From Halobacterium sp. CBA1132 (GTDB lineage Archaea > Halobacteriota > Halobacteria > Halobacteriales > Halobacteriaceae): 64,000 bases of DNA. Each line of letters opens with the position of its first letter. The stretch's first letter is position 1. The DNA lies in assembly GCF_001485535.1 (NCBI RefSeq), contig NZ_BCMZ01000001.1, positions 2,294,001 through 2,358,000 on the forward strand. Direction: 5' to 3'. The notes beneath the pieces are model-generated. The model was not told where the DNA came from. It did not search any database and worked only from the letters and a program-made list of their open reading frames with translations. The translations under genes and the position numbers were made by a program. Shown here in pieces: positions 1 through 64,000 of this stretch.

Positions 1-2
1 GT

Positions 3-1283
3 CTACGATGTGACCTGTTCTCGCGGTGCGAAGCAGCCGCTCTCTGAATCGAACAGGTACGTCGATGGCTGTGCCAACCAGCCGTTACTCCTATTCACCG
101 ACAGATTCGGTGAACTCGGAGATACTTTCTGTCGAATGTTCTCAGCACCGTTCACGTCCGCGTTCGCCACCGTCTCGCACTCGTCACAGACGTACAACCC
201 GCGCTCCACACGGTTCGCGCTACGCTTCCGACCACAGTACGAACACGACTTCGATGTATCACGCTCCGATACCTGCTCGACCGTGATGCCTTCCATCTCG
301 GCTTTGTACTCAAGCATCGAGGTGAAGCGGTCGAACGCCCACGAGTGCAGGTCGAGGTTTCCGTGCTTGTCCCAGTTCTTTGACTCGCCGTTCTCCTCAT
401 CCTCGCGGATGTCGGAGAGGTCGCCCACCACGATCGTTCCCACACCTTTGTCTACGCACCGTTCGACGATGTGCTTGGAGAGGGTGTGGCAGTAGTGGGT
501 GCGCCGAGCCGACTTCTTCTGGTTCAACCGCGTGGCCTGCTCGGAATCGGAGTCATCACAGCGAGCGATGCGTTTGTTGAAGTAGTAGTCGTCCTGCTTC
601 AAACAGTTCAGCGGGTACAGTTCGCTGTGACCGTCCTCGTAGGCGAGCGCGGCGAAGTTGTTGATACCGAGGTCAACACCCACGGTTTTCTCACCGGGTG
701 CTTCAGAAACCTCGATTTCGACCTTGCACACGAAGTGCAACTCCCACTCGTCACTAGTCCAGACGACTCTGGCTTGTTGGACGTTCTCCACGGTGGAGAG
801 GTCAACATCGGGGCGGGTCTGGTACTCGCAGAGGATGAAGTCCGACCAATACTCCTTGAGGTTCGAGCCTTTGCTAAGTCGGACTCTCCCGTACTCGGTG
901 TCGAGTTTGAAGCCTTTCTGCTTGAACGTGACCGTGCTTCGCGGGTGTTCGTCACCGTGTTTGCGGTAGCCGGGCGGGTTCGCCCGTGTATCTCCGTTGC
1001 GTCGTTTGGTGTACCAGCCGTTGAACGCCTCAGCGAGTTCTTGAAGGACTCGCTGACTTGACTGAGAATGCAGGTCATCATAACGTTCGTGGCTCTTGAG
1101 GTACGCGGTGAGTTCGGTGTGACTGGGAATGTGGCCGATTTCACTCCACACACGGTCGCAGACCCACCGCCCAACGTTCCAGAGTTTCGAGGCTGAGAAC
1201 CCGAGGGCGTCAAGGTCGTCTTGCACCTGTTGCTGGTTCCGTATGGAAGCAGTGTAGGTACGGGTGACGACCTGTTTCGCCAT
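3..1283 (-). CDS. tnpB: TnpB, RNA-guided nuclease of an IS200/IS605 (IS1341-type) element
   Basis: 426-residue complete TnpB. The RuvC-like nuclease is visible as GVDLGINN (RuvC-I Asp near residue 204), VVGDLSDIRE (RuvC-II region) and ANADVNGAENI (RuvC-III Asp). A zinc ribbon CSYCGRK...CDEC lies between the last two. The N-terminal half is the helical and wedge region. TnpB proteins are guided by an omega-RNA transcribed from the element's 3' end and promote element retention; that end would lie beyond base 1. No tnpA lies beside it, so the element would need a transposase in trans. All nuclease residues appear intact, so it is probably active. The ATG at 1283 is used. Confidence 0.93.
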   Translation of the reverse strand: MAKQVVTRTYTASIRNQQQVQDDLDALGFSASKLWNVGRWVCDRVWSEIGHIPSHTELTAYLKSHERYDDLHSQSSQRVLQELAEAFNGWYTKRRNGDTRANPPGYRKHGDEHPRSTVTFKQKGFKLDTEYGRVRLSKGSNLKEYWSDFILCEYQTRPDVDLSTVENVQQARVVWTSDEWELHFVCKVEIEVSEAPGEKTVGVDLGINNFAALAYEDGHSELYPLNCLKQDDYYFNKRIARCDDSDSEQATRLNQKKSARRTHYCHTLSKHIVERCVDKGVGTIVVGDLSDIREDEENGESKNWDKHGNLDLHSWAFDRFTSMLEYKAEMEGITVEQVSERDTSKSCSYCGRKRSANRVERGLYVCDECETVANADVNGAENIRQKVSPSSPNLSVNRSNGWLAQPSTYLFDSESGCFAPREQVTS

Positions 1284-1388
1284 ACGTAACCTATGTTGTC
1301 AAACTTACTTGAAGGTGTGGATGACGCAACGTGGAATATCCTGCCGTGCAATCGAACGGTGAATTGTGTAGTCGATTGTCGGATTCAT

Positions 1389-1408
1389 CCCCGCCCTGAA
1401 GGGCGAGG
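1389..1408. repeat. short hairpin upstream of tnpB, possible element end
   Basis: CGCCCT-GA-AGGGCG inverted repeat, flanked by CC and AGG, about 105 bases before the tnpB start. Read on the tnpB strand it is a GC-rich stem with a UUCA-type loop followed by GGGGATGAAT. IS200/IS605 elements carry subterminal hairpins of this kind, so this is probably the left end. The motif also resembles the omega-RNA 3' stem usually found downstream of tnpB, so which end it is remains unclear. Confidence 0.5.
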
Positions 1409-1487
1409 CTTTCTCCTTGCACTTCCGTAACCCGGGGGCGACTGTACAACCGATTACCCTTTGAGGTGCGAGCGAGACGGGTACGCC

Positions 1488-4400
1488 ATGAGCCGATTCG
1501 CCGACGTACCCGACCAGTACGACCCCGAGGACGTCGAGGACCGGGTGTTCGACTACTGGGACGACGTCGACGCGTACGAGCAGACCAAGCAACACCGAGC
1601 GGACGGCGAGGACTTCTTCTTCGTGGACGGCCCGCCGTACACGTCGGGCGCCGCGCACATGGGGACGACGTGGAACAAGACGCTGAAGGACGCCTACATC
1701 CGCTACCACCGGATGCGGGGCTACGACGTCACCGACCGCCCGGGCTACGACATGCACGGCCTCCCCATCGAGACGAAAGTCGAGGAAGAGCTGGGCTTCG
1801 AGTCGAAGAAGGACATCGAGGAGTACGGCGAACAGAACTTCATCGACGCCTGCAAGGAGTTCGCCGACCGGAATCTGGAGGGACTGCAGTCGGACTTCCA
1901 GAGCTTCGGCGTCTGGATGGACTGGGAGAACCCCTACAAGACCGTCGACCCGTCGTACATGGAGTCGGCGTGGTGGGCGTTCGACCGCGTCCACGAGCGC
2001 GACCTCGTCGAGCGCGGGAAGCGCTCCATCAGTCAGTGTCCGCGTTGCGAGACCGCCATCGCGAACAACGAAGTGGAGTACGACGACGTCGAGGACCCCT
2101 CCATCTACGTGACCTTCGACCTCGACGACCGCGAGGGGTCGCTGGTCGTGTGGACGACGACGCCGTGGACGATTCCCGCCAACGAGTACGTCGCCGTCGA
2201 CGAGGACGGCGACTACCAGCAGGTTCGCGCGACGAAGGACGGCGAAGAGCGCGTGCTCTACGTCGCCGAGGAGTGCGTCGAGGACGTGCTACGAGCGGGC
2301 GGCTACGACGACTACGACGTCGAACAGTCGTTCACGGGCAGCCACATGCTCGGCTGGTCGTACACGCCGCCGCTGGCCGACGAGGTGCCCGCGAACCCCG
2401 TGGGCGCCGACGGCACGCACGAGGTCTACCACGGCGACTGGGTGGAGGCCGACCGCACGGGCCTCGTTCACTCCGCGCCCGGCCACGGTGAGGAGGACTT
2501 CGACCGCGGCGAGGAACTCGGCCTGCCGGTGTTCTGTCCGGTCGGCGAGGACGGCGTCTACACTGCGGAAGGCGGTAAGTACGAGGGCGAGTTCGTCCGG
2601 GACGCCAACGAGGGAATTATCGACGACCTCGCAGGGAAGGGCGCGCTGCTCGCCGAGGAGACCGTATCTCACTCCTACGGGCACTGCTGGCGCTGCGACA
2701 CGGGCATCATCCAGATTGTCACCGACCAGTGGTTCATCACCATCACCGACGTCAAGGACGAACTGCTGGAGAACATGGACGAGTCCGAGTGGCACCCGCA
2801 GTGGGCGCGGGACAACCGCTTCCGCGACTTCGTCGAGGACGCGCCGGACTGGAACGTCAGCCGGCAGCGCTACTGGGGCATTCCCGTCCCTATCTGGACG
2901 CCCGAGAGCGACTGGAGCGGCGATGTCGACGACGTGCTCGTCGTCGGCACGCGCGAGGAACTCGCGGAACTCGCCGACCAAGACATCGACCCCGAGACGG
3001 TCGACCTCCACAAGGACACTGTCGACGACATCACCATCACCGTCGACGGTACGACGTACACGCGCGTCCCGGACGTCTTCGACGTCTGGCTGGACTCGTC
3101 GGTGGCGTCGTGGGGCACCCTGAACTACCCCGAGCAGGAGGACGACTTCGAGGAGCTGTGGCCCGCGGACCTCATCATGGAAGCCCACGACCAGACCCGC
3201 GGCTGGTTCTGGTCGCAACTCGGCATGGGCACGGCGGCGATGGGGGAAGTGCCCTACGACGAGGTGCTCATGCACGGGTACGCGAACATGCCCGACGGCC
3301 GCGGGATGTCCAAGTCGAAGGGCATCACCATCGAGCCCAACGAGGTCATCGAGGAGTACGGCGCCGACCCGATGCGGCTGTTCTTGCTGTCGGTGAGCCC
3401 GCAGGGCCAAGACATGCGGTTCTCGTGGGAGGAGACCGAGAACATGCAGCGGGACCTCAACATTCTCTGGAACGTGTTCCGGTTCCCGCGGCCGTACATG
3501 GCGATGGACGACTTCGACGCGAACGTCCCCGAGCCGTTCGGCGGTGAGAACGCGGGCGTGTCCGTCGACGACGTCTCCCTGGAGACGGTCGACGAGTGGC
3601 TGCTCTCGACGCTCCAGCGCGTCAAGGGCGACGCGACCGACCACTGGGAGGACTTCCAGCAGCACAAGGCCCTCGACGAGATTCTGGAGTTCGTCACGGG
3701 CGACCTCTCCCGGTACTACGTGCAGGTCGTCCGCGAGCGCATGTGGGAGGAGGGCGACTCCGAGTCGAAGACCGCGGCCTACGCCACGCTCCAGCGCGCG
3801 CTGCTGGAAGTCACCGCGATGCTGGCGCCGTACGCACCGCTCGTGACGGACGAGCTCTACCAGCACCTCACGGCCGAGGACGCCTACGACACCGTCCACA
3901 TGTGCGACTGGCCCGAGGTCGAGGAGCGCTACCGCCAGCCCGCGCTCGAAGACGACGTGGCGGCGCTGCGGGACATCGAGGAAGCCGGCAGCCACGCCCG
4001 CCAGCAGGCGGGTCGGAAGCTCCGCTGGCCGGTGACGCGCATCGTCGTGGACGCCGACGACGACCGCGTCGCGAGCGCCGTCCGCGAACACTCCGACCTG
4101 CTCACCGACCGCCTGAACGCGCGCCGCGTCGAAGTCGTCGACGAGGGCGAGAGCTGGGGCGAACTGGCGTTCAGCGCGCGCGCCGACATGAGCGTGCTCG
4201 GCCCCGCGTTCGGCGACGACGCCGGCGAGGTCATGCAGGCGCTCAACGACGCGCACGTCGAGTCCGCGGACCTCGACGCGCTCGCCGAGCAGGTCAGCGA
4301 GGACCTCGGCCGCGACGTGGAACTCACCCCGGAGATGGTCGAGTTCGTCGAGGAGGCGCCCGAGCACGTCGCCGGCGCCGACTTCGAGGGGGTCTTCGCG

Positions 4401-4742
4401 AGCGCTGCGAGCGAAGGCTCGTCGGACGAGCAAAGCGAGTCCTACGGTGGGACGGTCTACGTCGACACCGAACTCGACGAGGACGTCGAGAGCGAGGGGT
4501 ACGCCCGCGAGGTCATCCGGCGCGTCCAGGAGATGCGCAAGGACCTCGACCTCGCGATGGACGCCGAGATTCGCCTCGACGTCGTGGTGTTCGACGACCG
4601 CGTCGCGCGGCTGGTCTCCGAGCACGAAGACCTCATCGAGGAGGAGACCCGCGCTCGCGAACTCGGCGAAGTCGAGGACGGCTACCGCGAGGAGTGGGAC
4701 GTCGAGGGCACGAAGCTCGCGCTCGAAATAGAGGAGCTGTAG
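1488..4742 (+). CDS. ileS: isoleucyl-tRNA synthetase
   Basis: Charges tRNA-Ile with isoleucine and edits valine. It is a class I synthetase of 1084 residues from the ATG at 1488; the in-frame TTG at 1461 is less likely. The HIGH-type motif is PPYTSGAAHMGT (near residue 58) and the KMSKS motif is GRGMSKSKG (near residue 607). Between them lies the CP1 editing insert, with TTPWTIPAN and the DVWLDSS and DQTRGWFWSQL segments. The C-terminus is the anticodon-binding helical domain plus the archaeal extension. A short low-complexity stretch (SSDEQSES, near residue 980) coincides with a palindromic DNA insert also seen in another gene of the window. It stands alone, convergent with prs. Confidence 0.97.
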   Translation: MSRFADVPDQYDPEDVEDRVFDYWDDVDAYEQTKQHRADGEDFFFVDGPPYTSGAAHMGTTWNKTLKDAYIRYHRMRGYDVTDRPGYDMHGLPIETKVEEELGFESKKDIEEYGEQNFIDACKEFADRNLEGLQSDFQSFGVWMDWENPYKTVDPSYMESAWWAFDRVHERDLVERGKRSISQCPRCETAIANNEVEYDDVEDPSIYVTFDLDDREGSLVVWTTTPWTIPANEYVAVDEDGDYQQVRATKDGEERVLYVAEECVEDVLRAGGYDDYDVEQSFTGSHMLGWSYTPPLADEVPANPVGADGTHEVYHGDWVEADRTGLVHSAPGHGEEDFDRGEELGLPVFCPVGEDGVYTAEGGKYEGEFVRDANEGIIDDLAGKGALLAEETVSHSYGHCWRCDTGIIQIVTDQWFITITDVKDELLENMDESEWHPQWARDNRFRDFVEDAPDWNVSRQRYWGIPVPIWTPESDWSGDVDDVLVVGTREELAELADQDIDPETVDLHKDTVDDITITVDGTTYTRVPDVFDVWLDSSVASWGTLNYPEQEDDFEELWPADLIMEAHDQTRGWFWSQLGMGTAAMGEVPYDEVLMHGYANMPDGRGMSKSKGITIEPNEVIEEYGADPMRLFLLSVSPQGQDMRFSWEETENMQRDLNILWNVFRFPRPYMAMDDFDANVPEPFGGENAGVSVDDVSLETVDEWLLSTLQRVKGDATDHWEDFQQHKALDEILEFVTGDLSRYYVQVVRERMWEEGDSESKTAAYATLQRALLEVTAMLAPYAPLVTDELYQHLTAEDAYDTVHMCDWPEVEERYRQPALEDDVAALRDIEEAGSHARQQAGRKLRWPVTRIVVDADDDRVASAVREHSDLLTDRLNARRVEVVDEGESWGELAFSARADMSVLGPAFGDDAGEVMQALNDAHVESADLDALAEQVSEDLGRDVELTPEMVEFVEEAPEHVAGADFEGVFASAASEGSSDEQSESYGGTVYVDTELDEDVESEGYAREVIRRVQEMRKDLDLAMDAEIRLDVVVFDDRVARLVSEHEDLIEEETRARELGEVEDGYREEWDVEGTKLALEIEEL
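4424..4442. repeat. 19-bp palindrome-like motif, copy 1 (inside ileS)
   Basis: GGACGAGCAAAGCGAGTCC, identical to 47524-47542 in an unrelated gene. It sits next to a GCTCGTC-G-GACGAGC hairpin (about 4417-4431) and encodes the DEQSES stretch in frame. Confidence 0.85.
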
Positions 4743-4784
4743 GCCGCGAGCGCGAACGAACGACTATTTTCGGGGAAGGAGCGG

Positions 4785-5633
4785 TTACAGCGACTGCAGC
4801 GTCTCCGCGACGGCGGGCGCGGCGCTCACGGTGGAGACGGCGCGCTCGATGGTGTCGGTGCCGTAGACGGCCTCGACGCCGGCGTTCGCGAGCTTGAGGC
4901 GGGCGTTCCCGGCGAGCAGCGGGTGGACGCAGGTGACGTAGACGCGCGCGGGGTCGTCGAGTTCGCCGACGGCTTCGCTCATCGTGGAGCCGGTCGCGAT
5001 GATGTCGTCGACGACGACGACGTCGCGGCCGGAGACGTCGACATCGCTGGGCGTGACCGTGACCTCGCTGCCGGAGTGGCGGTGTTTCTCGAAGTGGTCG
5101 GTGTCGCCCGTGCCGTAGCCGTCCCGGACGGACTCCGCGAGGCCGACGGCGCCCTCGTCGGGCGCGAGGAAGACCGGGTCCGCGAGGTCCGCGGGCAGCG
5201 GGTTCGCGAGGCGCGCGGACGCGTCCACGGCACTCGCGGGGACGTCGAAGAAGCCGAGGACGCGGCGCTCGTGCGGGCAGACCGTAATCACGCGGTCGGT
5301 GCCCGTGGAGATGGCGCGCGCCATCGCGCGCGCCGAGACGGGTTCGCCGGGTTCGAACGCCTCGTCCTGCCGGGCGTACCCCATGTAGGGAATGACGGTG
5401 ACGATTTCGTCGGCGCCGGCCTCGCGGGCGGCGTCCTGCAACTGGAGGAGTTCGACGTGCGCGTCGCTGGAGACGGTGGAGGCGACGGCGACGGCGCGAC
5501 CGTCGACGGGTGGGACGCGGACGACGTGCTCGCCGTCCGGGAACGACTCGTACTCGACGCGCGCGAGGTCGTCGCCGAGCTCCGCCGCGAGCGCCGCGGC
5601 GAGCTGCTGGGTCGCGGACCCGCTGAGTATCAT
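4785..5633 (-). CDS. prs: ribose-phosphate pyrophosphokinase
   Basis: Makes PRPP from ribose 5-phosphate and ATP for nucleotide, histidine and tryptophan synthesis. 282 residues, the short archaeal form. Visible features are FPDGEHVVRVP near residue 30, the conserved PYMGYARQDEAFEPGEPVSA block (residues 103-122) and the PRPP-binding loop VVVVDDIIATGSTMSEA near residue 215. It converges with ileS, with only about 40 bases between the stops. The cytoplasmic PRPP it makes is also the substrate of upp later in the window. Confidence 0.96.
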   Translation of the reverse strand: MILSGSATQQLAAALAAELGDDLARVEYESFPDGEHVVRVPPVDGRAVAVASTVSSDAHVELLQLQDAAREAGADEIVTVIPYMGYARQDEAFEPGEPVSARAMARAISTGTDRVITVCPHERRVLGFFDVPASAVDASARLANPLPADLADPVFLAPDEGAVGLAESVRDGYGTGDTDHFEKHRHSGSEVTVTPSDVDVSGRDVVVVDDIIATGSTMSEAVGELDDPARVYVTCVHPLLAGNARLKLANAGVEAVYGTDTIERAVSTVSAAPAVAETLQSL

Positions 5634-5658
5634 ACCAGACGCGAGGCCTGCCGGCGGC

Positions 5659-6495
5659 TTACGCGTTTCCCTCGGCGACGACGGCGAGCGCGGACGCCGC
5701 GCGGAGCCCGAGGCTACGGTGTCGGAAGCCGTCCCCGGCGTCGGCGGCGAGCGCGCCGTCGGCGGTGAGGACGACGACGGCGTCGGTCGCGTACGCTACG
5801 TCGACGACCGACTGCTGGACGGGAAGGTCGCGGCTGGTCCACTCGCCGGCGTCGTCGCCTGGAGCGTGTTCGTAGAGCGCGTCGGCGGTCGCAGCGTGGG
5901 CGCGTCCGAGTTCCCCCGCGTCCGCGGTCACGGGGTCGCTGGTGGCAACCTCGAAGGCGCCGTCGACGGCGTGCATCCAGCCCGCACCGAGCCGGAAGAG
6001 GCCGTCGGGCGTCGCGGCCAGCGGGACGCCCGCGGCCGCTACGTCCCGGGCGTCGTCGAGTCCGACCGCGGAGAGGCCGTCGTCGGTGAGGCGGTGGACG
6101 CCGTCGGCGGCGGCGACGAGGTCCGCGTCGAGCGCGCGAACGTCGGCGTCGACACTGGCGACGGTCGTCCACTCACCGTCCCCGTAGCGCGCGAGCCGGC
6201 CGTCTTCGCCAGCCGCGAGCACGTCGCCGTCGAGGTCCGTGACCGCGATAGCGGGCCCGAACCCGGTCGCCTCGAAGCCGTCGTCGTCCCCGACGAGCAC
6301 GTCCTCGGTGGTCGCGGCCGCGATGCCGCGCTCGGTCGCTGCGACGTCGCGGGCCGTACAGCGCTCGACGAGACTGAATTCGCCGATTTTGTCCTGCGAG
6401 ACGCGCGCGACGGCGACGCCGAGTTCGGCGGCGACGTACGCGTCGACGGTCTCGGACTGGTCGGTGTAGACGCGCTTCTCGCGGATAGTCGGCAT
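5659..6495 (-). CDS. HVO_0234-like beta-propeller protein
   Basis: 278-residue cytoplasmic protein of the haloarchaeal HVO_0234 family. The sequence is a run of short beta-rich repeats with recurring patterns such as DLDGDVLAAGEDGRLARY and LAATPDGLFRLGAGW, as in a WD/Kelch-like propeller. There is no signal peptide, membrane span or catalytic motif. The neighbour prs lies 25 bases downstream in the same direction, so the two are probably co-transcribed. The function is unknown. Confidence 0.75.
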   Translation of the reverse strand: MPTIREKRVYTDQSETVDAYVAAELGVAVARVSQDKIGEFSLVERCTARDVAATERGIAAATTEDVLVGDDDGFEATGFGPAIAVTDLDGDVLAAGEDGRLARYGDGEWTTVASVDADVRALDADLVAAADGVHRLTDDGLSAVGLDDARDVAAAGVPLAATPDGLFRLGAGWMHAVDGAFEVATSDPVTADAGELGRAHAATADALYEHAPGDDAGEWTSRDLPVQQSVVDVAYATDAVVVLTADGALAADAGDGFRHRSLGLRAASALAVVAEGNA

Positions 6496-6584
6496 ACCTG
6501 AACGCGTCTCGCGGGACAGCGTTAGCGTTGCGGTTGCGTCGCGCGCCGCGAAAAGCCTTTAGCGTGGCTGCCGTATGGCGGCGC

Positions 6585-6947
6585 ATGCGACGGCGGTCGG
6601 TGCTCGCAGCGGCGGCCGCGCTGGCCGCTGGTGGCGGCTGTCTGGACGTGGTCGGTGAGAATCCGGTAGAGGTGCGCGCGCGGCGCGCCAGCGACAGCGC
6701 CGCGGAGAACGCCACCGCCTGCACGCTGTCCGCGTCGTTCGTGGAATCCCACTCAGCCTTAGAGCGCGTGCTGAAATCCGCGACGACAGCTCCCGACGGC
6801 GAGTGGATAGTGACGGACGTCGACCGGAAGACCGGCGACGCGCTCGCGGCGGCGCTGCGTGAGCGCTGCGGGCGGGGCGACGCCGTCTACCGGTACGACG
6901 GCGACGCGTACCGGGTGCGCGTCGAGGAGACCGACGACAACGGGTAG
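6585..6947 (+). CDS. small Tat/lipoprotein-like secreted protein
   Basis: 120 residues starting MRRRSVLAAAAALAAGGGCLD, a twin-arginine-style signal followed by a lipobox-like GGC at residue 19. This suggests a lipid-anchored exported protein with a small domain of about 100 residues. The ATG at 6585 is chosen over the upstream in-frame ATG at 6528 because the signal peptide begins there and a TTTA-rich box lies about 27 bases upstream. Two further cysteines (TACTLSA and RCGRG) could pair. The family was not recognised. Confidence 0.72.
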   Translation: MRRRSVLAAAAALAAGGGCLDVVGENPVEVRARRASDSAAENATACTLSASFVESHSALERVLKSATTAPDGEWIVTDVDRKTGDALAAALRERCGRGDAVYRYDGDAYRVRVEETDDNG

Positions 6948-7006
6948 AACCGGAACAGTTCGGCCAGTTCGGAAGCGATTAGGCGCGGGCGGCCGCAGGA
7001 ACGCAC

Positions 7007-8371
7007 ATGAAAGTGTTCGGGTCCAGCGGCACCCGGGGCGTGGCGAACGAGGAGCTCACTCCCGGGTTCGTGCAGGGGGTGGCGAAGGCCGCGGGGTCGG
7101 TGTGGCGGACCGACCGCGTGGCCGTCGCGCGCGACACGCGAACGACCGGCGGGATGCTCGTGAACGCCGCGACCGCCGGCCTCCAGAGCGTCGGCGTCGA
7201 CGTCGACCGACTGGGCGTGGTGCCGACGCCCGGCCTGCAGGCGTACGCCGAGCGCGAGGGCGTGCCCGCGGTGATGGTGACCGCGAGCCACAACCCCGCG
7301 GAGTACAACGGCGTCAAACTCGTCGGCGCGGACGGCGTGGAACTGCCGGTCGACGACCTCGAACGCATCGAGCGGAAGTTCCTCACCGAGCAGTTCGACG
7401 AGGTAGCGTGGAACGCCGTCGGCGACGACGTGGACGTCGCGTCCGCGCGCCGCCAGTACGTCGAACAGCTGCTGGACGCCGTCGACCGCGAGGCCATCGC
7501 AGCGGCGGACCTCACGGTCGCGCTCGACCCCGGCCACGGCGCGGGCGCGCTCACCAGCCCCGAGTTCTACCGGCGCCTCGGCTGCAAGGTCGTCACCGTG
7601 AACGGCCAGCCGGACGGCCACTTCCCGGGCCGAGACCCCGAGCCGGTCGCGGAGAACCTCGACGACCTCGGCGGCCTCGTGCGGGCGACCGACGCCGACG
7701 TCGGCATCGCCCACGACGGCGACGCCGACCGCGCCATCTTCTTCGACGAACACGGCGACTACATCGAGGGCGACGCGACGCTGGCGGCGCTCGCGGAGGC
7801 CGAACTCGACGACAGCGATACCACTGTCTCTGCGGTGAACGTCAGCCAGCGCCTCGTGGACGTCTGCGAGCGCACGGGCGCGGACCTCGAACTCACGCCC
7901 ATCGGCTCCACTCAGATTATGACGCGCATCCGCCAACTGGAGTCGGAGGGCGAGACGGTGCCGGTCGCCGGCGAGGGCAACGGCGGGGTCATCTTCCCGG
8001 GCTACCGGATGACCCGCGACGGCGCGTACACGGGCGCTCGCTTCCTCGAACTGCTCGCCGACAGCGCGGCCAGCGAGGTCGTCGCGCCGTACAGCGACTA
8101 CCACAACGTCCGCGTCAACGTCGGCTACGAGAACGACGCCGAGCGCGAGGCGCTGCTCGGCGCGGCCGAAGAACAGGCGTTGGACGCCGACGCCGAACGC
8201 ACCACCATCGACGGCTACCGCCTCGACTACGGCGACGCGTGGGTGCTTGCACGCCCGTCGGGTACGGAGCCGGTCGTCCGCATCTACGCGGAAGCCACCA
8301 GCGAGGAGCGCGCGGGCTCGCTCGCCGACGAGTTCGCCGCCGCGCTCCGCGCCGCGAAAGCCGGCGTCTAG
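7007..8371 (+). CDS. glmM: phosphoglucosamine mutase / phosphohexomutase
   Basis: 454-residue alpha-D-phosphohexomutase, likely interconverting glucosamine 6- and 1-phosphate for UDP-GlcNAc and surface glycans. The active-site serine is in TASHNPAEYNG (near residue 93). The Mg-binding loop is HDGDADRA (near residue 240), and the C-terminal phosphate loop is RPSGTEPVVRIY (near residue 422). The start MKVFGSSGTRGV is typical. Phosphoglucomutase or phosphomannomutase activity cannot be excluded from sequence, as archaeal members are hard to separate. The stop overlaps the convergent next gene by 4 bases. Confidence 0.88.
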   Translation: MKVFGSSGTRGVANEELTPGFVQGVAKAAGSVWRTDRVAVARDTRTTGGMLVNAATAGLQSVGVDVDRLGVVPTPGLQAYAEREGVPAVMVTASHNPAEYNGVKLVGADGVELPVDDLERIERKFLTEQFDEVAWNAVGDDVDVASARRQYVEQLLDAVDREAIAAADLTVALDPGHGAGALTSPEFYRRLGCKVVTVNGQPDGHFPGRDPEPVAENLDDLGGLVRATDADVGIAHDGDADRAIFFDEHGDYIEGDATLAALAEAELDDSDTTVSAVNVSQRLVDVCERTGADLELTPIGSTQIMTRIRQLESEGETVPVAGEGNGGVIFPGYRMTRDGAYTGARFLELLADSAASEVVAPYSDYHNVRVNVGYENDAEREALLGAAEEQALDADAERTTIDGYRLDYGDAWVLARPSGTEPVVRIYAEATSEERAGSLADEFAAALRAAKAGV

Positions 8372-9501
8372 AGCCGGTCGAGAGCGTCCCGGAGTTCCCG
8401 TTCGGCCTCGCGGGCGGCCGCGAGGTCGTCGGCGACACCGGACTCGATACGCTGTTTCTCCGCGTCCGTGAGTTCGTGTTCGGCGACTGCTGCGGTACGC
8501 AGGCGCTGGTAGTTGTCGTCGCGAACCCGACGCCGGACGTCGTGCAGCGCCGCGAGCGCGTCGTCGTCGGCGAACCGGTCGACGACCGAGACGAGTTCCT
8601 CCAGCCGGTACTGGAGGTCGTCGGCGGGGCCGGGCGGCCAGTCGACGGTCAGCGGGCCGGCGTCCAGTCGGTCGAGGTACGTGCGGTTACCGCCGACCGC
8701 GCGCTTCAGCGCGCGCGGCGCGTCGACGTAGTGGTCGAGTTTCGACGGCGAGTACTCCGCGTACTCCAGCAGTTCGGAGAGCGGTTCCGCGCCCGCGTCG
8801 CGGTCCGCGACGAACGCCGCGAGGTCGTCGGGCACGGGGTCGAAGCCAACGAGCGGGTACGCCTGCGCGGTCTCGACGAATCCGAGCACGTCCCGGGCCG
8901 GCGCGGAGTCCCGGAACGACCCGAACGCGGCGCGAACGCGCTCGTTGTACGTCTCGATTGGGTCGCGCAGCGTCGCCACGGGCGCGTCGAGGTCAGCGTC
9001 GCCGAGGCGCTGGAGGCGCTCCAGTTGCTCGACCTCCGCCGCGTACTCGTCGGCGCGCGCCTCCACGCGCGTCCGCGTGTCGGCGTACGCCGCCCGAGCG
9101 TCTTCGAGGTCGTCCAGTCGGCCCGCGAGCGAGCGGGCGTCCGCGAGTCTGTCGCGGGCCTCCGCGAAGTCCGCCTCGGAGAGCCGGCGCTTCTTGAATA
9201 GGTCCAGCAGCGACTCGAAGGCGTCGCGCTCGGGGAGGTCCTCGTCGAGCGATTCGACGAACGCCACGAGGTCGTCCTGGAAGTCGATGTACGACTTGAA
9301 GTCACCCGTGCCGGTGGCGTCGGCCTCGTACTGGTCGAAGAGGCGTTCGAGGCCGTCGAGCGCGTCCTGCAGGCTCCGGAGTCGCGCCTTCCCGACGTCC
9401 TCGACCGCGTCGCGGGCGTCGTCGCGGGCGTCGTGCGCGGCTTCGAGGTCGGCGACGAGGCCGGACGGGTCGCTCGTGTGGGCGGCCTGCGCGTCGGACA
9501 T
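8368..9501 (-). CDS. coiled-coil protein, probably DUF7118 family
   Basis: 377-residue, highly charged protein made mostly of predicted long helices rich in Asp, Glu, Arg, Ala and Leu (for example residues 15-60, 100-190 and 330-377). It has no signal peptide, membrane segment or catalytic motif. It resembles the haloarchaeal DUF7118 family. It is monocistronic and convergent with glmM. Coiled-coil architecture suggests a structural or nucleoid/SMC-like accessory role, but that is only inference. Confidence 0.7.
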   Translation of the reverse strand: MSDAQAAHTSDPSGLVADLEAAHDARDDARDAVEDVGKARLRSLQDALDGLERLFDQYEADATGTGDFKSYIDFQDDLVAFVESLDEDLPERDAFESLLDLFKKRRLSEADFAEARDRLADARSLAGRLDDLEDARAAYADTRTRVEARADEYAAEVEQLERLQRLGDADLDAPVATLRDPIETYNERVRAAFGSFRDSAPARDVLGFVETAQAYPLVGFDPVPDDLAAFVADRDAGAEPLSELLEYAEYSPSKLDHYVDAPRALKRAVGGNRTYLDRLDAGPLTVDWPPGPADDLQYRLEELVSVVDRFADDDALAALHDVRRRVRDDNYQRLRTAAVAEHELTDAEKQRIESGVADDLAAAREAERELRDALDRL

Positions 9502-9669
9502 TACGTCAACGGTGGGCGCTCGCGCTGATAGGCTTTCTGTGCGACGCGAGGCCGACCGACGGGAGGCCTCGGAACGTGCGAGCGGTGACCGGAGGGAACC
9601 GCGAGCCCGTTGGGGCTTTCCGGGTGTCGTGAACGACGAAGTGCGCAGTAGAAACGAATGCGAAACCGC

Positions 9670-10233
9670 TCACACGAACAGCCACACGAGCCACATCGCC
9701 GCCGCAGCGCCCAGCGGAATCGTGACGTTGTCGTCGATGACGTAGCCGCGAACCACGGGCGTCGCGCCGTCGGCGGCGGTGGCCGCGAGCGCGCCCGCGA
9801 CGGCCGGCACCGGGGAAACGCCGAGCAGGCTTGCGATAGCCATGCAGACCCCGAACGTCGCGAGCAACACCCACCCCTGTTTCGTCCCGAGGCCGCTGCG
9901 CTGCGAGAGGAGGCCGCTGGCGGGGTCCGCGAGCGCCAGCATCAACATCGCGGGCACCGCGAGCGCGGGGTCGAACAGCCACGCGGTCGCCGTCCACGAG
10001 AACACGTACAGCGCGTACCCCGCCGGGTTGTCCTGCTCGTAGTCGCGCGTCAAGCGGTCGAAAATCCGCCACGACACGTACCCGGACAAGCGAAGCACTT
10101 CGAGGCCGGCCGCGACGACCGACCCCAGAACCAGCAGCCACTCGACCGCCGCCCACGGCAGCACGCCCGCGAGGAACGCGCCCGGGAGGAGCGCCCCGCT
10201 GGCGTGCACGAGCCGGCGGTCGAGTTCGCTCAC
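9670..10233 (-). CDS. dolichol kinase / phosphatidate cytidylyltransferase-like membrane protein
   Basis: 187 residues with about six hydrophobic segments. The family signature is in the middle: MLALADPASGLLSQRSG and, later, AATAADGATP near residue 150, as in SEC59/DolK-type CTP-dependent lipid kinases. It probably phosphorylates a polyprenol (dolichol for glycan carriers) or related lipid at the membrane. It starts 2 bases after glyS ends and is last in a CBS-glyS-DolK operon. The exact lipid substrate is inferred. Confidence 0.75.
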   Translation of the reverse strand: MSELDRRLVHASGALLPGAFLAGVLPWAAVEWLLVLGSVVAAGLEVLRLSGYVSWRIFDRLTRDYEQDNPAGYALYVFSWTATAWLFDPALAVPAMLMLALADPASGLLSQRSGLGTKQGWVLLATFGVCMAIASLLGVSPVPAVAGALAATAADGATPVVRGYVIDDNVTIPLGAAAAMWLVWLFV

Positions 10234-10235
10234 CG

Positions 10236-11969
10236 TTACAGGTCCGCGAACTCGCGCTCGCCGTCCCGGAGCGCGCTCACGACGTCGACGAGCTCGTCGA
10301 CGTCGACGCGCACCTGGTCGGTGGTGTCGCGGTCACGCAGCGTCACCGTGTCCTCTTCGAGGGATTCGTAGTCGACGGTGACGCAGTACGGCGTCCCGAC
10401 CTCGTCCTGGCGACGGTAGCGTCGGCCGATGTTCCCGGAGTCGTCGTACGTCACCGAGAGCCCGGCTTCCCGGAGGTCCGCCGCGAGGTCGCGGGCGGTC
10501 TCGCCGAGGCCGTCCTTGTCCATCAGCGGGAACACGCCGACCGTCGTCGGAGAGACTTCCGCGGGTAGCCGCAGCACGTCCCGGGTCTCGCCTTCGACTT
10601 CGTCCTCGTGGTAGTTGTGCGCCAGCACCGTGTACACCGCGCGCCCGACGCCGAACGCCGGTTCGACGACGTGCGGGACGATGTGGCGCCCCGACTCGGT
10701 GACTTCCTCGACCGAGAAGCCGGTCTTCTCGGTGGGGACCGTGTGCTCCGCTCCGTCGACCTCTACTGTCACTGCGTCGCTATCGAACGCCGAGCGGTCG
10801 CGCTCCGCGAGCGCTTCCAGCGCGTCCGCGACCGCGCCCGCGTCGCCGCCGAACTCCGGCCCCAAGTAGGCCATGTCGGGGTCGACGGTCGCGCGCTCGA
10901 CGGTCTTCGGCTCGTCGTACTGCTTGAAGACGGTGAAGGTGTCGTCGGCGTGCTCGCTGTGCTTCGAGAGGTCGTAGTCCATCCGCGACGCGACGCCCTC
11001 CAGCTCGATCCAGTCGCCGTCGACCTCGCCCTCCGCGTCCCAGCAGTCGCTGGCGTAGTGCGCCAGTTCGCCGGGGAGGTGCTGGCGGAACCGGAACCGC
11101 TCCATGTCCACGCCGACGCGCTCGAACCACGCCTTCGAGCGCGCGAGGAAGTACGCCACCCACTCGTCGCCGACGACGCCCTCGTCGAGGGCTTCCTGTG
11201 GCGTCAACTCGCGGTACTGCTCGCCGTCGGCCTGCTGGGCGTCCGCGGGGTACAACGGCAACTCGACGTCCTCGACGCGGGCGAGGTCGGGGCCCTCCCC
11301 CTCGGGGTCGACGAAGAACTCCAGTTCCGCCATCGTGAACTCGCGGGCGCGGACGAGCGCGTTCCGCGGGCTGATCTCGTTGCGGTAGCCCGTCCCGATC
11401 TGGGCCGCGCCGAACGGCAGCTGGTTGCGCGCGTACTCCTTGAGCCGCGGGAACTCCGTGAACATCCCCTGAGCGGTCTCCGGGCGCAGATAGCCCGGCT
11501 GACCCGACCCCGGGCCGATTGTCGTGCCGAACATCAGGTTGAACTCGTCGACGGACTGACCCGCGAGCGGCGCGCCACACGACGGACACACGAGGTCGTG
11601 TTCCGCGATGATGTCCTCGACCTTCTCGGTCGCGTACGTCTCCGCGTCCTCGATGTCCGTGTTGTCCTCGACGACGTGGTCCGCGCGGTGGCTCTCCCCG
11701 CACTCCGCGCACTCCACGAGCATGTCGTCGAAGCCGTCGAGGTGGCCCGACGCCTCGAAGACTGGCTCGGGTGTCACCGTCGGCGCGTCGATTTCCATGT
11801 TCCCCTCGCGAGTGACGAAGCGGTCCCGCCACGTCTCCTCGACGTTTCGCTTCAGCGCCGCGCCCTCCGGGCCGTACGTGTAGAACCCAGAGACGCCGCC
11901 GTACGCCTCGTTCGCCTGGAAGAAGAACCCGCGCCGGCGCGCGAGTTCGTCGAGGGCGTCCTCACTCAT
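10236..11969 (-). CDS. glyS: glycyl-tRNA synthetase
   Basis: Class II synthetase, 577 residues, of the dimeric archaeal/eukaryotic type. Seen are RRRGFFFQANEAYGGVSGFYTYGPEGAA (start; motif 1 region in part), a zinc-type CAECGESH...CPSCGAPL insert near residues 90-135, LRPETAQGMFTEF (substrate loop), RNEISPRNALVRAREFTMAELEFF (motif 2), GVGRAVYTVLAHNY (motif 3) and a C-terminal anticodon domain. Its first 8 bases overlap the end of the upstream CBS gene, which indicates translational coupling. Confidence 0.97.
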   Translation of the reverse strand: MSEDALDELARRRGFFFQANEAYGGVSGFYTYGPEGAALKRNVEETWRDRFVTREGNMEIDAPTVTPEPVFEASGHLDGFDDMLVECAECGESHRADHVVEDNTDIEDAETYATEKVEDIIAEHDLVCPSCGAPLAGQSVDEFNLMFGTTIGPGSGQPGYLRPETAQGMFTEFPRLKEYARNQLPFGAAQIGTGYRNEISPRNALVRAREFTMAELEFFVDPEGEGPDLARVEDVELPLYPADAQQADGEQYRELTPQEALDEGVVGDEWVAYFLARSKAWFERVGVDMERFRFRQHLPGELAHYASDCWDAEGEVDGDWIELEGVASRMDYDLSKHSEHADDTFTVFKQYDEPKTVERATVDPDMAYLGPEFGGDAGAVADALEALAERDRSAFDSDAVTVEVDGAEHTVPTEKTGFSVEEVTESGRHIVPHVVEPAFGVGRAVYTVLAHNYHEDEVEGETRDVLRLPAEVSPTTVGVFPLMDKDGLGETARDLAADLREAGLSVTYDDSGNIGRRYRRQDEVGTPYCVTVDYESLEEDTVTLRDRDTTDQVRVDVDELVDVVSALRDGEREFADL

Positions 11970-12819
11970 CGGCCAGCCCCGAAAGCAGGTCGACGTCGCG
12001 CACGATGCCGACGAGGCTGTCGCCGGACACCAGCGGCACCTGCTCGATGTCGTTGGTCAGCATCGTCTGTGCGACCTCGCGGGCGGTCCGGCGCTTCGTC
12101 ACCGTCACCACGTCGGCAGTCATGAACTCCCGCACGGGCGCCGCCGGAATCTCGACGTTCCGCGTCGGCAGGTAGCGCGCGCCGACCGCCTTGATGGACT
12201 CCCACTTCCAGTCGTCGTCGTCGTCCGCGATGGAGTCGCCCGTGTCGGCCTCGCCCTCGACGACGCGCGCGACCTCGATGACGTCGACTTCGGTCAGCAT
12301 CCCCGCCATGTCGCCGTCGTCACCGAGGACGATCGTGTAGGGGACGTTCGCGTGCGAAATTTCGCGTTCTGCGACCGTCAGCGGCGTCTCCACGTACGTC
12401 GTGTTCACGTCCGCTCGCGCGAGGTCGCCGACCGCCGTGTCGCCGTCCTCCTCGCCGTCCGCGATGGCCCGCACCACGTCGGTGACGGTGACGATGCCTT
12501 CGAGGCGACCGTCCTCGACGACCGGCACGCGACGCGTCCCCTCGCGGCGCATCAACGCCGCGACCTCGCGGACGCTGGCGTCCGTGGTCGTCGTCGGCAC
12601 GTCCCGCATCAGCATCGCCAACTGGTCCTCCTCGGGGTGCTCGATGAGGTCGTCCCGGGAGACCAGTCCCCGGTACTGCTCGCCGTCCTCGCCCGACTTC
12701 ACCACGGGCACCGAGGAGAACGCTCGCTCCTGAATGTACTCGAGAATATCGTCCCGCGTCCCCGGAAGCTCGACGGTAACCACGTCGTCCCGGGAAGTCA
12801 TCGCGTCAGCGACGTTCAT
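11962..12819 (-). CDS. four-CBS-domain protein
   Basis: 285 residues made of two Bateman modules. CBS domains begin near residues 3, 75, 140 and 225. Each has the typical ending, for example GLVSRDDLIEHPEED, GIVTVTDVVRAIADG, GMLTEVDVIEVARV and GIVRDVDLLSGLADE. Such modules bind adenine nucleotides and report energy state. There is no fused effector domain, so it probably acts by protein contact. It is first in an operon with glyS and a lipid kinase; any link to translation or glycosylation is inference. Confidence 0.88.
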   Translation of the reverse strand: MNVADAMTSRDDVVTVELPGTRDDILEYIQERAFSSVPVVKSGEDGEQYRGLVSRDDLIEHPEEDQLAMLMRDVPTTTTDASVREVAALMRREGTRRVPVVEDGRLEGIVTVTDVVRAIADGEEDGDTAVGDLARADVNTTYVETPLTVAEREISHANVPYTIVLGDDGDMAGMLTEVDVIEVARVVEGEADTGDSIADDDDDWKWESIKAVGARYLPTRNVEIPAAPVREFMTADVVTVTKRRTAREVAQTMLTNDIEQVPLVSGDSLVGIVRDVDLLSGLADE

Positions 12820-12895
12820 GTAGGCGTCGTACTATTCCCACCCATTTGTAGGCTACGACACCGATTCCGCGCGTCTCGCGTCCGACTCCGGCAGT

Positions 12896-13495
12896 CTACG
12901 CGTCGGACGTCCAACCCTCGTCGAGGTCGGGCATTCGATCGGCGTGCGGGAAGAACTTCTCGTAGCCCTCGTGGCGGAACACGCCGAGTGTCGTCCCGTC
13001 GAGCTTGCGGACGTACGTGTACATCTCGCCCTCCTCGCGGGCGGTGTACGCGCACATCTGCTCGTCGCGCTGGACGTACGCCCCCGCGATGAAGACGGCC
13101 TGCTCGGTGTCGGGGTCCCGGAGCTCCGTGACGATGAACACGTGGCCCATCTGGGTCTGTCGGTAGACGTCGTAGACCGGGAAGTCGCCGGCCTCGAAGA
13201 CCTCGCGGAACGCCTCCGCGTCGTCGGCGCCGACGACGTACGAGAGCCCGAACTCGCCCTCGTCGTCGTTCGTGTCCCGCCCCATCGGCGCGGTGTCGCC
13301 GGCGGTCAGTTCGAGAACGTCCCATCCCTCGGCCTCGCGCTGCTCGGCGAGCGCGTGCAGGTCTTCGAGGGTCGCCTTCCAGGACTGCTTGTACTCGTCG
13401 GCGTTCGTCGCGACGGTTTCAAGTCTGTCCTGTCGCGCCTGCCGCTCTGCTTGCTCCTCGGGGAGGTCGTCGTCACGGAGGGGCTCCTTCGGCAT
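12896..13495 (-). CDS. conserved haloarchaeal protein, function unknown
   Basis: 199 residues from the ATG at 13495 (MPKEPLRDDD); the GTG at 13516 is a less likely start because a TTTCTTA box lies about 27 bases upstream of 13495. The N-terminal 60 residues form a charged helical region. The rest is a mixed alpha/beta domain (FGLSYVVGADDAEAFREVF, MGHVFIVTELRD, GEMYTYVRKLDGTTLGVFRHEGYEKFFP). It has no membrane segments. It may belong to a DUF7529-type haloarchaeal family, but that name is uncertain. Confidence 0.75.
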   Translation of the reverse strand: MPKEPLRDDDLPEEQAERQARQDRLETVATNADEYKQSWKATLEDLHALAEQREAEGWDVLELTAGDTAPMGRDTNDDEGEFGLSYVVGADDAEAFREVFEAGDFPVYDVYRQTQMGHVFIVTELRDPDTEQAVFIAGAYVQRDEQMCAYTAREEGEMYTYVRKLDGTTLGVFRHEGYEKFFPHADRMPDLDEGWTSDA

Positions 13496-13555
13496 GGGCA
13501 CGGGTTGTGTTCTCACACGTAAGAAAGTTCCGCGATAGCCGACGTTTCAGGGACG

Positions 13556-13993
13556 CTACGGCCCGATTCCGAACAATTGCTCAAGTGCAATCGACGTCGC
13601 CAACATCACCAGCGACGCGAGGAACACCCGGATGCCGGTCGGGAGGCGGGCGACGACTGGCGTCGGCCGGAACCGCGCCGGCGGCAGGCGCTGCACGAGC
13701 GCTTGGAACTTCGTCGCCTCGCCCGCGCCGGCCTCGAAGGGGCCGGGTTCGCCGTCGTCCTTCCACGGCCGCGACGGCAGCAGTTTGAACGTCCCGTAGC
13801 CGAACGCCAGCCAGCCGAACACGAACAGCCCGTACTTCACGCCCGGCGCCGCCGGCCAGCCCACGAGCACCGAGAGCACCGCCGACACGAGCGCGAACGC
13901 GACGGTCAGCCAGACGGCGTACGTGACCGCGTCCAACAGTTGGCCGACGCGGTCGGACGGCGCGTCCGGCACGCCGGACGTAGCACGAGCCAT
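13556..13993 (-). CDS. small membrane protein downstream of the peptide ABC operon
   Basis: 145 residues with hydrophobic segments near 25-45, 50-68 and 115-140, plus a charged cytoplasmic loop. It begins 3 bases after dppF ends, so it is the last gene of the ABC operon. It is haloarchaea-like but not a known transporter subunit. It may be an accessory subunit or simply co-transcribed. Confidence 0.7.
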   Translation of the reverse strand: MARATSGVPDAPSDRVGQLLDAVTYAVWLTVAFALVSAVLSVLVGWPAAPGVKYGLFVFGWLAFGYGTFKLLPSRPWKDDGEPGPFEAGAGEATKFQALVQRLPPARFRPTPVVARLPTGIRVFLASLVMLATSIALEQLFGIGP

Positions 13994-13996
13994 CGA

Positions 13997-15343
13997 CTAC
14001 TGGGAGCGCCCGTGGGAGTCGAGGAACTCGCTGGGTTCCTCGTACTCGCTCCGGTGGCGGTGACAGTGGCTGAAGCGACCGGTGTCGTCGACCACGTGGT
14101 TCTCCGGGACCTCCTGCTCGCAGACGCTCCCGAACTCCTCGCGGAGGTGTTCGCGAGCGCTCGCCACGTCGTCGTGGTTCACGTACTCGACGGCCGTGTC
14201 GACGTGCTGGCTGACCTCGCTGGGCACGTCGAGGCCGCCGAACAAGTCGTCGACGACCTCCTCGATGTCCGTGCCGTCGGCGCTCATTCCGAGCAGCTCT
14301 TTCACGCGGTCGGTCGTGGACTTCGTGATGCCGGCGCGCTCGCGGACGATTTCGCGGAACACTTCGATGCCCTCCCACACTTCGTCGTCGAGGTCCGCGT
14401 ACTCCTCGGGGCGAATCTTCACCGGACAGCGCGTGCTGAACACGCAGCCCTTCGGCGGGTCCCGCGGACTCGGCGGCGTCCCGCGCAGCGTCATGCGGTC
14501 CTTGTCCACCGACGGGTCCGCCTCCGGAATCGCCGACAGCAAGGCGTTCGTGTACGGGTTCGCGGGGTCCTCGAACAGTTGCTCGGTCGAACCGAGTTCC
14601 ATGAGATTCCCCAGATACATCACCGCGACCCGGTCGCAGACGTGCTCGACGACCGAGAGGTCGTGGGCGATGATGAGGTACGTCAACCCGAACTCCTCCT
14701 GGAGGTCGTTCAGGAGGTTCAGAATCTTCGCCTGCACGGAGACGTCCAGCGCGCTCACCGGCTCGTCGAGCACGAGGAAGTCCGGTTCGAGCGCGAGCGC
14801 GCGAGCGATACCGATGCGCTGGCGCTGCCCGCCGGAGAACTGGAACGGATACCGGAAGTAGTGCTCCTCGCTGAGCCCCACGGTTTCGAGGAGTTCGCGG
14901 ACGCGCTGACGGCGTTCCTTGGGCGTCCGCCAGTCGTGGACGTTCAGCGGCTCCATGATGATCTCCCCGACGGTCATCCGGTCGTTGAGACTGGAGTCGG
15001 GGTCCTGGAAGACCATCTGGACGTTCTGTCGCCACTCCTTGAGGTCGCTCCCGGACAGCGTCGTGATGTCGGTGCCGTCGTAGCGAATCTCGCCGCCCGT
15101 CGCGGACTCCAGTTGCATCAGCGTGCGGCCCAGCGTCGACTTCCCGCAGCCGGACTCGCCGACCAGGCCGAGAGTCTCCCCGCGTTCGATTTCGAAGCTC
15201 ACGCCGTCGACGGCCTTCACCGGCTTCCCGGCGAACATGCCGCCGCCGCCGTAGTACGTTCGAAGGTCGCGCACGTCGAGGAGCGTCTCGCCGGTCGCTG
15301 CGCCCATCTCTGCCTCTCGTTCCTGCTGGTAGAGCGCCGTCAT
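13997..15343 (-). CDS. dppF: oligopeptide/dipeptide ABC transporter ATPase (DppF/OppF type)
   Basis: 448 residues. Walker A is GESGCGKST, the signature is [19 protein letters not shown] and Walker B is [14 protein letters not shown], followed by the family C-terminal oligopeptide domain ([18 protein letters not shown], Cys-rich). It carries an extra C-terminal tail of about 110 acidic residues with Cys and His (ending [11 protein letters not shown]) that bacterial DppF lacks. Its start overlaps dppD by 4 bases. It powers import with DppD. Confidence 0.93.
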
Positions 15344-16425
15344 TCGTTCACCTCTCGTTCGGTGTCGTCCTCACGCGACTGGTGGATTTCGACCGCTTCG
15401 TTCTGCGAGACGTCGTCGGGGTAGAGCAGGCACGCCGCGCGGTGCTCTTGGGCGCCGTCGGCGACGTCCACCTGCACCGGGTGGACTTGCTCGCAGTCGT
15501 CGAACGCCTTCGGACACCGCGGCGCGAACCGACAGTACGTCGCCGGTTCGTTCGGCGTCGGCACCTCCCCCTCGATAGTGCGGAGGGGTTCGCCGCGCTC
15601 GTTGCGGCCGGGGATGCTCTCCAGCATCCCCTCCGTGTACGGGTGTTTCGGGTTGTCGAACAGCTCCTCGACGGGCGCGGACTCGACCATCTCCCCGGCG
15701 TACATCACGTTCACGCGGTCGGTAATCTCGGCGATGACGCCGAGGTCGTGCGTGATGAACATGATGCCGAGGTCGTGCTCGACTTTCAGGTCTTCGAGCA
15801 GGTCCAGAATCTGGGCTTGGATGGTCACGTCCAGCGCCGTCGTCGGCTCGTCGCAGATGAGCAGGTCGGGGTCGCAGGCCAACGCCACCGCGATGACGGC
15901 GCGCTGGCGCATCCCCCCGGAGAACTCGTGGGGGTACTCGTCGACCCGTCGCGGCGCGTCCGGGATGCCGACGTCTTCGAGGAGGTTGATGGCTTCCTCG
16001 GTGGCTTCCTGACCGCGCAGCCCCTGGTGGAGTCGCAGCGACTCCTTGATCTGGTTGCCGACAGTGTAGACGGGGTTCAGCGACGTCAGCGGGTCCTGGA
16101 AGACCATCGCGATTTCGCCGCCGCGGACGTTCTGCCACTCCTTCTCGGAGTTGTCGGTCAGCTCCTCGCCTTTGTACTTGATGGAGCCGCCGACGATGCG
16201 ACCGGGGCTGTCGACCAGCCCCATGATGGAGCGAGCGGTCACGGACTTCCCGGAGCCGGACTCCCCGACGACGCCGACGGACTCGCCGCGCCGGATGTCG
16301 AAGCTCACGCCGTCGACGGCGCGAATCGTCTCCTTGTCCGTGAAGAACGCCGTCTGGAGGTTATCGACCTTCAGGAGGGGGTCCTGGTCGCTGTCCCGGT
16401 CCTCGGCGTACTGCTGGGAACTCAT
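15340..16425 (-). CDS. dppD: oligopeptide/dipeptide ABC transporter ATPase (DppD/OppD type)
   Basis: 361 residues. Walker A is GESGSGKSVTARSIMGL, the signature is FSGGMRQRAVIAVALACDP and Walker B is LLICDEPTTALDVT. The C-terminal oligo_HPY domain has the cysteine cluster TYCRFAPRCPKAFDDC, which in some relatives holds an Fe-S centre. It is the second ATPase subunit. It abuts dppC (shared base 16425) and overlaps dppF by 4 bases. Confidence 0.94.
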   Translation of the reverse strand: MSSQQYAEDRDSDQDPLLKVDNLQTAFFTDKETIRAVDGVSFDIRRGESVGVVGESGSGKSVTARSIMGLVDSPGRIVGGSIKYKGEELTDNSEKEWQNVRGGEIAMVFQDPLTSLNPVYTVGNQIKESLRLHQGLRGQEATEEAINLLEDVGIPDAPRRVDEYPHEFSGGMRQRAVIAVALACDPDLLICDEPTTALDVTIQAQILDLLEDLKVEHDLGIMFITHDLGVIAEITDRVNVMYAGEMVESAPVEELFDNPKHPYTEGMLESIPGRNERGEPLRTIEGEVPTPNEPATYCRFAPRCPKAFDDCEQVHPVQVDVADGAQEHRAACLLYPDDVSQNEAVEIHQSREDDTEREVNE

Positions 16426-17909
16426 CAGGCACCACCCCCTGCGGCCGCGGCCTCACCGGACGCGTCGCCGTCGCCGCCGGCCTTCGGGTCGAGGGCGTCA
16501 CGCACGCCGTCCCCGAACGCGTTGAAGCCGAGCACCAGCAGCGTAATCGCGACGCCGGGCAGGATGGAGATGTGCCACGACTGCGTGCTGATGAGGTTCT
16601 GCCCCATCGAGATGGCGCGCCCCCACTCGGGGGTCGGCGCAGTCACGCCGAGCCCGAGGTAGGACAGGCCCGCCGCACCGATGATGTACCCGCCCAGGGA
16701 CATCGAGAGGTAGATGAGCAGGTAGCTGAACACGAACGGCGCGACGTGCTTCGTGACGATGCGGCGGGGCTTCTCGCCGAATCCCTCCGCCGCCTTGATC
16801 CACTCGTTCTCGACGATCTGCAGCGACGGCCCGCGTATGGAGCGCCACAGCCCCATCCACCCCCAGATGCCGAACAGGAGGGCGAGCAAGAACGCGCCGC
16901 TGTAGATTTCCATAATCCACGTCTCCCGGAGGACGTAGATGAGCATGACGAGCACGAGCAGCCGCGGCATCGCGGAGAACGCGTCACTCATCACGACCGC
17001 GGTCATGTCGGCCAGCCCCTTGTAGTACGACGTCAACAGGGCGAGCGCGAGCGCGATACCGCCCGCGATGCCGGACGCGATAATCCCGATGAACAGCGAG
17101 ATGCGCGCGCCGTACGCCATGAACGTGAACAAGTCCTTCCCGGACGGGAGTGTCCCCGCTGGATGGAACCTATCGTAGGCGTCGTACGTCCACGGGGCGA
17201 CGTTGCCCTGCTGGCCCCGGGACTGCGAGTTGAGGTTCGCGACGCCGACGGTCACCTGCTCGACGCTGCCGGTCTCGGCGTCGAAGTACGTGACGTTGTG
17301 ACCGTACGGCTGCATGATGTTCTTCTCCTGACTGACCGGGCTGACCGTCGGCGCGAACGCCGCCATCACGAGGAAGACGACGACCAACACGAGGCCGAAC
17401 TGACCCCACGTGTGGCCGCGGAAGCGGTCGACAATGTCGTCGGCGGGCGTCCAGTCGGCGTACCGGTAGTGGCGCCGGAACACGAGGTAGCCCCGCCAGA
17501 CCCAGTAGAGGAACGCGAACGCGTACGCGTAGACGAGTCCCACGCGGAGCAGCCACGCGTACTTCGGTTCCAGCCCGAGGAACGTGTTCTGCCAGCCGTC
17601 ACCGGGCACGAGGTAGCCCTGGTTGGGAATCCACTCGCGGCTGAGCAGCGTCGGCAGGTTCGCGACAGCGTCGCCGGCGGCCGCGAACACGGACGCGATG
17701 GACGCGAAGATGTCACCGAGGACGGGGACTGTACTGGCGATGGCGTTGACCGGGACGTCCCACGGAATCGACATCACGACCCCGGCGAGCGCGCCGAGTT
17801 CGACGAGAACGAGGATGGCCATCACCGCACCCCAACGCACCGCAGGCGTCGGGTTCTGTCTGATTCGCTGTACGAGCGTGGAGTCTACCTGGTCGGTTTC
17901 GCTTTGCAT
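16425..17909 (-). CDS. dppC: peptide ABC transporter permease (DppC type, N-terminally extended)
   Basis: 494 residues against roughly 300 in bacterial DppC. The C-terminal 280 residues are the BPD permease domain with the EAA-type loop EWIKAAEGFGEKPRRIVTKHVAPF. The extra N-terminal part (residues 1-190) has about three more membrane segments and a loop facing the cell exterior. It forms the membrane channel with DppB. It lies 3 bases from dppB. Confidence 0.9.
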   Translation of the reverse strand: MQSETDQVDSTLVQRIRQNPTPAVRWGAVMAILVLVELGALAGVVMSIPWDVPVNAIASTVPVLGDIFASIASVFAAAGDAVANLPTLLSREWIPNQGYLVPGDGWQNTFLGLEPKYAWLLRVGLVYAYAFAFLYWVWRGYLVFRRHYRYADWTPADDIVDRFRGHTWGQFGLVLVVVFLVMAAFAPTVSPVSQEKNIMQPYGHNVTYFDAETGSVEQVTVGVANLNSQSRGQQGNVAPWTYDAYDRFHPAGTLPSGKDLFTFMAYGARISLFIGIIASGIAGGIALALALLTSYYKGLADMTAVVMSDAFSAMPRLLVLVMLIYVLRETWIMEIYSGAFLLALLFGIWGWMGLWRSIRGPSLQIVENEWIKAAEGFGEKPRRIVTKHVAPFVFSYLLIYLSMSLGGYIIGAAGLSYLGLGVTAPTPEWGRAISMGQNLISTQSWHISILPGVAITLLVLGFNAFGDGVRDALDPKAGGDGDASGEAAAAGGGA

Positions 17910-17912
17910 GTG

Positions 17913-18929
17913 TTAGGCCTCGCTCTCGAACCCGACACGGGGGTCGACGACCGTGTACAGGAAGTCTTGGAGGATGTTCAGGCCCACGAGCAACAGGATG
18001 AACAGGAACATCAGCGCGCCCGACAGCGGCAGGTCGCCGTTCATCACCGCGCTGAAGAACAGCCACCCGATGCCGTTGATGCCGAACACCGTCTCCACGA
18101 GCACGGAACCGCCGACGAGGACGCCGGCTTCCGCGGTGATGACGGGAATCAGCGGGATGAGCGCGTTCCGGAAGATGTGCTTCCAGACGATGGTGCGGCC
18201 GGGAAGTCCCTTGGCTCGCGCCATCTCGACGTAGTTTGAGTTCTTCACTTCGAGGAACGCGGTCCGCCCGATGCGCATCTCGTTGCCCATCGACGCCGAC
18301 CCCAGGACCAGCGAGGCCGGGAGGATGAGTTTCGAGGCTTCCAGGAAGTTCTGGAAGTTCCAGATGTTGCTCATGTCCGGGGCGCCCGCAACGTTCGTGG
18401 TGACGATGAAGTTCTGCCAGTCGAACCCGAGCAGGAACTTCTCGGACTGGGACAGCACCATCATCAGCATCACTGCCAGCCAGAAGTTCGGCATCGCACG
18501 CCAGACGATACCGCCGAAGGAGGCGGAGTAGTCACCGAGCGTGTTCGGGTTGAGGCCCGCGTAGAACCCGAGCGGGATGCCGATGAAAAGCGGCAGCAAC
18601 ACGGCCCACGCGCCCATCAGGATGGTCCGGGGCGCGAAGTTCATGATGACCTCGTAGGCAGGCGTGTTCGGCTGCACGACCCACGAGTTCCCGAGGTCGA
18701 ACGTGAACATGTTGACGATGAAGTCCACGTACTGCTCCCACAGCGGTTGGTTCAAGCCGAGCGATTCGTGTACCTGTTGGATACGCTCTGGCGTCGCTTT
18801 CTGTCCGAGAATCGCGGTCGCGGGGTCGACCGGGCCCGCGTAAATGATGAGGAACGTCAGCGACGTCCCGAAGAGTATCACGGGGATAGCGAGCACGAGG
18901 CGTTTCGCGAAGTATGTCCACCGGCTCAT
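17913..18929 (-). CDS. dppB: peptide ABC transporter permease (DppB type)
   Basis: 338 residues with six predicted membrane spans. The N-terminus is the DppB/OppB domain (KRLVLAIPVILFGTSLTFLIIYAGPVDPA). The EAA loop is NYVEMARAKGLPGRTIVWKHIFRNALIPLIPV near residue 230, which contacts the ATPases. It follows dppA after a 157-base gap that may hold an internal promoter or processing site. Confidence 0.93.
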   Translation of the reverse strand: MSRWTYFAKRLVLAIPVILFGTSLTFLIIYAGPVDPATAILGQKATPERIQQVHESLGLNQPLWEQYVDFIVNMFTFDLGNSWVVQPNTPAYEVIMNFAPRTILMGAWAVLLPLFIGIPLGFYAGLNPNTLGDYSASFGGIVWRAMPNFWLAVMLMMVLSQSEKFLLGFDWQNFIVTTNVAGAPDMSNIWNFQNFLEASKLILPASLVLGSASMGNEMRIGRTAFLEVKNSNYVEMARAKGLPGRTIVWKHIFRNALIPLIPVITAEAGVLVGGSVLVETVFGINGIGWLFFSAVMNGDLPLSGALMFLFILLLVGLNILQDFLYTVVDPRVGFESEA

Positions 18930-19086
18930 GGGCGTAATCGACGAGTTGTGTGACTCGTTCGCATCTTTCTATACGAATTTGCGTGTTTAGGTCTTGCGTT
19001 TTGGTCACTCCGGCCGTCGGAGTTACCGGCTCTGCCGTACGAAAATGTGGATAGCCGAACCGAAGGCGGAGGGGTCGGTCCGAGCG

Positions 19087-20916
19087 CTACTGGTACTCGC
19101 CGCGGTCGCCGATTTCGGTGCGGTGGCTCTTCTTCCGGGACGGACCCATCGCGCCGAAGCGCGGGGACTCGATCCAGTCGTAGCTGTAACTCTGGGTGAT
19201 GCCGTGCTGGAACGGCAGCAGGACGGCGTCCTCCCAGTTCGCGCGTTCGAGTTCGAGGTACGCCTCTTCGCGGGCCGAGGCGGCCTCGTCGGAGAACCCG
19301 AGGTTGTTCTGGACGGTCTCCCACGCGTCCTTCGCGTCGCCCGCTGCGTCGCCCGTCTCCTCGGACCAGCGCAGGTACGACGACCCGCCCTGCTGGAAGA
19401 ACGTGTTCGGCGGGTTGATGAGCGAGAGGAAGTTGTCCGCGCCGGGGTAGTCGGCGATCCAACCGAGGTAGTAGAGCTCGAAGTTCCCGTTGCGGCCGCG
19501 GTTGAGGAACGTACTCCAGTCGGCGGACTGGAACTCGAGATTGATGTGTGCCTGCTGGAGCTTGTCACGCAGCAGCGAGTACGCCTGCTCGCCCCACGAC
19601 GACGCCGTGCTGGACGGCATGTCGAAGGCGAGCGTGTACTGGTTGTTCGGCCCGTAGCCGGCGTCCTCCATGACCTGTCGCGCCTGGTCGATTTCGGCCG
19701 TCTGCCCGTACGGGTACTCGGACTGGAGTTCGTTGTAGCGCTGGGCGCCACCGGGGAACAGCGCCGGCGGCGTGAAGAAGTACCCCGGCTTCCCGGGCGT
19801 GTTGATGACCTGGTCGTTGATAGCCTGCTGGTCCATCGCGTGCGCGACCGCCTGCCGAACCGGCTTCTCCACGTTCTGCGTGTCGAAGGCGTAGTAGTAC
19901 GTGGAGAGGGTGGGAACCTCGTAGTACTGGGCGGTCATGTCATTGGGGTCGAAGGGGCCGTAGGTACCGTACTGGCGGCCGCGGTCGTCGGTCCCTTCGA
20001 AGTTCCGCAGCGACGGGTCGTACTTCGCCGACGGGATGTACGGGCTGTCGGCGTTGACGTTCGACGTGGCGTACGTGAACGCGGCGTTCGACTCCGTGAA
20101 CACGGAGTAGTCGAGGCCCTCGTTGAGAATCTCGTCGCCGTGGTAGTCGTCGCGGGCGTCGAGTCGGATGGTGGTGGCTTCGCTCCACTCCACCAGCTCG
20201 TAGGGGCCGGCACCGACGGGGTCCGACGACGCGAACTTGTCGTAGTCCATCTCGCCGTCGTAGCCCTCGATGTCGCCGACGATGCCTTCCGGAATCGGGA
20301 CGAACGCGGAGTACGCGATGAGTTCCAGGGCCGCGTAGAACGGCTCCGAGAGGGTGACGGTGACCTCGTAGTCGCTGGTGGCCTCGACGGCTATGCTTCC
20401 GGGCACGTACGTCTCGTTGCCCTCGCTGTCGGTCTCGGTCTCGTGGACGACGCCCAGCGTGTCGAGGATGAAGCCTGCGCGGTTGGAGTTGTCGGAGGCC
20501 GCGAGGCGCTCCCACGCGTAGACGACGTCGGAGGCGGTGACTTCGGTGCCGTTGTTGTACGTCGCGCCTTCCTTGAGCTGGAAGGTGATGGTGGTGCTGT
20601 CCTCGGAGACCGTGTAGTCGGTCGCGAGGAGCGTTTCGACGTTGACCGTGCCGTTGACGTAGTTGGTCAGGCCGTCGAAGATGTTGTTGATGTGGGCACC
20701 AGAGGTGGTGTCCGTCGCGTAGATTGGGTCCATCGAGTCCGCCGTCCCGACCTGGCGGCCTCGATAACGGTTCTCGTCGTTGCGCTCGGTCGTTCCATTC
20801 GTCGTGCCTCCGCTGTCGCCGTCGCCACCGGTACAACCGGCCAGGGCGGCTGCGGTCGCAGCGGCGCCGGTTCCCTGCAGGAACCGACGGCGGGAGAGGT
20901 TGTCAGTGTCTGTCAT
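19087..20916 (-). CDS. dppA: peptide ABC transporter substrate-binding protein
   Basis: 609-residue SBP family 5 lipoprotein. The Tat signal SRRRFLQGTGAAATAAALAGC ends in a lipobox Cys near residue 28, followed by a Gly/Thr/Asp-rich linker. The family signature is the segment LLATDYTVSEDSTTITFQLKEG near residue 110. It binds peptides or similar solutes outside the cell and delivers them to DppB/C; the true substrate is not readable from sequence. It is the first gene of the A-B-C-D-F operon. A/T-rich boxes (TTTTATCAC, TATAGATTAATAA) at about 20928-20952 are its likely promoter. Confidence 0.93.
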   Translation of the reverse strand: MTDTDNLSRRRFLQGTGAAATAAALAGCTGGDGDSGGTTNGTTERNDENRYRGRQVGTADSMDPIYATDTTSGAHINNIFDGLTNYVNGTVNVETLLATDYTVSEDSTTITFQLKEGATYNNGTEVTASDVVYAWERLAASDNSNRAGFILDTLGVVHETETDSEGNETYVPGSIAVEATSDYEVTVTLSEPFYAALELIAYSAFVPIPEGIVGDIEGYDGEMDYDKFASSDPVGAGPYELVEWSEATTIRLDARDDYHGDEILNEGLDYSVFTESNAAFTYATSNVNADSPYIPSAKYDPSLRNFEGTDDRGRQYGTYGPFDPNDMTAQYYEVPTLSTYYYAFDTQNVEKPVRQAVAHAMDQQAINDQVINTPGKPGYFFTPPALFPGGAQRYNELQSEYPYGQTAEIDQARQVMEDAGYGPNNQYTLAFDMPSSTASSWGEQAYSLLRDKLQQAHINLEFQSADWSTFLNRGRNGNFELYYLGWIADYPGADNFLSLINPPNTFFQQGGSSYLRWSEETGDAAGDAKDAWETVQNNLGFSDEAASAREEAYLELERANWEDAVLLPFQHGITQSYSYDWIESPRFGAMGPSRKKSHRTEIGDRGEYQ

Positions 20917-20927
20917 CCAAACCCCGG

Positions 20928-20952
20928 TTATTAATCTATAGTGATAAAATTA
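20928..20952 (-). promoter_or_regulatory. likely promoter of the dpp operon
   Basis: A/T-rich block in an otherwise GC-rich region, 12-36 bases before the dppA start. On the minus strand it reads TTTTATCACTATAGATTAAT, fitting a TATA box for a leaderless or short-leader transcript. Confidence 0.55.
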
Positions 20953-21097
20953 CCGCTTTTGTAGATGTGCGACGCATAAAATCGGAACGTGAAACGTACG
21001 TACAACCGGGCGCCAGCGTGGCCGACAGAGCGGTATTTCGACTCGTCCTGTCAGTCCGACGGGCTTAAGTAGTGGGTGTCACGTTGTATCATACGTC

Positions 21098-21265
21098 ATG
21101 ACGACTGACGCCGCGCAGCCGGTGAACGCGTCCGGCACCGACGTGATGGCCTCCCTCGACGACGAGGGCCCCGAGTCCCGACTCGTCATCGCGGACATCT
21201 CCTGCGACGAGGCGTGGATGTCGGTAACAGCGGACCACGCGACCGCGCTCTCGGCGTGGCGATAG
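21098..21265 (+). CDS. small haloarchaeal protein, DUF7556-like
   Basis: 55 residues, too short for most gene finders. It starts at the ATG at 21098 with a CTTAAGTA box about 28 bases upstream. The core SRLVIADISCDEAWMSV and the ending ALSAWR match a widespread haloarchaeal small-protein family (probably DUF7556). Function unknown. It precedes the PPC-domain gene and polC in the same direction. Confidence 0.7.
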   Translation: MTTDAAQPVNASGTDVMASLDDEGPESRLVIADISCDEAWMSVTADHATALSAWR

Positions 21266-21363
21266 GCCGGCGACGGCGTTCCGACTTTTTCGCGGTTTCC
21301 GTTTCGTCGTTCCCCGACACCTAGACGGTAGGACTTTTGCTGGCGCGCCCGTTGGATGCACCC

Positions 21364-21783
21364 ATGAACGTCCGCGAAGTCTCCGGCGGCCGCGAGTTCG
21401 TCGCGCGACTCGACCACGGCGCCGACTGGCGCGAGGAGATCGAGTCGCTGGCCGCCGACCGGGGTATCGACGCCGCGTGGTTTATCGGCATGGGCGCGGT
21501 GCAGGACGCCGAACTCTGGTACTACGACCAGGACGACTTCGAGTACAAGGCCGCGCGCTTCGAGGAACCGCTCGAAGTGGCGGCCTGCGTCGGGAACCTC
21601 TCGGAGTTAAACGGTGAACCCTTCGCGCACACGCACGTGACTCTCTCCCGGCGCTCGGGGCAGGCGCTGGCCGGCCACCTCGACCGCGCGACCGTGTTCG
21701 CCGGCGAGCTGTACGTCCGCGAACTCGACACCGAGCTGGTCCGCGAGCACGACGACGCCACCGATCTCGATCTCTGGCTGTAA
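21364..21783 (+). CDS. PPC/DUF296 domain protein
   Basis: 139 residues forming one PPC (DUF296) domain: DHGADWREEIESLAADRGIDAAWFIGMGAVQDAELWYYD at the N-terminus and the conserved EPFAHTHVTLSRRSGQALAGHL block near residue 87. PPC domains are found in AT-hook proteins of plants and as stand-alone proteins in prokaryotes, where they form trimers of uncertain function. The stop overlaps the polC start by one base, so it is translationally coupled to polC. Confidence 0.88.
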   Translation: MNVREVSGGREFVARLDHGADWREEIESLAADRGIDAAWFIGMGAVQDAELWYYDQDDFEYKAARFEEPLEVAACVGNLSELNGEPFAHTHVTLSRRSGQALAGHLDRATVFAGELYVRELDTELVREHDDATDLDLWL

Positions 21784-24700
21784 TGCGGCCCGAGGACGAG
21801 GACTACTTCGCGTCGCTGGAAGCCGGCCTCGACGACGCCTTCGACGTCGCCGAGCGCGCGAAGCGCCGCGGCGAGGACCCCAAGCCCGAGGTCGAGATTC
21901 CGGTCGCGAAGGACATGGCCGACCGCGTCGAGAACATCCTCGGCATCGACGGGGTCGCCGAGCGCGTCCGCGAGTTGGAGGGCGAGATGTCCCGCGAGGA
22001 GGCCGCGCTCGAACTCGTCGAGGACTTCGTCGAGGGGCGCGTCGGCGACTACGAGACGAACGCCGGGAAAGTCGAGGGCGCGGTCCGCACCGCGGTCGCG
22101 CTGCTCACGGAGGGCGTGGTCGCGGCGCCCATCGAGGGCATCGACCGCGTCGAAGTCAACCAGAACGACGACGGCACCGAGTACGTCGCCGTCTACTACG
22201 CCGGCCCGATTCGGTCGGCGGGCGGGACCGCGCAGGCGCTGTCCGTGCTGGTCGCGGACTACGCCCGCGCGCTGCTGGACATCGACCGCTTCAAGCCGCG
22301 TGACGAGGAGATCGAGCGCTACGCCGAGGAGGTCGACCTCTACGACTCCGAGACCGGACTCCAGTACTCGCCGAAGGACAAGGAGACGAAATTTATCACC
22401 GAGCACTGCCCCGTCATGCTAGACGGGGAGGCGACCGGCGACGAGGAAGTGGACGGCTTCCGCGACCTCGAACGCATCGCGACGAACTCCGCACGTGGCG
22501 GGATGTGTCTCGTGCTCGCGGAGGGCATCGCGCTGAAGGCGCCCAAGATTCAGCGCTACACGCGGAATTTGGACGAGGTCGAGTGGCCGTGGCTCCAAGA
22601 CCTCATCGACGGCACCATCGGAGAGAGCGAGGCCGACCAGGGGGAGGCCTCGGAGGACGCGAGCGGCGAAGCCGCGAGCGAAGCAGACGAGCGCGACGCC
22701 GACGACGCCACCGAGGCGCCCGACGGCCCGCCCCGTGTCGACCCGTCGAACAAGTTCCTCCGCGACCTCATCGCGGGCCGCCCGGTCTTCGGCCACCCCT
22801 CTAACGAGGGCGGCTTCCGGCTCCGGTACGGCCGTTCGCGCAACCACGGGTTCGCGACGGCGGGCATCCACCCGGCGACGATGCACCTCGTGGACGACTT
22901 CCTCGCGACCGGTACCCAAATCAAGACCGAGCGCCCCGGGAAGGCGGCGGGCATCGTCCCCGTCGACTCCATCGAGGGGCCGACGGTCAAACTCGCGAAC
23001 GGCGACGTGCGCCGCATCGACGACCCCGAGGAAGCCCTCGAAGTCAGGAACGGCGTCGTCGAGATTCTGGATGTCGGCGAGTACCTCGTGAACTACGGCG
23101 AGTTCGTGGAGAACAACCACGACCTCGCGCCCGCGAGCTACGCCCCGGAGTGGTGGGTGCAGGACTTCGAGACAGCCGGCGCGGACGTGCAGGCCCTGCG
23201 GGACTCGCCGTACGTCGACCTCGAACACCCCGGCGCCGACCAAGCACTTGAGTGGGCCAGCGAGTACGACGCGCCGCTCCACCCCGAGTACACGTACCTC
23301 TGGCACGACATCGACGTCGCGGACTTCGAAGCGTTGGCAGAGGTCGTCGCGGACGCCCACACGGAGGACGGCGACGACCTCGTCGTGGCCAACGAGGACG
23401 CGGTCCGCGAGCCGCTCGAAGCGCTGCTCGTCGAACACACGCAGGACGACGACGAGATTCGGATTCCGGACTGGCTGCCGTTCGCGCGCTCGCTCGGCGT
23501 TACCGACGACCTGACTCGGGAGTGGGACGACCTCTCCGCGGACGCCCGCGAGTGGCCGAACGCGCTCGCCGCCGTCAACGAGGTCGCCCCGTTCGACGTT
23601 CGCGAGCGCGCGCCCACGCGTATCGGAAACCGTATGGGCCGCCCCGAGAAGTCCGAGTCCCGCGACCTCTCCCCGGCGGTCCACACGCTGTTCCCCATCG
23701 GCGAAGCCGGCGGCAGCCAGCGCGACGTCAGCGAGGCCGCCCGGTACGCCCCCGACATGAGCGACACGCCCGGCGAACTCGACGTGCAACTCGGCGTCCG
23801 CGAGTGCCCGGACTGCGGCGACCAGACGTTCGAGCCGCGCTGCGAGGACTGCGGCGAGTGGACCGACCCCTACTACGAGTGCCCCGACTGCGGTATCGAG
23901 GGCGACCCCGACGAGTCCGGCCGCGTCGAGTGCCCGCGCTGCGAGCGCGAACTCGACAACGTCGCCGTCCAGACCGTCGACGTCGGCGCCGAGTACCGCG
24001 ACGCCCTCCAAGCCGTCGGCGAGCGCGAGAACGCCTTCGACCAACTCAAAGGCGTGCAGGGGTTGATGTCCGCGGAGAAAGTCCCCGAACCGATGGAGAA
24101 GGGCGTCCTGCGCGCCAAACACGACGTCACCGCGTTCAAGGACGGCACCGTCCGCTACGACATGACCGACCTCCCGGTCACGTCGGTCAAACCCAGCGAA
24201 CTCGACGTCACCGTCGAGCACTTCCGCGAACTCGGATACGAGGAGGACATCCACGGCGACCCCTTGGAGCACGACGACCAACTGGTCGAACTCCGCGTGC
24301 AGGACGTCGTGCTCTCGGACGGCGCCGCCGAACACATGCTCCAGACCGCGGACTTCGTCGACGACCTCCTCACCCAGTACTACGGCCTCGACCCGTTCTA
24401 CGAATTGGAGGAGCGCGACGACCTCGTCGGCGAACTCGTCTTCGGGATGGCGCCCCACACCTCCGCCGCCGTCGTCGGCCGCGTCATCGGATTCACGTCG
24501 GCTTCGGTCGGCTACGCGCATCCGTACTTTCACGCCGCAAAGCGTCGGAACTGCTTCCACCCGGAGACGAAGGTGTGGTTCGAGGACGAAGCCGGCGAGT
24601 GGCACCACGACCCCATCGAGACACTCGTCGAGGACCGTCTCGACCCCGAAACGGCCAATCAGGACGACTTCGGGACGCTCGTGCAGGAACTCGACGGCGA

Positions 24701-25856
24701 CGTGTTCGTGCCGTCCGTGAACGACGACGGCGAAGTCGTGCGGAAGCCGGTTGAGGCTGTCTCGAAGCATCCAGCGCCCGACCACATGGTTCGCATCGAG
24801 GCCGAATCCGGCCGCGAACTGACAGTGACGCCGGACCACGAGCTCCTGTGCTGGGCGGGGAACAGTGTCGAACGCGTCGAAGCCCGCGAACTCGACGGCG
24901 ACGAGACGCTGCTCTCGAGTACGTTCGACGAACCCGAGATGGCTGCAACTGCGGATACTGCGGTTGGCGTCACCGACGGTGGCGCGACGCGACGCGACGG
25001 CATCGCCAGCGTCGAGCACGTCGCCAGTGACACCGACCACACGTACTGCCTCACCGTCGCAGACACGCACTCCCTGTTCGCGAACGGCGTTGCGGCGGCG
25101 CAGTGCGACGGTGACGAGGACTGCGTAATGTTGCTGATGGACGGCCTCGTCAACTTCTCTAAGTCGTACTTGCCGGACCAGCGCGGCGGGCGGATGGACG
25201 CGCCGCTGGTGATGTCCTCGCGCATCGACCCGAGCGAAATCGACGACGAAGCGCACAACATGGACGTCGTCAGCCAGTATCCGCGGGAGTTCTACGAGGC
25301 AACTCGCGAGATGGCCGACCCGGGCGAGGTCGAGGACATCGTGGAGATTGCCGAAGAGAGCCTCGGGACCGACACTGAGTACGCGGGCTTCGAGCACACG
25401 CACGACACCTCGGACATCCACCTCGGGCCGAGCCTGTCGGCGTACAAGACGCTCGGGTCGATGATGGACAAAATGGACGCCCAGCTCGAGCTCGCGCGGA
25501 AACTGCGGGCCGTCGACGAGACGGACGTCGCCGAGCGCGTCATCGAGTACCACTTCCTCCCGGACCTCATCGGGAACCTGCGCGCGTTCAGCCGCCAGGA
25601 GACGCGGTGTCTGGACTGCGGGGAGAAGTACCGCCGGATGCCGCTCACCGGGGACTGCCGGGAGTGCGGCGGGCGCGTGAATCTCACCGTCCACGAGGGC
25701 TCCGTGAACAAGTACATGGACACCGCTATCACGGTCGCCGAGGAGTACGACTGCCGGGAGTACACCAAGCAGCGACTGGAGGTCCTGGAAGCGAGTCTCG
25801 AATCGATTTTCGAGAATGACAAGAACAAGCAGAGCGGCATCGCGGACTTCATGTAA
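21783..25856 (+). CDS. polC: DNA polymerase D large subunit (DP2) with intein
   Basis: 1357-residue precursor; 1173 after splicing. DP2 is the catalytic subunit of the archaeal replicative polymerase PolD. Visible are an acidic low-complexity insert (about residues 280-310), a zinc-ribbon region CPDCGDQTFEPRCEDCGEW...CPRC (about 675-722), the catalytic NCDGDED motif (split by the intein), DPSEIDDEAHNMD, and the C-terminal zinc module CLDCGEKY...CREC (about 1276-1300) before the PCNA-interaction-like end (QSGIADFM). The intein occupies residues 924-1107. The small subunit is not in the window. Confidence 0.97.
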   Translation: MRPEDEDYFASLEAGLDDAFDVAERAKRRGEDPKPEVEIPVAKDMADRVENILGIDGVAERVRELEGEMSREEAALELVEDFVEGRVGDYETNAGKVEGAVRTAVALLTEGVVAAPIEGIDRVEVNQNDDGTEYVAVYYAGPIRSAGGTAQALSVLVADYARALLDIDRFKPRDEEIERYAEEVDLYDSETGLQYSPKDKETKFITEHCPVMLDGEATGDEEVDGFRDLERIATNSARGGMCLVLAEGIALKAPKIQRYTRNLDEVEWPWLQDLIDGTIGESEADQGEASEDASGEAASEADERDADDATEAPDGPPRVDPSNKFLRDLIAGRPVFGHPSNEGGFRLRYGRSRNHGFATAGIHPATMHLVDDFLATGTQIKTERPGKAAGIVPVDSIEGPTVKLANGDVRRIDDPEEALEVRNGVVEILDVGEYLVNYGEFVENNHDLAPASYAPEWWVQDFETAGADVQALRDSPYVDLEHPGADQALEWASEYDAPLHPEYTYLWHDIDVADFEALAEVVADAHTEDGDDLVVANEDAVREPLEALLVEHTQDDDEIRIPDWLPFARSLGVTDDLTREWDDLSADAREWPNALAAVNEVAPFDVRERAPTRIGNRMGRPEKSESRDLSPAVHTLFPIGEAGGSQRDVSEAARYAPDMSDTPGELDVQLGVRECPDCGDQTFEPRCEDCGEWTDPYYECPDCGIEGDPDESGRVECPRCERELDNVAVQTVDVGAEYRDALQAVGERENAFDQLKGVQGLMSAEKVPEPMEKGVLRAKHDVTAFKDGTVRYDMTDLPVTSVKPSELDVTVEHFRELGYEEDIHGDPLEHDDQLVELRVQDVVLSDGAAEHMLQTADFVDDLLTQYYGLDPFYELEERDDLVGELVFGMAPHTSAAVVGRVIGFTSASVGYAHPYFHAAKRRNCFHPETKVWFEDEAGEWHHDPIETLVEDRLDPETANQDDFGTLVQELDGDVFVPSVNDDGEVVRKPVEAVSKHPAPDHMVRIEAESGRELTVTPDHELLCWAGNSVERVEARELDGDETLLSSTFDEPEMAATADTAVGVTDGGATRRDGIASVEHVASDTDHTYCLTVADTHSLFANGVAAAQCDGDEDCVMLLMDGLVNFSKSYLPDQRGGRMDAPLVMSSRIDPSEIDDEAHNMDVVSQYPREFYEATREMADPGEVEDIVEIAEESLGTDTEYAGFEHTHDTSDIHLGPSLSAYKTLGSMMDKMDAQLELARKLRAVDETDVAERVIEYHFLPDLIGNLRAFSRQETRCLDCGEKYRRMPLTGDCRECGGRVNLTVHEGSVNKYMDTAITVAEEYDCREYTKQRLEVLEASLESIFENDKNKQSGIADFM
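24552..25103 (+). other. mini-intein in polC (184 residues)
   Basis: It begins with Cys (CFHPETKVWFEDE, block A), carries the block B motif VTPDHELL, block F-like VASDTDHTYCLTVADTHSLFA and ends NGVAAAQ before Cys of the extein. With 184 residues there is no room for a homing endonuclease domain, and no LAGLIDADG motif is seen. It interrupts the catalytic NCDGDED motif between Asn and Cys, the usual PolD insertion point. The final residue is Gln rather than Asn and the penultimate is Ala rather than His. Confidence 0.92.
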
Positions 25857-25914
25857 CACCTAGGCCTGCAAAATCGCGCGCCGTGCGGCTCCTCTCGCAC
25901 GCGACCGCGACCCG

Positions 25915-27135
25915 CTAGTCCTGCGGTTGAGGCGTGTCTTCGCGGTCGTCGGACTCATCGAGAGCGTCAGCGTCGTCCGCCGAGCGGTCGGCACCGTTCT
26001 CGCTAGTGTCGACTGGTTCGATGCCCTCGAACGCACCGAGGTCCGCGTCGTCGTCCGGCTCGGGTGTGCCAGCGAGTGCGGGTGGCTCGTAGGCGACCAG
26101 CAGTTGGTCGGTGATGGCGTAGAACGTCCCGGAGTCTGGATCTTCGACGACCGCGGTGTCGGAGTCGATGGCGAAGTCGACGACGTCCGACAGCGACGCG
26201 GCCGTCGCGCGCGGGCGGTCGTGGACTTCCTCGGGGAGGGTCGCGCGGACGACCCACTCGTCGAACTCCGCGCGCTCGTCGCGGAACGCCAGCAGGTCGC
26301 GCTCGTCGGCGGACAGCGCGAACTCGTTACGGTCCCGACCGACGCCGAGCACCGCGAGACCGGCGACGCCACCGACGAACAGAAGCGGACCGCCGACCGA
26401 CCACAGCGGCCCGTACTCCTTGGAGACGGTCACCGTCTCGGTCGTCGTCATGGCCTCGCTGCCGGTCGCCGCGGGCCCGACGGTGTACGTGTCGCCGTCG
26501 ACCGAGACCGGGAGGCGGTGACTGAGCGACAGCGACGCGGGCTGGCCCTCGACGCTCCCCTCGGTGGTCGCGTCCACCGCGACGAACGCCTCGACGGTGC
26601 CGGGCGTCTGCCCGAGCGACGCCTGAATCTCGGACTGGCGCTGCGCGAGCCGGCTGGCGTTCAGCGAGAACGCGACGCTCGCCGACTCCGCGGACTGCAC
26701 GTCGGCGCTGGTCCCGTCCAGCGGCGTGCGGTCGGTCCAGTAGACGGTGTTCTCGCTGTCCCCGCCGACCGCGCGCACGACGAGCGCGGCGTCGAGGTCG
26801 ACGGACGCGGCGGGCGCGTCGAGGCCGGAGTACGTCGCGACGTACCGGCCGTCGAGGATTGGTGATGCATCGGTGAAGTACGTCGAGCGGTTCGAGAGCG
26901 TCGTCCCCACGTCGAAAATCGGGTTCTCGCGGGTGATTTCGGCGGCGTGCTGGAACTCGCCGGAGACCCGCCAGTGCAGTTGCTCGGACTGCTCTTGGGT
27001 GGTTCCCGGAGCGGCGTGAGCGGTGTACGCCGCCCAGCCGCCAGCGACCGCGAGTACGGCCAGTGCCGCAACTAGTACTGGGAACCACGACGATACGACT
27101 GCCCGAACCCTGAGCCAGCGCGACCCCTCCCCCAT
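25915..27135 (-). CDS. DUF5305 membrane protein
   Basis: 406 residues. There is an N-terminal membrane segment (about 13-36), an extracellular beta-rich region with features such as GSMEGQPASLSLSHRLPVSVDGDTY-like strands, a second membrane segment (about 240-262), then a cytoplasmic part ending in an Asp/Glu/Pro-rich tail. This matches the DUF5305 family, which in haloarchaea is commonly found beside signal peptidase I genes. It lies 56 bases downstream of the signal peptidase gene and is the last gene of the surface module. Confidence 0.8.
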   Translation of the reverse strand: MGEGSRWLRVRAVVSSWFPVLVAALAVLAVAGGWAAYTAHAAPGTTQEQSEQLHWRVSGEFQHAAEITRENPIFDVGTTLSNRSTYFTDASPILDGRYVATYSGLDAPAASVDLDAALVVRAVGGDSENTVYWTDRTPLDGTSADVQSAESASVAFSLNASRLAQRQSEIQASLGQTPGTVEAFVAVDATTEGSVEGQPASLSLSHRLPVSVDGDTYTVGPAATGSEAMTTTETVTVSKEYGPLWSVGGPLLFVGGVAGLAVLGVGRDRNEFALSADERDLLAFRDERAEFDEWVVRATLPEEVHDRPRATAASLSDVVDFAIDSDTAVVEDPDSGTFYAITDQLLVAYEPPALAGTPEPDDDADLGAFEGIEPVDTSENGADRSADDADALDESDDREDTPQPQD

Positions 27136-27191
27136 GGCTCCCCGTCTGTAACGCGCTTGTATAGAACTGTCGGTGAACCAACTCGACTGCG

Positions 27192-28358
27192 TCAGTCAGT
27201 CAGGTAGCGGAGCGCGCGCCGCCACAGCGAGCGATCGTGGCGCGACTCGCGATTGCGCACGCGGACGCGGCGCCCGCCGAGCACGACCAACCCGAGCACC
27301 GCCATCCCGCCCGCGAGCGCGGCGTCGACGACGAGAATCGGGAGCCACGGGTGGACGGCGTGCAGCGTGTCGATGACGGACGTCGGGAGCACGGCGAGGT
27401 AGCGGTGTTCGGTGACGAACCGGCGGTAGTACCCCGTCTCGTCGGGCGCGGACAGCGTGACGTCGACGGCCGCTTCGCCGCGGCTGCCGACGGTGACGCG
27501 CTCGGGAGTCACGGAGACGCCCTCGCTAGCCGACTGGACGTACGCGACGACCGGGACGAGACCGGCGTTCGGGACGCTGTACGGCAGCGTCGCGGACTCG
27601 CCCTGCTGGATGACCGTGGGGTTCTCGGAGGCGAACTCCGCGCTCACGACGCCGAACTGCTGGGTGCCTGCTGGCACGACCATCGCGGCCGTCGCGGCGA
27701 CCACGAGCACCGCGGCGAGGACGGCGACGACGACGCCCGGCGAGACCCCCTGTTCGCGGTCCCGGCTCCGGTCGCGGTCCCGGTCGCGGCCGTCGCTGGC
27801 GAAGAACAAGTCGAAGACGTACAGCAGCGCGGACAGCCCCAACAGGAGGTACGCGATGCCCTGCGTACCGAGCAACGCTCGCGACCCCGTTATGACGGCG
27901 AGCCGGCGCTGAACGTCGGCGAACGCGCCCTGAAGTCCGGTAACGACGGTGCCGAGGTTCGGAACGACGACGACCGAGCCGCCGACCTGGAGCGCTTTCG
28001 CGACGACTTGCGCGTCCTTCACGGGCGGTTCGCCGCCGTCTTGGTCGGTGAACGGGTTCGCGTCCCCGCGCGTGATGTACCCTCGTTCCGTCACGTCGAC
28101 GACGCGGTGCGTGGTGAGGCCGCCGCCCTGCAGCTCCTCCGCGCGGAAGACGACGACGTCGCCCACCTCGACGTCGCCGTCGACGGCCGCCGGTACCGCG
28201 ACGAAGCCGTCGCCGGGCTCCAGCGTCGGTTCCATGCTCCCGGTCTCGACGTACCCCAGCAGGACCGGCGTCCCGAGCAGTTGCCCGACGAGCAGGGCGA
28301 CGACGACGAGGACGACGAGCGCCTCGCCGCCGAGCGTGAGCGCGCGACGGACAGACAT
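27192..28358 (-). CDS. SipW-like type I signal peptidase
   Basis: 388 residues. The peptidase domain is at the N-terminus: a membrane anchor (about 10-35), nucleophile Ser41 in TGSMEPTLEPGD, catalytic His84 in TTHRVV, and GYITRGDANPF containing the conserved Asp99. Use of His in place of the bacterial Lys is typical of archaeal/ER Sec11 and SipW enzymes. A C-terminal extension carries more membrane segments and a domain outside the cell, absent from SipW. Position beside several secreted proteins with one shared cleavage signature suggests a dedicated peptidase. Confidence 0.88.
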   Translation of the reverse strand: MSVRRALTLGGEALVVLVVVALLVGQLLGTPVLLGYVETGSMEPTLEPGDGFVAVPAAVDGDVEVGDVVVFRAEELQGGGLTTHRVVDVTERGYITRGDANPFTDQDGGEPPVKDAQVVAKALQVGGSVVVVPNLGTVVTGLQGAFADVQRRLAVITGSRALLGTQGIAYLLLGLSALLYVFDLFFASDGRDRDRDRSRDREQGVSPGVVVAVLAAVLVVAATAAMVVPAGTQQFGVVSAEFASENPTVIQQGESATLPYSVPNAGLVPVVAYVQSASEGVSVTPERVTVGSRGEAAVDVTLSAPDETGYYRRFVTEHRYLAVLPTSVIDTLHAVHPWLPILVVDAALAGGMAVLGLVVLGGRRVRVRNRESRHDRSLWRRALRYLTD

Positions 28359-28375
28359 TCACTCGGCCAGACGTG

Positions 28376-29254
28376 TCAATCAGACAAAAATCCTCGGTCG
28401 TGGTCGGCCGGCGGGCCGCCCGCGTCGAACGCGCCGGCCGCGAGCGCGACGTACGGCACGAGGAAGCCCAGACAGAACCCCAGCAGGTGGACGTAGAGGT
28501 TCACGACAGTTCCGGCCGCGGGCGATGGCGCGGGAAATCCGACGAACGGGTACCCCAAGAAGAGGACGGCGCCCAGCAGCCCGAGGTCCAGCCAGCCCGC
28601 CCGCCGAGCGGGAGCCATCGACCCACGCGAGTCTCGGACCGCCCGCCACGCCGAGCTTACGTAAGCGGCCGCGAGCAGCGCGCTCCCGCCAGCGAGCGCG
28701 AACGTCACGCGGCCCGCCGGCAGTGCGACGAGCGTGACGACGGCGACAGCCGCGAAGAACGCGCCGGGCGCGTGCCGCACCCGCAGCCGACCGTCCACGC
28801 GCCGACTCGCGTACGCCACCAGCAGCAAGCCGAGCAGGCCCGCGAACGCCATGTTCACGCCGGAGAACCCGTAGCCGACCGCGTTCCGGGGGACCGCGAG
28901 GTTCAGCGCGGAGAGCGCGAACGGGAACGCCAGCACGAACGTCGCGGCCGCGACGCCGAACAGCCGCCGCCGGCCGGCCAGCACCGCGAACACGTACCCC
29001 GACCCCGCGAGCAACACGTACCCCAGCAGGTTCGCCGCGAGGTGACCAGTCTCTAAGTGGACGAAGTGCGCGGTGTACGCCGTCGCCAGCGTCGGGTCGC
29101 GGTACGCGAACGCCAGCGACTCGCGCGTCCCGGCGGGCAGCGCGAAGACGCCGAGCAGGACGACCGGAACGACAGCGAGCGCAGCGACGTCCCCGCGCCG
29201 AACTGCATCTCGAAGCGCCGCGCGAACGGATTCGCTGCGCTCGGTCGACATCAC
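28376..29254 (-). CDS. rhomboid family intramembrane serine protease
   Basis: 292 residues with about seven membrane spans. The nucleophile Ser131 is in the GFSGVNMAF motif (GxSG), the catalytic His256 is in NLYVHLLGFCLGF, and the oxyanion-side segment HLETGHLAANLLGY (HxxxN) is near residue 70. Rhomboids cut membrane-anchored proteins within the bilayer; a haloarchaeal homologue has been linked to surface glycoprotein maturation. It sits between the signal peptidase (17 bases away) and the surface protein gene (49 bases away), so a local substrate is plausible but inferred. Confidence 0.88.
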   Translation of the reverse strand: MMSTERSESVRAALRDAVRRGDVAALAVVPVVLLGVFALPAGTRESLAFAYRDPTLATAYTAHFVHLETGHLAANLLGYVLLAGSGYVFAVLAGRRRLFGVAAATFVLAFPFALSALNLAVPRNAVGYGFSGVNMAFAGLLGLLLVAYASRRVDGRLRVRHAPGAFFAAVAVVTLVALPAGRVTFALAGGSALLAAAYVSSAWRAVRDSRGSMAPARRAGWLDLGLLGAVLFLGYPFVGFPAPSPAAGTVVNLYVHLLGFCLGFLVPYVALAAGAFDAGGPPADHDRGFLSD

Positions 29255-29303
29255 GGCTCACCCTCCCCGTGGCAACAGCAAAAGCCTGTCCGCCGGACGC
29301 CCG

Positions 29304-30749
29304 TCATCGCCACTCGGTGCGCCGCGTCACGGCGATCACCGCAGCGAGCACGGCTAGCGCGCCGACCAGCCCGAGCAAGTCAGCCAGCCCGAACCCGGCC
29401 GGCTCCTCGACTGGCCGGTCGGCATCCGCCGCTTCGGACTGCGGCTGGCTCGCCGCCTCCGCGTCCGCGTCCGCACCCGCGCTCGGCGCGGGAGCCACGG
29501 TGAACGCGCCCGCGTCCGTCCCGTCCACGGACACCGCGTACTCGCCGGTCTCGTTTCGCGTGATTTCGGCAGTCACGGTCTCGCTCTCCCCCGCGGCCAC
29601 GCTGACGGTCCGCTCCGCGACGACCGCGCCGTCGACCGCCACCGGCACGGTCCGCTCGCCCGCGAGGCTCCCGTCGTTCGAGATAGTCGCCGTCACCGCC
29701 ACGGACTCGTTCGGCGACACCGTCGCCGGCGCGACAGCCGCGTCAGTCACCGCGAGGCGCGCGCGGTCTGCGGCCACGACGAGCGTCGAGAACCCCGGCG
29801 TCTCCGCCGCGAAGCGCAGGCGGCCGTCGCGCTCGCCCAGCAGTTCGACATCGAGCGTCGAGCGGCCGGCCTCACCATCGCGATAGACGGATAGGTTCGC
29901 CGGCGTGACGTTCCGCGCCTCGAAGTACGCCGGCGGCGCGCTGAAGCGGACCGTCGCCGCGTCGACGCGCCCGGTCGAGACGGAGAACCGCACCGCGCCC
30001 AGCGGCTCCGCGCCCGCGTTCGCGACGAGCGACCGCGCGTCCCCCGTGTCGGTCGTAGCCACGCGCATCGACAGCGTTCCGCCCCCGCTCCGCACCGAAA
30101 CGTCGTCCAGCGAGAGCGACGCGTTCCCCGCGCGGTCGAGTTCCAGCCGCGACGCGTCGAACGCGACCGTGTCGCCGAAGGCCGTACCCAACGCCGTGAA
30201 CTGCCGCGAGTCCGCGCTCGGCGCGCTCGTCTGGACTGTCGACCCGCTGGCTTCGCTCGGCGTGCTCGCGTCGCTCCCGACATCCTCGGGGTCGGCCGCC
30301 CGCGCGTGTACGGTAATCTGGTCGATGAGCCCGTCCGCGGTCTCACCCGTCGTGTCGACGCGCAGTCCGACTGCGACGGTCTCGTTCGGTGCGAGCGTCA
30401 CGTTCGCCGCCTCGGACTGCACGGGCGCGCCGTCCGCGTAGAACGTCACCGCCTCCGAGTCGTGCGTGAGCCAGACGTGCGCGACCCGCGAGCCGTTGTA
30501 CCGCATCCGGAACACGTCCTCGATGCCCGTCACCGCGTCGTCGTTCACGCCCTCCGCGTCCGGGTTCGCCGCCGACAGGTCGACGACGAGCTCGCCGTCT
30601 CGGAGGGACGCGTAGTCGCTGCTCGGCGCGAGCTCCACGCCCTCGCCGATATTGTCGGTCGGTCCGGAGAACAGCGGCGCGGCTACCGACGGGAATGCGA
30701 GTGTTCCCGCGAGCGCGAGCGCGGCAGCGAGGGCGAGGTAGCGTTTCAT
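29304..30749 (-). CDS. secreted membrane-anchored surface protein with CARDB-like domain
   Basis: 481 residues. N-terminal signal MKRYLALAAALALAGTLAFPSVAA; residues 30-150 carry a DUF1102-like beta domain. Residues 320-410 hold a CARDB-type Ig-like repeat (ATISNDGSLAGERTVPVAVDG). A Pro/Glu/Ala linker is followed by PAGFG and a C-terminal membrane helix with basic end (VTRRTEWR), resembling a PGF-CTERM sorting tail, though the tripeptide is not canonical. Probable large surface component of the module. Confidence 0.78.
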   Translation of the reverse strand: MKRYLALAAALALAGTLAFPSVAAPLFSGPTDNIGEGVELAPSSDYASLRDGELVVDLSAANPDAEGVNDDAVTGIEDVFRMRYNGSRVAHVWLTHDSEAVTFYADGAPVQSEAANVTLAPNETVAVGLRVDTTGETADGLIDQITVHARAADPEDVGSDASTPSEASGSTVQTSAPSADSRQFTALGTAFGDTVAFDASRLELDRAGNASLSLDDVSVRSGGGTLSMRVATTDTGDARSLVANAGAEPLGAVRFSVSTGRVDAATVRFSAPPAYFEARNVTPANLSVYRDGEAGRSTLDVELLGERDGRLRFAAETPGFSTLVVAADRARLAVTDAAVAPATVSPNESVAVTATISNDGSLAGERTVPVAVDGAVVAERTVSVAAGESETVTAEITRNETGEYAVSVDGTDAGAFTVAPAPSAGADADAEAASQPQSEAADADRPVEEPAGFGLADLLGLVGALAVLAAVIAVTRRTEWR

Positions 30750-30824
30750 CTGTCCAGTATCCGTTCGAGACCCACCGGCGGAGTCGAACCGCCGAAAGAA
30801 ATGACCAGTGTGGGATGTTGTCGG

Positions 30825-31367
30825 TTAGTCTCGATTCCCGCCGACACGTTCTCCGATGATTGTTAGCGTCTCGTTGAACGTACCGTCTGTGGAACCATGG
30901 GTGTCGATGTACAGCCCGATATTGGTTCCCTCTCCCACGTTGAGTGTTGGAGGGTCGTCTCTCAGGATGCCATTCTCGTTAACGAGAGCGAGATTAGCGA
31001 GGTCGCTGCCGTTGTAGGTGCTGGATAGCCGGACAGGCTGCGTCCCTTGGTTACTTATCGTCGCCAAGTCGTGAAACTCGTAGACTGAGTTCAAACCAAC
31101 ACCTTGAGGTTCCGAGCTCTCACCGTTTTCGTCACCGGGGATTTCGAACTCCAGTTCACTCCCGTTACTGAAGGACCGCCCGGTGTTCTCTCCGCCTGCT
31201 CCCTCGTTTTCGTTGGGTACCATGCGGAGGAAGGTTTGGAAATCCTGGGCGACAGCGATTGAGACGCTTCGCTCGGCTTCGACGCTGGTGAACGCGCCGC
31301 TACCGAGAGCCACACTCCCGGTCGCAGCGAGCCCGCCAACGCTCGCGAGGAATCTACGCCGTCTCAT
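30825..31367 (-). CDS. DUF1102/TasA-like secreted protein 2
   Basis: 180 residues. The start MRRRRFLASVGGLAATGSVALGSGAFTSVEAER has a twin-arginine motif, a hydrophobic core and the signature GSGAFTSVEAER. This is followed by a beta-sandwich-like domain of about 140 residues ending TLTIIGERVGGNRD. The upstream paralogue ends with nearly the same residues (TVIAERVGGNQD). It probably forms surface filaments or matrix as TasA-type proteins do, but that is inference. Confidence 0.8.
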   Translation of the reverse strand: MRRRRFLASVGGLAATGSVALGSGAFTSVEAERSVSIAVAQDFQTFLRMVPNENEGAGGENTGRSFSNGSELEFEIPGDENGESSEPQGVGLNSVYEFHDLATISNQGTQPVRLSSTYNGSDLANLALVNENGILRDDPPTLNVGEGTNIGLYIDTHGSTDGTFNETLTIIGERVGGNRD

Positions 31368-31379
31368 TTGTCTAGGACG

Positions 31380-31985
31380 TTAATCTTGATTCCCGCCAAC
31401 GCGTTCAGCGATGACGGTGAGTGTGCCACCGCTCAGGTCACCCGTTGAGTGCCCCTTCGGGATGTAGATACCAATATTCTTGAGGGAGTCTCCTGGTGAG
31501 AGGGTGGCTTTATTTGGCGTATCATCATTATAGTGGAATGAATGCTCTCCGTCGTCACCGTCAACTCCTAGCTCGCCTTCCGCATAAATTCCCAAGACCC
31601 CGCCGTTAGATGCAATTAAATCTGATTCAATCCAGAGGTTGACGTCCTGCGTACCGTTGTTTGTGATGTCTAGAAGGTTATCGAAGATGGTCTTCGCATT
31701 CTGGTTGATGCCGGACGCGGAGCCGTCCGTGTCGTCGGAATTAGTGAAATCGATACTGAAAGTCTTGGTGCTCAGGTCCCCTTCGACGTACTCCTGCGCG
31801 TTCGGATAGACGTTACCATCGCCGTCACTCGCCCGACTGAATGCAAGGAAGGCGTTCGCATCGCCCGCCGTATTGATGGCGAGCGAGCGGTCGGCTTCTA
31901 CACTCGTAAACGCGCCCGTACCAATTCCAGCTGCCCCGGCGGCAGCGAGCGATCCGAGTCCGGCGATGAACTTGCGACGTTGCAT
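31380..31985 (-). CDS. DUF1102/TasA-like secreted protein 1
   Basis: 201 residues from the ATG at 31985, chosen because MQRRKFIAGLGSLAAAGA is a Tat-like signal; longer frames upstream lack one. The signature is GTGAFTSVEADRSL at residues 21-34. The mature part is rich in Asn, Asp, Gly and beta-strand patterns (NGTQDVNLWIESDL) and ends TLTVIAERVGGNQD. It is the first gene of the cluster on this strand, 12 bases before its paralogue. Base composition is lower in GC than the flanking genes. Confidence 0.82.
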   Translation of the reverse strand: MQRRKFIAGLGSLAAAGAAGIGTGAFTSVEADRSLAINTAGDANAFLAFSRASDGDGNVYPNAQEYVEGDLSTKTFSIDFTNSDDTDGSASGINQNAKTIFDNLLDITNNGTQDVNLWIESDLIASNGGVLGIYAEGELGVDGDDGEHSFHYNDDTPNKATLSPGDSLKNIGIYIPKGHSTGDLSGGTLTVIAERVGGNQD

Positions 31986-32367
31986 TGTTGGAGTTGCCTC
32001 GTTTGGGCACTCCCGCGACCACCGCGGTCGCCGAGAGCGCTCACTTGCCCCATCACCCCCATGGTAAGTAGTATTGACACGATTGAGCGAGTTCAGTCCC
32101 GGTCTGTACTCCAGCACCCAGTGGTCTGCCCCCGCCTGAGGAGGCGACGAAAACCCACAACCGCGGTCTGCGCGAGCGTCAGACCTGCCCTGAGCGGCCG
32201 AACACAGGTTCGTATCAACAATCTATTCGTAAATATAAGTGTGAAAGATTCCCCGATGACGTCTGTAAACCCGAATTTTAGAGTTTTACGGCATTGGTAT
32301 CACCAGAAGTTGGTACGTTAATTACCGCCAACACTTATGGGGGCGTAGTCGGTAAGCTCCGCTCGTC
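31986..32367. other. divergent promoter region of the surface module
   Basis: 382 bases without a gene between the divergent TasA-like and DUF7344 genes. It holds two A/T-rich blocks: about 32060-32090 (on the minus strand AATACTACTTACC), a likely promoter with a leader of about 80 bases, and 32215-32340 (ACTTATGG near 32333), where the 32368 gene is probably driven. A CGCCT-GAGG-AGGCG hairpin lies at 32133-32146. Confidence 0.6.
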
Positions 32368-32982
32368 GTGTCATCGGCGTCACAGCATCGGGGGCAGGGG
32401 GAGCCCGCCGATACGGGAGAGGGAGTACCGGGAGACGAAGCACCAGCGGACGCGCCGACCGAGGACGAGCTGTTCGACGTCCTCGCGAACCGGCGCCGGC
32501 GGTACGCCGTCCACGCGCTCGACGACGCCGACGGCGCCACCGAAATCGGGGACGTGGCCGAGCAGGTCGCCGCGTGGGAGTACGGCGTCGACGTCGAGCA
32601 GGTGTCCTACGAGGAGCGCAAGCGCGTCTACACCGCGCTCCAGCAGTCGCACTTCCCGATGATGGACGACGCCGGCGTCGTCGACTTCGACAAGAACCGC
32701 GGCACCGTCGAACCCACCGACTCCCTGAACGACGTCGAGGTCTACATGGACGTCGTGCAGGGCCACGAGATTCCGTGGAGCGTCTACTACCTCGGAGTCT
32801 CGGGCGTCGCGGCGTCGCTGATGGCGGCGGTCTGGACCGGCACGTGGCCGTTCGCGGCCCTGCCGCATCTTGCGTGGGGGGTCGCCGTCACCGCGATGTT
32901 CGCCGTTTCGGCGGTCGCACACACGTACTACGCGCGGGGGCAGCGCATCGGCTCGACCGACGAACCACCGGAACTCCAGTGA
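32368..32982 (+). CDS. DUF7344 winged-helix membrane protein
   Basis: 204 residues from a GTG start with a TATA-like ACTTATGG about 30 bases upstream. Residues 32-115 form a winged-helix-like DUF7344 domain (ELFDVLANRRRRYAVHALDDADG). Two membrane segments follow (about 140-160 and 163-185). This suggests a membrane-tethered regulator. It is divergent from the surface cluster and followed by a third TasA-like gene one base after its stop, so local control of the module is plausible but unproven. Confidence 0.78.
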   Translation: MSSASQHRGQGEPADTGEGVPGDEAPADAPTEDELFDVLANRRRRYAVHALDDADGATEIGDVAEQVAAWEYGVDVEQVSYEERKRVYTALQQSHFPMMDDAGVVDFDKNRGTVEPTDSLNDVEVYMDVVQGHEIPWSVYYLGVSGVAASLMAAVWTGTWPFAALPHLAWGVAVTAMFAVSAVAHTYYARGQRIGSTDEPPELQ

Positions 32983-32983
32983 G

Positions 32984-33487
32984 ATGAACTACCGACGCGC
33001 GGTCAGCGTTCTGCTCGCAGTCTCGGCGGCGACGATGCTCGCCACCGGGAGCCTCGGGTTCACGAGCGTGAGCGCCGACCGCGGTGTCTCCGTGAACGTC
33101 GTCGACAGCGAGGACGCGTACGTCAATGCGACCGCCTGTCGTAATGGAGGTGCAGTGAAAGTGACAGTGACGAACCAGTACAGCGATACGTTCACCGTCG
33201 AGCGGATTACGAGCGGGGCGGACGAACTACCCGGCGGAAAAGTTTCCAAACAAATTATTCCAGGAAATTCGGAGCGGTTCCCGGTTTCACAGGCGGGAGA
33301 AAAAGTGACCGTACACGTCACGGGGAAACTGACTGCGGCGGTGACTGTTACCGTTCAGGAGAGAAGTGAGTGCCCAGATTGGGGGTGGCCCGGGAACGGC
33401 CCAAATAACGACAAGAAAGGGAATCGTTCTACAAGACAGGGCGGGCCGCCCGAGACGACGGCTGCTGCCAAGACGACGGCCGCCTGA
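32984..33487 (+). CDS. DUF1102-like secreted protein 3
   Basis: 167 residues. The signal MNYRRAVSVLLAVSAATML is followed by GSLGFTSVSADRGVSV, the same signature as the two paralogues across the divergent promoter. The mature domain is shorter (about 100 residues) and has two Cys (ATACRNGG, SECPDWGW). The tail, about residues 130-167, is unstructured and rich in Gly, Pro, Asn, Lys and Thr. The ATG lies one base after the DUF7344 gene stop. The tail could be a linker or attachment region. Confidence 0.78.
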   Translation: MNYRRAVSVLLAVSAATMLATGSLGFTSVSADRGVSVNVVDSEDAYVNATACRNGGAVKVTVTNQYSDTFTVERITSGADELPGGKVSKQIIPGNSERFPVSQAGEKVTVHVTGKLTAAVTVTVQERSECPDWGWPGNGPNNDKKGNRSTRQGGPPETTAAAKTTAA

Positions 33488-33719
33488 GGTGACGACACGG
33501 CCCTACTTCGACTGCAAACATCCCACACACCTCGACAGCACTTGTCGTACCGGGGCGAAGTCCACCGTCGAAGCGGCGCGCGACCTCGAGTGCGGCCAAC
33601 AAATACCAGCAACGACATCGACGCTGCTACTGGTCGAGGCTGTCGATAGAACGAAGCGACCCGCCGCGCCGACGCAATCGGCGATTGTCTTTATCAGGCC
33701 GCGTCTCGAACGTCGACGT

Positions 33720-34013
33720 ATGAGTGACGAACCAGCCAGTGTTGGCCTCGGCACCGCGGTCTACGACGAAGACGGCGAGAAGCTCGGGACAGTCCGTGGC
33801 TTCGACAGGGACGGGTTCTTCGTGACCACGCGCGACGGCGTCGAAGAACTCTCCATCGAGCACGAGCGCGCCGGCCACGAGTTCGGCGGCGCGGAGCTCA
33901 TGTGGCGGTGTTCGGAGTGCGGCGAACTCGGCGACCTCCAAGAGGAGTTCCCCGAGGAGTGCCCGAACTGCGGCGTCGAGAAGGAAGCGATTTACTACTG
34001 GACAGAAGACTAA
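33720..34013 (+). CDS. rubredoxin-like zinc protein (DUF7130)
   Basis: 97 residues from the ATG at 33720. The N-terminal half is a small PRC-barrel-like beta domain (GTAVYDEDGEKLGTVRGFDRDGFFVTT). The C-terminal half holds a rubredoxin-like knuckle pair, WRCSECGELG and ECPNCGVEKEAI, that should bind Zn or Fe. This is the haloarchaeal DUF7130 rubredoxin-like family. It has its own TATA-like box (TTTATC) near 33692. Role unknown; electron transfer or regulation by metal binding are possible. Confidence 0.82.
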   Translation: MSDEPASVGLGTAVYDEDGEKLGTVRGFDRDGFFVTTRDGVEELSIEHERAGHEFGGAELMWRCSECGELGDLQEEFPEECPNCGVEKEAIYYWTED

Positions 34014-34086
34014 GCGGCGTTCTGCGGTCGTCTTTCGCGAGAATGGCGTGGCTCGGCAGCGCGAAAGACGGAGAGAAATGCGGGGG

Positions 34087-34440
34087 TTAGAACGGAGCCT
34101 GCGGGCCTTCGTCTTCCTCGGCGTCCTCGCCGGACTCTTCGCCGGGGAACGACGGGCTCATGCCGCTGTCGTGGTCGCCGCCCATGCCGGTGTCGGCGTT
34201 CACGGCGTCGACTTCGGGAATCTCCTTGGTCATGCGGGACTTGATGGCCTGAATCGTCATCGGGGAGATGCCGCAGCCCGAACACGCGCCGCCGAGCTGG
34301 AGGTCGACGACACCGTTCTCGCGGTCGATGTTCTGGATGGCGGCCGTACCGCCGTGCATCTGAATCTGGGGGAAGTTCCGACGGAGGAAGTTGTTGACGC
34401 GCTCCTCCAGGTCGTCGCCGCTCTGACTCTCGGTGCTCAT
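34087..34440 (-). CDS. NifU-like Fe-S scaffold domain protein
   Basis: 117 residues. Residues 15-80 are the NifU C-terminal domain with the LGGACSGCGISPMT motif, whose CxxC binds a transient Fe-S cluster for delivery. The tail is acidic and disordered. It stands alone, as in other haloarchaea, and would serve Fe-S assembly alongside Suf proteins elsewhere. Confidence 0.9.
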   Translation of the reverse strand: MSTESQSGDDLEERVNNFLRRNFPQIQMHGGTAAIQNIDRENGVVDLQLGGACSGCGISPMTIQAIKSRMTKEIPEVDAVNADTGMGGDHDSGMSPSFPGEESGEDAEEDEGPQAPF

Positions 34441-34505
34441 GAGAACCCGTTGGTGCTCCCGTGGCTTAGCTCCTGTGGTGCAAGATGTTCGCCCCGGCTC
34501 CGCGG

Positions 34506-34829
34506 TTACGCGTCGTCGACGTCGAACTGTGAGCGCAGCTCCGCGCGAATCTCTTCGAGGTAGCGGTCGAGGACGTGCTGGGTCTTCTCGTCAGTGGCGA
34601 CGACGCCGTCGAGTTTAGCGAGCGGGTCGTCGGGGAGTTCGACGGTGAACTCGCCGTCCTCGAAGTGGGGTTCGCTCTCCGCGAGAATCGTCTGGTCGAT
34701 GCCGTGGACCAGATCCGAGTCGAAGGACTCGTTCATCGTCTCGAACGCGCTCTTGTACGCGGTCTGGAGCTTCGGGAAGTAGTCGACGTACTTCTGTTCC
34801 TCGAACTCCTCGGCCGTCAGGTCGCTCAT
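34506..34829 (-). CDS. DUF5783 haloarchaeal protein
   Basis: 107 residues, acidic, mainly helical, without membrane segments or catalytic motifs (DLTAEEFEEQKYVDYFPKLQTAYKSAF at the start). It matches the haloarchaeal DUF5783 family. It is tandem with the NifU-like gene 65 bases downstream, perhaps co-transcribed. Function unknown. Confidence 0.8.
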   Translation of the reverse strand: MSDLTAEEFEEQKYVDYFPKLQTAYKSAFETMNESFDSDLVHGIDQTILAESEPHFEDGEFTVELPDDPLAKLDGVVATDEKTQHVLDRYLEEIRAELRSQFDVDDA

Positions 34830-34881
34830 TACCCGTTGTTTGCCGTGTCGGATTGAAGTGCCCGTCGGTAGCTGCGAGCCC

Positions 34882-34908
34882 GCCGACCAAGTTTCTATAT
34901 CGTGGTAT
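34882..34908 (+). repeat. left arm of 612-bp inverted repeat element
   Basis: GCCGACCAA-GT-TTCTATATCGTGGTAT. Its reverse complement recurs at 35469-35493 with one mismatch and a 2-base gap (24 of 25 aligned bases). Confidence 0.85.
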
Positions 34909-34964
34909 AAGATTTATTGAGGGGTCCGTCGACAGCGGGAGCGGTGAGTGGTTGCAGCGAGTCG

Positions 34965-35045
34965 CCGAATCGAGCGGAGCGGGGCCGACGAGCCGAGGCC
35001 ATCGGCTTCGGCGTCGCGAGCTTCTGGCCGCTCCGCTCGATTCGG
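34965..35045. repeat. hairpin with 18-bp perfect stem
   Basis: CCGAATCGAGCGGAGCGG at 34965-34982 is perfectly complementary to CCGCTCCGCTCGATTCGG at 35028-35045, leaving a 45-base loop. Confidence 0.9.
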
Positions 35046-35468
35046 AGTGGTGGCGACGGCACTCACGGAGAGCTTCCGTTCGGCGACGAGCAGGCGGGCT
35101 TGGACTCGCGCACGCGCGAAAGAGTGTCGACCCGCGTCACGCACACCCGGGGTTCGACGAGCGAGGAACCACCGCGCGCTGCGGGGAGTCGGGTTTCGGG
35201 GCGGCGGTCGGGCCGGGCCGTGCTACTCTCGTCGGCGCCGCCGACGAACAGCCGGCCCGCGAACCCCTCACCCCCACTCATGGGTTCGTCTCGCCTTCGT
35301 GGCGGCGCCGACAACCCCGGGTTCAGCCGCTGGTCAGCTGATAGACTTCCGGGGAGTGAGCGAGATACCATTCAGGACGCCCAGTCGGTTCGCTCGTCGC
35401 AGGGTCGCCGCCGCTTCGCTGCCCCGCTCGCAGTCGCCGCAGACCACTTCGGGGCAGTGATAAACCAC

Positions 35469-35493
35469 ATACTACGATATAGAATTGGTCGGC
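35469..35493 (-). repeat. right arm of 612-bp inverted repeat element
   Basis: ATACTACGATATAGAA followed by TTGGTCGGC, the reverse complement of the arm at 34882-34908. Partial similarity continues inward (for example GAGTGGTTGCAGCGAGT versus AAGTGGTCTGCGGCGACT). Confidence 0.85.
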
Positions 35494-35543
35494 TGTCCGG
35501 GCGCCACCCGAGCTTTAAGCGTGCGTCGCACCCCACTGCAGGC

Positions 35544-36044
35544 ATGGTCATCTACGAGGCGGACGTTCCCGGCGTCGGGAAGCGCTACGAGGTCGAGACT
35601 GGGGGCGGCGAGCGCGCCGTCGTCATCGTCCACCACGACGGGAAGCGGGAGCTGTTCCGGCGCAGCGACGCGGACGCGGACGCCGAGAAGCTCTTCGAGT
35701 TCACGGGCGAGCAGGCCCGGCAGGTAGCCACGTCGCTGGAGGGAACGGACTTCCAGCCGCTGGACCTGGAGGACGTCGACGTGCCGCTCGGCGGCGCCGT
35801 CATCGAGTGGACCGAAGTCCCCGAGGGGTCGCCGGTCGCCGGCGAGACGATGGGAGACGTCCACATCGGCAAGGAGACGGGCGTGACCGTCGTGGCCATC
35901 CAGCGCGGTGACGAGACCATCGGGAGCCCGGGCGCGGACACCGTCCTCGAAGCCGGTGACATCTTCGTCGCCATCGGGTCCCGGTCCGACCAGGACGCCT
36001 TGTCGGCGCTCCTCGCGGGCGAAGCCACCGAGGAGTCCGACTGA
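35544..36044 (+). CDS. khtT: cation/proton antiporter regulatory subunit (KhtT-like)
   Basis: 166 residues from ATG 35544, with a TATA-like CTTTAAGC about 28 bases upstream. Residues 1-75 are an N-terminal domain; residues 90-160 are a TrkA-C/RCK-C domain (GSPVAGETMGDVHIGKETGVTVVAIQRGDETIGSPGADTVLEAGD). RCK-C domains bind small ligands such as c-di-AMP and gate partner transporters. It ends 4 bases before the antiporter gene, so they form a two-gene operon. Confidence 0.9.
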   Translation: MVIYEADVPGVGKRYEVETGGGERAVVIVHHDGKRELFRRSDADADAEKLFEFTGEQARQVATSLEGTDFQPLDLEDVDVPLGGAVIEWTEVPEGSPVAGETMGDVHIGKETGVTVVAIQRGDETIGSPGADTVLEAGDIFVAIGSRSDQDALSALLAGEATEESD

Positions 36045-36048
36045 CGCG

Positions 36049-37254
36049 ATGGCGGAGGCGCTCCTCCTCGAACTCGGCATCGCGCTCGCGGCGCTGGCGG
36101 TCGCCGGCTCGGTCGCGCGGTACTTCGACCAGCCGGTCATCCCCGCGTACATCGCCGTCGGCATCCTCGTCGGGCCGCACGCGCCAACGAGCGTCGCGAC
36201 GGTCTCGCTGCAGTTGGTCTCCGAGAGCGCGGTCGTCGAGACCGCTGCCGAAGTCGGCATCGTCCTGCTGTTGTTCTTCCTCGGACTGGAGTTCGACGTC
36301 GGCACGCTCGTGCGGAACCGCCGGCGGCTGTCCGCGGTCGGCGGCATCGACCTCGCGGTGAACGCGGCGGTCGGCGTCGCGCTCGGCGTGCTGTTCGGGT
36401 TCGGGCCGGTCGGCGTGCTGCTCGTGACCGGCGTCGTCTACATCTCTTCGAGCGCCATCGTCACGAAGGCGTTGACGGACGCGGGGTGGCTCGCGAACCC
36501 GGAGAGCGAGGTGATTCTCGGCACGCTCGTCGTGGAGGACCTCGTCATCGCCGTCTACCTCGCGGTCGTCGCGGCGGTCGTCGGCGGCGGCGGAACCGTC
36601 GGGAGCGCTGTCACGACCGTCGTCCAGTCGTTCGTCTTCCTCGCGGCGCTCGCCGGTGCCGCGCACTTCGGGACGGAGTACGTCGACCGCGTGTTCGACA
36701 CGGAGGCGGACGAACTGTTCGTGCTGCGGGTCGTCGGGACGGCCGTGCTCGTCGGCGGCGCGGCGCTGTCGGTCGGCGCGAGCGAGGCGGTCGCGGCGTT
36801 CTTCGTCGGCACCGCGTTCCACGGCACCGGCCTCGTCCACCGCGTCGAGAGCCTCGTCGTCCCGCTCCGGGACGTGTTCGCGGCGCTGTTCTTCTTCGCG
36901 GTCGGCCTCGGCACCGACCTGCTGGTGGTCGCGGACGTCTGGCTGCTGTTGCTCGCTGCCGTCGTCGCGACGACCGCCGCGAAGCTCGCCAGCGGGTACG
37001 CCAGCGGCCGCGTCTACGGGCTGGACGACCGTAGGTCCGCGCGCGTCGGCCTCGGACTGGTCGCGCGCGGCGAGTTCTCGCTCATCGTCGCGACGCTCGC
37101 GGCGACGAGCGCGGACCCGACGATTCGGACGGTCGTGCCCGCGTTCGCGGTCGGCTACGTCATCGCGATGAGCTTCGTCGGCTCGCTGGCTGTCCAGTAC
37201 GGCGCCGGGCTGTCGGCGGCGTTCGCGCGCCGCGTCGGCCGCGGGTCACTCTAG
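36049..37254 (+). CDS. khtU: CPA2 family cation/proton antiporter (KhtU/KefB-like)
   Basis: 401 residues from the ATG at 36049, with 12-13 predicted membrane segments. The Na/H exchanger domain shows DQPVIPAYIAVGILVGPHAP near residue 24, LLLFFLGLEFDV (ion-binding Asp region) near 70 and YISSSAIVTKAL near 130. It has no cytoplasmic RCK part; the preceding gene supplies it. It probably exports K+ or Na+ in exchange for protons. Confidence 0.92.
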   Translation: MAEALLLELGIALAALAVAGSVARYFDQPVIPAYIAVGILVGPHAPTSVATVSLQLVSESAVVETAAEVGIVLLLFFLGLEFDVGTLVRNRRRLSAVGGIDLAVNAAVGVALGVLFGFGPVGVLLVTGVVYISSSAIVTKALTDAGWLANPESEVILGTLVVEDLVIAVYLAVVAAVVGGGGTVGSAVTTVVQSFVFLAALAGAAHFGTEYVDRVFDTEADELFVLRVVGTAVLVGGAALSVGASEAVAAFFVGTAFHGTGLVHRVESLVVPLRDVFAALFFFAVGLGTDLLVVADVWLLLLAAVVATTAAKLASGYASGRVYGLDDRRSARVGLGLVARGEFSLIVATLAATSADPTIRTVVPAFAVGYVIAMSFVGSLAVQYGAGLSAAFARRVGRGSL

Positions 37255-38652
37255 CTGGTCCGCAAGCACGTCGCTCACTTCGTCGAGGAACTCCTGTTCG
37301 CGGCCGCGGGGGACGGTCGCGCCCGCGGCGACCGTGTGCCCGCCGCCGTCGCCGCCGACCGCCTGCGAGGCCTCGCTCATCACCACGGAGAGGTCGAGGC
37401 CGCGGTCGACGAGCCGGGACGTGCCGCGGGCGGAGACCTTCGTCTCCTCGTCGTTCTTGTAGCCGAACCCGAAGATGGGGCGGTCGCTCTCGGTGGCGTC
37501 GCTGCCCAGCGCCATCCCGGCGACGATGCCGACGATGGTCTCCCGGATGCGGTCCTCGGCGTGGAACCACTGGAGGTCGTCATCGATGGTGACGCCGTCG
37601 CGTTGCAGCCACTCCAGTCCCTCTGAGAGGTTCCGGCGGTGCTCTCGCAGGAGGTCACGGGCGGCGTCGAGGGGGTCGCCGCGCTCGCCGAGACAGACCG
37701 CGATCCCGACGTCCGCGCGCTCGTAGCGCGCCGTCGCGTTCAACAGCGTGGAGAACTCGCTGGCGTCCCGCAACTCGGTGCCCGGTTCCTCCTCGGCGAG
37801 CGTGTACGTCGTGCCGACGAGTTTCTCTACGTCCTCGCTGGAGACGCCGTGGCGCACAGCACGCTTGAGCAGCCCGCTCACGACCGTCTGGCGCTCGTCG
37901 TGACTCAGGTCCGCCCACGTCCGCCAGTCGCCGCCGTCGTGCAGGTCCAAGTCGAGGCCGTCGAGGAACCGCACGGCGCCGTTCTCGTCGTTCGTGATAC
38001 CGGGGACGTACACCTCGCTGGCGTACTCCAAGAGCTTGGGGAGCGGGCGGGTCTGCGTGCCGTACAGCGCGAGGTCTTTGGCGGTGTCGAGTACGCCGGC
38101 TTCGACGCCCTCTGCGGCAATCTGGGTGTTCGCGCCGACGAGCTCGCCGTCGACGGTCTGTCGGTCGCCGACCGCACCCACCACCGCGAGCGCCGCGAGG
38201 TCGGTCGCTTCCTCTCCGAGCAGCGCTCGCGCGAGCACGTACGTCGCGCCAGCCCCGGACAGTTCCTTCCCGCCGTCCACGCCTTCGAGGAGCGGGTTCA
38301 GGTGGAACTGGGTGTCGGCGTCGGCGGGCTGGTGGTGGTCGGCGATGACGGGGACGAAGTCGCCCGCGTCCTCGTGGACCGTGATTGCGTCGAGCTGTCC
38401 GCTCCCGAAATCCGTGAACAGCACCGTGTCGTGGTCGTGGGCGGCGATGCCCGCGATTTCCTCGTCGTCGAGCTGTTTCGAGAAGACGACGTCGTGGGGG
38501 ACGCCGGCGCGTTCGAGCGCGGTCGAAGCGATGCCCGCGCTCGTCAGGCCGTCGGCGTCGATGTGCGACGCGAGCAACACCGAGTCGGCGTCGCGGAGAG
38601 CGTCCGCGCACGCCTCGGCGCGCGCTTGGAGTTCCGGGACCGGAGCGTCCAT
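37246..38652 (-). CDS. DHH/DHHA1 phosphoesterase (RecJ-like/GAN family)
   Basis: 468 residues from the ATG at 38652; the upstream ATG at 38673 is less likely because TTTATA lies about 27 bases before 38652. DHH motifs are SHIDADGLTSAG near residue 30, TDFGSG near 80 and ADHHQPADAD near 105. The C-terminal DHHA1 domain has GGDGGGHTVAAGA near 440. Such proteins cut single-stranded DNA, RNA or dinucleotides; archaeal members include the CMG-associated GAN nuclease and RecJ-like exonucleases. Substrate not assignable here. It overlaps khtU by 9 bases, convergent. Confidence 0.85.
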   Translation of the reverse strand: MDAPVPELQARAEACADALRDADSVLLASHIDADGLTSAGIASTALERAGVPHDVVFSKQLDDEEIAGIAAHDHDTVLFTDFGSGQLDAITVHEDAGDFVPVIADHHQPADADTQFHLNPLLEGVDGGKELSGAGATYVLARALLGEEATDLAALAVVGAVGDRQTVDGELVGANTQIAAEGVEAGVLDTAKDLALYGTQTRPLPKLLEYASEVYVPGITNDENGAVRFLDGLDLDLHDGGDWRTWADLSHDERQTVVSGLLKRAVRHGVSSEDVEKLVGTTYTLAEEEPGTELRDASEFSTLLNATARYERADVGIAVCLGERGDPLDAARDLLREHRRNLSEGLEWLQRDGVTIDDDLQWFHAEDRIRETIVGIVAGMALGSDATESDRPIFGFGYKNDEETKVSARGTSRLVDRGLDLSVVMSEASQAVGGDGGGHTVAAGATVPRGREQEFLDEVSDVLADQLE

Positions 38653-38697
38653 CGGGCGAAGGTAGCGCGGCATCGCGTATAAACTACCGGCTCGCGC

Positions 38698-39423
38698 TCA
38701 GAGTTCGTCGCGGACGGCGCGCGCCAACTGCTCGAAATCCGCGTCCTCGGGGACGACGTTCACCTCGACGCCGCGTGATTCGGCGGTCTCGCGGGTCGGC
38801 GGGCCGATGCAACCGACGATGGCGTCGTTCAACCCGGCGAGCGCGGCCTCGCGGACGCCGCGTGCTTCGGCCTCGTCGAGCCAGTGGTCGACGGTCAGCG
38901 ACGACGAGAACAGCGCCGCGTCGAGGTCGCCGTCCGCGGCGAGTTCGACGGAGTCGCCGGCTTCGGCGGGCACGACGAGTTCGTAGAGAATCGTCTCGTG
39001 GACGTACGCGCCGGCGTCGTTCAGGCCGTCCGTCAGCACCGCGGAGCCGTGGTCCGAGCGCGCGACTTCCACGCACGCTCCCTTGACTTCACCTTCGAGC
39101 GCGTCGACGAGGCCGGCGCTCGTGTACTCGTCGGGCACGAGGTCGACCGTCCAGCCCGCCGCCCGGCACGCGTCGGCGGTCGCCTCACCAATGGCGCACA
39201 GCGCGGCGTCGCCGGGCTCCCAGCCCGCGTCGCTGGCGAGTTCGACGCCGGTCTTGCTCGTCAGAATCACGTAGTCCGCGCCGTCTCGCGGGGTGTCGCC
39301 CGTCGGCTCCACGGCGAGCATCGGGTCCGGAACCGGGTCGGCGTCCAGCGATTCGAGGAGCGCGGTCGCGTCGTCGAGGCGGTCGTCCGCGGGCCGGAAC
39401 ACCGCGACCGTCGGGTTCGTCAT
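38698..39423 (-). CDS. hemD: uroporphyrinogen-III synthase
   Basis: 241 residues in the two-lobed HemD fold. Visible motifs include YVILTSKTGVELA near residue 53 and LFSSSLTVDHWLDEA near 170, plus IVGCIGPPTRETAESRGV near 197, the region contacting substrate. It closes the linear hydroxymethylbilane with inversion of ring D. The start overlaps the end of cobA by 4 bases; last gene of hemC-cobA-hemD. Confidence 0.92.
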   Translation of the reverse strand: MTNPTVAVFRPADDRLDDATALLESLDADPVPDPMLAVEPTGDTPRDGADYVILTSKTGVELASDAGWEPGDAALCAIGEATADACRAAGWTVDLVPDEYTSAGLVDALEGEVKGACVEVARSDHGSAVLTDGLNDAGAYVHETILYELVVPAEAGDSVELAADGDLDAALFSSSLTVDHWLDEAEARGVREAALAGLNDAIVGCIGPPTRETAESRGVEVNVVPEDADFEQLARAVRDEL

Positions 39424-40151
39424 CGCGTTTCCTCCCGCACGCCCGCGACGCCGCCGACGACGGTGACGGCGGGCGGCTCGATGCCGACCTCGTCGCGCGC
39501 CTCGACGATGGTGTCGAGGGTTCCGGTGGCGACCTTCTGCCCGGGCCGCGTCCCCTTCTCCACGAGCGCGACCGGCGTCTCGGGGTCCATGCCGGCGTCG
39601 CGGAGCGCTTTCGTGTAGTCGGGGAGCTTGCCGACGCCCATCAGCACGACGATGGTGCCGCCGGTGTCGGCGAGCGCCTGCCAGTCCACTGCGGACTCAT
39701 CTTTGGTGGGGTCCTCGTGGCCCGTGACGAACGACACCGACGACGCGTGGTCGCGGTGCGTCACCGGGATGTCGGCGGCGGCGGGCGCGGCGACCGCCGA
39801 CGAGATGCCGGGCACGACCTCGAAGGGCACGTCGTGGTCGGCGAGGTAGACCATCTCCTCGCCGCCGCGGCCGAACACGAACGGGTCGCCGCCCTTCAGA
39901 CGGACGACATCGTTGCCCTCGCGCGCGAGTTCGACCATGCGGGCGTTGATTTCGGACTGGGGCGTGCGCTCGCCACCGGCGCGCTTACCCACGTCCTCGC
40001 GTTTGTCCTCGGGAATCTCGGAGAGAATCGCGGGGCCGGGGAGCTTGTCGTGGAGCACCACGTCCGCGTCTTCGAGCAGGCGCGCGGCCTTCACGGTCAG
40101 CAGTTCCGGGTCGCCCGGGCCGCTGCCGACGAGGTAGACGGTTCCAGTCAT
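39420..40151 (-). CDS. cobA: uroporphyrinogen-III C-methyltransferase
   Basis: 243 residues from the ATG at 40151 (MTGTVYLVGSGPGDPELLT). The SAM-binding motifs VGSGPGDPELLTVKAARLLEDADVVLHDKL, RLKGGDPFVFGRGGEE (near residue 80) and VPGISSAVAAPA (near 110) are typical of SUMT. It methylates uroporphyrinogen III to precorrin-2, the branch point to siroheme and cobalamin. It overlaps hemC and hemD by 4 bases on each side. Confidence 0.95.
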   Translation of the reverse strand: MTGTVYLVGSGPGDPELLTVKAARLLEDADVVLHDKLPGPAILSEIPEDKREDVGKRAGGERTPQSEINARMVELAREGNDVVRLKGGDPFVFGRGGEEMVYLADHDVPFEVVPGISSAVAAPAAADIPVTHRDHASSVSFVTGHEDPTKDESAVDWQALADTGGTIVVLMGVGKLPDYTKALRDAGMDPETPVALVEKGTRPGQKVATGTLDTIVEARDEVGIEPPAVTVVGGVAGVREETR

Positions 40152-41332
40152 TCCCGTTTGGCCGCCTCGATGAGGTCGGTCGCGCCGCGCTCGCGGAGGT
40201 CCGCGGCGAACTCGCGGGCGTCTCTGGCGTAGTTCTCCACGTCGAGTTCCCGGGTCTCGCCGACCTGCTCGGTGCCGTCCCGGCTGAACACTTGGACGTC
40301 CGTGCGCACCACGTCGCCCTGCACGAGCGCGTACACGCCGATCGGCGCGATGCAGCCGCCGCCGACTTCCTCGAGGATGACGCGCTCGGTCGTCGTCTCC
40401 GCGCGCGACCGAACGTGGTCGAGGGCGTCCCGGAGCTGGTCCGCGACGTCGCTGTCCTTCCGGGCGGTGATAGCGAGCGCGCCCTGCCCGGGCGCCGGCA
40501 CGTGCGTGTTCGTCGGCAGTTCCTCGTCGTGGACGTGGTGGGTGAGGCCGGTGCGTTCGAGGCCGACCTGCGCCAGCACCACGGCGTCGAACTCGGTGTC
40601 GACCTCGCGTTCGAGCGCGGACTGCTGGAGCGGCGTCAGCGACTCGAACCACTCCTCGACGGTCTCGTCGAACTCCGCGTTCTGACGGTTGTCGGACTCG
40701 CTCTCCTGTTCGTCCGGGGATTCGTCGTCGAGGTTCTCGACGCCCTCCTCGACGGCTTCGCTGGGCTCGTAGTCGCCGCGCTCCTGCTGGCGCGCGTCGG
40801 CTTCCATGCGCTCTTTCTCGGCCTCCGTGCGGCGCTCGTGTTCGGCTTGGAGCGCGGGCGCGAGCAGTTTCTCGACGCGGGTGTCGACGTTCCCGCGAAT
40901 CGGCTCCACGTCGAGGCCCGGCCGGTGGGCCTGAATCTGGGCGCCGCGACGCAGGCTCGCAGTCCCCACGACGCTGCCCGCGGGGAGGTTCTCGAGGCTG
41001 GTGCCGTTGGGCGTGACGAACGCGTCCGCGGGGTTCTCGCGGTGCGGCACCGCCGCCACCACGAGGTCGTCGGGCATGTCGGTCGGCACGTCCTTCATCG
41101 AGTGGACGGCCGCGTCGACCTCGCCGTCCAAGACCTTGCGGTCGAGCGAACGCACGAACGCGCCGGTCTTCCCGAGGTCTTGGATGAGTTCGTCGTCAAC
41201 GCGGTCGCCGGTCGTCTCGACCTCCACGAGTTCCACGTCGTGGCGGTGGTCTTCGAGTTCGGTCTTGACCTCGCCGGCCTGTCGGAGCGCGAGGTCCGAC
41301 CCACGGGTAGCGAGGCGTATCGCGTCGGTCAT
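40148..41332 (-). CDS. hemC: hydroxymethylbilane synthase with charged insertion
   Basis: 394 residues; bacterial HemC has about 310. Conserved core: ATRGSDLALRQAGEV, HSMKDVPT (Lys/Asp of the active site), GTASLRRGAQIQAHRPGL, RGNVDTRVEKL and the cofactor-binding Cys326 in EEVGGGCIAPIG. Residues about 157-247 form a highly charged, helix-rich insertion (rich in Glu, Gln, Asp) between the second and third domains. It polymerises porphobilinogen. First gene of hemC-cobA-hemD. Confidence 0.94.
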   Translation of the reverse strand: MTDAIRLATRGSDLALRQAGEVKTELEDHRHDVELVEVETTGDRVDDELIQDLGKTGAFVRSLDRKVLDGEVDAAVHSMKDVPTDMPDDLVVAAVPHRENPADAFVTPNGTSLENLPAGSVVGTASLRRGAQIQAHRPGLDVEPIRGNVDTRVEKLLAPALQAEHERRTEAEKERMEADARQQERGDYEPSEAVEEGVENLDDESPDEQESESDNRQNAEFDETVEEWFESLTPLQQSALEREVDTEFDAVVLAQVGLERTGLTHHVHDEELPTNTHVPAPGQGALAITARKDSDVADQLRDALDHVRSRAETTTERVILEEVGGGCIAPIGVYALVQGDVVRTDVQVFSRDGTEQVGETRELDVENYARDAREFAADLRERGATDLIEAAKRE

Positions 41333-41623
41333 GTGCGTACTTCCGCGCGCTGGGTTGAAACCCCCTGCGTTTGCATGCGTGGCGCGTCGGCGGCGCGCCG
41401 CGTTAGCGCGAACGCGGAGCGAAGCGATGCGTGAGCAGCGTGGTCGACCGCAGGGAGACCACGTTCTGGCGAACGGCGAACGAAGTGAGCCGTGAGCCGC
41501 GTGTGGAGCGAGAACGCCGTCCGACCACCGCGCAGCGTCGCCCGCGCGACTCGCGGGTCGCTACCGCTCCCCCCTCGTTCCGTCCGCGGACTCCCTCCGC
41601 TCGCCCGCGCGACTCGCGGGTCG
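41333..41623. other. gene-free stretch upstream of hemC with tandem repeats
   Basis: About 290 bases with no supported gene. The first part (41340-41500) is rich in GCGAAGCG/GAACG-type palindromic words; the second carries a 63-base tandem repeat (41538-41690). Confidence 0.65.
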
Positions 41624-41690
41624 CTACCGCTCCCCCCTCGTTCCGTCCGCGCGCTCTCTGCGGTCGCCCGCGCGCAGTTCGTCGCGCCAC
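41538..41690. repeat. 63-bp tandem repeat, about 2.4 copies
   Basis: A 51-base block at 41538-41588 recurs exactly at 41601-41651, period 63, and a third partial copy starts at 41664. The second and third copies overlap the 3' end of the next gene, so the last residues of that protein (rich in Arg, Asp and Gly) are encoded by repeat DNA. Confidence 0.9.
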
Positions 41691-42145
41691 TCCCAGAAGG
41701 ACGCGGGCATGGCGACGTGGTGGCGGCGGTCACGGAGGTAGCGGACCGCGACCCACGACCCGAGGGCGGCGCCGACGACGACGCCGAGCCCGCCGAGCGT
41801 CGACCCCCGGAACAGCATTACGCTGCCGCCGACGACGAACACGTCCGCGAGCACGGCGATGCCGGGCGCCGGGAAGTCGTCGCCGGGCCAGTCGCTGCCC
41901 GCGGCGTCTATCGCGTGGGCGTCCATCCACAGCGCCAGCGGCAACACGAGGTACGCCGCGAGCGCGGGGACGCCGAGCGCGACGGCGGGCAGCGAGAGCA
42001 CGTCCCCGGCGTCCGAGACGACGGCTTCGGGGACGAGTTGGACGACGGCGAACGTCCACACGGAACACACGACCCAGAAGGCGGTGACCAGCGGGACGGC
42101 GGCGGCCCAGTACCACCACCGCGAGTCCACGCGCAGTTCAGTCAT
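41624..42145 (-). CDS. small membrane protein (WWYW paralogue B)
   Basis: 173 residues with four predicted membrane segments. N-terminus SRWWYWAAAVPLVTAFW resembles NSKWWYWVAAVPLYYVV of the gene just upstream. The C-terminus is Arg/Asp/Gly-rich and encoded by the repeat described at 41538. It follows hemL and its paralogue in the same direction. Function unknown. Confidence 0.7.
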   Translation of the reverse strand: MTELRVDSRWWYWAAAVPLVTAFWVVCSVWTFAVVQLVPEAVVSDAGDVLSLPAVALGVPALAAYLVLPLALWMDAHAIDAAGSDWPGDDFPAPGIAVLADVFVVGGSVMLFRGSTLGGLGVVVGAALGSWVAVRYLRDRRHHVAMPASFWEWRDELRAGDRRERADGTRGER

Positions 42146-42177
42146 GTCCGTGCGTTAGGCGTCACGGCGTTTGTAGC

Positions 42178-42627
42178 TCACGGGACGCCCACCGACTCGT
42201 GGCGCTTGTAGAGGTAGTACACCGCCAGCGGCACTTGCAGCGGTTGGGCGACGAGGCCCGCGAGCCCGAGGATGCCGTACAGTTCGGGGTCGGGGTTCCA
42301 CGAGCCGGGCGCGTCGGCGACGGCGCTGGCGTCGTAGTAGATGGCGAACGGGAACACCAGCGACAGCAGTAAGCCGACGCCGGCAAGCGCGACGAAAACC
42401 AGGAAGATGCCCGCGAACCCGAAGCCGGCGCTCATCGGCATCCTCGCTGCGTGTTCCATCGTTCCCATCCCCGTCACCGTGAACGCGAACACGGCGATTG
42501 CGAGGAAGAAGCCGAGCACGGTTCCGACGACGTAGTACAGCGGCACGGCGGCGACCCAGTACCACCACTTCGAGTTGGGCGTGGCGTCGCTGCGAGCGGC
42601 CGTGTCGGTGGAGGGCGTCTCTGCCAT
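42178..42627 (-). CDS. small membrane protein (WWYW paralogue A)
   Basis: 149 residues from the ATG at 42627. Four predicted membrane segments after a short acidic N-terminus; the core shows SKWWYWVAAVPLYYVVGTVLGF and AGIFLVFVALAGVGLLLSLVFPFAIYYDASAVAD. It resembles a generic haloarchaeal membrane-protein family. It is 29 bases downstream of hemL and 32 bases upstream of its paralogue. Confidence 0.75.
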   Translation of the reverse strand: MAETPSTDTAARSDATPNSKWWYWVAAVPLYYVVGTVLGFFLAIAVFAFTVTGMGTMEHAARMPMSAGFGFAGIFLVFVALAGVGLLLSLVFPFAIYYDASAVADAPGSWNPDPELYGILGLAGLVAQPLQVPLAVYYLYKRHESVGVP

Positions 42628-42656
42628 AGCGGGTGTTGGCGGTCGGGCGTGAAAAG

Positions 42657-43994
42657 CTAGAGGGCGTTCCGGTAGGCTTCCAGCGTGCGTTCGACGTCCT
42701 CCTCGGTGTGGCTGTACGAGACGAACTGTGACTCGAACTGGTTCTGGGAGAGGAGGACGCCGTCGTCGAGGACCTGCGGGCGGAACACGCGGTTCCAGCG
42801 GTCGACCGCGCCGCGGCCGACATCGGCGCCGTTCTTCGGGCAGGCGTCGAAGCGCTCGCAGTCGGGGTCCTGCTCGCAGCCGTTCGCGCACGGCTCGGAC
42901 TGCGCGTCGCCGCCGCGCGTGAACAGCACCTTGAACAGGCTGTCCGTGCCGACGACGGTGTACGAGGGCGCCTGCTCGGCGACGATGTCCGAGAGGCCCT
43001 CGCGGAGTTTCCGGCCGAGGCCGTTGACGTGTTCGTAGACGTCGTTCTCGGCGGCGTACTGCAGCGTCTCCAGCCCCGCAGCCATCGTCACGGGGTGGCC
43101 GGAGAACGTCCCGGCTTGGAAGACGTCGCCGACGGGCGTGAACTCCTCCATGATGTCGGTGCGGCCGCCGATTGCGCCGACGGGGAAGCCGCCGCCGATA
43201 ATCTTCCCGAACGTGGTGACGTCGGGCGTGATGTCGTACTTCGACTGCGCGCAGCCGAGGCCGCCGACGCGGAACCCAGTGATGACTTCGTCCCAGACGA
43301 GGAGCGCGCCGTTGTCCCGCGTGAGGTCGCGCAGCGTCTGGTGGTAGCCCTCGACGGGTTCGACGATGCCCTTGTTCGCGAGAATCGGCTCGACGAGGAC
43401 GGCGGCGATGTCGTCGCCGTGCTCGGCGAACACCTCGGTGACGGCGTCGGCGTCGTTGAACGGCACGGGAATCGTGTGCTCGGCGAATTCGGCGGGGATG
43501 CCCGCGCTGGAGGGACCACGCTCTTCGCTGTTGCCCTCGACGAGCGTGGACTCTTGGGCGCCGTGGTAGCCCGACTGCATCACGACGATTTTGTCGCGGC
43601 CGGTGTAGCCGCGCGCGAGCCGCACGGCCGACGTAGTGGCCTCGGTGCCGGAGTTGACGAACCGCAGCATCTCGACGCTCGGGACGTGGCGCGCGACGAA
43701 CTCCGCGTGCTCGACTTCGAGTTCGGTCGGCATCCCGTACATCGGTCCTTCGCTGGTGCGCTGCTGGACGGCCGCCTGCACTGGCTCGGGGAGGTCGTGG
43801 CCGAGCAGCAGCGGGCCGAGGCCCATCACCCAGTCGACGTAGCGGTTGCCGTCGGCGTCGATGACGTGGCCGCCGTCGCCCTTCCCGACGAACGTCGGGT
43901 ACGGCTGCGGGGCGGCCCGCACGGACGAGTTCACGCCGCCGACGAGCACGTCGAGCGAGCGGTCGTAGAGGTCGCGTGACGTCTCGCGGTTCAT
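42657..43994 (-). CDS. hemL: glutamate-1-semialdehyde 2,1-aminomutase
   Basis: 445 residues, PLP-dependent class III aminotransferase fold. The N-terminus ([19 protein letters not shown]) and [15 protein letters not shown] are typical; the PLP-binding Lys is in [19 protein letters not shown] near residue 270, and [27 protein letters not shown] is conserved. It makes 5-aminolevulinate by the C5 pathway. A Cys-rich insert near residue 365 ([18 protein letters not shown]) is present, seen in haloarchaeal members and possibly metal-binding. Confidence 0.95.
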
Positions 43995-44676
43995 GTGGGA
44001 GCCTTAGGTGGGTCCCCGAAAATAGCTGATGGGTTGGCGTCGCTACCGGGTCGAAGAATCACACAGAATCAGTCACAGCAGCCGCCGCAAAAGGTGCCGG
44101 CCGTTCGAGCACAGTCCGACGATGGCGGCCGGCGCACACACGGTGAGCACAGTCCGCTGTGGTCACAGACGCCCTCGCGGTCGTGTCACTAACGTATCAC
44201 CTCCGTGGAGATGCGCGGGTCGACGCCGCCGGCGGGGGACCCGATTTCGGGCACTTCCGCCCGCGAGGGCGCCCCTGTCGGGGGCGCGAGCACACAGTCC
44301 GGGGTCGGGGTGGGTCCGCTGTCGAAGCGGGGAGTGGCTGACACAGGCGTTATGGATGTACGCACGTCCACTCCCAGGTTCGAAGCTGGGGCGTTCGTTT
44401 CACGCATCTACAGTTCAGTTACAGGACCGGGTAGTATGTAAAGGTTTGCTTGACGAATGTACTATTTAGTTCGTATAGGGTAGACGAACACTCGAATTAC
44501 AAGCGGATTTAGTCCATATAAGGTCGTAAACCGTCCAGATAACTGGTCGTTCGACCGTCGAGACTGGACGCACGTCTACACAATAATTGCCGCGAAAGGC
44601 GAGCGCGGCCAGCGCGCGGTCGAGCGCAGCGAGTCGCGCGAACGAACGTGAGGTGGCCGTAGGACGAGCGAGCGCG
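43995..44676. other. 682-base gene-poor stretch between hemB and hemL
   Basis: Apart from one possible small gene (44189-44407), no gene is supported. The left part has a repeated GAGCACAGTCCG (44107-44118 and 44145-44156; a variant GAGCACACAGTCCG at 44288-44301). The right part, 44430-44590, is A/T-rich with an ATATAAGG box near 44517 and CGTCCAG/CTGGACG inverted words (about 44529-44574). Confidence 0.6.
44189..44407 (-). CDS. possible small protein of unknown function
   Basis: 72 residues, rich in Pro, Thr, Ser and Ala with one Cys (TPTPDCVLAPPTGAPSRAEVPE). No signal peptide or known motif. Support is a high GC third-position bias, an ATG start and a TTTACATA box on the same strand about 30 bases upstream (44431-44438). 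It could be a chance frame. Confidence 0.4.
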   Translation of the reverse strand: MRETNAPASNLGVDVRTSITPVSATPRFDSGPTPTPDCVLAPPTGAPSRAEVPEIGSPAGGVDPRISTEVIR

Positions 44677-45663
44677 CTACTCGGTCAGCGTCTCTGCGAC
44701 GCTCTCTGCGAAGTACGTGATGATGAGGTCCGCGCCGGCTCGCTTGATGGAGAGCAGGGACTCGCGGGCCGTCTCCTCGACGTCCAGCCAGCCGTTGTCG
44801 GCGGCGGCGTGCAGCATCGCGTACTCGCCGGAGACGTTGTACGCCGCGACCGGGCGGTCGAACTGCTCGCGCACGTCCGAGACGACGTCGAGGTACGGGA
44901 GCGCGGGCTTGACCATCAGCACGTCCGCGCCCTGCTCGACGTCGAGTGCGACCTCTCGCGTGGCCTCGCGGCGGTTCGCGGGGTCCATCTGGTAGTGCCG
45001 GCGGTCCCCGAACGCGGGTGCGCCGTCCGCGGCGTCCCGGAACGGCCCGTAGAACGCCGATTCGTACTTCGCCGCGTAGCTCATGACGGGCACGTCCGCG
45101 AAGCCCGCGGCGTCCAGCGCCTCGCGGATGGCCGCGACCATCCCGTCGGTCATCGACGACGGCGCGATCATCTCCGCGCCCGCCTCCGCGTGCGAGACTG
45201 CCGTCTTCGCGAGCAGGTCCAGCGTCTCGTCGTTCTTCACGGTGAGGTCCGGGTCGTCGTCGGCGTGCTCCTCCAAAATTCCGCAGTGGCCGTGGCTCGT
45301 GTACTCGCAGAGGCAGACGTCCGTGATGACGTAGGCGTCCGTCTCGCTCGTGATGCGCCGCACGGCTTCCTGTACGACGCCGTCGTCGGCGTACGCCCGC
45401 GTGCCGCGCTCGTCTTTCGACGCCGGGATGCCGAACACGATGACGGCCTCCACGCCCGTTTCGAGAATTTCCTCGACGCGCGCCACCGCCTCCTCGACGG
45501 GTACGCGCTCGTGGCCCGGCATCGACTCGATGGGCACGCGCTCGTCGGTCGTCGCGTCCACGAACACGGGTGCGACGAAGTCCGACGGCGCCAGGCTCGT
45601 CTCCGAGACCAGCCCGCGCACGCCGTCCCGCCGCAGCCGCCGCGGTCGGTCCGTCAAATCCAT
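44677..45663 (-). CDS. hemB: porphobilinogen synthase
   Basis: 328 residues, TIM-barrel HemB. Metal-binding cysteines in VCLCEYTSHGHCGIL (near residue 120-132), the substrate Lys in MSYAAKYESAFYGPFRDAA (near 200), and the second Lys in VLMVKPALPYLDVV (near 250). It condenses two 5-aminolevulinates. A CCTTTT-type box about 28 bases upstream fits a leaderless start. It feeds HemC, HemD and CobA encoded nearby. Confidence 0.95.
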   Translation of the reverse strand: MDLTDRPRRLRRDGVRGLVSETSLAPSDFVAPVFVDATTDERVPIESMPGHERVPVEEAVARVEEILETGVEAVIVFGIPASKDERGTRAYADDGVVQEAVRRITSETDAYVITDVCLCEYTSHGHCGILEEHADDDPDLTVKNDETLDLLAKTAVSHAEAGAEMIAPSSMTDGMVAAIREALDAAGFADVPVMSYAAKYESAFYGPFRDAADGAPAFGDRRHYQMDPANRREATREVALDVEQGADVLMVKPALPYLDVVSDVREQFDRPVAAYNVSGEYAMLHAAADNGWLDVEETARESLLSIKRAGADLIITYFAESVAETLTE

Positions 45664-46039
45664 GGTCGTGTCTCGGAGCCGCGAGCCAAAAGGTTCGCGG
45701 AAGCGGCGTCAGGATGCAGAAACACCGTCGCGGCCGACTACGTAGCCACTACCGTCTGAAAGCCCTCGCGGCGCTCGCCCGTCGGGAGACTCGCAGTGCT
45801 CGTCTCCCGTGGTCTCGTTCGCTTCACTCACGAGACTCCCGCGACTCGCTGCGCTCCTCACTCACTACGTTCGCTGCGGTGCTTGCTTCGTCGGGGTTCT
45901 CCGAGAGCCGCTCGCCCTTTCAATCCACCAGGATGTCGGCTGTTCCACCTGCTGATTCTGTCGGCTGTGGCACCGCCCGGCGACTACGTCACCGCCCGTC
46001 TTTCACAACCGTCTTTGCCCACCCAATCTACCCGCGACT
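45664..46039. other. 376-base gene-free stretch before the MFS gene
   Basis: No gene supported. Bases 45770-45900 are dense in short words such as ACTCGCTGCGCTC and CTCACTCACTACGTTCGCTGCGG, of the same palindrome-rich style as at 41340-41500. No clear TATA box precedes the GTG at 46040. Confidence 0.6.
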
Positions 46040-47284
46040 GTGGACCGGGACCGACTCCAACTCTACTCGCTGTACGTCTCGCGATTCGCCGGCGGCTTCG
46101 GGTTCAGCGCGCTCGCGCTCCTGCTCCCGAAGTACGCCACCGAACTCGTCGCCTCCGACCTGATGATTGGCCTGTTCTACACGGGATTCACGGCGACGCA
46201 GACGCTCGTCGTCGTGCCGATGGCGTGGGCGGGCGACCGCTACGACAAGCGCCGCATCTTCCTCGGCCTGCTCGCGTTCGGCGTCGTCGTCTCGTACGCG
46301 TTCACGCTCGTCGAGTCGTCGTGGCAGCTCGTCGCCGTGCGCGGCGGACAGGGGATTCTGGCGACCGGCATGGGGCTGTTGAGCCTCTCGCTCGTCGGCG
46401 AACTCGCGGGCCCGGGAGAGCGCGCGAACTACATCGGGAAGGCGAACGCGTGGCGGTTCGCGGCGTCGCTGTTCGGATTCGGGGCTGCGGGCGCCCTCTA
46501 CGACCTCTACGGGTTCACGCCAATCTTCTACCTGCTCGGCGCGCTGTTCGTCGTCGCGTTCGTCGCGGTCTGGTTCCTGCTCGACCCCGACGACACCCGC
46601 ATCGAGGGATTCCCGTTCAGCGACCTCGCAGTGAACCGCCGCATTCTCACGCTCACCAGCTTCCGCGCGCAGTACGCCGTCGCGGTGACGCTCGTTCGGT
46701 CGTGGGTCGCGGTCTACGCCGGCCTCGAAGCCAGCCGCGGCGGCCTCGCGTACACGGGCGTCGTGCTGGCTATCGTCCTCAGCGCAGAGAAGTTCACGAA
46801 CATGCTGTTCCAGCCGTTCACAGGTCGGCTCTCGGACCGCTACGGTCGCTCGCTGTTCGTCGCCGCGGGCGGCGCCGGCTACGGCGTCGTCGCGATGCTC
46901 GTCCCGTTCACGCCCGCCATCGGGAACGCGCTCGGGGTCGTCGTCTCGCTCCCGCTGCTCGGCACCCTGTCGGCGACGTTCCTCCCGCTCGTGGCTGTCA
47001 ACGGCCTGCTCGGCATCGCGGACTCGTTCCGCGAGCCGGCGAGCATGGCGCTGTTCGCCGACGAGGGCATCAACGGCGAGGGCGTCGCCTCGTCGTTCGG
47101 CATCCGCGAACTCGTCTGGCGGCCGGGCAGCGTGCTCGCGCCCGTCCTCGGCGGGTGGCTGATGAGCCAGTACGGCATCGAGTGGGCGTTCTACGTCGGC
47201 GGCGCGTTCGCGCTCACGGGCGTCGCCACCTTCCTCGCGGTGCTCGTTCGCTCCCACGGCGCGCAAGCGCTGACGGAGTGGTGA
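46040..47284 (+). CDS. major facilitator superfamily transporter
   Basis: 414 residues, 12 predicted membrane segments; starts with GTG at 46040 (MDRDRLQLYSLYVSRFAGGFGFSALALLLPKYA). The MFS motif A is present between segments 2 and 3: MAWAGDRYDKRRIFLG near residue 67. A second copy is FTGRLSDRYGRSLFVAAGG near residue 262. Haloarchaeal drug/sugar-type permease; the substrate is not assignable. Confidence 0.88.
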   Translation: MDRDRLQLYSLYVSRFAGGFGFSALALLLPKYATELVASDLMIGLFYTGFTATQTLVVVPMAWAGDRYDKRRIFLGLLAFGVVVSYAFTLVESSWQLVAVRGGQGILATGMGLLSLSLVGELAGPGERANYIGKANAWRFAASLFGFGAAGALYDLYGFTPIFYLLGALFVVAFVAVWFLLDPDDTRIEGFPFSDLAVNRRILTLTSFRAQYAVAVTLVRSWVAVYAGLEASRGGLAYTGVVLAIVLSAEKFTNMLFQPFTGRLSDRYGRSLFVAAGGAGYGVVAMLVPFTPAIGNALGVVVSLPLLGTLSATFLPLVAVNGLLGIADSFREPASMALFADEGINGEGVASSFGIRELVWRPGSVLAPVLGGWLMSQYGIEWAFYVGGAFALTGVATFLAVLVRSHGAQALTEW

Positions 47285-47332
47285 ACTGAATTTCAGCGAG
47301 CATATAAGCGCTAGCGGGCGTCACCGTCGAGT

Positions 47333-47971
47333 ATGCCCGGTCCAGCATTCGCGCGCGGAGAGACGGTCTCCCTCCACCCCATCGAGGAGGAAGACCACGA
47401 GTTCATCCAGTACGGCCGCAACCACCCCGACGTGCGCGTGCCGCTGACGGACACGACCATCAAGACCGTCGAGGACGTCGCGGAGATGCTCGAAGACGAG
47501 GACTACCACTTCCTCATCTGCGTGGACGAGCAAAGCGAGTCCACGGATGGAGCGAGTAGCGAGGGACGGAGTCCCTCGGACCGTTCGAGCGGGCGGAGCC
47601 CGCGAGAAGACGGTGAAACCGCGAGCACGGAAGGTGAGGACGGCGACCCCGAGCCGGTGGGCGTCGTGGCGTTCGGGTGGGTGAGTTCGCCCGGCGAGCG
47701 CGGGAACCTGATGTACTGGGTCGCGCCCGAGTGTCAGGGGAACGGCTACGTGAGCGAGGGGACGGAGCTGTTCCTCGACTACGCGTTCGGCGAGTGCGGG
47801 TTCCACAAGGTCGACGCGCGCGTGCTCGTTCCGAACGAGCCGTCGTGGAAGGCCCTCGAAAAACTCGGGTTCGAGCGCGAGGGCCGTCGCCGCGACGACG
47901 CCATCGTCGAGGGGGAGTACGTCGACGCGTACTCCTACGGTTTGCTCGCCGACGAGTGGCTGGACAACTGA
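47333..47971 (+). CDS. GNAT-family N-acetyltransferase with low-complexity insertion
   Basis: 212 residues. ATG at 47333, with CATATAAG 27 bases upstream. Residues 1-65 and 110-212 form a GNAT fold like RimJ/RimL, with FVLIC-like strand, YWVAPECQGNGYVSEGTELFLDYAF (acetyl-CoA loop, QGxGxxxEG) and EPSWKALEKLGFEREGRRRDDAI. Residues 64-108 are a Ser/Gly/Glu/Arg-rich insertion encoded by palindrome-rich DNA (47522-47640) that breaks the fold between strands. It probably acetylates an N-terminus or small amine; substrate unknown. Confidence 0.86.
   Translation: MPGPAFARGETVSLHPIEEEDHEFIQYGRNHPDVRVPLTDTTIKTVEDVAEMLEDEDYHFLICVDEQSESTDGASSEGRSPSDRSSGRSPREDGETASTEGEDGDPEPVGVVAFGWVSSPGERGNLMYWVAPECQGNGYVSEGTELFLDYAFGECGFHKVDARVLVPNEPSWKALEKLGFEREGRRRDDAIVEGEYVDAYSYGLLADEWLDN
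47522..47603. repeat. chain of palindromes inside the GNAT gene
   Basis: Three inverted repeats in series: GTGGAC...GTCCAC (47522-47527 with 47538-47543; inner sequence is the 19-bp motif shared with ileS), CGAGGGA-CGGAG-TCCCTCG (47560-47578) and GCGGGC-GGA-GCCCGC (47589-47603). Confidence 0.9.
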
Positions 47972-48049
47972 CGGCGCTCGTCAGTTGTCCGTGCTGCTCG
48001 CGGTTCTGCCGCTCACGGTGACGCCACCTCGCTGCGCTCGGTGACGCTA

Positions 48050-50185
48050 CTAGTCGGCGGCCGCTGAGGTCGCGCCCGCACTGCTTCCCTCCGCTTTCGC
48101 GTCGATTGCTTCGACGAGCAGCTCGGTGACGTCCGTGATTTCGATGTCGTCCTCGTAGCCGCCCGTCTTCCGGCCGTCCTCGTACATCGTCATGCACATC
48201 GGGCACGCGACGACGAAGCGGTCGACGTCCGGGCCGGCGTCCGTGTCCTCTAGGGCCTCGCGGATGCGCTCCTCGCTGGGCTTCTGGTCTTCCTCGAAGT
48301 CCATCCAGAGGCCGCCACCGCCGCCGCCACAGCAGAACGAGTCGTCGCGGTTGCGCGGCATCTCGTCGAGCGTGACGCCGGTCGCGCGCACGACCTCGCG
48401 GGGCGCCTCGAACTCGCCGTTGTACCGCCCGAGGTGACAGGGGTCGTGGTACGTGACGGTGTCGTCCAGTTCCGTCCCGGTGAGCCCGAGCGCGCCGTCG
48501 TTCACGAGGTTCTCGACGACCTGCGTGTAGTGGTAGACGGAGTCGCCGTCCTCGAAGCCGAACTGCTCGTACTCGTTCGAGAAGGTGTTGTACGAGTGGG
48601 GGTCCGTGCAGACGATTTTGTCGTAGTCGCACTGCTGGAAGGCCTCGATGTTCTCCTCGGCGACCATCTCGTAGAGCCCCTCTTCGCCGACGCGACGGAT
48701 GTCGTTGCCGTCGTTCTGCTCGTCCTCGTAGAGGATGCCGTAGGAGACGCCGGCTTCCTCGAAGACCCGGGCGAGGGAGCGCGCGACGTGTTGGTTGCGC
48801 TCGTCGTAGCTGGGGTAGTCGCCGACGTACCAGAGGTACTCGACGTCCTGCTCGCGGGCGTCGGGCACCTCGAAGTCCAGTTCGTCGGTCCAGTCGGGGC
48901 GCTTGCGGTCCGGGTCGCCGAACGTGTTGCCCTTCTGGAAGACGTTCATCACGGCGTCCTCGACGTTCTTGTTCATCTGCCCGGACTCGGTGAGGCGGCG
49001 GTTCATCTCCGTGAACTGCGTGACGTGCTCGATGTCCACGGGGCAGGCGTCCATGCACGCCATACAGGACATGCAGGACTCCATCGTCTGCGCGTCGACG
49101 ACGGAGGTGCCGCCGTCCGCGACGATGTCGACCTCCTCGCGGTCGCCCGCTTCGAGGCCCTCGCGGTAGGCTTTCAGGTCGAGGATGACGTCGCGTGGGT
49201 CGAGCGGGCGGCCGGCGGCCTTCGCGGGGCAGGCCGACGAGCAGCGCCCGCACTTCGTGCAGGCGTCGTGGTCGAGCAGCTGTTTCCAGGTGAAGTCCTC
49301 GATTTCGGAGGGGCCGATTTCGTCGGGGCTGGCGTCCTCGGGGACGCGGGGCAGGCGACGGCCGGCGTCCTCGTCGCGCGTGACGAGGTTCGCGTAACTG
49401 GAGAGCATGTGGAACGGCTTCGCGTACGGGACGCTCGCGACGAACGCGAGCGCGAGCAGCGCGTGACTCCACCACACAACGGGGTAGGCGGCGGCCGCGG
49501 CGTCGGCGGTGACGCCCGCCATCTGGAGGACGTCCTTGACGAACCAGCCGACGAACGAGACGGTCTCGAAGGAGACGTCGCGGGACGCGCTCGTGCCGAG
49601 GATGCGGACGCCCTCGGTGAGGTAGCCGCCGACGCCGAGCAGGAACAGCGTCCAGACGAAGAGGTCGTCCTCGGTACTCGTGTGTTTGCCCCAGAGGCGG
49701 CCGTAGCGCACCCAGTAGCGGCGGTAGATGGCCATGCCGACGCCGACGACGAACAGCAGCCCCATCGCGTCCGCGACGAACGAGTACGCGAGATAGAAGT
49801 CACCGACGAAGAAGGAGGGCTGGCCGAGCACGAGCGTCCAGAAATCCATGTCGATGCCGAGGATAGTCGTCGCGACGAGCAGCGTCAGGAACCCCCAGAG
49901 GATGAACGTGTGCATCAGCCCCGCGTAGAGGTCGCGGTCGAACTGCTTCTCGTTGGAGACCACGAGTTTCGCGGCGTTGATGGCGCGACTCGGGAGGTCG
50001 GTGAGGCGGTCGGTCGGGTCGTCGGCGCCGCGGGCGTACGTCGCGAACCGCTGGTAGACGCCGAACAGGAAGATGGCGACGGCGACCGCGGCGAGGTAGT
50101 AGAACAACACCTCACCGACGTGCCCGATGCGCCAGAACGTGGGCCGCGTCTCGGCCCCGGCTTGCGCCAGCACGAACGAAGACAT
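48050..50185 (-). CDS. heterodisulfide-reductase-like Fe-S membrane protein
   Basis: 711 residues from the ATG at 50185 (MSSFVLAQ), with TTTAAGC about 28 bases upstream; the longer frame to 50236 adds an atypical N-terminus. Residues 15-280 carry about six membrane segments like nitrate reductase gamma/HdrE. Then come two 4Fe-4S motifs, CTKCGRCSSACPA and CMSCMACMDACPV. The C-terminal CCG-like region includes YHDPCHLGRYNG and FCCGGGGGGLW, the non-cubane cluster binding region. It probably passes quinone-pool electrons to a thiol or heterodisulfide. Monocistronic. Confidence 0.85.
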   Translation of the reverse strand: MSSFVLAQAGAETRPTFWRIGHVGEVLFYYLAAVAVAIFLFGVYQRFATYARGADDPTDRLTDLPSRAINAAKLVVSNEKQFDRDLYAGLMHTFILWGFLTLLVATTILGIDMDFWTLVLGQPSFFVGDFYLAYSFVADAMGLLFVVGVGMAIYRRYWVRYGRLWGKHTSTEDDLFVWTLFLLGVGGYLTEGVRILGTSASRDVSFETVSFVGWFVKDVLQMAGVTADAAAAAYPVVWWSHALLALAFVASVPYAKPFHMLSSYANLVTRDEDAGRRLPRVPEDASPDEIGPSEIEDFTWKQLLDHDACTKCGRCSSACPAKAAGRPLDPRDVILDLKAYREGLEAGDREEVDIVADGGTSVVDAQTMESCMSCMACMDACPVDIEHVTQFTEMNRRLTESGQMNKNVEDAVMNVFQKGNTFGDPDRKRPDWTDELDFEVPDAREQDVEYLWYVGDYPSYDERNQHVARSLARVFEEAGVSYGILYEDEQNDGNDIRRVGEEGLYEMVAEENIEAFQQCDYDKIVCTDPHSYNTFSNEYEQFGFEDGDSVYHYTQVVENLVNDGALGLTGTELDDTVTYHDPCHLGRYNGEFEAPREVVRATGVTLDEMPRNRDDSFCCGGGGGGLWMDFEEDQKPSEERIREALEDTDAGPDVDRFVVACPMCMTMYEDGRKTGGYEDDIEITDVTELLVEAIDAKAEGSSAGATSAAAD

Positions 50186-50251
50186 ACCAGAAACGCGGGC
50201 CACGACCCGCTTAAACTTTGGTACCCGGAAGACCACCCGCTAGGAGTTTCT

Positions 50252-50959
50252 TCAGGCGAACACAGTGGCCGCCAGCACGACAGCGGCCGCAGTCGCCATC
50301 CAGTCCCGCGTAGAGTACGCCAGCGGCGGGGACGTGGGGTTCCACGCGAAACACCGGGCGCGGAGCGCGACCGACAACTTGGTCGCGCGGTCGAGCGCGC
50401 GGGCGAGGCCGCCGACGGCGACCAGTCGGATACGTTCGCGGAGCGAGCGCTCGCTCCCGAGGCGCGCGTTCACGGCGTCCCGGCGGCCCGCGATGTCGGA
50501 TTGGAGCACGGGGAGGAAGCGGAAGACGAGCGCGACGCCGACGCCGGTGACAGCGCCGATTTTCCCGGGGAGCAGCCAGCGGACGGCCGCCCGCGAGTCG
50601 CGGGCAGGCGTGCTGTAGACGTAGGCGGCGGCGACGAGCAACACGAGGACGACGCGGTACGAGGCCAGCGCCGCTGAGACGGCCGCCTCGGGGCGAATCC
50701 ACGGGTCGCCGAGCGTGAGTGCGGCGACCAGCGGCCCGGCGAGCAGGAACGGGAGCACCACCCGGAACTCCCCGAGTGCTGCGCGGGGCGTGGCGTCCGC
50801 GAGGAGGGGTGCGGCGACGGCGACCGGCGTCAACAGCGCGAGACCGACTGGGGTGGTGTGTGCGAACGCGGTGGCGGCGAACGCGGCCTGCAGCGCGAGT
50901 TTCGCACGCGGGTCGAGGGCGTGCAGTATGCTCTCCCCCGGGCGGTACGTCAGCGTCAC
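50252..50959 (-). CDS. bioN: ECF transporter transmembrane component (EcfT/BioN-like)
   Basis: 235 residues with about five membrane segments. The start YRPGESILHALDPRAKLALQAAFA and the motif ALRARCFAWNPTSPPL (ECF-T family ARG-type motif, near 200) identify it. It couples the S component to the ATPase. It overlaps the ATPase gene by 4 bases. Confidence 0.88.
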   Translation of the reverse strand: MTLTYRPGESILHALDPRAKLALQAAFAATAFAHTTPVGLALLTPVAVAAPLLADATPRAALGEFRVVLPFLLAGPLVAALTLGDPWIRPEAAVSAALASYRVVLVLLVAAAYVYSTPARDSRAAVRWLLPGKIGAVTGVGVALVFRFLPVLQSDIAGRRDAVNARLGSERSLRERIRLVAVGGLARALDRATKLSVALRARCFAWNPTSPPLAYSTRDWMATAAAVVLAATVFA

Positions 50960-51654
50960 GGCAGGCGCACTCCGAGGTCCGGAAGTCGGTCGCGGACCGC
51001 TTCCGGCGGGCCGTCGGCCGCGATGTCGCCGTCCGCGAGCGCGACGACGCGGTCCGCGAACGACCAGACGTCACGGAGGTCGTGGGTGACGACGACGAGA
51101 CTCGTGCCGGACTCGTGGAGGCCGCGCAGGCGGTTGAGGACGGACTGGCGGGCGGGCCAGTCCAGTCCCGTGAACGGTTCGTCGAGGACGAGGTGGTCGG
51201 GGCACATCGCGAGCGCGCCGGCGACGGCGACGCGGGCCTGCTCGCCGCCGGAGAGTTCGTCGATGCGCTCGTCGCTCCGGCCCGCGAGTTCCACCGCGTC
51301 GAGCGCTTCCGCGACGCGTTCGTCGATTTCCTCGCGGGGGAGACCGAGGTTCTCCGGGCCGAACGCGACGTCCGCGCCGACGGTCGCGCCGACGAAGCCG
51401 TCGCGGGGGTCCTGGAACACCATGCCGACGCTCGTGCGCGCGGCCACGAGGTCGTCGTGGACGGGCGTGCCGTTCACGCGGACCTCCCCCTCGTCGGGTT
51501 CGAGGAGGCCGTTGAGGTGGCGGACGAGCGTGGTCTTCCCGGAGCCGTTGGCGCCGGCGAGCACGACACACTCGCCGTCTGCGACACGGAGACTGACGCC
51601 GTCGAGCGCGGTGGCGTCGCCGTAGCGGTGCGTGAGGTCGTCGACGGCGAGCAT
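50956..51654 (-). CDS. bioM: ECF transporter ATPase (BioM-like)
   Basis: 232 residues. Walker A GANGSGKTTLVRHLNGL, signature ELSGGEQARVAVAGALAMCP, Walker B HLVLDEPFTGLDW; a single ATPase type. It lies between bioY and bioN, with a one-base overlap to bioY. Confidence 0.92.
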   Translation of the reverse strand: MLAVDDLTHRYGDATALDGVSLRVADGECVVLAGANGSGKTTLVRHLNGLLEPDEGEVRVNGTPVHDDLVAARTSVGMVFQDPRDGFVGATVGADVAFGPENLGLPREEIDERVAEALDAVELAGRSDERIDELSGGEQARVAVAGALAMCPDHLVLDEPFTGLDWPARQSVLNRLRGLHESGTSLVVVTHDLRDVWSFADRVVALADGDIAADGPPEAVRDRLPDLGVRLP

Positions 51655-52235
51655 CAGGCGGCGCCGAGGTCTTCGGTGCGGGTGATGCCGACCGCCGCCG
51701 CGATTTTGAACGCCTCCGCCGGAATGAACGCGACGGCGGCGACGACGAACGCCTCCGAGAGGCCGACGTTCTGGACGAGCGCGTAGCCGAGCGTGCCACC
51801 CGCGTAGATGACGGCGGTGGCCGCGACCATCGCGGCGACGAGCCGCGGGACCGAAACCTCGCTGGGTTTCCCGAGGCCACTCGTGCCGTGCGCGAGGAGG
51901 CCCGTCAGGGACGCGGCGGGCGGGTACGCCCAGAGGTAGCCGCCGTAGGGGCCGAGGAGCGACCCGAGGCCGGTACCCCCGCCGGCGTAGACGGGCGCGC
52001 CGACGGCGCCCGCGACGACGTACAGCGCCAGCGAGACGCCACCCCAGACGGGGCCGAGGTAGATGCCCGCGAGGAACACGCCCAGCACCTGCAGCGTGAC
52101 GGGGACTGGGGAGACGGGGTTCGGGAACGATACGTACGCGAACGCGCCCGCGAGCGCCGCGAAGACGGCGGCCCGGGCGACGTTCTCGGCGACATCACCG
52201 CCGACGAGGTCGACGGAGTCTGTTTCGACGCTCAC
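51654..52235 (-). CDS. bioY: biotin ECF transporter S component BioY
   Basis: 193 residues, six membrane segments. The BioY signature GAVGAPVYAGGGTGLGSLLGPYGGYLWAYP is near residue 75, and FPNPVSPVPVTLQVLGVFLAG near residue 40. It binds biotin and, with BioM and BioN, imports it. First gene of bioY-bioM-bioN. A BirA-type operator overlaps its TATA box (52251-52278). Confidence 0.95.
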   Translation of the reverse strand: MSVETDSVDLVGGDVAENVARAAVFAALAGAFAYVSFPNPVSPVPVTLQVLGVFLAGIYLGPVWGGVSLALYVVAGAVGAPVYAGGGTGLGSLLGPYGGYLWAYPPAASLTGLLAHGTSGLGKPSEVSVPRLVAAMVAATAVIYAGGTLGYALVQNVGLSEAFVVAAVAFIPAEAFKIAAAVGITRTEDLGAA

Positions 52236-52250
52236 GGCCCGACAACTCTC

Positions 52251-52278
52251 GTCAACCAGTTTTAATTCTGTGGTTTAC
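52251..52278. promoter_or_regulatory. BirA-type biotin operator over the bioY promoter
   Basis: GTCAACC-14 bases-GGTTTAC, an inverted repeat matching the known biotin-repressor site (TTGTMAACC N14-16 GGTTKACAA). The spacer, read on the bioY strand, contains AATTAAAAC, a TATA box about 27 bases from the bioY start, so binding would block transcription. Confidence 0.8.
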
Positions 52279-52340
52279 GGAGCGGGCGTGGTAAGCCAAC
52301 AGACATATAGCCGCCCACCCCGCTAGGGTGTCACTATTAC

Positions 52341-52922
52341 ATGGACGAGAAGACCGAGGAACTCCGGGACATCTTCGTCGACGTGGCCGGCGAGGAGACG
52401 GTCACCGAGTCTCAGGAGGACACCCACGGGACGCTCGCCTCCGAGGAGGACGTCGAAGCCCGGCTCCGCGAGACGGTCGCGGAGATGCACGAGACCCTCG
52501 ACTTCGAGACGTCGCTGTCGGTCGAGGACCTCACGGCGCTCGTCGAGCGCTTCTACGCGGAGGACAGCGACGCCGACATCGCCGACGAACTCGGCGTCGA
52601 CGAGGAGACCGTGATCGAGGCTCGTCTCGACCTCCACCTGCTCCGCGAGGCCGACACCGACGCTCCGCTCGACCGTGTTCGCGAGGCCGACGAGCCGGTC
52701 GCGGACCTCGCGGACGAACTCGGCGTCGACGAGGCGACTGTCGGGCACTACCAGCGCGTCGTCGAGACGCGCGAGGAGCGCCGGCGCCTCAACGACCGCT
52801 ACCGCGCGGAGTTCGAGAACGCGCTCCAGGACCGCGAACTCTCCGAGCGCCTCACCAGCTCCGTCCACGAAGACGGCCTCGAAGGCGCGACCGAGGGCCA
52901 AGAGACGGACATCGACATGTGA
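52341..52922 (+). CDS. conditioned-medium-induced protein 4-like haloarchaeal protein
   Basis: 193 residues, very acidic. It has two helix-turn-helix-like repeats, DADIADELGVDEETVIEARLDLHL (near 83) and EPVADLADELGVDEATVGHYQRVVETREERRRLN (near 120). The N-terminus DEKTEELRDIFVDVAGEETVTESQEDTHGTL is conserved in the family annotated as conditioned-medium-induced protein 4 in haloarchaea. ATATAG box at 52305-52310. Probable transcription regulator; targets unknown. Confidence 0.8.
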   Translation: MDEKTEELRDIFVDVAGEETVTESQEDTHGTLASEEDVEARLRETVAEMHETLDFETSLSVEDLTALVERFYAEDSDADIADELGVDEETVIEARLDLHLLREADTDAPLDRVREADEPVADLADELGVDEATVGHYQRVVETREERRRLNDRYRAEFENALQDRELSERLTSSVHEDGLEGATEGQETDIDM

Positions 52923-52982
52923 ACGCCTCGTCCGTCCCTGTGCCGGCGGTTTTATCCCGTATTCGCCCGACAGCTCGAACGA

Positions 52983-53621
52983 ATGAGTGACGGAGACACG
53001 CCCCGAGAGCCGACCGGCGCCGAGTACGCCGAGGACGTGCTCGAACGCCTCTTCCGGGACAGTTGGACGAACGCCGTCATCGCGTGGCTGCTCGTCGCGG
53101 TGCTGGCGCTCGTGTTCGTCGACAGCGCCCTCGGCTTCGACCAGCAGTGGATGCTGTTCGTCGCCGCCGTCGGCGCCATCGTGCTCGTGCCCCCGGCCGC
53201 GTTCCGCGAATGGCGCGTCATGCTGCCGTGGGAACTGCTCGTGCTCGCGCTGCTCCCGATTCTCGTGCGCGGGCTGTTCGGCGGCACCGTCGGCACGTTC
53301 GCGACGTACTTCGCGCTCGCGTCCGTCGCGCTCGTCGTCGTCGTCGAACTTCACCTGTTCACCGCACTGGAAGTCACGCACTGGTTCGCCGTCGTGCTCG
53401 TCGTGTTGACGACGCTCGCGTCGGGCGCCGCGTGGGCGGTCGTTCGGTGGAACTTCGACCAGTACCTCGGCACCGACTACCTCACCACGAACGAGGCGCT
53501 GATGACGGAGTTCGTCTGGGTGACGCTGGCCGGGTTCGCCGCGGGCGTGCTGTTCGACGCGTACTTCCGGCGCCGCGACCGCTGGCTCCGCCGCGCGCTC
53601 TCCCGGGTGGTGCCGATATGA
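52983..53621 (+). CDS. haloarchaeal membrane protein, unknown function
   Basis: 212 residues with six predicted membrane segments between an acidic start and a basic end (RRRDRWLRRALSRVVPI). Runs include MLFVAAVGAIVLVPPAAFREW and LVVVVELHLFTALEVTHWFAVVLVVLTTLA. It overlaps the next membrane protein gene by 4 bases, so the two are translationally coupled. Confidence 0.78.
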   Translation: MSDGDTPREPTGAEYAEDVLERLFRDSWTNAVIAWLLVAVLALVFVDSALGFDQQWMLFVAAVGAIVLVPPAAFREWRVMLPWELLVLALLPILVRGLFGGTVGTFATYFALASVALVVVVELHLFTALEVTHWFAVVLVVLTTLASGAAWAVVRWNFDQYLGTDYLTTNEALMTEFVWVTLAGFAAGVLFDAYFRRRDRWLRRALSRVVPI

Positions 53622-54244
53622 GCCTGCTCCCGCGGCCGTCCGCGCGCACCCAGCGAACCATCACGCGCGTCATGCAGGTGGTGTTGGCCGGCCTCGTCGT
53701 CTACGGGTTCGCCCGCGGGAACTCCAAGGCCGTCGTAAACGGCTCGATAACGCTGCTCATCACGTTCCTCCCCGCGCTGCTGGAGCGCCGCTACGACCTC
53801 CCGCTTGACCCGTGGCTGGCGCTGTGGCTCACCGCCGCCGTCTTCCTCCACGTGCTCGGCTCCTCGGGGCTGTACGTCCACATCCCGTGGTGGGACCACG
53901 TCACGCACGCGCTGTCGGCGTCGCTGGTCGCGGGCGCCGGCTACACGGTCGCGCGCGCTGTCGACCTCCACCACGAGGACATCACTATCCCCTCCGAAAT
54001 CGCGTTCGTCTACCTCTTCGTCGTCGTGTTGGCGTTCGGCGTCGTCTGGGAGCTGTTCGAGTTCGGCCTCGACGTCGCATCCCAGCAGACCGGCCTGACG
54101 ATGCCGCTCGCCCAGCACGGCCTCGACGACACCGTCAAGGACTTCATGTACAACTCGCTGGGCGCGCTCGTCGTCGGCGTGTTCGGGCAGGCCCACCTCC
54201 TCGGCGTCGCTGAGACCGTCGAGGACTGGTGGCTCGCGAAGTAG
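53618..54244 (+). CDS. DUF2238/YjdF-like membrane protein
   Basis: 208 residues, about six membrane segments. The DUF2238 pattern is in YVHIPWWDHVTHALSASLVAGAGYTVAR near residue 88 and FGVVWELFEFGLDVASQQTG near residue 148 with DTVKDFMYNSLGALVVG near 172. Function unknown. Start overlaps the upstream gene by 4 bases. Confidence 0.82.
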   Translation: MSLLPRPSARTQRTITRVMQVVLAGLVVYGFARGNSKAVVNGSITLLITFLPALLERRYDLPLDPWLALWLTAAVFLHVLGSSGLYVHIPWWDHVTHALSASLVAGAGYTVARAVDLHHEDITIPSEIAFVYLFVVVLAFGVVWELFEFGLDVASQQTGLTMPLAQHGLDDTVKDFMYNSLGALVVGVFGQAHLLGVAETVEDWWLAK

Positions 54245-54281
54245 CGAACGTTCAAGTACGGGAACGGGACCACCGCGTGTC

Positions 54282-54956
54282 GTGCCCGACGCTCCCCCGA
54301 ACTCGGTCGCGTTCAGTGACCTCGCGCGCGCCACGTACTGCCCGCGCCAACTCTACTACGCTCGGCGCGACGACCGCAGTCCGCCCCCTGAACACGACCA
54401 CGCCCGCGACCTCGCCGGCCAGTACGACGCCCTCGCGGTGGCTTCTGACGCCGCGCTCGCGACCTACGACCTCGCAGTCGAACCCCCCGAGTTCCGGTCG
54501 AACCTCCGCGCCAGCCTCGACCGCCACCCGCGCGTCGCCGACCCCGCCGAGACCGCCGTGTTCCTCCGCGGGAAGGACACACACGGCCGCGCGCGGAAGG
54601 TCCACACGGACCCACTCTCGGTGTCGGTGGTGACGCCCGGAAGCCCACCCGAAGCGGGGGTGTGGGCGCCCCAGTCGGTGCGTGCGGTCGCCGCCGCGAA
54701 GGCGCTAGCGTGGCGCGAAGAACAGTCCGTCGAGCGCGCGTACGTCGAGTACGCCCGCCACGGCGTCGTTCGCGAACTCTCGCTGACGACCCGGCGGAAA
54801 GCCGCCTACCAGCGTGCGCTCCGTGCGGTGCGCGGGCTCGACGGCCCGCCGCCCCGGCTCCACGACGACGCGAAGTGCGGTGCCTGCGAGTACAGCGACG
54901 AGTGCGGGACGAAGACCCGGACGCTCGGCTCGCTGCTGTCGCTCGGCGACGACTAA
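54282..54956 (+). CDS. solo Cas4-like PD-(D/E)XK nuclease family protein
   Basis: 224 residues, GTG start with TTCAAGTA about 27 bases upstream. The N-terminal Cys in YCPRQLYY (near residue 19) and the C-terminal CGACEYSDECG (near 200) form the Cas4 four-cysteine 4Fe-4S site. The nuclease centre seems degenerate: GKDTHGRARKVHTDPLSV lacks a clear ExK after the Asp. There is no CRISPR array or other cas gene nearby. Solo haloarchaeal Cas4 proteins are known; role unclear. Confidence 0.8.
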   Translation: MPDAPPNSVAFSDLARATYCPRQLYYARRDDRSPPPEHDHARDLAGQYDALAVASDAALATYDLAVEPPEFRSNLRASLDRHPRVADPAETAVFLRGKDTHGRARKVHTDPLSVSVVTPGSPPEAGVWAPQSVRAVAAAKALAWREEQSVERAYVEYARHGVVRELSLTTRRKAAYQRALRAVRGLDGPPPRLHDDAKCGACEYSDECGTKTRTLGSLLSLGDD

Positions 54957-54957
54957 C

Positions 54958-55557
54958 TCAGGCGTGTTCGGCCAGCCACTCGCGCACGTCGTCGCCGACC
55001 GCGCCCTCGCGGAGAATCTCGCCGCGCGCGACGTCGACGACCGTACTCCCGGTTCCGCCCGGCGTCTCGCCGGCGTCCAGCACGGCGTCGACAGAGTCTC
55101 GGAATTCGGGGTCGAGGTCGGCCGGGTGGGTGACGCTCGGCTCCCCGGAGACGTTCGCGCTCGTCGCCGTAATCGGGGCCACGCGGTCGAGGAGCGCGAG
55201 CGCGACGTCGTGGTCGGGCACGCGGACGCCCACGCGGTCGCGGCCGCCCGTGAGCTCGTCCGGGACGCTGTCGCGCTTCTCGCAGACGAGCGTCACCGGC
55301 CCGGGGAGGAACGCCTCGGCGAACGCGCGCTCGGTGTCGTTCCAGTTGACGTGCTCGCTGGCGGCGTCGGCGTCGAGGAACGCGAACGACAGCGGCTTGT
55401 CTCGGCTCCGTGCCTTCGCCTCGAAGACCGCCTCAACCGCGTCGGCGTCGAGCGCGTCCGCGCCGAGGCCGTACACCGTCTCGGTCGGATAGACGACGAG
55501 GCCGCCGCCGCGGACGGCGTCGGCGGCCGCGTCGAGGTCGGCGTCGCTGACAGTCAT
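54958..55557 (-). CDS. sua5: threonylcarbamoyl-AMP synthase (Sua5/YrdC family)
   Basis: 199 residues from ATG 55557. YrdC motifs: GGGLVVYPTETVYGLGADA near residue 18, KARSRDKPLSF near 48, PGPVTLVCEKRDSVP near 90 and TSANVSGEPSVTHP near 132. It makes threonylcarbamoyl-AMP for t6A37 tRNA modification. It is convergent with the Cas4-like gene, 1 base apart. It lacks the C-terminal Sua5 domain, so it is the short YrdC/TsaC form. Confidence 0.94.
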   Translation of the reverse strand: MTVSDADLDAAADAVRGGGLVVYPTETVYGLGADALDADAVEAVFEAKARSRDKPLSFAFLDADAASEHVNWNDTERAFAEAFLPGPVTLVCEKRDSVPDELTGGRDRVGVRVPDHDVALALLDRVAPITATSANVSGEPSVTHPADLDPEFRDSVDAVLDAGETPGGTGSTVVDVARGEILREGAVGDDVREWLAEHA

Positions 55558-55589
55558 ACGCGGAGGGTAGACAGCCGCGCGAAAAAGCG

Positions 55590-56108
55590 TTACAGTTCGG
55601 CGAGCGCGGCCTCGACCGCGTCGTAGTCGGGGAAATTCGGCCACTCCTCGGCGACCCACGCGTACTCGACGGTGCCGTCCGCGGCGACGAGGAACACCGC
55701 GGGCAGGGGCTCGCTGACGCCCGCCATCCCGTCGAGGTCGTGGCTGACGCCGTACTGCTCTGCGACGCCGTTCTGCGGGTCGCTGAACAGGCCCGCGAAC
55801 TGTTCGATGCCGCGCTCCTCGATGGTGGTCTTGTGCTCGTACGGCGACGAGATGGAGACGCCCGCGACCTGCGCGCCGTACTCCTCGACGCCGCGCTCGC
55901 GGAGTTCGTTCCAGATGTACGTCGACGGGAACGCGCCGTCCATCGGCGTGAACACCAACAGGACGGGACCGTCGTCGAGGAGGTCCGACAGCGCGATGTC
56001 CTCCCAGTACTCGTCGTTGACGAGCGGGCGCGTGAATTCTGGGGCGCGCTCGCCCTCCTCGACGTGGTTGGCCTCGGGGAGGTCGACGACGTCGAAGTCG
56101 AGTTCCAT
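55590..56108 (-). CDS. redoxin-family protein without cysteine
   Basis: 172 residues in the AhpC/TSA fold (DGPVLLVFTPMDGAFPSTYIWNELRERGVEEYGAQVAGVSISSPYEHKTTIEER). Where peroxiredoxins have the peroxidatic Cys the sequence reads FTPMDGAFPST, and no Cys occurs anywhere in the protein. It is coupled to the glutaredoxin gene by sharing one base (56108). Not an active peroxidase; a structural or chaperone-like role is possible. Confidence 0.88.
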   Translation of the reverse strand: MELDFDVVDLPEANHVEEGERAPEFTRPLVNDEYWEDIALSDLLDDGPVLLVFTPMDGAFPSTYIWNELRERGVEEYGAQVAGVSISSPYEHKTTIEERGIEQFAGLFSDPQNGVAEQYGVSHDLDGMAGVSEPLPAVFLVAADGTVEYAWVAEEWPNFPDYDAVEAALAEL

Positions 56109-56398
56109 CAGTTCTCACCCTCGTAGGTGGCTTCGAGGTACTCCACGATGTTCGCGCTCTCGGCCATCGCCACGCCGGTCTCGTCGTCGATGATGGCGGG
56201 CACCGTGCGCGCGCCGACGATGCGCTTGACGGCGTCGCGGTCGCCGTGCATCGGTTCGACGAACCGGGAGTGGTAGTCGATGTCCAGTTCGTCCAGTTTG
56301 CGGACGACGCGCTCGCAGAACGGGCACGCCTGCAGTCGGTACAGCGTGACGTGGGCGTCGCTGTGCTCGGGTCGCGTCGGTGCAGTTCGCGCGCTCAT
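56108..56398 (-). CDS. glutaredoxin-family protein
   Basis: 96 residues from ATG 56398. Thioredoxin fold with the active site ACPFCERVVRKL near residue 25, cis-Pro in RTVPAIIDDE near residue 66, and the GSH-binding-like MAESANIVEYLEATYEG at the C-terminus, resembling N-terminal GST domains too. Haloarchaea use gamma-glutamylcysteine rather than glutathione. First gene of a pair with the Cys-less redoxin. Confidence 0.9.
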   Translation of the reverse strand: MSARTAPTRPEHSDAHVTLYRLQACPFCERVVRKLDELDIDYHSRFVEPMHGDRDAVKRIVGARTVPAIIDDETGVAMAESANIVEYLEATYEGEN

Positions 56399-56501
56399 AC
56401 ACGGTCGTTGGCCCGAAACGGGGGTAAACGCTTCGCCTGCGGCGGTCTCCGCAGTGAGAGTGAGTAAACTCTTAACGCGCGCGCTAAAAATGGAGGCTGG
56501 A

Positions 56502-57863
56502 ATGGGTACTTCGTCGCTCCCGCTGGCAATGTTACTCGGGGTCGAGCTCACGCAGGACGTCGTCGTCGGCACCGGTGTCGTCGCGATGGTCGTCCTGATG
56601 GTGCTCTCGGCGTTCTTCTCCTCGTCGGAGATCGCGATGTTCTCACTGGCGCGCCACCGCATCGACGCGCTCGTCGAGGACGACATGCCGGGCGCGAAGA
56701 CGGTCGCGGACCTCAAAGAGGACCCGCACCGGCTACTGGTGACGATTCTCGTCGGCAACAACCTCGTGAACATCGCGATGTCCTCCATCGCGACCGGGCT
56801 GCTCGGCTACTACCTCTCCCAAGGGCAGGCGGTGCTCGCGGCGACGTTCGGTGTCACCGCGCTCGTCCTGCTGTTCGGGGAGAGCGCGCCGAAGTCCTAC
56901 GCCGTCGAGAACACGGAGTCGTGGGCGCTCACCATCGCCAGTCCCCTGAAGTGGTCCGAGCGCTTCCTCTATCCGCTGGTCATCCTCTTCGACTACCTCA
57001 CGCGGGTCGTCAACCAAGTGACGGGCGGCCGCGCGGCCATCGAGACGAGCTACGTCACGCGCTCCGAGATTCAGGACATGATCAAGACCGGGGAGCGCGA
57101 GGGTGTCATCGAGGAGGACGAGCGGGAGATGCTCCAGCGCATCTTCCGGTTCAACAACACCATCGCGAAGGAAGTGATGACGCCGCGACTGGACATGAAC
57201 GCCGTCTCGAAGGGCGACTCCATCGAGGAGGCGATTCAGACGTGCACGCAGGCCGGCCACGAGCGCGTCCCCGTCTACGAGGGCGAACTCGACAACGTCA
57301 TCGGCGTCGTCAGCCTCGAAGACCTCGTCCGCGAGTACCTCTACGGGGAGAGCGAGGACGTCGAACTCGAAGACCTCATCGAGCCGACGCTGCACGTCCC
57401 CGAGTCGAAGAACGTCGACGACCTGCTGCGCGAGATGCAGGACAAGCGCGTCCAGTTGGTCATCGTCATCGACGAGTTCGGCACCACCGAGGGGCTGCTG
57501 ACCGCCGAGGACATCACCGAGGAGATTGTCGGCGAGATACTCGAAGGCGAGGAGGAGCTCCCCATCAACTTCGTCGACGACGACACCGTCCGGGTGCGCG
57601 GCGAGGTGAACGTCGAGGAGGTCAACGACGCCCTCGACATCGACCTGCCGGAGGGCGAGGAGTTCGAGACCATCGCGGGGTTCATCTTCAACCGCGCCGG
57701 CCGGCTGGTCGAGGAGGACGAGATGTTCCGCTTCGAGAACGTCGAACTCACCGCCGAGCGCGTCGAGAACACCCGCATCATGAAAGCGCGAGTGCGCCGG
57801 CTTCCCGACGACGACGGCGACGAGGACCGCGAACTGGAGTCCCTCGAAGACGACGAAACGTAG
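56502..57863 (+). CDS. CNNM/CorC-type transporter-associated protein (hemolysin family)
   Basis: 453 residues from ATG 56502, with CTTAACG about 27 bases upstream; the ATG at 56490 is also possible. N-terminal CNNM/DUF21 domain with four membrane segments (about 15-180), two CBS domains (about 205-330, for example MTPRLDMNAVSKGDSIEEAIQ), and a CorC_HlyC domain near the end (VRVRGEVNVEEVNDALDIDLPEGEEFETIAGFIFNRAGRL). The acidic tail is short. Family members are Mg2+/Co2+ efflux-related. Confidence 0.93.
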   Translation: MGTSSLPLAMLLGVELTQDVVVGTGVVAMVVLMVLSAFFSSSEIAMFSLARHRIDALVEDDMPGAKTVADLKEDPHRLLVTILVGNNLVNIAMSSIATGLLGYYLSQGQAVLAATFGVTALVLLFGESAPKSYAVENTESWALTIASPLKWSERFLYPLVILFDYLTRVVNQVTGGRAAIETSYVTRSEIQDMIKTGEREGVIEEDEREMLQRIFRFNNTIAKEVMTPRLDMNAVSKGDSIEEAIQTCTQAGHERVPVYEGELDNVIGVVSLEDLVREYLYGESEDVELEDLIEPTLHVPESKNVDDLLREMQDKRVQLVIVIDEFGTTEGLLTAEDITEEIVGEILEGEEELPINFVDDDTVRVRGEVNVEEVNDALDIDLPEGEEFETIAGFIFNRAGRLVEEDEMFRFENVELTAERVENTRIMKARVRRLPDDDGDEDRELESLEDDET

Positions 57864-57885
57864 CGCCGGGCCGTTTCCGACTGTT

Positions 57886-57930
57886 GTTGCGAGCGCAGTT
57901 TCGTCGTTCAGGAATCTGCTCGACAACGGA
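57886..57930 (+). repeat. direct repeat, copy 1 of island boundary
   Basis: 45 bases identical to 59086-59130, exactly 1200 bases apart; similarity (about 75%) continues for another 30 bases on the right. The unit also has an imperfect stem (GTTGCGAGCGCAG with CTGCTCGACAAC). Confidence 0.95.
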
Positions 57931-58111
57931 AGAGATGGTTCGGAGAGGAGGTGTGCGGACTTAGTGGACCGGCGGTTGTGTCCAGGCGCACGATTTCCGC
58001 CAAATATCTACGTCTCAGCGGCGTTCCTCAGTATACTCGTCCGTACTTGTCTCATACTCCGAAGTCTCGACAGCACCACCGCATACAGGAGCGGGAGGAG
58101 GGAGAAGCCCG
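57931..58111. other. gene-free spacer in the direct-repeat island
   Basis: No gene supported between the first repeat and the small minus-strand gene. Composition drifts from GC-rich toward A/T-rich (AAATATCTACGTCTC near 58000). Confidence 0.5.
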
Positions 58112-58384
58112 CTACAGGTACCAGGTGTATTCGCCGTCCTCGTCGTGCTCCCGAATGAACTCCTTAGTGTCGTGGACGCTAGTGAGGGTCACCGTACCTC
58201 GCGCCTTCTCCATCACTGGTGCCTCTGGGTCGGCGATGAGGTCATCCATTGCGTCCTCGAAAATGTCTCCTTCGAGGTCAGCCCAGTCCTTAATCGTATC
58301 ACGTTGCTTATGATGGTCTCCGTAGACAGGAGGTCGGACCATCTTCGCCAGAATCTCGACGTGTGAAGAGTTCCATTGAGTCAT
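58112..58384 (-). CDS. small hypothetical protein in the direct-repeat island
   Basis: 90 residues from ATG 58384, with AAGTAAGTAA on the same strand about 28 bases upstream. Sequence MTQWNSSHVEILAKMV...PPVYGDHHKQRD is followed by a probable helix and an acidic end DEDGEYTWYL. It looks like a small winged helix, but this is not certain. Composition is less GC-rich than the chromosome, as in accessory DNA. Confidence 0.65.
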   Translation of the reverse strand: MTQWNSSHVEILAKMVRPPVYGDHHKQRDTIKDWADLEGDIFEDAMDDLIADPEAPVMEKARGTVTLTSVHDTKEFIREHDEDGEYTWYL

Positions 58385-58682
58385 AGAGAATCGTTTTCAG
58401 TTACTTACTTCTACGCACCACGACAACTTAAGCGTTCCCCCAGGACAACAGAGTTGTAGTTCGTCTAGTCAAGGAATGTAATTCTGGTCGGTTACTGGTG
58501 GTTGCTATAACATTACATTAGTGTAGTAACAACCAAACAATTATAATCCCGAAGCTCCACAGTGTAGTTGTAGAAGAGATACCCCCGGAGCCACTAAAAC
58601 GGCTCAGTTGGGGTCGAAACCACCAATAGCGTCGGCTATACCAGTAACGGCAGCTCGACGCTATCCACGAGGTCTACACAAT
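58385..58682. promoter_or_regulatory. A/T-rich control region upstream of the wHTH gene
   Basis: It holds an inverted-repeat-like CATTACATTAGTGTAGTAAC (58511-58530), a TTATAAT box (58541-58547) and a stem-loop GAGCC-ACTAAAAC-GGCTC (58588-58605), flanked by ACCCCC and GGGGT that may extend it. If TTATAAT is the TATA box, the wHTH mRNA would have a leader of about 110 bases containing this hairpin. Confidence 0.5.
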
Positions 58683-59012
58683 ATGGCCGCAACGACCGAA
58701 CAAACGGAAAACGAAGCATCATACGCCGAACAGACCGCGCTAACCGACCTGTTCGGTGATCACCCAAAGACGAAGATCCTTGCAGTGCTAACCGCAGAGT
58801 CCCGGGACATTAACATCACGCGACTGGCCGAGATGGCTGGATCGAGCCGGTCCACCATCTACGACCACATCGATGACCTGCAAGAGATCGGTGTCGTCGA
58901 ACAGACCCGGAAGGTCGGCGGCAGCCCGCTGTACCAGCTCAACCGCGACAGTGAGACTGCCAAGAAGCTCGCACAGCTCGAATGGGAACTCATCGAAGAA
59001 CACAACGACTGA
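58683..59012 (+). CDS. winged-helix DNA-binding protein
   Basis: 109 residues from ATG 58683. The ArsR/MarR-like wHTH is at residues 18-95: LTDLFGDHPKTKILAVLTAESRDINITRLAEMAGSSRSTIYDHIDDLQEIGVVEQTRKVGGSPLYQLN. No sensor Cys or metal site. Proteins of this short type are frequent in haloarchaeal plasmids and proviruses. It is probably a local regulator, perhaps of the neighbouring small gene. Confidence 0.85.
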   Translation: MAATTEQTENEASYAEQTALTDLFGDHPKTKILAVLTAESRDINITRLAEMAGSSRSTIYDHIDDLQEIGVVEQTRKVGGSPLYQLNRDSETAKKLAQLEWELIEEHND

Positions 59013-59085
59013 AGCCTCTTTTATCGCGTACAGTTCGACGAGAGAATCACCGAGTAGGAACACCAAATCGAATTCGCCAGTAGTA

Positions 59086-59130
59086 GTTGCGAGCGCAGTT
59101 TCGTCGTTCAGGAATCTGCTCGACAACGGA
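59086..59130 (+). repeat. direct repeat, copy 2 of island boundary
   Basis: Identical 45 bases to 57886-57930. It lies 74 bases after the wHTH gene and 30 bases before the stop of the minus-strand lipoprotein gene. Confidence 0.95.
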
Positions 59131-59159
59131 GGAAATGACTCGGTAAGGCGGTCTGCGGA

Positions 59160-59819
59160 CTACGATGTCGTGCGCTTCTGGACGTTCTGGGCGCTCATCT
59201 TCTCCGCCCAAAAGTCACCGACAACGATGCTGATGCGGTAGTAGGCGTTGTTGGCTCGGATGTAATCAACGCCACCCAGACTGTCCGGCAGTGAAGCCCA
59301 CTGGCCGAATGGTGTCCCGTACGAGCCGTTCTCGATAGCCGTCCGGACTGGCTCCTGAACGTCAGTTGGGAGGGTATCGAGCGCGACGGTGGTATCGTTC
59401 GCTGCGGGCTGTTGTTCGGTTGTCTGAATCGCGTAGGTCGCCAGTGTAGGGCCAGTATCCCAGGAGAGGCGATAGAGCGAACCGTTCTTCCGAACGTACT
59501 CGTGGTTCTTGAACACGTCAGTGGCGTTTGTCGGGGCGTACGTGCCGTTGACGTACGGAGAGTTCCGGACGGAGGCCGGAGCGAATGCGACTTCGCTGGT
59601 GAGGGCCGCATCGAAGGCCGTTTGCTCGACTGCGGACAGCGACGAATAGTTGAGCGTATTGCTCGCGGACACATCAGTCGGGGCGTCCGCCGTCTCAGAC
59701 GCCGTAACACTCGTCTGCGTTGGTTTTGGCGTCTGATTTGCTGGTGGTTGGCCACTCAGACAGCCGCTCATCGCGGCAAATACCAGCAGCGCGCCAACGA
59801 TGACTGGAGCGCGAGCCAT
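59160..59819 (-). CDS. lipoprotein of unknown function
   Basis: 219 residues. Signal peptide with lipobox near residue 20 (VFAAMSGCLSG), a Thr/Pro/Ala linker, then a beta-rich domain with repeated Asn-X-Thr/Ser sites (NGT, NAT, NGS, NDT) suited to N-glycosylation (for example SSLSAVEQTAFDAAL and RANNAYYRISIVVGDFW). No Pfam-like match recognised. Probable surface protein. Confidence 0.78.
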   Translation of the reverse strand: MARAPVIVGALLVFAAMSGCLSGQPPANQTPKPTQTSVTASETADAPTDVSASNTLNYSSLSAVEQTAFDAALTSEVAFAPASVRNSPYVNGTYAPTNATDVFKNHEYVRKNGSLYRLSWDTGPTLATYAIQTTEQQPAANDTTVALDTLPTDVQEPVRTAIENGSYGTPFGQWASLPDSLGGVDYIRANNAYYRISIVVGDFWAEKMSAQNVQKRTTS

Positions 59820-59933
59820 ACGGAATTGAAGTCCGACCGGGGTAAGTGTCTTGTCGGGGGCTATCGAGAGTTCACCTGCACGAGCGGCTGTTTCGCCGAC
59901 GACGCTGAATCAAGAAGCCGAATCCGACTACTG

Positions 59934-61109
59934 CTAGAAGACTGCGTCGACAGCGAGGAACCCGCCGTAGCCGACGCCGAGCGCGAGCGCCAGCGACGCC
60001 ACCCACGCCAGCACCGTGAACAGCATCTTGCGCTTGCTGACGCCGCCGCCCGTCGAGGCGGCGTAGCCCGAGCCGACGATGGCGCTGACGATGATTTCGT
60101 TGAACGAGACGGGGATGCCGAAGAAGACGGCGGTCTGGGCGATGGCGAAACTCGGGATGAGCGCGGCGATGGAGCGCCGCGGCCCCAGCGAGGAGTAGTC
60201 CTGACTGATGGCCTTGATCATGCGCGGCGCGCCCGTCCACGACCCGACGAGCAGGCCGATGCCGCCGCCGACCAGCACGTACGTCAGCGGGACGTCGCCG
60301 CCGACGAGCGGGAGCAGCGGGCCGACCGCCAGCCCGACTTGGCTGCCGCCCGCAGAGAACGCGACGAGGCCGCCGAGCGCGAGCAGGAAGTGGCGCTGGC
60401 CGCGCTCGGGGTCGCCCTTGAGGTCTCGGTAGAGGACGAGCGCGACGGCGAGCGCGCAGAGGAGCGTGACGCCCGCGTGGACCGCGAGTTCGAACTGGCC
60501 GACGCTGACTGCGACCGCGCGGGCGAGCGACTGACTCGTTCCCGGCGGCCCGAGGAACACGAACTGGACGTTCGCGAGGATGGCGCCGACGACGGCGCTC
60601 AACACGGGTACGGTCTGCGTGTCGCGGTCGATGCCGCGCAGGCCGCGCGCGGTGGCGTACGCGATGCCGCCGCCGACGAACGGCACGAGCACCCACAGCG
60701 TCGCAATCTGCTGGTACTTCGCCCACGCCGGCCCGGCGCCCATCGCCAGTCCGGTGCCGACGACGGCGCCGGTGACGGTGAACGCGGTCGCTATCGGGTA
60801 GCCGGCGAACACGCCGATGGCGACCAGCGTCGCCGCGATAATGAGCGCAGTTGTGGCGGCCAGCGGCGACAGTGTCGCGCCGACGAGCAGTTCGCCGCCG
60901 ACCGCCTCGGAGACGTTCGCTCCCTGAAAGACGGCACCGGCGAACCCGAGAATGCCGACGATGAACCCGGCGCGCATCACGGTGATCGCGTTCGCGCCGA
61001 CCGCGGGCGCGAACGGCGTCGACCCGGAGGAGCCGGCGCCGATAGCCCACGCCATGAACAGGCTCGCTACCGCAGCGACCACGAGTACCACGAGTCCGGC
61101 TCCAGCCAT
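59934..61109 (-). CDS. PiT-family inorganic phosphate transporter
   Basis: 391 residues with about 11 membrane segments. The duplicated PHO4 signature is visible as GANAITVMRAGFIVGILGFAGAVFQG (near residue 37) and a C-terminal partner IPVSFNEIIVSAIVGSGYA (near residue 325). PiT proteins import phosphate, typically with Na+ or H+. Many haloarchaeal pit genes have a DUF47/PhoU-like partner; none is adjacent here. Confidence 0.92.
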   Translation of the reverse strand: MAGAGLVVLVVAAVASLFMAWAIGAGSSGSTPFAPAVGANAITVMRAGFIVGILGFAGAVFQGANVSEAVGGELLVGATLSPLAATTALIIAATLVAIGVFAGYPIATAFTVTGAVVGTGLAMGAGPAWAKYQQIATLWVLVPFVGGGIAYATARGLRGIDRDTQTVPVLSAVVGAILANVQFVFLGPPGTSQSLARAVAVSVGQFELAVHAGVTLLCALAVALVLYRDLKGDPERGQRHFLLALGGLVAFSAGGSQVGLAVGPLLPLVGGDVPLTYVLVGGGIGLLVGSWTGAPRMIKAISQDYSSLGPRRSIAALIPSFAIAQTAVFFGIPVSFNEIIVSAIVGSGYAASTGGGVSKRKMLFTVLAWVASLALALGVGYGGFLAVDAVF

Positions 61110-61171
61110 TACGACGACTGTCCGTGGGGACGACCTAAGACACTACCGACCTGCGAGGCCGGCGCGGCCGG

Positions 61172-61864
61172 TCAGTTCGTCGTCGACGTCGTGTCCTCCG
61201 CATCGACGTTCTGCTCGGGGGGTTCGACGCCCTCGACGGCTTCGGCGGTCTCGGTCTCGCGCTCGGTGTCGACGTGCCAGCGGTTGATGTCGTCGAAGGA
61301 TTCGAGGTGGTCGCGGACGCCGTCCTTGACGCCGTCGTCGTTGACGTTCACCTCGAAGACGAACTCCTCTTGGCTGCGGATGCGCTGGATGTTCGCGCTC
61401 ACGAGGTCGTTGTCGAAGTAGTAGGGCGCGACTTGGGTCATCACGCGCTGATAGACGACGTTCTCGACCTTGCGGAGGGCTTGCCGGCCCGCGGTGTCAG
61501 CGGCGCGCTTGACGTGGCCGAGCGTGTCCTGCCACTTCTCGACGGCGGTGTCGGCCTCGCCCTCTTCGAGTTCCTCGTAGGACTCGGTGAGTCGTTCGCC
61601 CGCGGTCTGGAGGTCGTCGTCCGGCGACTGGCCCTCCTTCTCGCCTTCGCCCTCACCGACACTGGCCTGCTCGGCGGTCTTCTCGCTGACCTCCTCCTCG
61701 ATGCGTTCGTGTGACTTCGGGCGCCAGTCGTTCCACTCCTCGAAGGCGTCCGAGTACGCCTCGTGAGCGTCGGCCTCGCGGAGCGCCTGCGTTACCCGCT
61801 CCCCGTGTTCGACGACGTCGCCCCACGTGCCGCGTTCCTTGAACCCGGCGACGCTCTCCTCCAT
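61172..61864 (-). CDS. DUF5828 haloarchaeal protein
   Basis: 230 residues from ATG 61864 (MEESVAGFK); the GTG at 61873 is less likely. Highly acidic, mostly helical, with charged linkers ([23 protein letters not shown]). No membrane segments or catalytic residues. It matches the haloarchaeal DUF5828 family; function unknown. Divergent from upp. Confidence 0.78.
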
Positions 61865-61977
61865 CGTTACCACGCTTACGGCGCGCGCGAATAAACATCT
61901 TGTCGCGTCGTGTGCTCGTCCCGCACTCGACGCGAGCGATAGCGGGTTTTAAGCGGACTCGGGGCGCGGCGTTACGT

Positions 61978-62658
61978 ATGCCCATCGAGGACCGCGGCGA
62001 CGCGAACGTGCTCACGCACGCACTGGCGAAAGACACTCTCTCGCGGCTCCGCGACGTCGAAACCGAGCAAGTGGAGTTCCGCAAGGGCCTCGTGAAGCTC
62101 GGCCGCATCTGCGGGTACGAAATCATCGACGGCGCGATGGAGACGGAGTTCGTCGCCATCGAGACGCCGCTCACGGAGACGACCGGCGAGCGCGTGAAAG
62201 GCCTCGACGACGTCGTCATCATCAACGTCCTGCGGGCGGCGACGCCGTTCGTCGAGGGTCTGCTGAAGGCGTTCCCGCGCGCGAAGCAGGGCGTCATCAG
62301 CGCGGGCCGCGACGAGGAGGCCGGAATGGACGACGACGGCGAGTTCCCCATCACCATCGACTACGTGAAACTCCCCGAGATTCGCCCCGAGGACACCGTC
62401 ATCGTCGCGGACCCGATGCTCGCCACCGGGTCGACGATGTGCACGGTGCTCGACCACGTCTCCGAGGAGGCGCCCGACGACATCGAGGACCTGTTCGTGC
62501 TGTCGGCGGTGAGCGCGCCCGACGGCCTGCTGCGCGTCGGCGAGCAGTTCCCCGAGGCGGACCTGCTGACAGTCGCCATCGACGACCACCTCGACGACGA
62601 CGGCTTCATCGTTCCGGGGCTGGGCGACGCCGGCGACCGCGCGTTCCGCACGACCTGA
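61978..62658 (+). CDS. upp: uracil phosphoribosyltransferase
   Basis: 226 residues from ATG 61978. UPRT signatures: [23 protein letters not shown] near residue 82, the PRPP-binding loop [18 protein letters not shown] near residue 142 and the C-terminal [12 protein letters not shown]. It salvages uracil to UMP using PRPP (made by Prs). Divergent from the DUF5828 gene. Confidence 0.96.
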
Positions 62659-62700
62659 CGGACCCGCACGTATAAGGCGCCGCCCGTTCTGGTCGTGGCC

Positions 62701-62934
62701 ATGAGCGAGGACACGGAGCCGTGTGACTGGTGCGGGGAGGCGGTCGCGGACCCGCTCTCGCGGACCGTTCGCGTGACCGTCGACCGCTCGGAGATAGACA
62801 GCCAGCGCCTCTGCCCCGAGTGTTTCGCGAACTGGATCGAGCGCTACGACGAGGAGATGCGCCCCGAGGAAGAGGAACCCGAGCGGACCGTCATCGACGA
62901 CGAGGACAGCGATACCGACATCATCGTCGACTGA
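62701..62934 (+). CDS. small zinc-finger protein (DUF7569-like)
   Basis: 77 residues from ATG 62701, with ACGTATAAG about 27 bases upstream. Zinc-binding Cys pairs CDWCGEAV and CPECFANW frame a small domain; the C-terminus is acidic. Haloarchaeal small zinc proteins of this type (probably DUF7569) are of unknown function. Confidence 0.8.
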   Translation: MSEDTEPCDWCGEAVADPLSRTVRVTVDRSEIDSQRLCPECFANWIERYDEEMRPEEEEPERTVIDDEDSDTDIIVD

Positions 62935-63049
62935 ACGCACCCCTCCGTTTCACCTCCCGACACCGCCGCAGTCGCACGGTTTCTCCGCTGCCCGGGCGCT
63001 CCCGAAGCCGACCCGGGTATCTCTCGGTATCCCTCGGGAGTCGTTCGAA

Positions 63050-64000
63050 CTACTCGTTCTCGCCGTCGTCTTCGCTGCCGGCCGTGAGGCCGTCGTTTCG
63101 GGAGCGGTCGAGCGCGCGCTCGGCGCCGTGGTGGTCGGAGTAGCCGTCGAACCACCGGACGATGCGCTCGATGCGGTCGACGACGTGGCCGGGTTCGCCG
63201 GACCGTGAGAGTTCGTGGCCCTCGCGGGGGTAGCGCACGAGGCGCGTGTCCACGTCGTGTTTCTGCAGGGAGCGATAGAACAGTTCGGCCGTGTTGGCGG
63301 GCGTGCGGTAGTCCTGCTCGGCGTGCATCAAAAGCGTCGGCGTGTCGACGTACTCGACGGACGCCGCGGGCGACTGCTCCCGGAGGAACTCGGGCTCGCT
63401 CCACGGCGCTGCGCGGAAGTCCCCCTCCACGAGCTTGTAGGCGTCCGAGGAGCCGTAGAAGCCGGTGAGGTCGTAGACGCCGCGCTGGGCGACCGCGCCC
63501 GCGAAGAAGTCCGTGTGGCCGACCAGCCAACTCGTCATGAATCCGCCGAAGCTCCCGCCCGTAACGAACGCGTCGTCCTCGTCGACGTACTCGCGGGCCG
63601 CCACCTCGCGGGCGCCAGCCATCACGTCCTGCATCGTCGCGTCCCCCCAGTCGCGCTCGATTTCGGTCATGAACGACTCTCCGTAGCCCGTGGAGCCGCG
63701 CGGGTTGCACCAGAAGACGACGTAGCCGCGCGCGGCCAGCGTCTGGAACTCGTGCCACATCGACCCCGTCGTCGACCACATCCGGTGGGGGCCGCCGTGG
63801 ACTTCGACGGCGAGCGGGTACTCCTCCTCCAGAGAGAAATCGGGCGGCGTCAACACCCAGCCCTGAATCTCGGCGTCCCCGGACTGGAAGCGGAGTTCCT
63901 CGGGTTCGCGGACCGCGCGCTCGTCGAGGTAGTCGGCGTTCACGCGCGTCAGTTTCACCTCCTCGGCGCCGCCCGGCGTCGCCGCCACCACGTCGCCGGG
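63050..64000 (-). CDS. S9-family (prolyl oligopeptidase) peptidase, partial
   Basis: The C-terminal 316 or so residues of an S9 peptidase; the N-terminal beta-propeller lies beyond base 64000. Nucleophile Ser in TGGSFGGFMTSWL, Asp in HAEQDYRTPANTAE and His in YPREGHELSRSGEPGHVVDRI complete the triad. The frame is open to the window end. Typical aminoacyl/dipeptidyl peptidase-like catalytic domain, PVAVEVHGGPH-type entry. The C-terminus ends in an acidic tail. Confidence 0.93.
   Translation of the reverse strand, partial: PGDVVAATPGGAEEVKLTRVNADYLDERAVREPEELRFQSGDAEIQGWVLTPPDFSLEEEYPLAVEVHGGPHRMWSTTGSMWHEFQTLAARGYVVFWCNPRGSTGYGESFMTEIERDWGDATMQDVMAGAREVAAREYVDEDDAFVTGGSFGGFMTSWLVGHTDFFAGAVAQRGVYDLTGFYGSSDAYKLVEGDFRAAPWSEPEFLREQSPAASVEYVDTPTLLMHAEQDYRTPANTAELFYRSLQKHDVDTRLVRYPREGHELSRSGEPGHVVDRIERIVRWFDGYSDHHGAERALDRSRNDGLTAGSEDDGENE

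Follow-up and report, generated by a model that had tools for sequence, protein, structure and literature searches.

The window analyzed here, a 64-kb stretch of DNA belonging to the 2.59-Mb chromosome of Halobacterium sp. CBA1132 (the source genome), carries a pair of inverted arms between two divergent genes. To the left lie a gene of the haloarchaeal DUF5783 family (34506 to 34829, − strand), whose start codon is ~60 nt outside the left site, and an adjoining NifU-domain gene (34087 to 34440, − strand), which is enclosed together with DUF5783 in other genera. To the right lie a TrkA_C-domain gene (35544 to 36044, + strand), whose start codon is ~58 nt outside the right site, and a flanking Na+/H+ exchanger gene (35908 to 37254, + strand), whose listed open reading frame start overlaps TrkA_C. 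As delimited by a weight matrix, the two sites have cores of 29 nt each and point inwards, the left one at 34892 to 34920 (+ strand; 46.5 bits) and the right one at 35457 to 35485 (− strand; 48.1 bits), with an interval of 536 nt (34921 to 35456) between them. A sequence-only reading of the window had described the arms as near-perfect inverted repeats with a single mismatch. An inverted repeat indeed exists, but the one-mismatch figure requires a 2-base gap (arms of 27 and 25 bases); direct comparison within the window gave an ungapped inverted match of 25 nt between 34893–34917 and 35460–35484, with 84% complementarity. Both arms are A/T-rich, as that reading had stated, and the interior is 71% G+C.

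Across the entire 64-kb window, only two places scored above 12 bits with the motif weight matrix, namely the two arms, both of which are part of its training set, while ten column-permuted matrices yielded zero sites of ≥12 bits. The central six bases of the arms are TCGTGG and TCGTAG. The outermost bases that the arms share, GCCGACCAA, look incidental, since the arms of other pairs were no more alike than expected outside the motif (columns −3 to 0). No target-site duplication was obvious at the window arms on inspection by eye.

Searching the source genome with the interior at an E-value of ≤0.001 returned a single match, the interior itself. In agreement with the earlier statement that no transposase is encoded, no conserved protein gene was recognized between the arms, and Rfam and tRNA searches gave no match there. 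The interior shows a modest excess of folding over its shuffled versions (z = −2.5 on the [+] strand and −3.6 on the [−] strand). It contains a perfect 18-bp hairpin (34965 to 35045) with arms at 34965–34982 and 35028–35045 and a 45-nt loop, which plausibly accounts for the folding excess by itself and is only a putative part of the paired-site system. The excess would favor a structured non-coding RNA gene with the arms serving as its closing stem or as promoters; we nonetheless consider such a gene highly unlikely, given this simpler source of the folding, the lack of an Rfam match, the unconserved interior, and the finding that similarity between the arms of a pair does not exceed expectation (see below). 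A replication origin was rejected because no listed chromosomal Cdc6/Orc1-type match lies within 40 kb of a pair in the source genome and the interior is G+C-rich.

A paired motif across the Halobacteriales

Each window arm is a copy of a conserved asymmetric motif of ~26 bp, ATTCTATATCGCRRTATRTGATTTAT, that is spread across the Halobacteriales; the two copies are convergent. As a genome-wide search for the arms, suggested by the sequence-only reading, bore out, the same sequence recurs elsewhere in the genome and in relatives, where copies were found by relaxed pattern and similarity searches. The motif shows a partial dyad around columns 9–14 with a variable 6-bp center. Sites of two divergent families (f10 and f12) carry TATAGCG instead of TATCGCG, a variant also seen at most of the recombinase-side sites inspected.

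We used two models of the motif: R1, a sequence-only model from an alignment of 26 copies, and a broader model built from 124 sites. In the source genome, R1 detected six strong sites that form three facing pairs (269049/270251, 1304746/1305246, and the window pair) as well as a seventh, weak site (E = 0.066) belonging to a fourth pair. This fourth pair runs from ~1779672 (+) to 1781931 (−); within it lie a DUF7838 zinc-ribbon gene and a second DUF5805-recombinase gene pair. With a single site at 938338, which adjoins the main recombinase gene, the source genome contains at least four pairs plus one single site; the broader model gave 10 matches there at an E-value of ≤0.2, with seven among those listed. 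Across the order, R1 matched 81 out of 146 Halobacteriales genomes at an E-value of ≤0.001, representing 38 of 56 genera, and the broader model found a match (E ≤ 0.2) in all 33 genomes picked for having few contigs, with best values per genome ranging from 9.7e−9 to 0.0019. Sites from the broader model were listed down to an E-value of ~0.0013, and the counts derived from them are lower bounds. An exact-pattern scan of a species-genome collection returned 64 stretches, 57 of which are haloarchaeal; the other seven, from non-haloarchaea, were set aside as chance matches. With respect to a viral origin, two exact motif patterns had no match in the IMG/VR contigs.

Next to one another, the sites are strongly oriented. 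Among 150 listed sites in 32 genomes, 25 of the 26 neighbors lying <2 kb apart were convergent, with one tandem and no divergent case, and neighbors <6 kb apart comprised 29 convergent, 3 divergent, and 3 tandem cases. For many of these 150 sites no partner is listed, in part because a weak partner scores too low to be included. Collecting by matrix gave 91 distinct convergent pairs with interiors of 244 to 4,920 nt. Over the 12 variable columns, the within-pair identity was 0.418 compared with 0.397 ± 0.013 after shuffling (113 out of 2,000 shuffles were as high); column by column, it remained near expectation, and no run of columns showed a clear excess. Each arm of a pair varies independently of the other, which fits independent protein-binding sites, while transposon ends, RNA stems, or mutually recombining arms should be more alike. 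The central 6 bp were identical in 3 of the 91 pairs (4.8 ± 2.1 after shuffling), so that avoidance of equal central bases was not significant. This is a counterpoint to the idea that differing centers are kept to block recombination between the arms, as identical centers would then be rarer than by chance. Taken together, the independent arms and the diverged interiors speak against a MITE, an RNA stem, or an invertible switch, and for sites that, judging from their sequences, would be conserved binding sites.

Inheritance and gene content of the facing pairs

We found a pair directly beside DUF5783 in 10 out of 13 Halobacterium genomes, including G000, G004, G008, G010, and G011. The distance from DUF5783 to the closest site is 1.3 kb in G006 and 2.1 kb in G001, and in G002 the 7.5-kb stretch fetched around this gene contains no site, the nearest pair being ~6.4 kb away. 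The pairs of G001 and G010 enclose a DUF7350 lipoprotein gene. A blastn comparison of the interiors (E ≤ 1e−3), covering the Halobacterium pairs except that of G007, showed that most are beyond alignment and that the window interior has no match to any other; the interiors that do align are those of G001 and G010 (the DUF7350 gene), of G004 and G011 in part (208 nt, 71%), and of G011 and G008 (39 nt). The sites persist in Halobacterium relatives while the interior turns over. The outer partner genes vary between species and include TrkA_C and dipeptidase genes, among others. Gene-order breakpoints at the pairs, noted with no control for ordinary gene-order change, were at first taken as a sign of reshuffling by recombination, and this idea was dropped since some of them stem from NhaP-TrkA having been gained or lost locally next to the site. 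In five Halobacterium genomes, a third pair is found 0.4–0.9 kb from a ParA/AAA_31 gene, which is followed by a small acidic gene in at least four of them.

MITEs and insertion sequence (IS) ends are inverted terminal sequences around a segment without a transposase, and a MITE or the relic of a larger element was the first explanation offered by the sequence-only reading. It matches the inverted ends, the size of ~0.6 kb, and the lack of a recognized transposase, and yet it now appears extremely unlikely: the interior is unique, the ends diverge independently and are hardly more alike than shuffled ones, and the pair is inherited vertically beside DUF5783, with syntenic ends around mostly unalignable interiors. 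Moreover, no transposase with such ends was met in an unsystematic search. The alternative raised in the same reading, a regulator that binds both sites, fits much better, as it is the sites rather than the interior that are conserved.

Turning to gene content, 27 of the 91 pairs enclose rio2, 18 enclose DUF5783 with or without NifU, DUF7130, ApbA, and sulfatase genes, and 6 enclose the DUF7838 zinc-ribbon gene. The remaining 40 hold none of these; DUF5805 and recombinase genes are present in two of them. In many genera other than Halobacterium, DUF5783 lies inside the pair. When loci were fetched by gene instead of by motif, a site of ≥18 bits was present in 27 of 30 rio2, 17 of 30 DUF5783, and 25 of 30 DUF7838 loci, and a pair bracketed the gene match in 14, 4, and 17 of them, respectively; these sets are the best-scoring 30 from 140, 136, and 130 genomes, not random draws, and some of the genomes also supplied sites to the matrix. 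Column-permuted matrices gave 0 out of 450 at the same three kinds of loci. A matrix read backwards on the 60 rio2 and DUF5783 loci produced three sites of ≥12 bits, one of them of 18 bits, and all three overlap real sites.

Starting from the sites, 74 of 144 listed ones lie within 1.5 kb of rio2, DUF5783, DUF7838, or the recombinase gene (0.48 expected at random positions), and for 63 the nearest of these four is more than 3 kb away. This count omits G011, which was unsampled by the family searches; in G048, no site was listed. Counted by genome, listed sites occur near rio2 in 21 of 31, near DUF5783 in 14 of 27, near DUF7838 in 9 of 29, and near the recombinase gene in 13 of 31. At the rio2 locus, no site was found in three f2 genomes or in one of the two f15 genomes.

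Outside Halobacterium, 18 of 19 rio2 alignments start 50–83 nt inside the start-side site (147–231 nt for the eight Halobacterium rio2 pairs). The site at the other end mostly falls no more than ~105 nt from where the gene ends. These distances, and the starts of DUF5783 and TrkA_C ~60 nt outside the window sites, are in line with the main rival reading, in which another widespread haloarchaeal protein, either a global regulator or a chromosome-architecture protein, binds the sites and has the recombinase operon as just one of its targets. Each facing pair would then set up a loop or boundary about the size of a gene, by which the transcription units within or next to it are insulated or regulated, and the bracketing of unrelated genes (rio2, NifU, DUF7838, RdfA, and DUF7350) would be expected. 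Against this stand the facing orientation, which is kept even where nothing recognizable is enclosed, the spacing of 0.24 to 4.9 kb, and the fact that no candidate protein was found. We regard this reading as a serious possibility, though one well short of an even chance.

Invertons are recombinase-controlled invertible segments with inverted sites and a tyrosine recombinase. A switch in which the recombinase flips the segment between the arms would make sense of the inverted sites, of the tyrosine recombinase described below, and of a window pair placed between two divergent genes. It is nevertheless distinctly improbable because the orientation of rio2 relative to its flanks was constant in all six Halobacterium genomes in which both flanks are conserved, and because the arms are mostly unmatched in the center and show no clear excess of within-pair identity.

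Several individual loci show other arrangements. At L299 (3406–4747; G129), one facing pair surrounds both DUF7838 and rio2, which are in opposite orientations. At L292 (3315–6597; G036), the order is site, rio2, site, DUF5805, recombinase, site, possibly an older arrangement. In Haloterrigena salina (L113, 4249–7500), a facing pair with a weak second site surrounds the gene of RdfA (rod-determining factor A) and a coiled-coil AAA_23 (SMC-like) gene, and in a Halorubrum genome (L144, 3523–7998), an intein-bearing gene for the DNA polymerase D large subunit adjoins the DUF5783-NifU bracket.

DUF5805 and the tyrosine recombinase

Two brackets (L077 and L160) enclose a DUF5805 gene together with a tyrosine-recombinase gene. 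The recombinase matched 136 of 146 genomes at an E-value of ≤1e−20, including 122 of 122 good ones, with one match in most of the 136. The search for an autonomous relative that the sequence-only reading had proposed was worthwhile, since some pairs have a tyrosine-recombinase gene within or next to them, but it is a core gene of the order and not an obvious recent mobile element. Its best NCBIfam model is NF040815 (XerA_Arch) at 118 bits, with a cut-off of 220, and its sequence matches in the PDB are 4a8e (XerC-like), 1a0p (XerD), and 5hxy (XerA); the protein resembles XerA/XerD in sequence, yet lies below the XerA cut-off. R157, K217, H295, R298, and Y330, which we take to be the catalytic residues of a tyrosine recombinase, are invariant in 30 sequences, and, set against the signature R-K-H-R-(H/W)-Y, the second H/W place appears to be D321. 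As for DUF5805, its structural model (mean pLDDT of 65.5) has a C-terminal half that is, at low confidence, winged-helix-like; the top structural matches were mostly winged-helix domains, none of them at an E-value of ≤0.001. We read the N-terminal sequence as RHH-like, and overall DUF5805 looks like a two-domain DNA-binding protein.

A facing site was located downstream of the recombinase gene in 22 of the 30 best-scoring loci of 136 genomes (not a random draw, and including genomes that also supplied sites to the matrix), and there was none at the other eight. In 18 of these 22, the position of the site relative to the stop codon ranged from 3 nt ahead of it to 62 nt beyond it, with the others at 244, 275, 364, and 1,289 nt; permuted matrices gave 0 out of 150. 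Ten of the 30 loci are from Halobacterium, comprising six with a site at 15 nt, two in which it overlaps the stop codon (−3), and two with none. Among further recombinase loci, fetched by position, a facing site was near the stop codon in four genomes (G016, G036, G043, and G060) and at both chromosomal loci of the source genome, only weak sites in A+T-rich DNA were seen in G042, and no site was near the stop codon in three others (G027, G033, and G034). In families f10 and f12, whose recombinase is ~50% identical, rio2 and the DUF5805-recombinase operon lie ~1–14 kb apart where both are within the fetched stretch, with sites around.

A further contig of the source genome (L331, G000:C4; 21.6 kb), probably a plasmid, carries DUF5805-like, tyrosine-recombinase-like (41% to the core one), and ParA-like genes in a row (6650–9063), and no strong site was present in the 20 kb read. 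This homologous cluster, the recombinase gene often found beside one end, and the outer-flank partner genes that differ between species would all be compatible with domesticated or fossil mobile units, i.e., an old DUF5805-recombinase element that spread its ends and left gene-less units as derivatives. We judge this improbable in view of the near-universal, mostly single recombinase match, the inheritance at the same place across the genus, and the lack of a similar interior in the genome; in addition, the ends of an inactive relic should decay.

Interpretation of the paired sites

The feature in the window belongs to a set of convergent site pairs found across the order, and these sites probably serve as address labels for a conserved system of DNA binding or recombination. 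Our tentative preference, held at somewhat less than an even chance, is that they are docking or recombination sites of a conserved DUF5805-tyrosine-recombinase (Xer-like) module. Three observations make this module the leading candidate: it is nearly universal among the Halobacteriales, it looks DNA-binding, and its own gene often ends at a site. The recombinase gene is only one of four gene groups beside sites, and it may therefore simply be another bracketed gene. Under the preferred reading, a single conserved protein or module, here the DUF5805-recombinase module, would bind the sites in pairs. Joining the two sites of a pair would create a synapse or a small loop marking a position on the chromosome, with the 536-bp interval of the window being a mere spacer. 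Strand exchange, if any, would take place between identical sites on different chromosome copies and not between the arms of one pair, which is the likelier option as the centers of the arms mostly differ and rio2 was unflipped in six of six genomes. The role of such exchange could be dimer or multimer resolution in a polyploid cell.

Xer/dif sites have a format of 28 bp, with two 11-bp arms around a 6-bp center, and, to our knowledge, known Xer systems use one dif site. Alignment of our motif to the dif site of Pyrococcus abyssi gave 12 matches, i.e., chance level (shuffled mean of 12.2; p = 0.69). What the two systems have in common is a lineage-conserved chromosomal tyrosine recombinase, going by the available text on P. 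abyssi XerA (PMC2958812, PMC3646895), and a short site whose variable 6-bp center is flanked by a partial dyad. The haloarchaeal sites differ in being several, in forming largely convergent pairs, and in having a DUF5805 partner. Furthermore, Thermococcales dif sites are described in the accessible part of PMC2958812, which makes no mention of "halo", as unique and located away from xerA, whereas a haloarchaeal site adjoins the recombinase gene.

The SegAB/ParAB centromere sites, as presented in the portion of PMC12284271 at hand, are similar in that several conserved sites occur per chromosome, and in five Halobacterium genomes one of our pairs is near a ParA-type gene. The SegB motif given there is 13 bp with the core AGA(g/c)TCT and, compared by this printed core, differs from the haloarchaeal motif. 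ParA and centromere function as a general explanation was dropped because this ParA-type gene is present in none of the 57 other haloarchaeal site loci.

In the parts of the archaeal recombinase review (PMC8371274) and the Haloferax volcanii review (PMC7776575) that were available, no haloarchaeal dif site is named, and the available text of PMC9764264 and PMC3646895 holds nothing closer to a paired-site system. Searches with motif strings and related topics, whose reach excluded most subscription papers, found no earlier description of the motif or the paired sites. A fuller picture, which we offer as doubtful but worth stating, is a bracket system of the Halobacteriales in which facing 26-bp pairs, read by the DUF5805-recombinase, would hold or exchange spots between chromosome copies, acting as multi-site dif or centromere loci tightly coupled to rio2, DUF5783-NifU, DUF7838, and the recombinase gene.

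According to the accessible text of PMC7776575, H. volcanii has 12 XerC/D-like genes, which suggests possible dif sites, and their role in termination is still to be determined. A precise site model, together with a near-universal recombinase whose gene lies beside one site, makes this XerC/D-dif question directly testable in H. volcanii. Even if the binder is another protein, an order-wide orientation rule for paired sites around core genes would represent a layer of archaeal chromosome organization of which we found no report.
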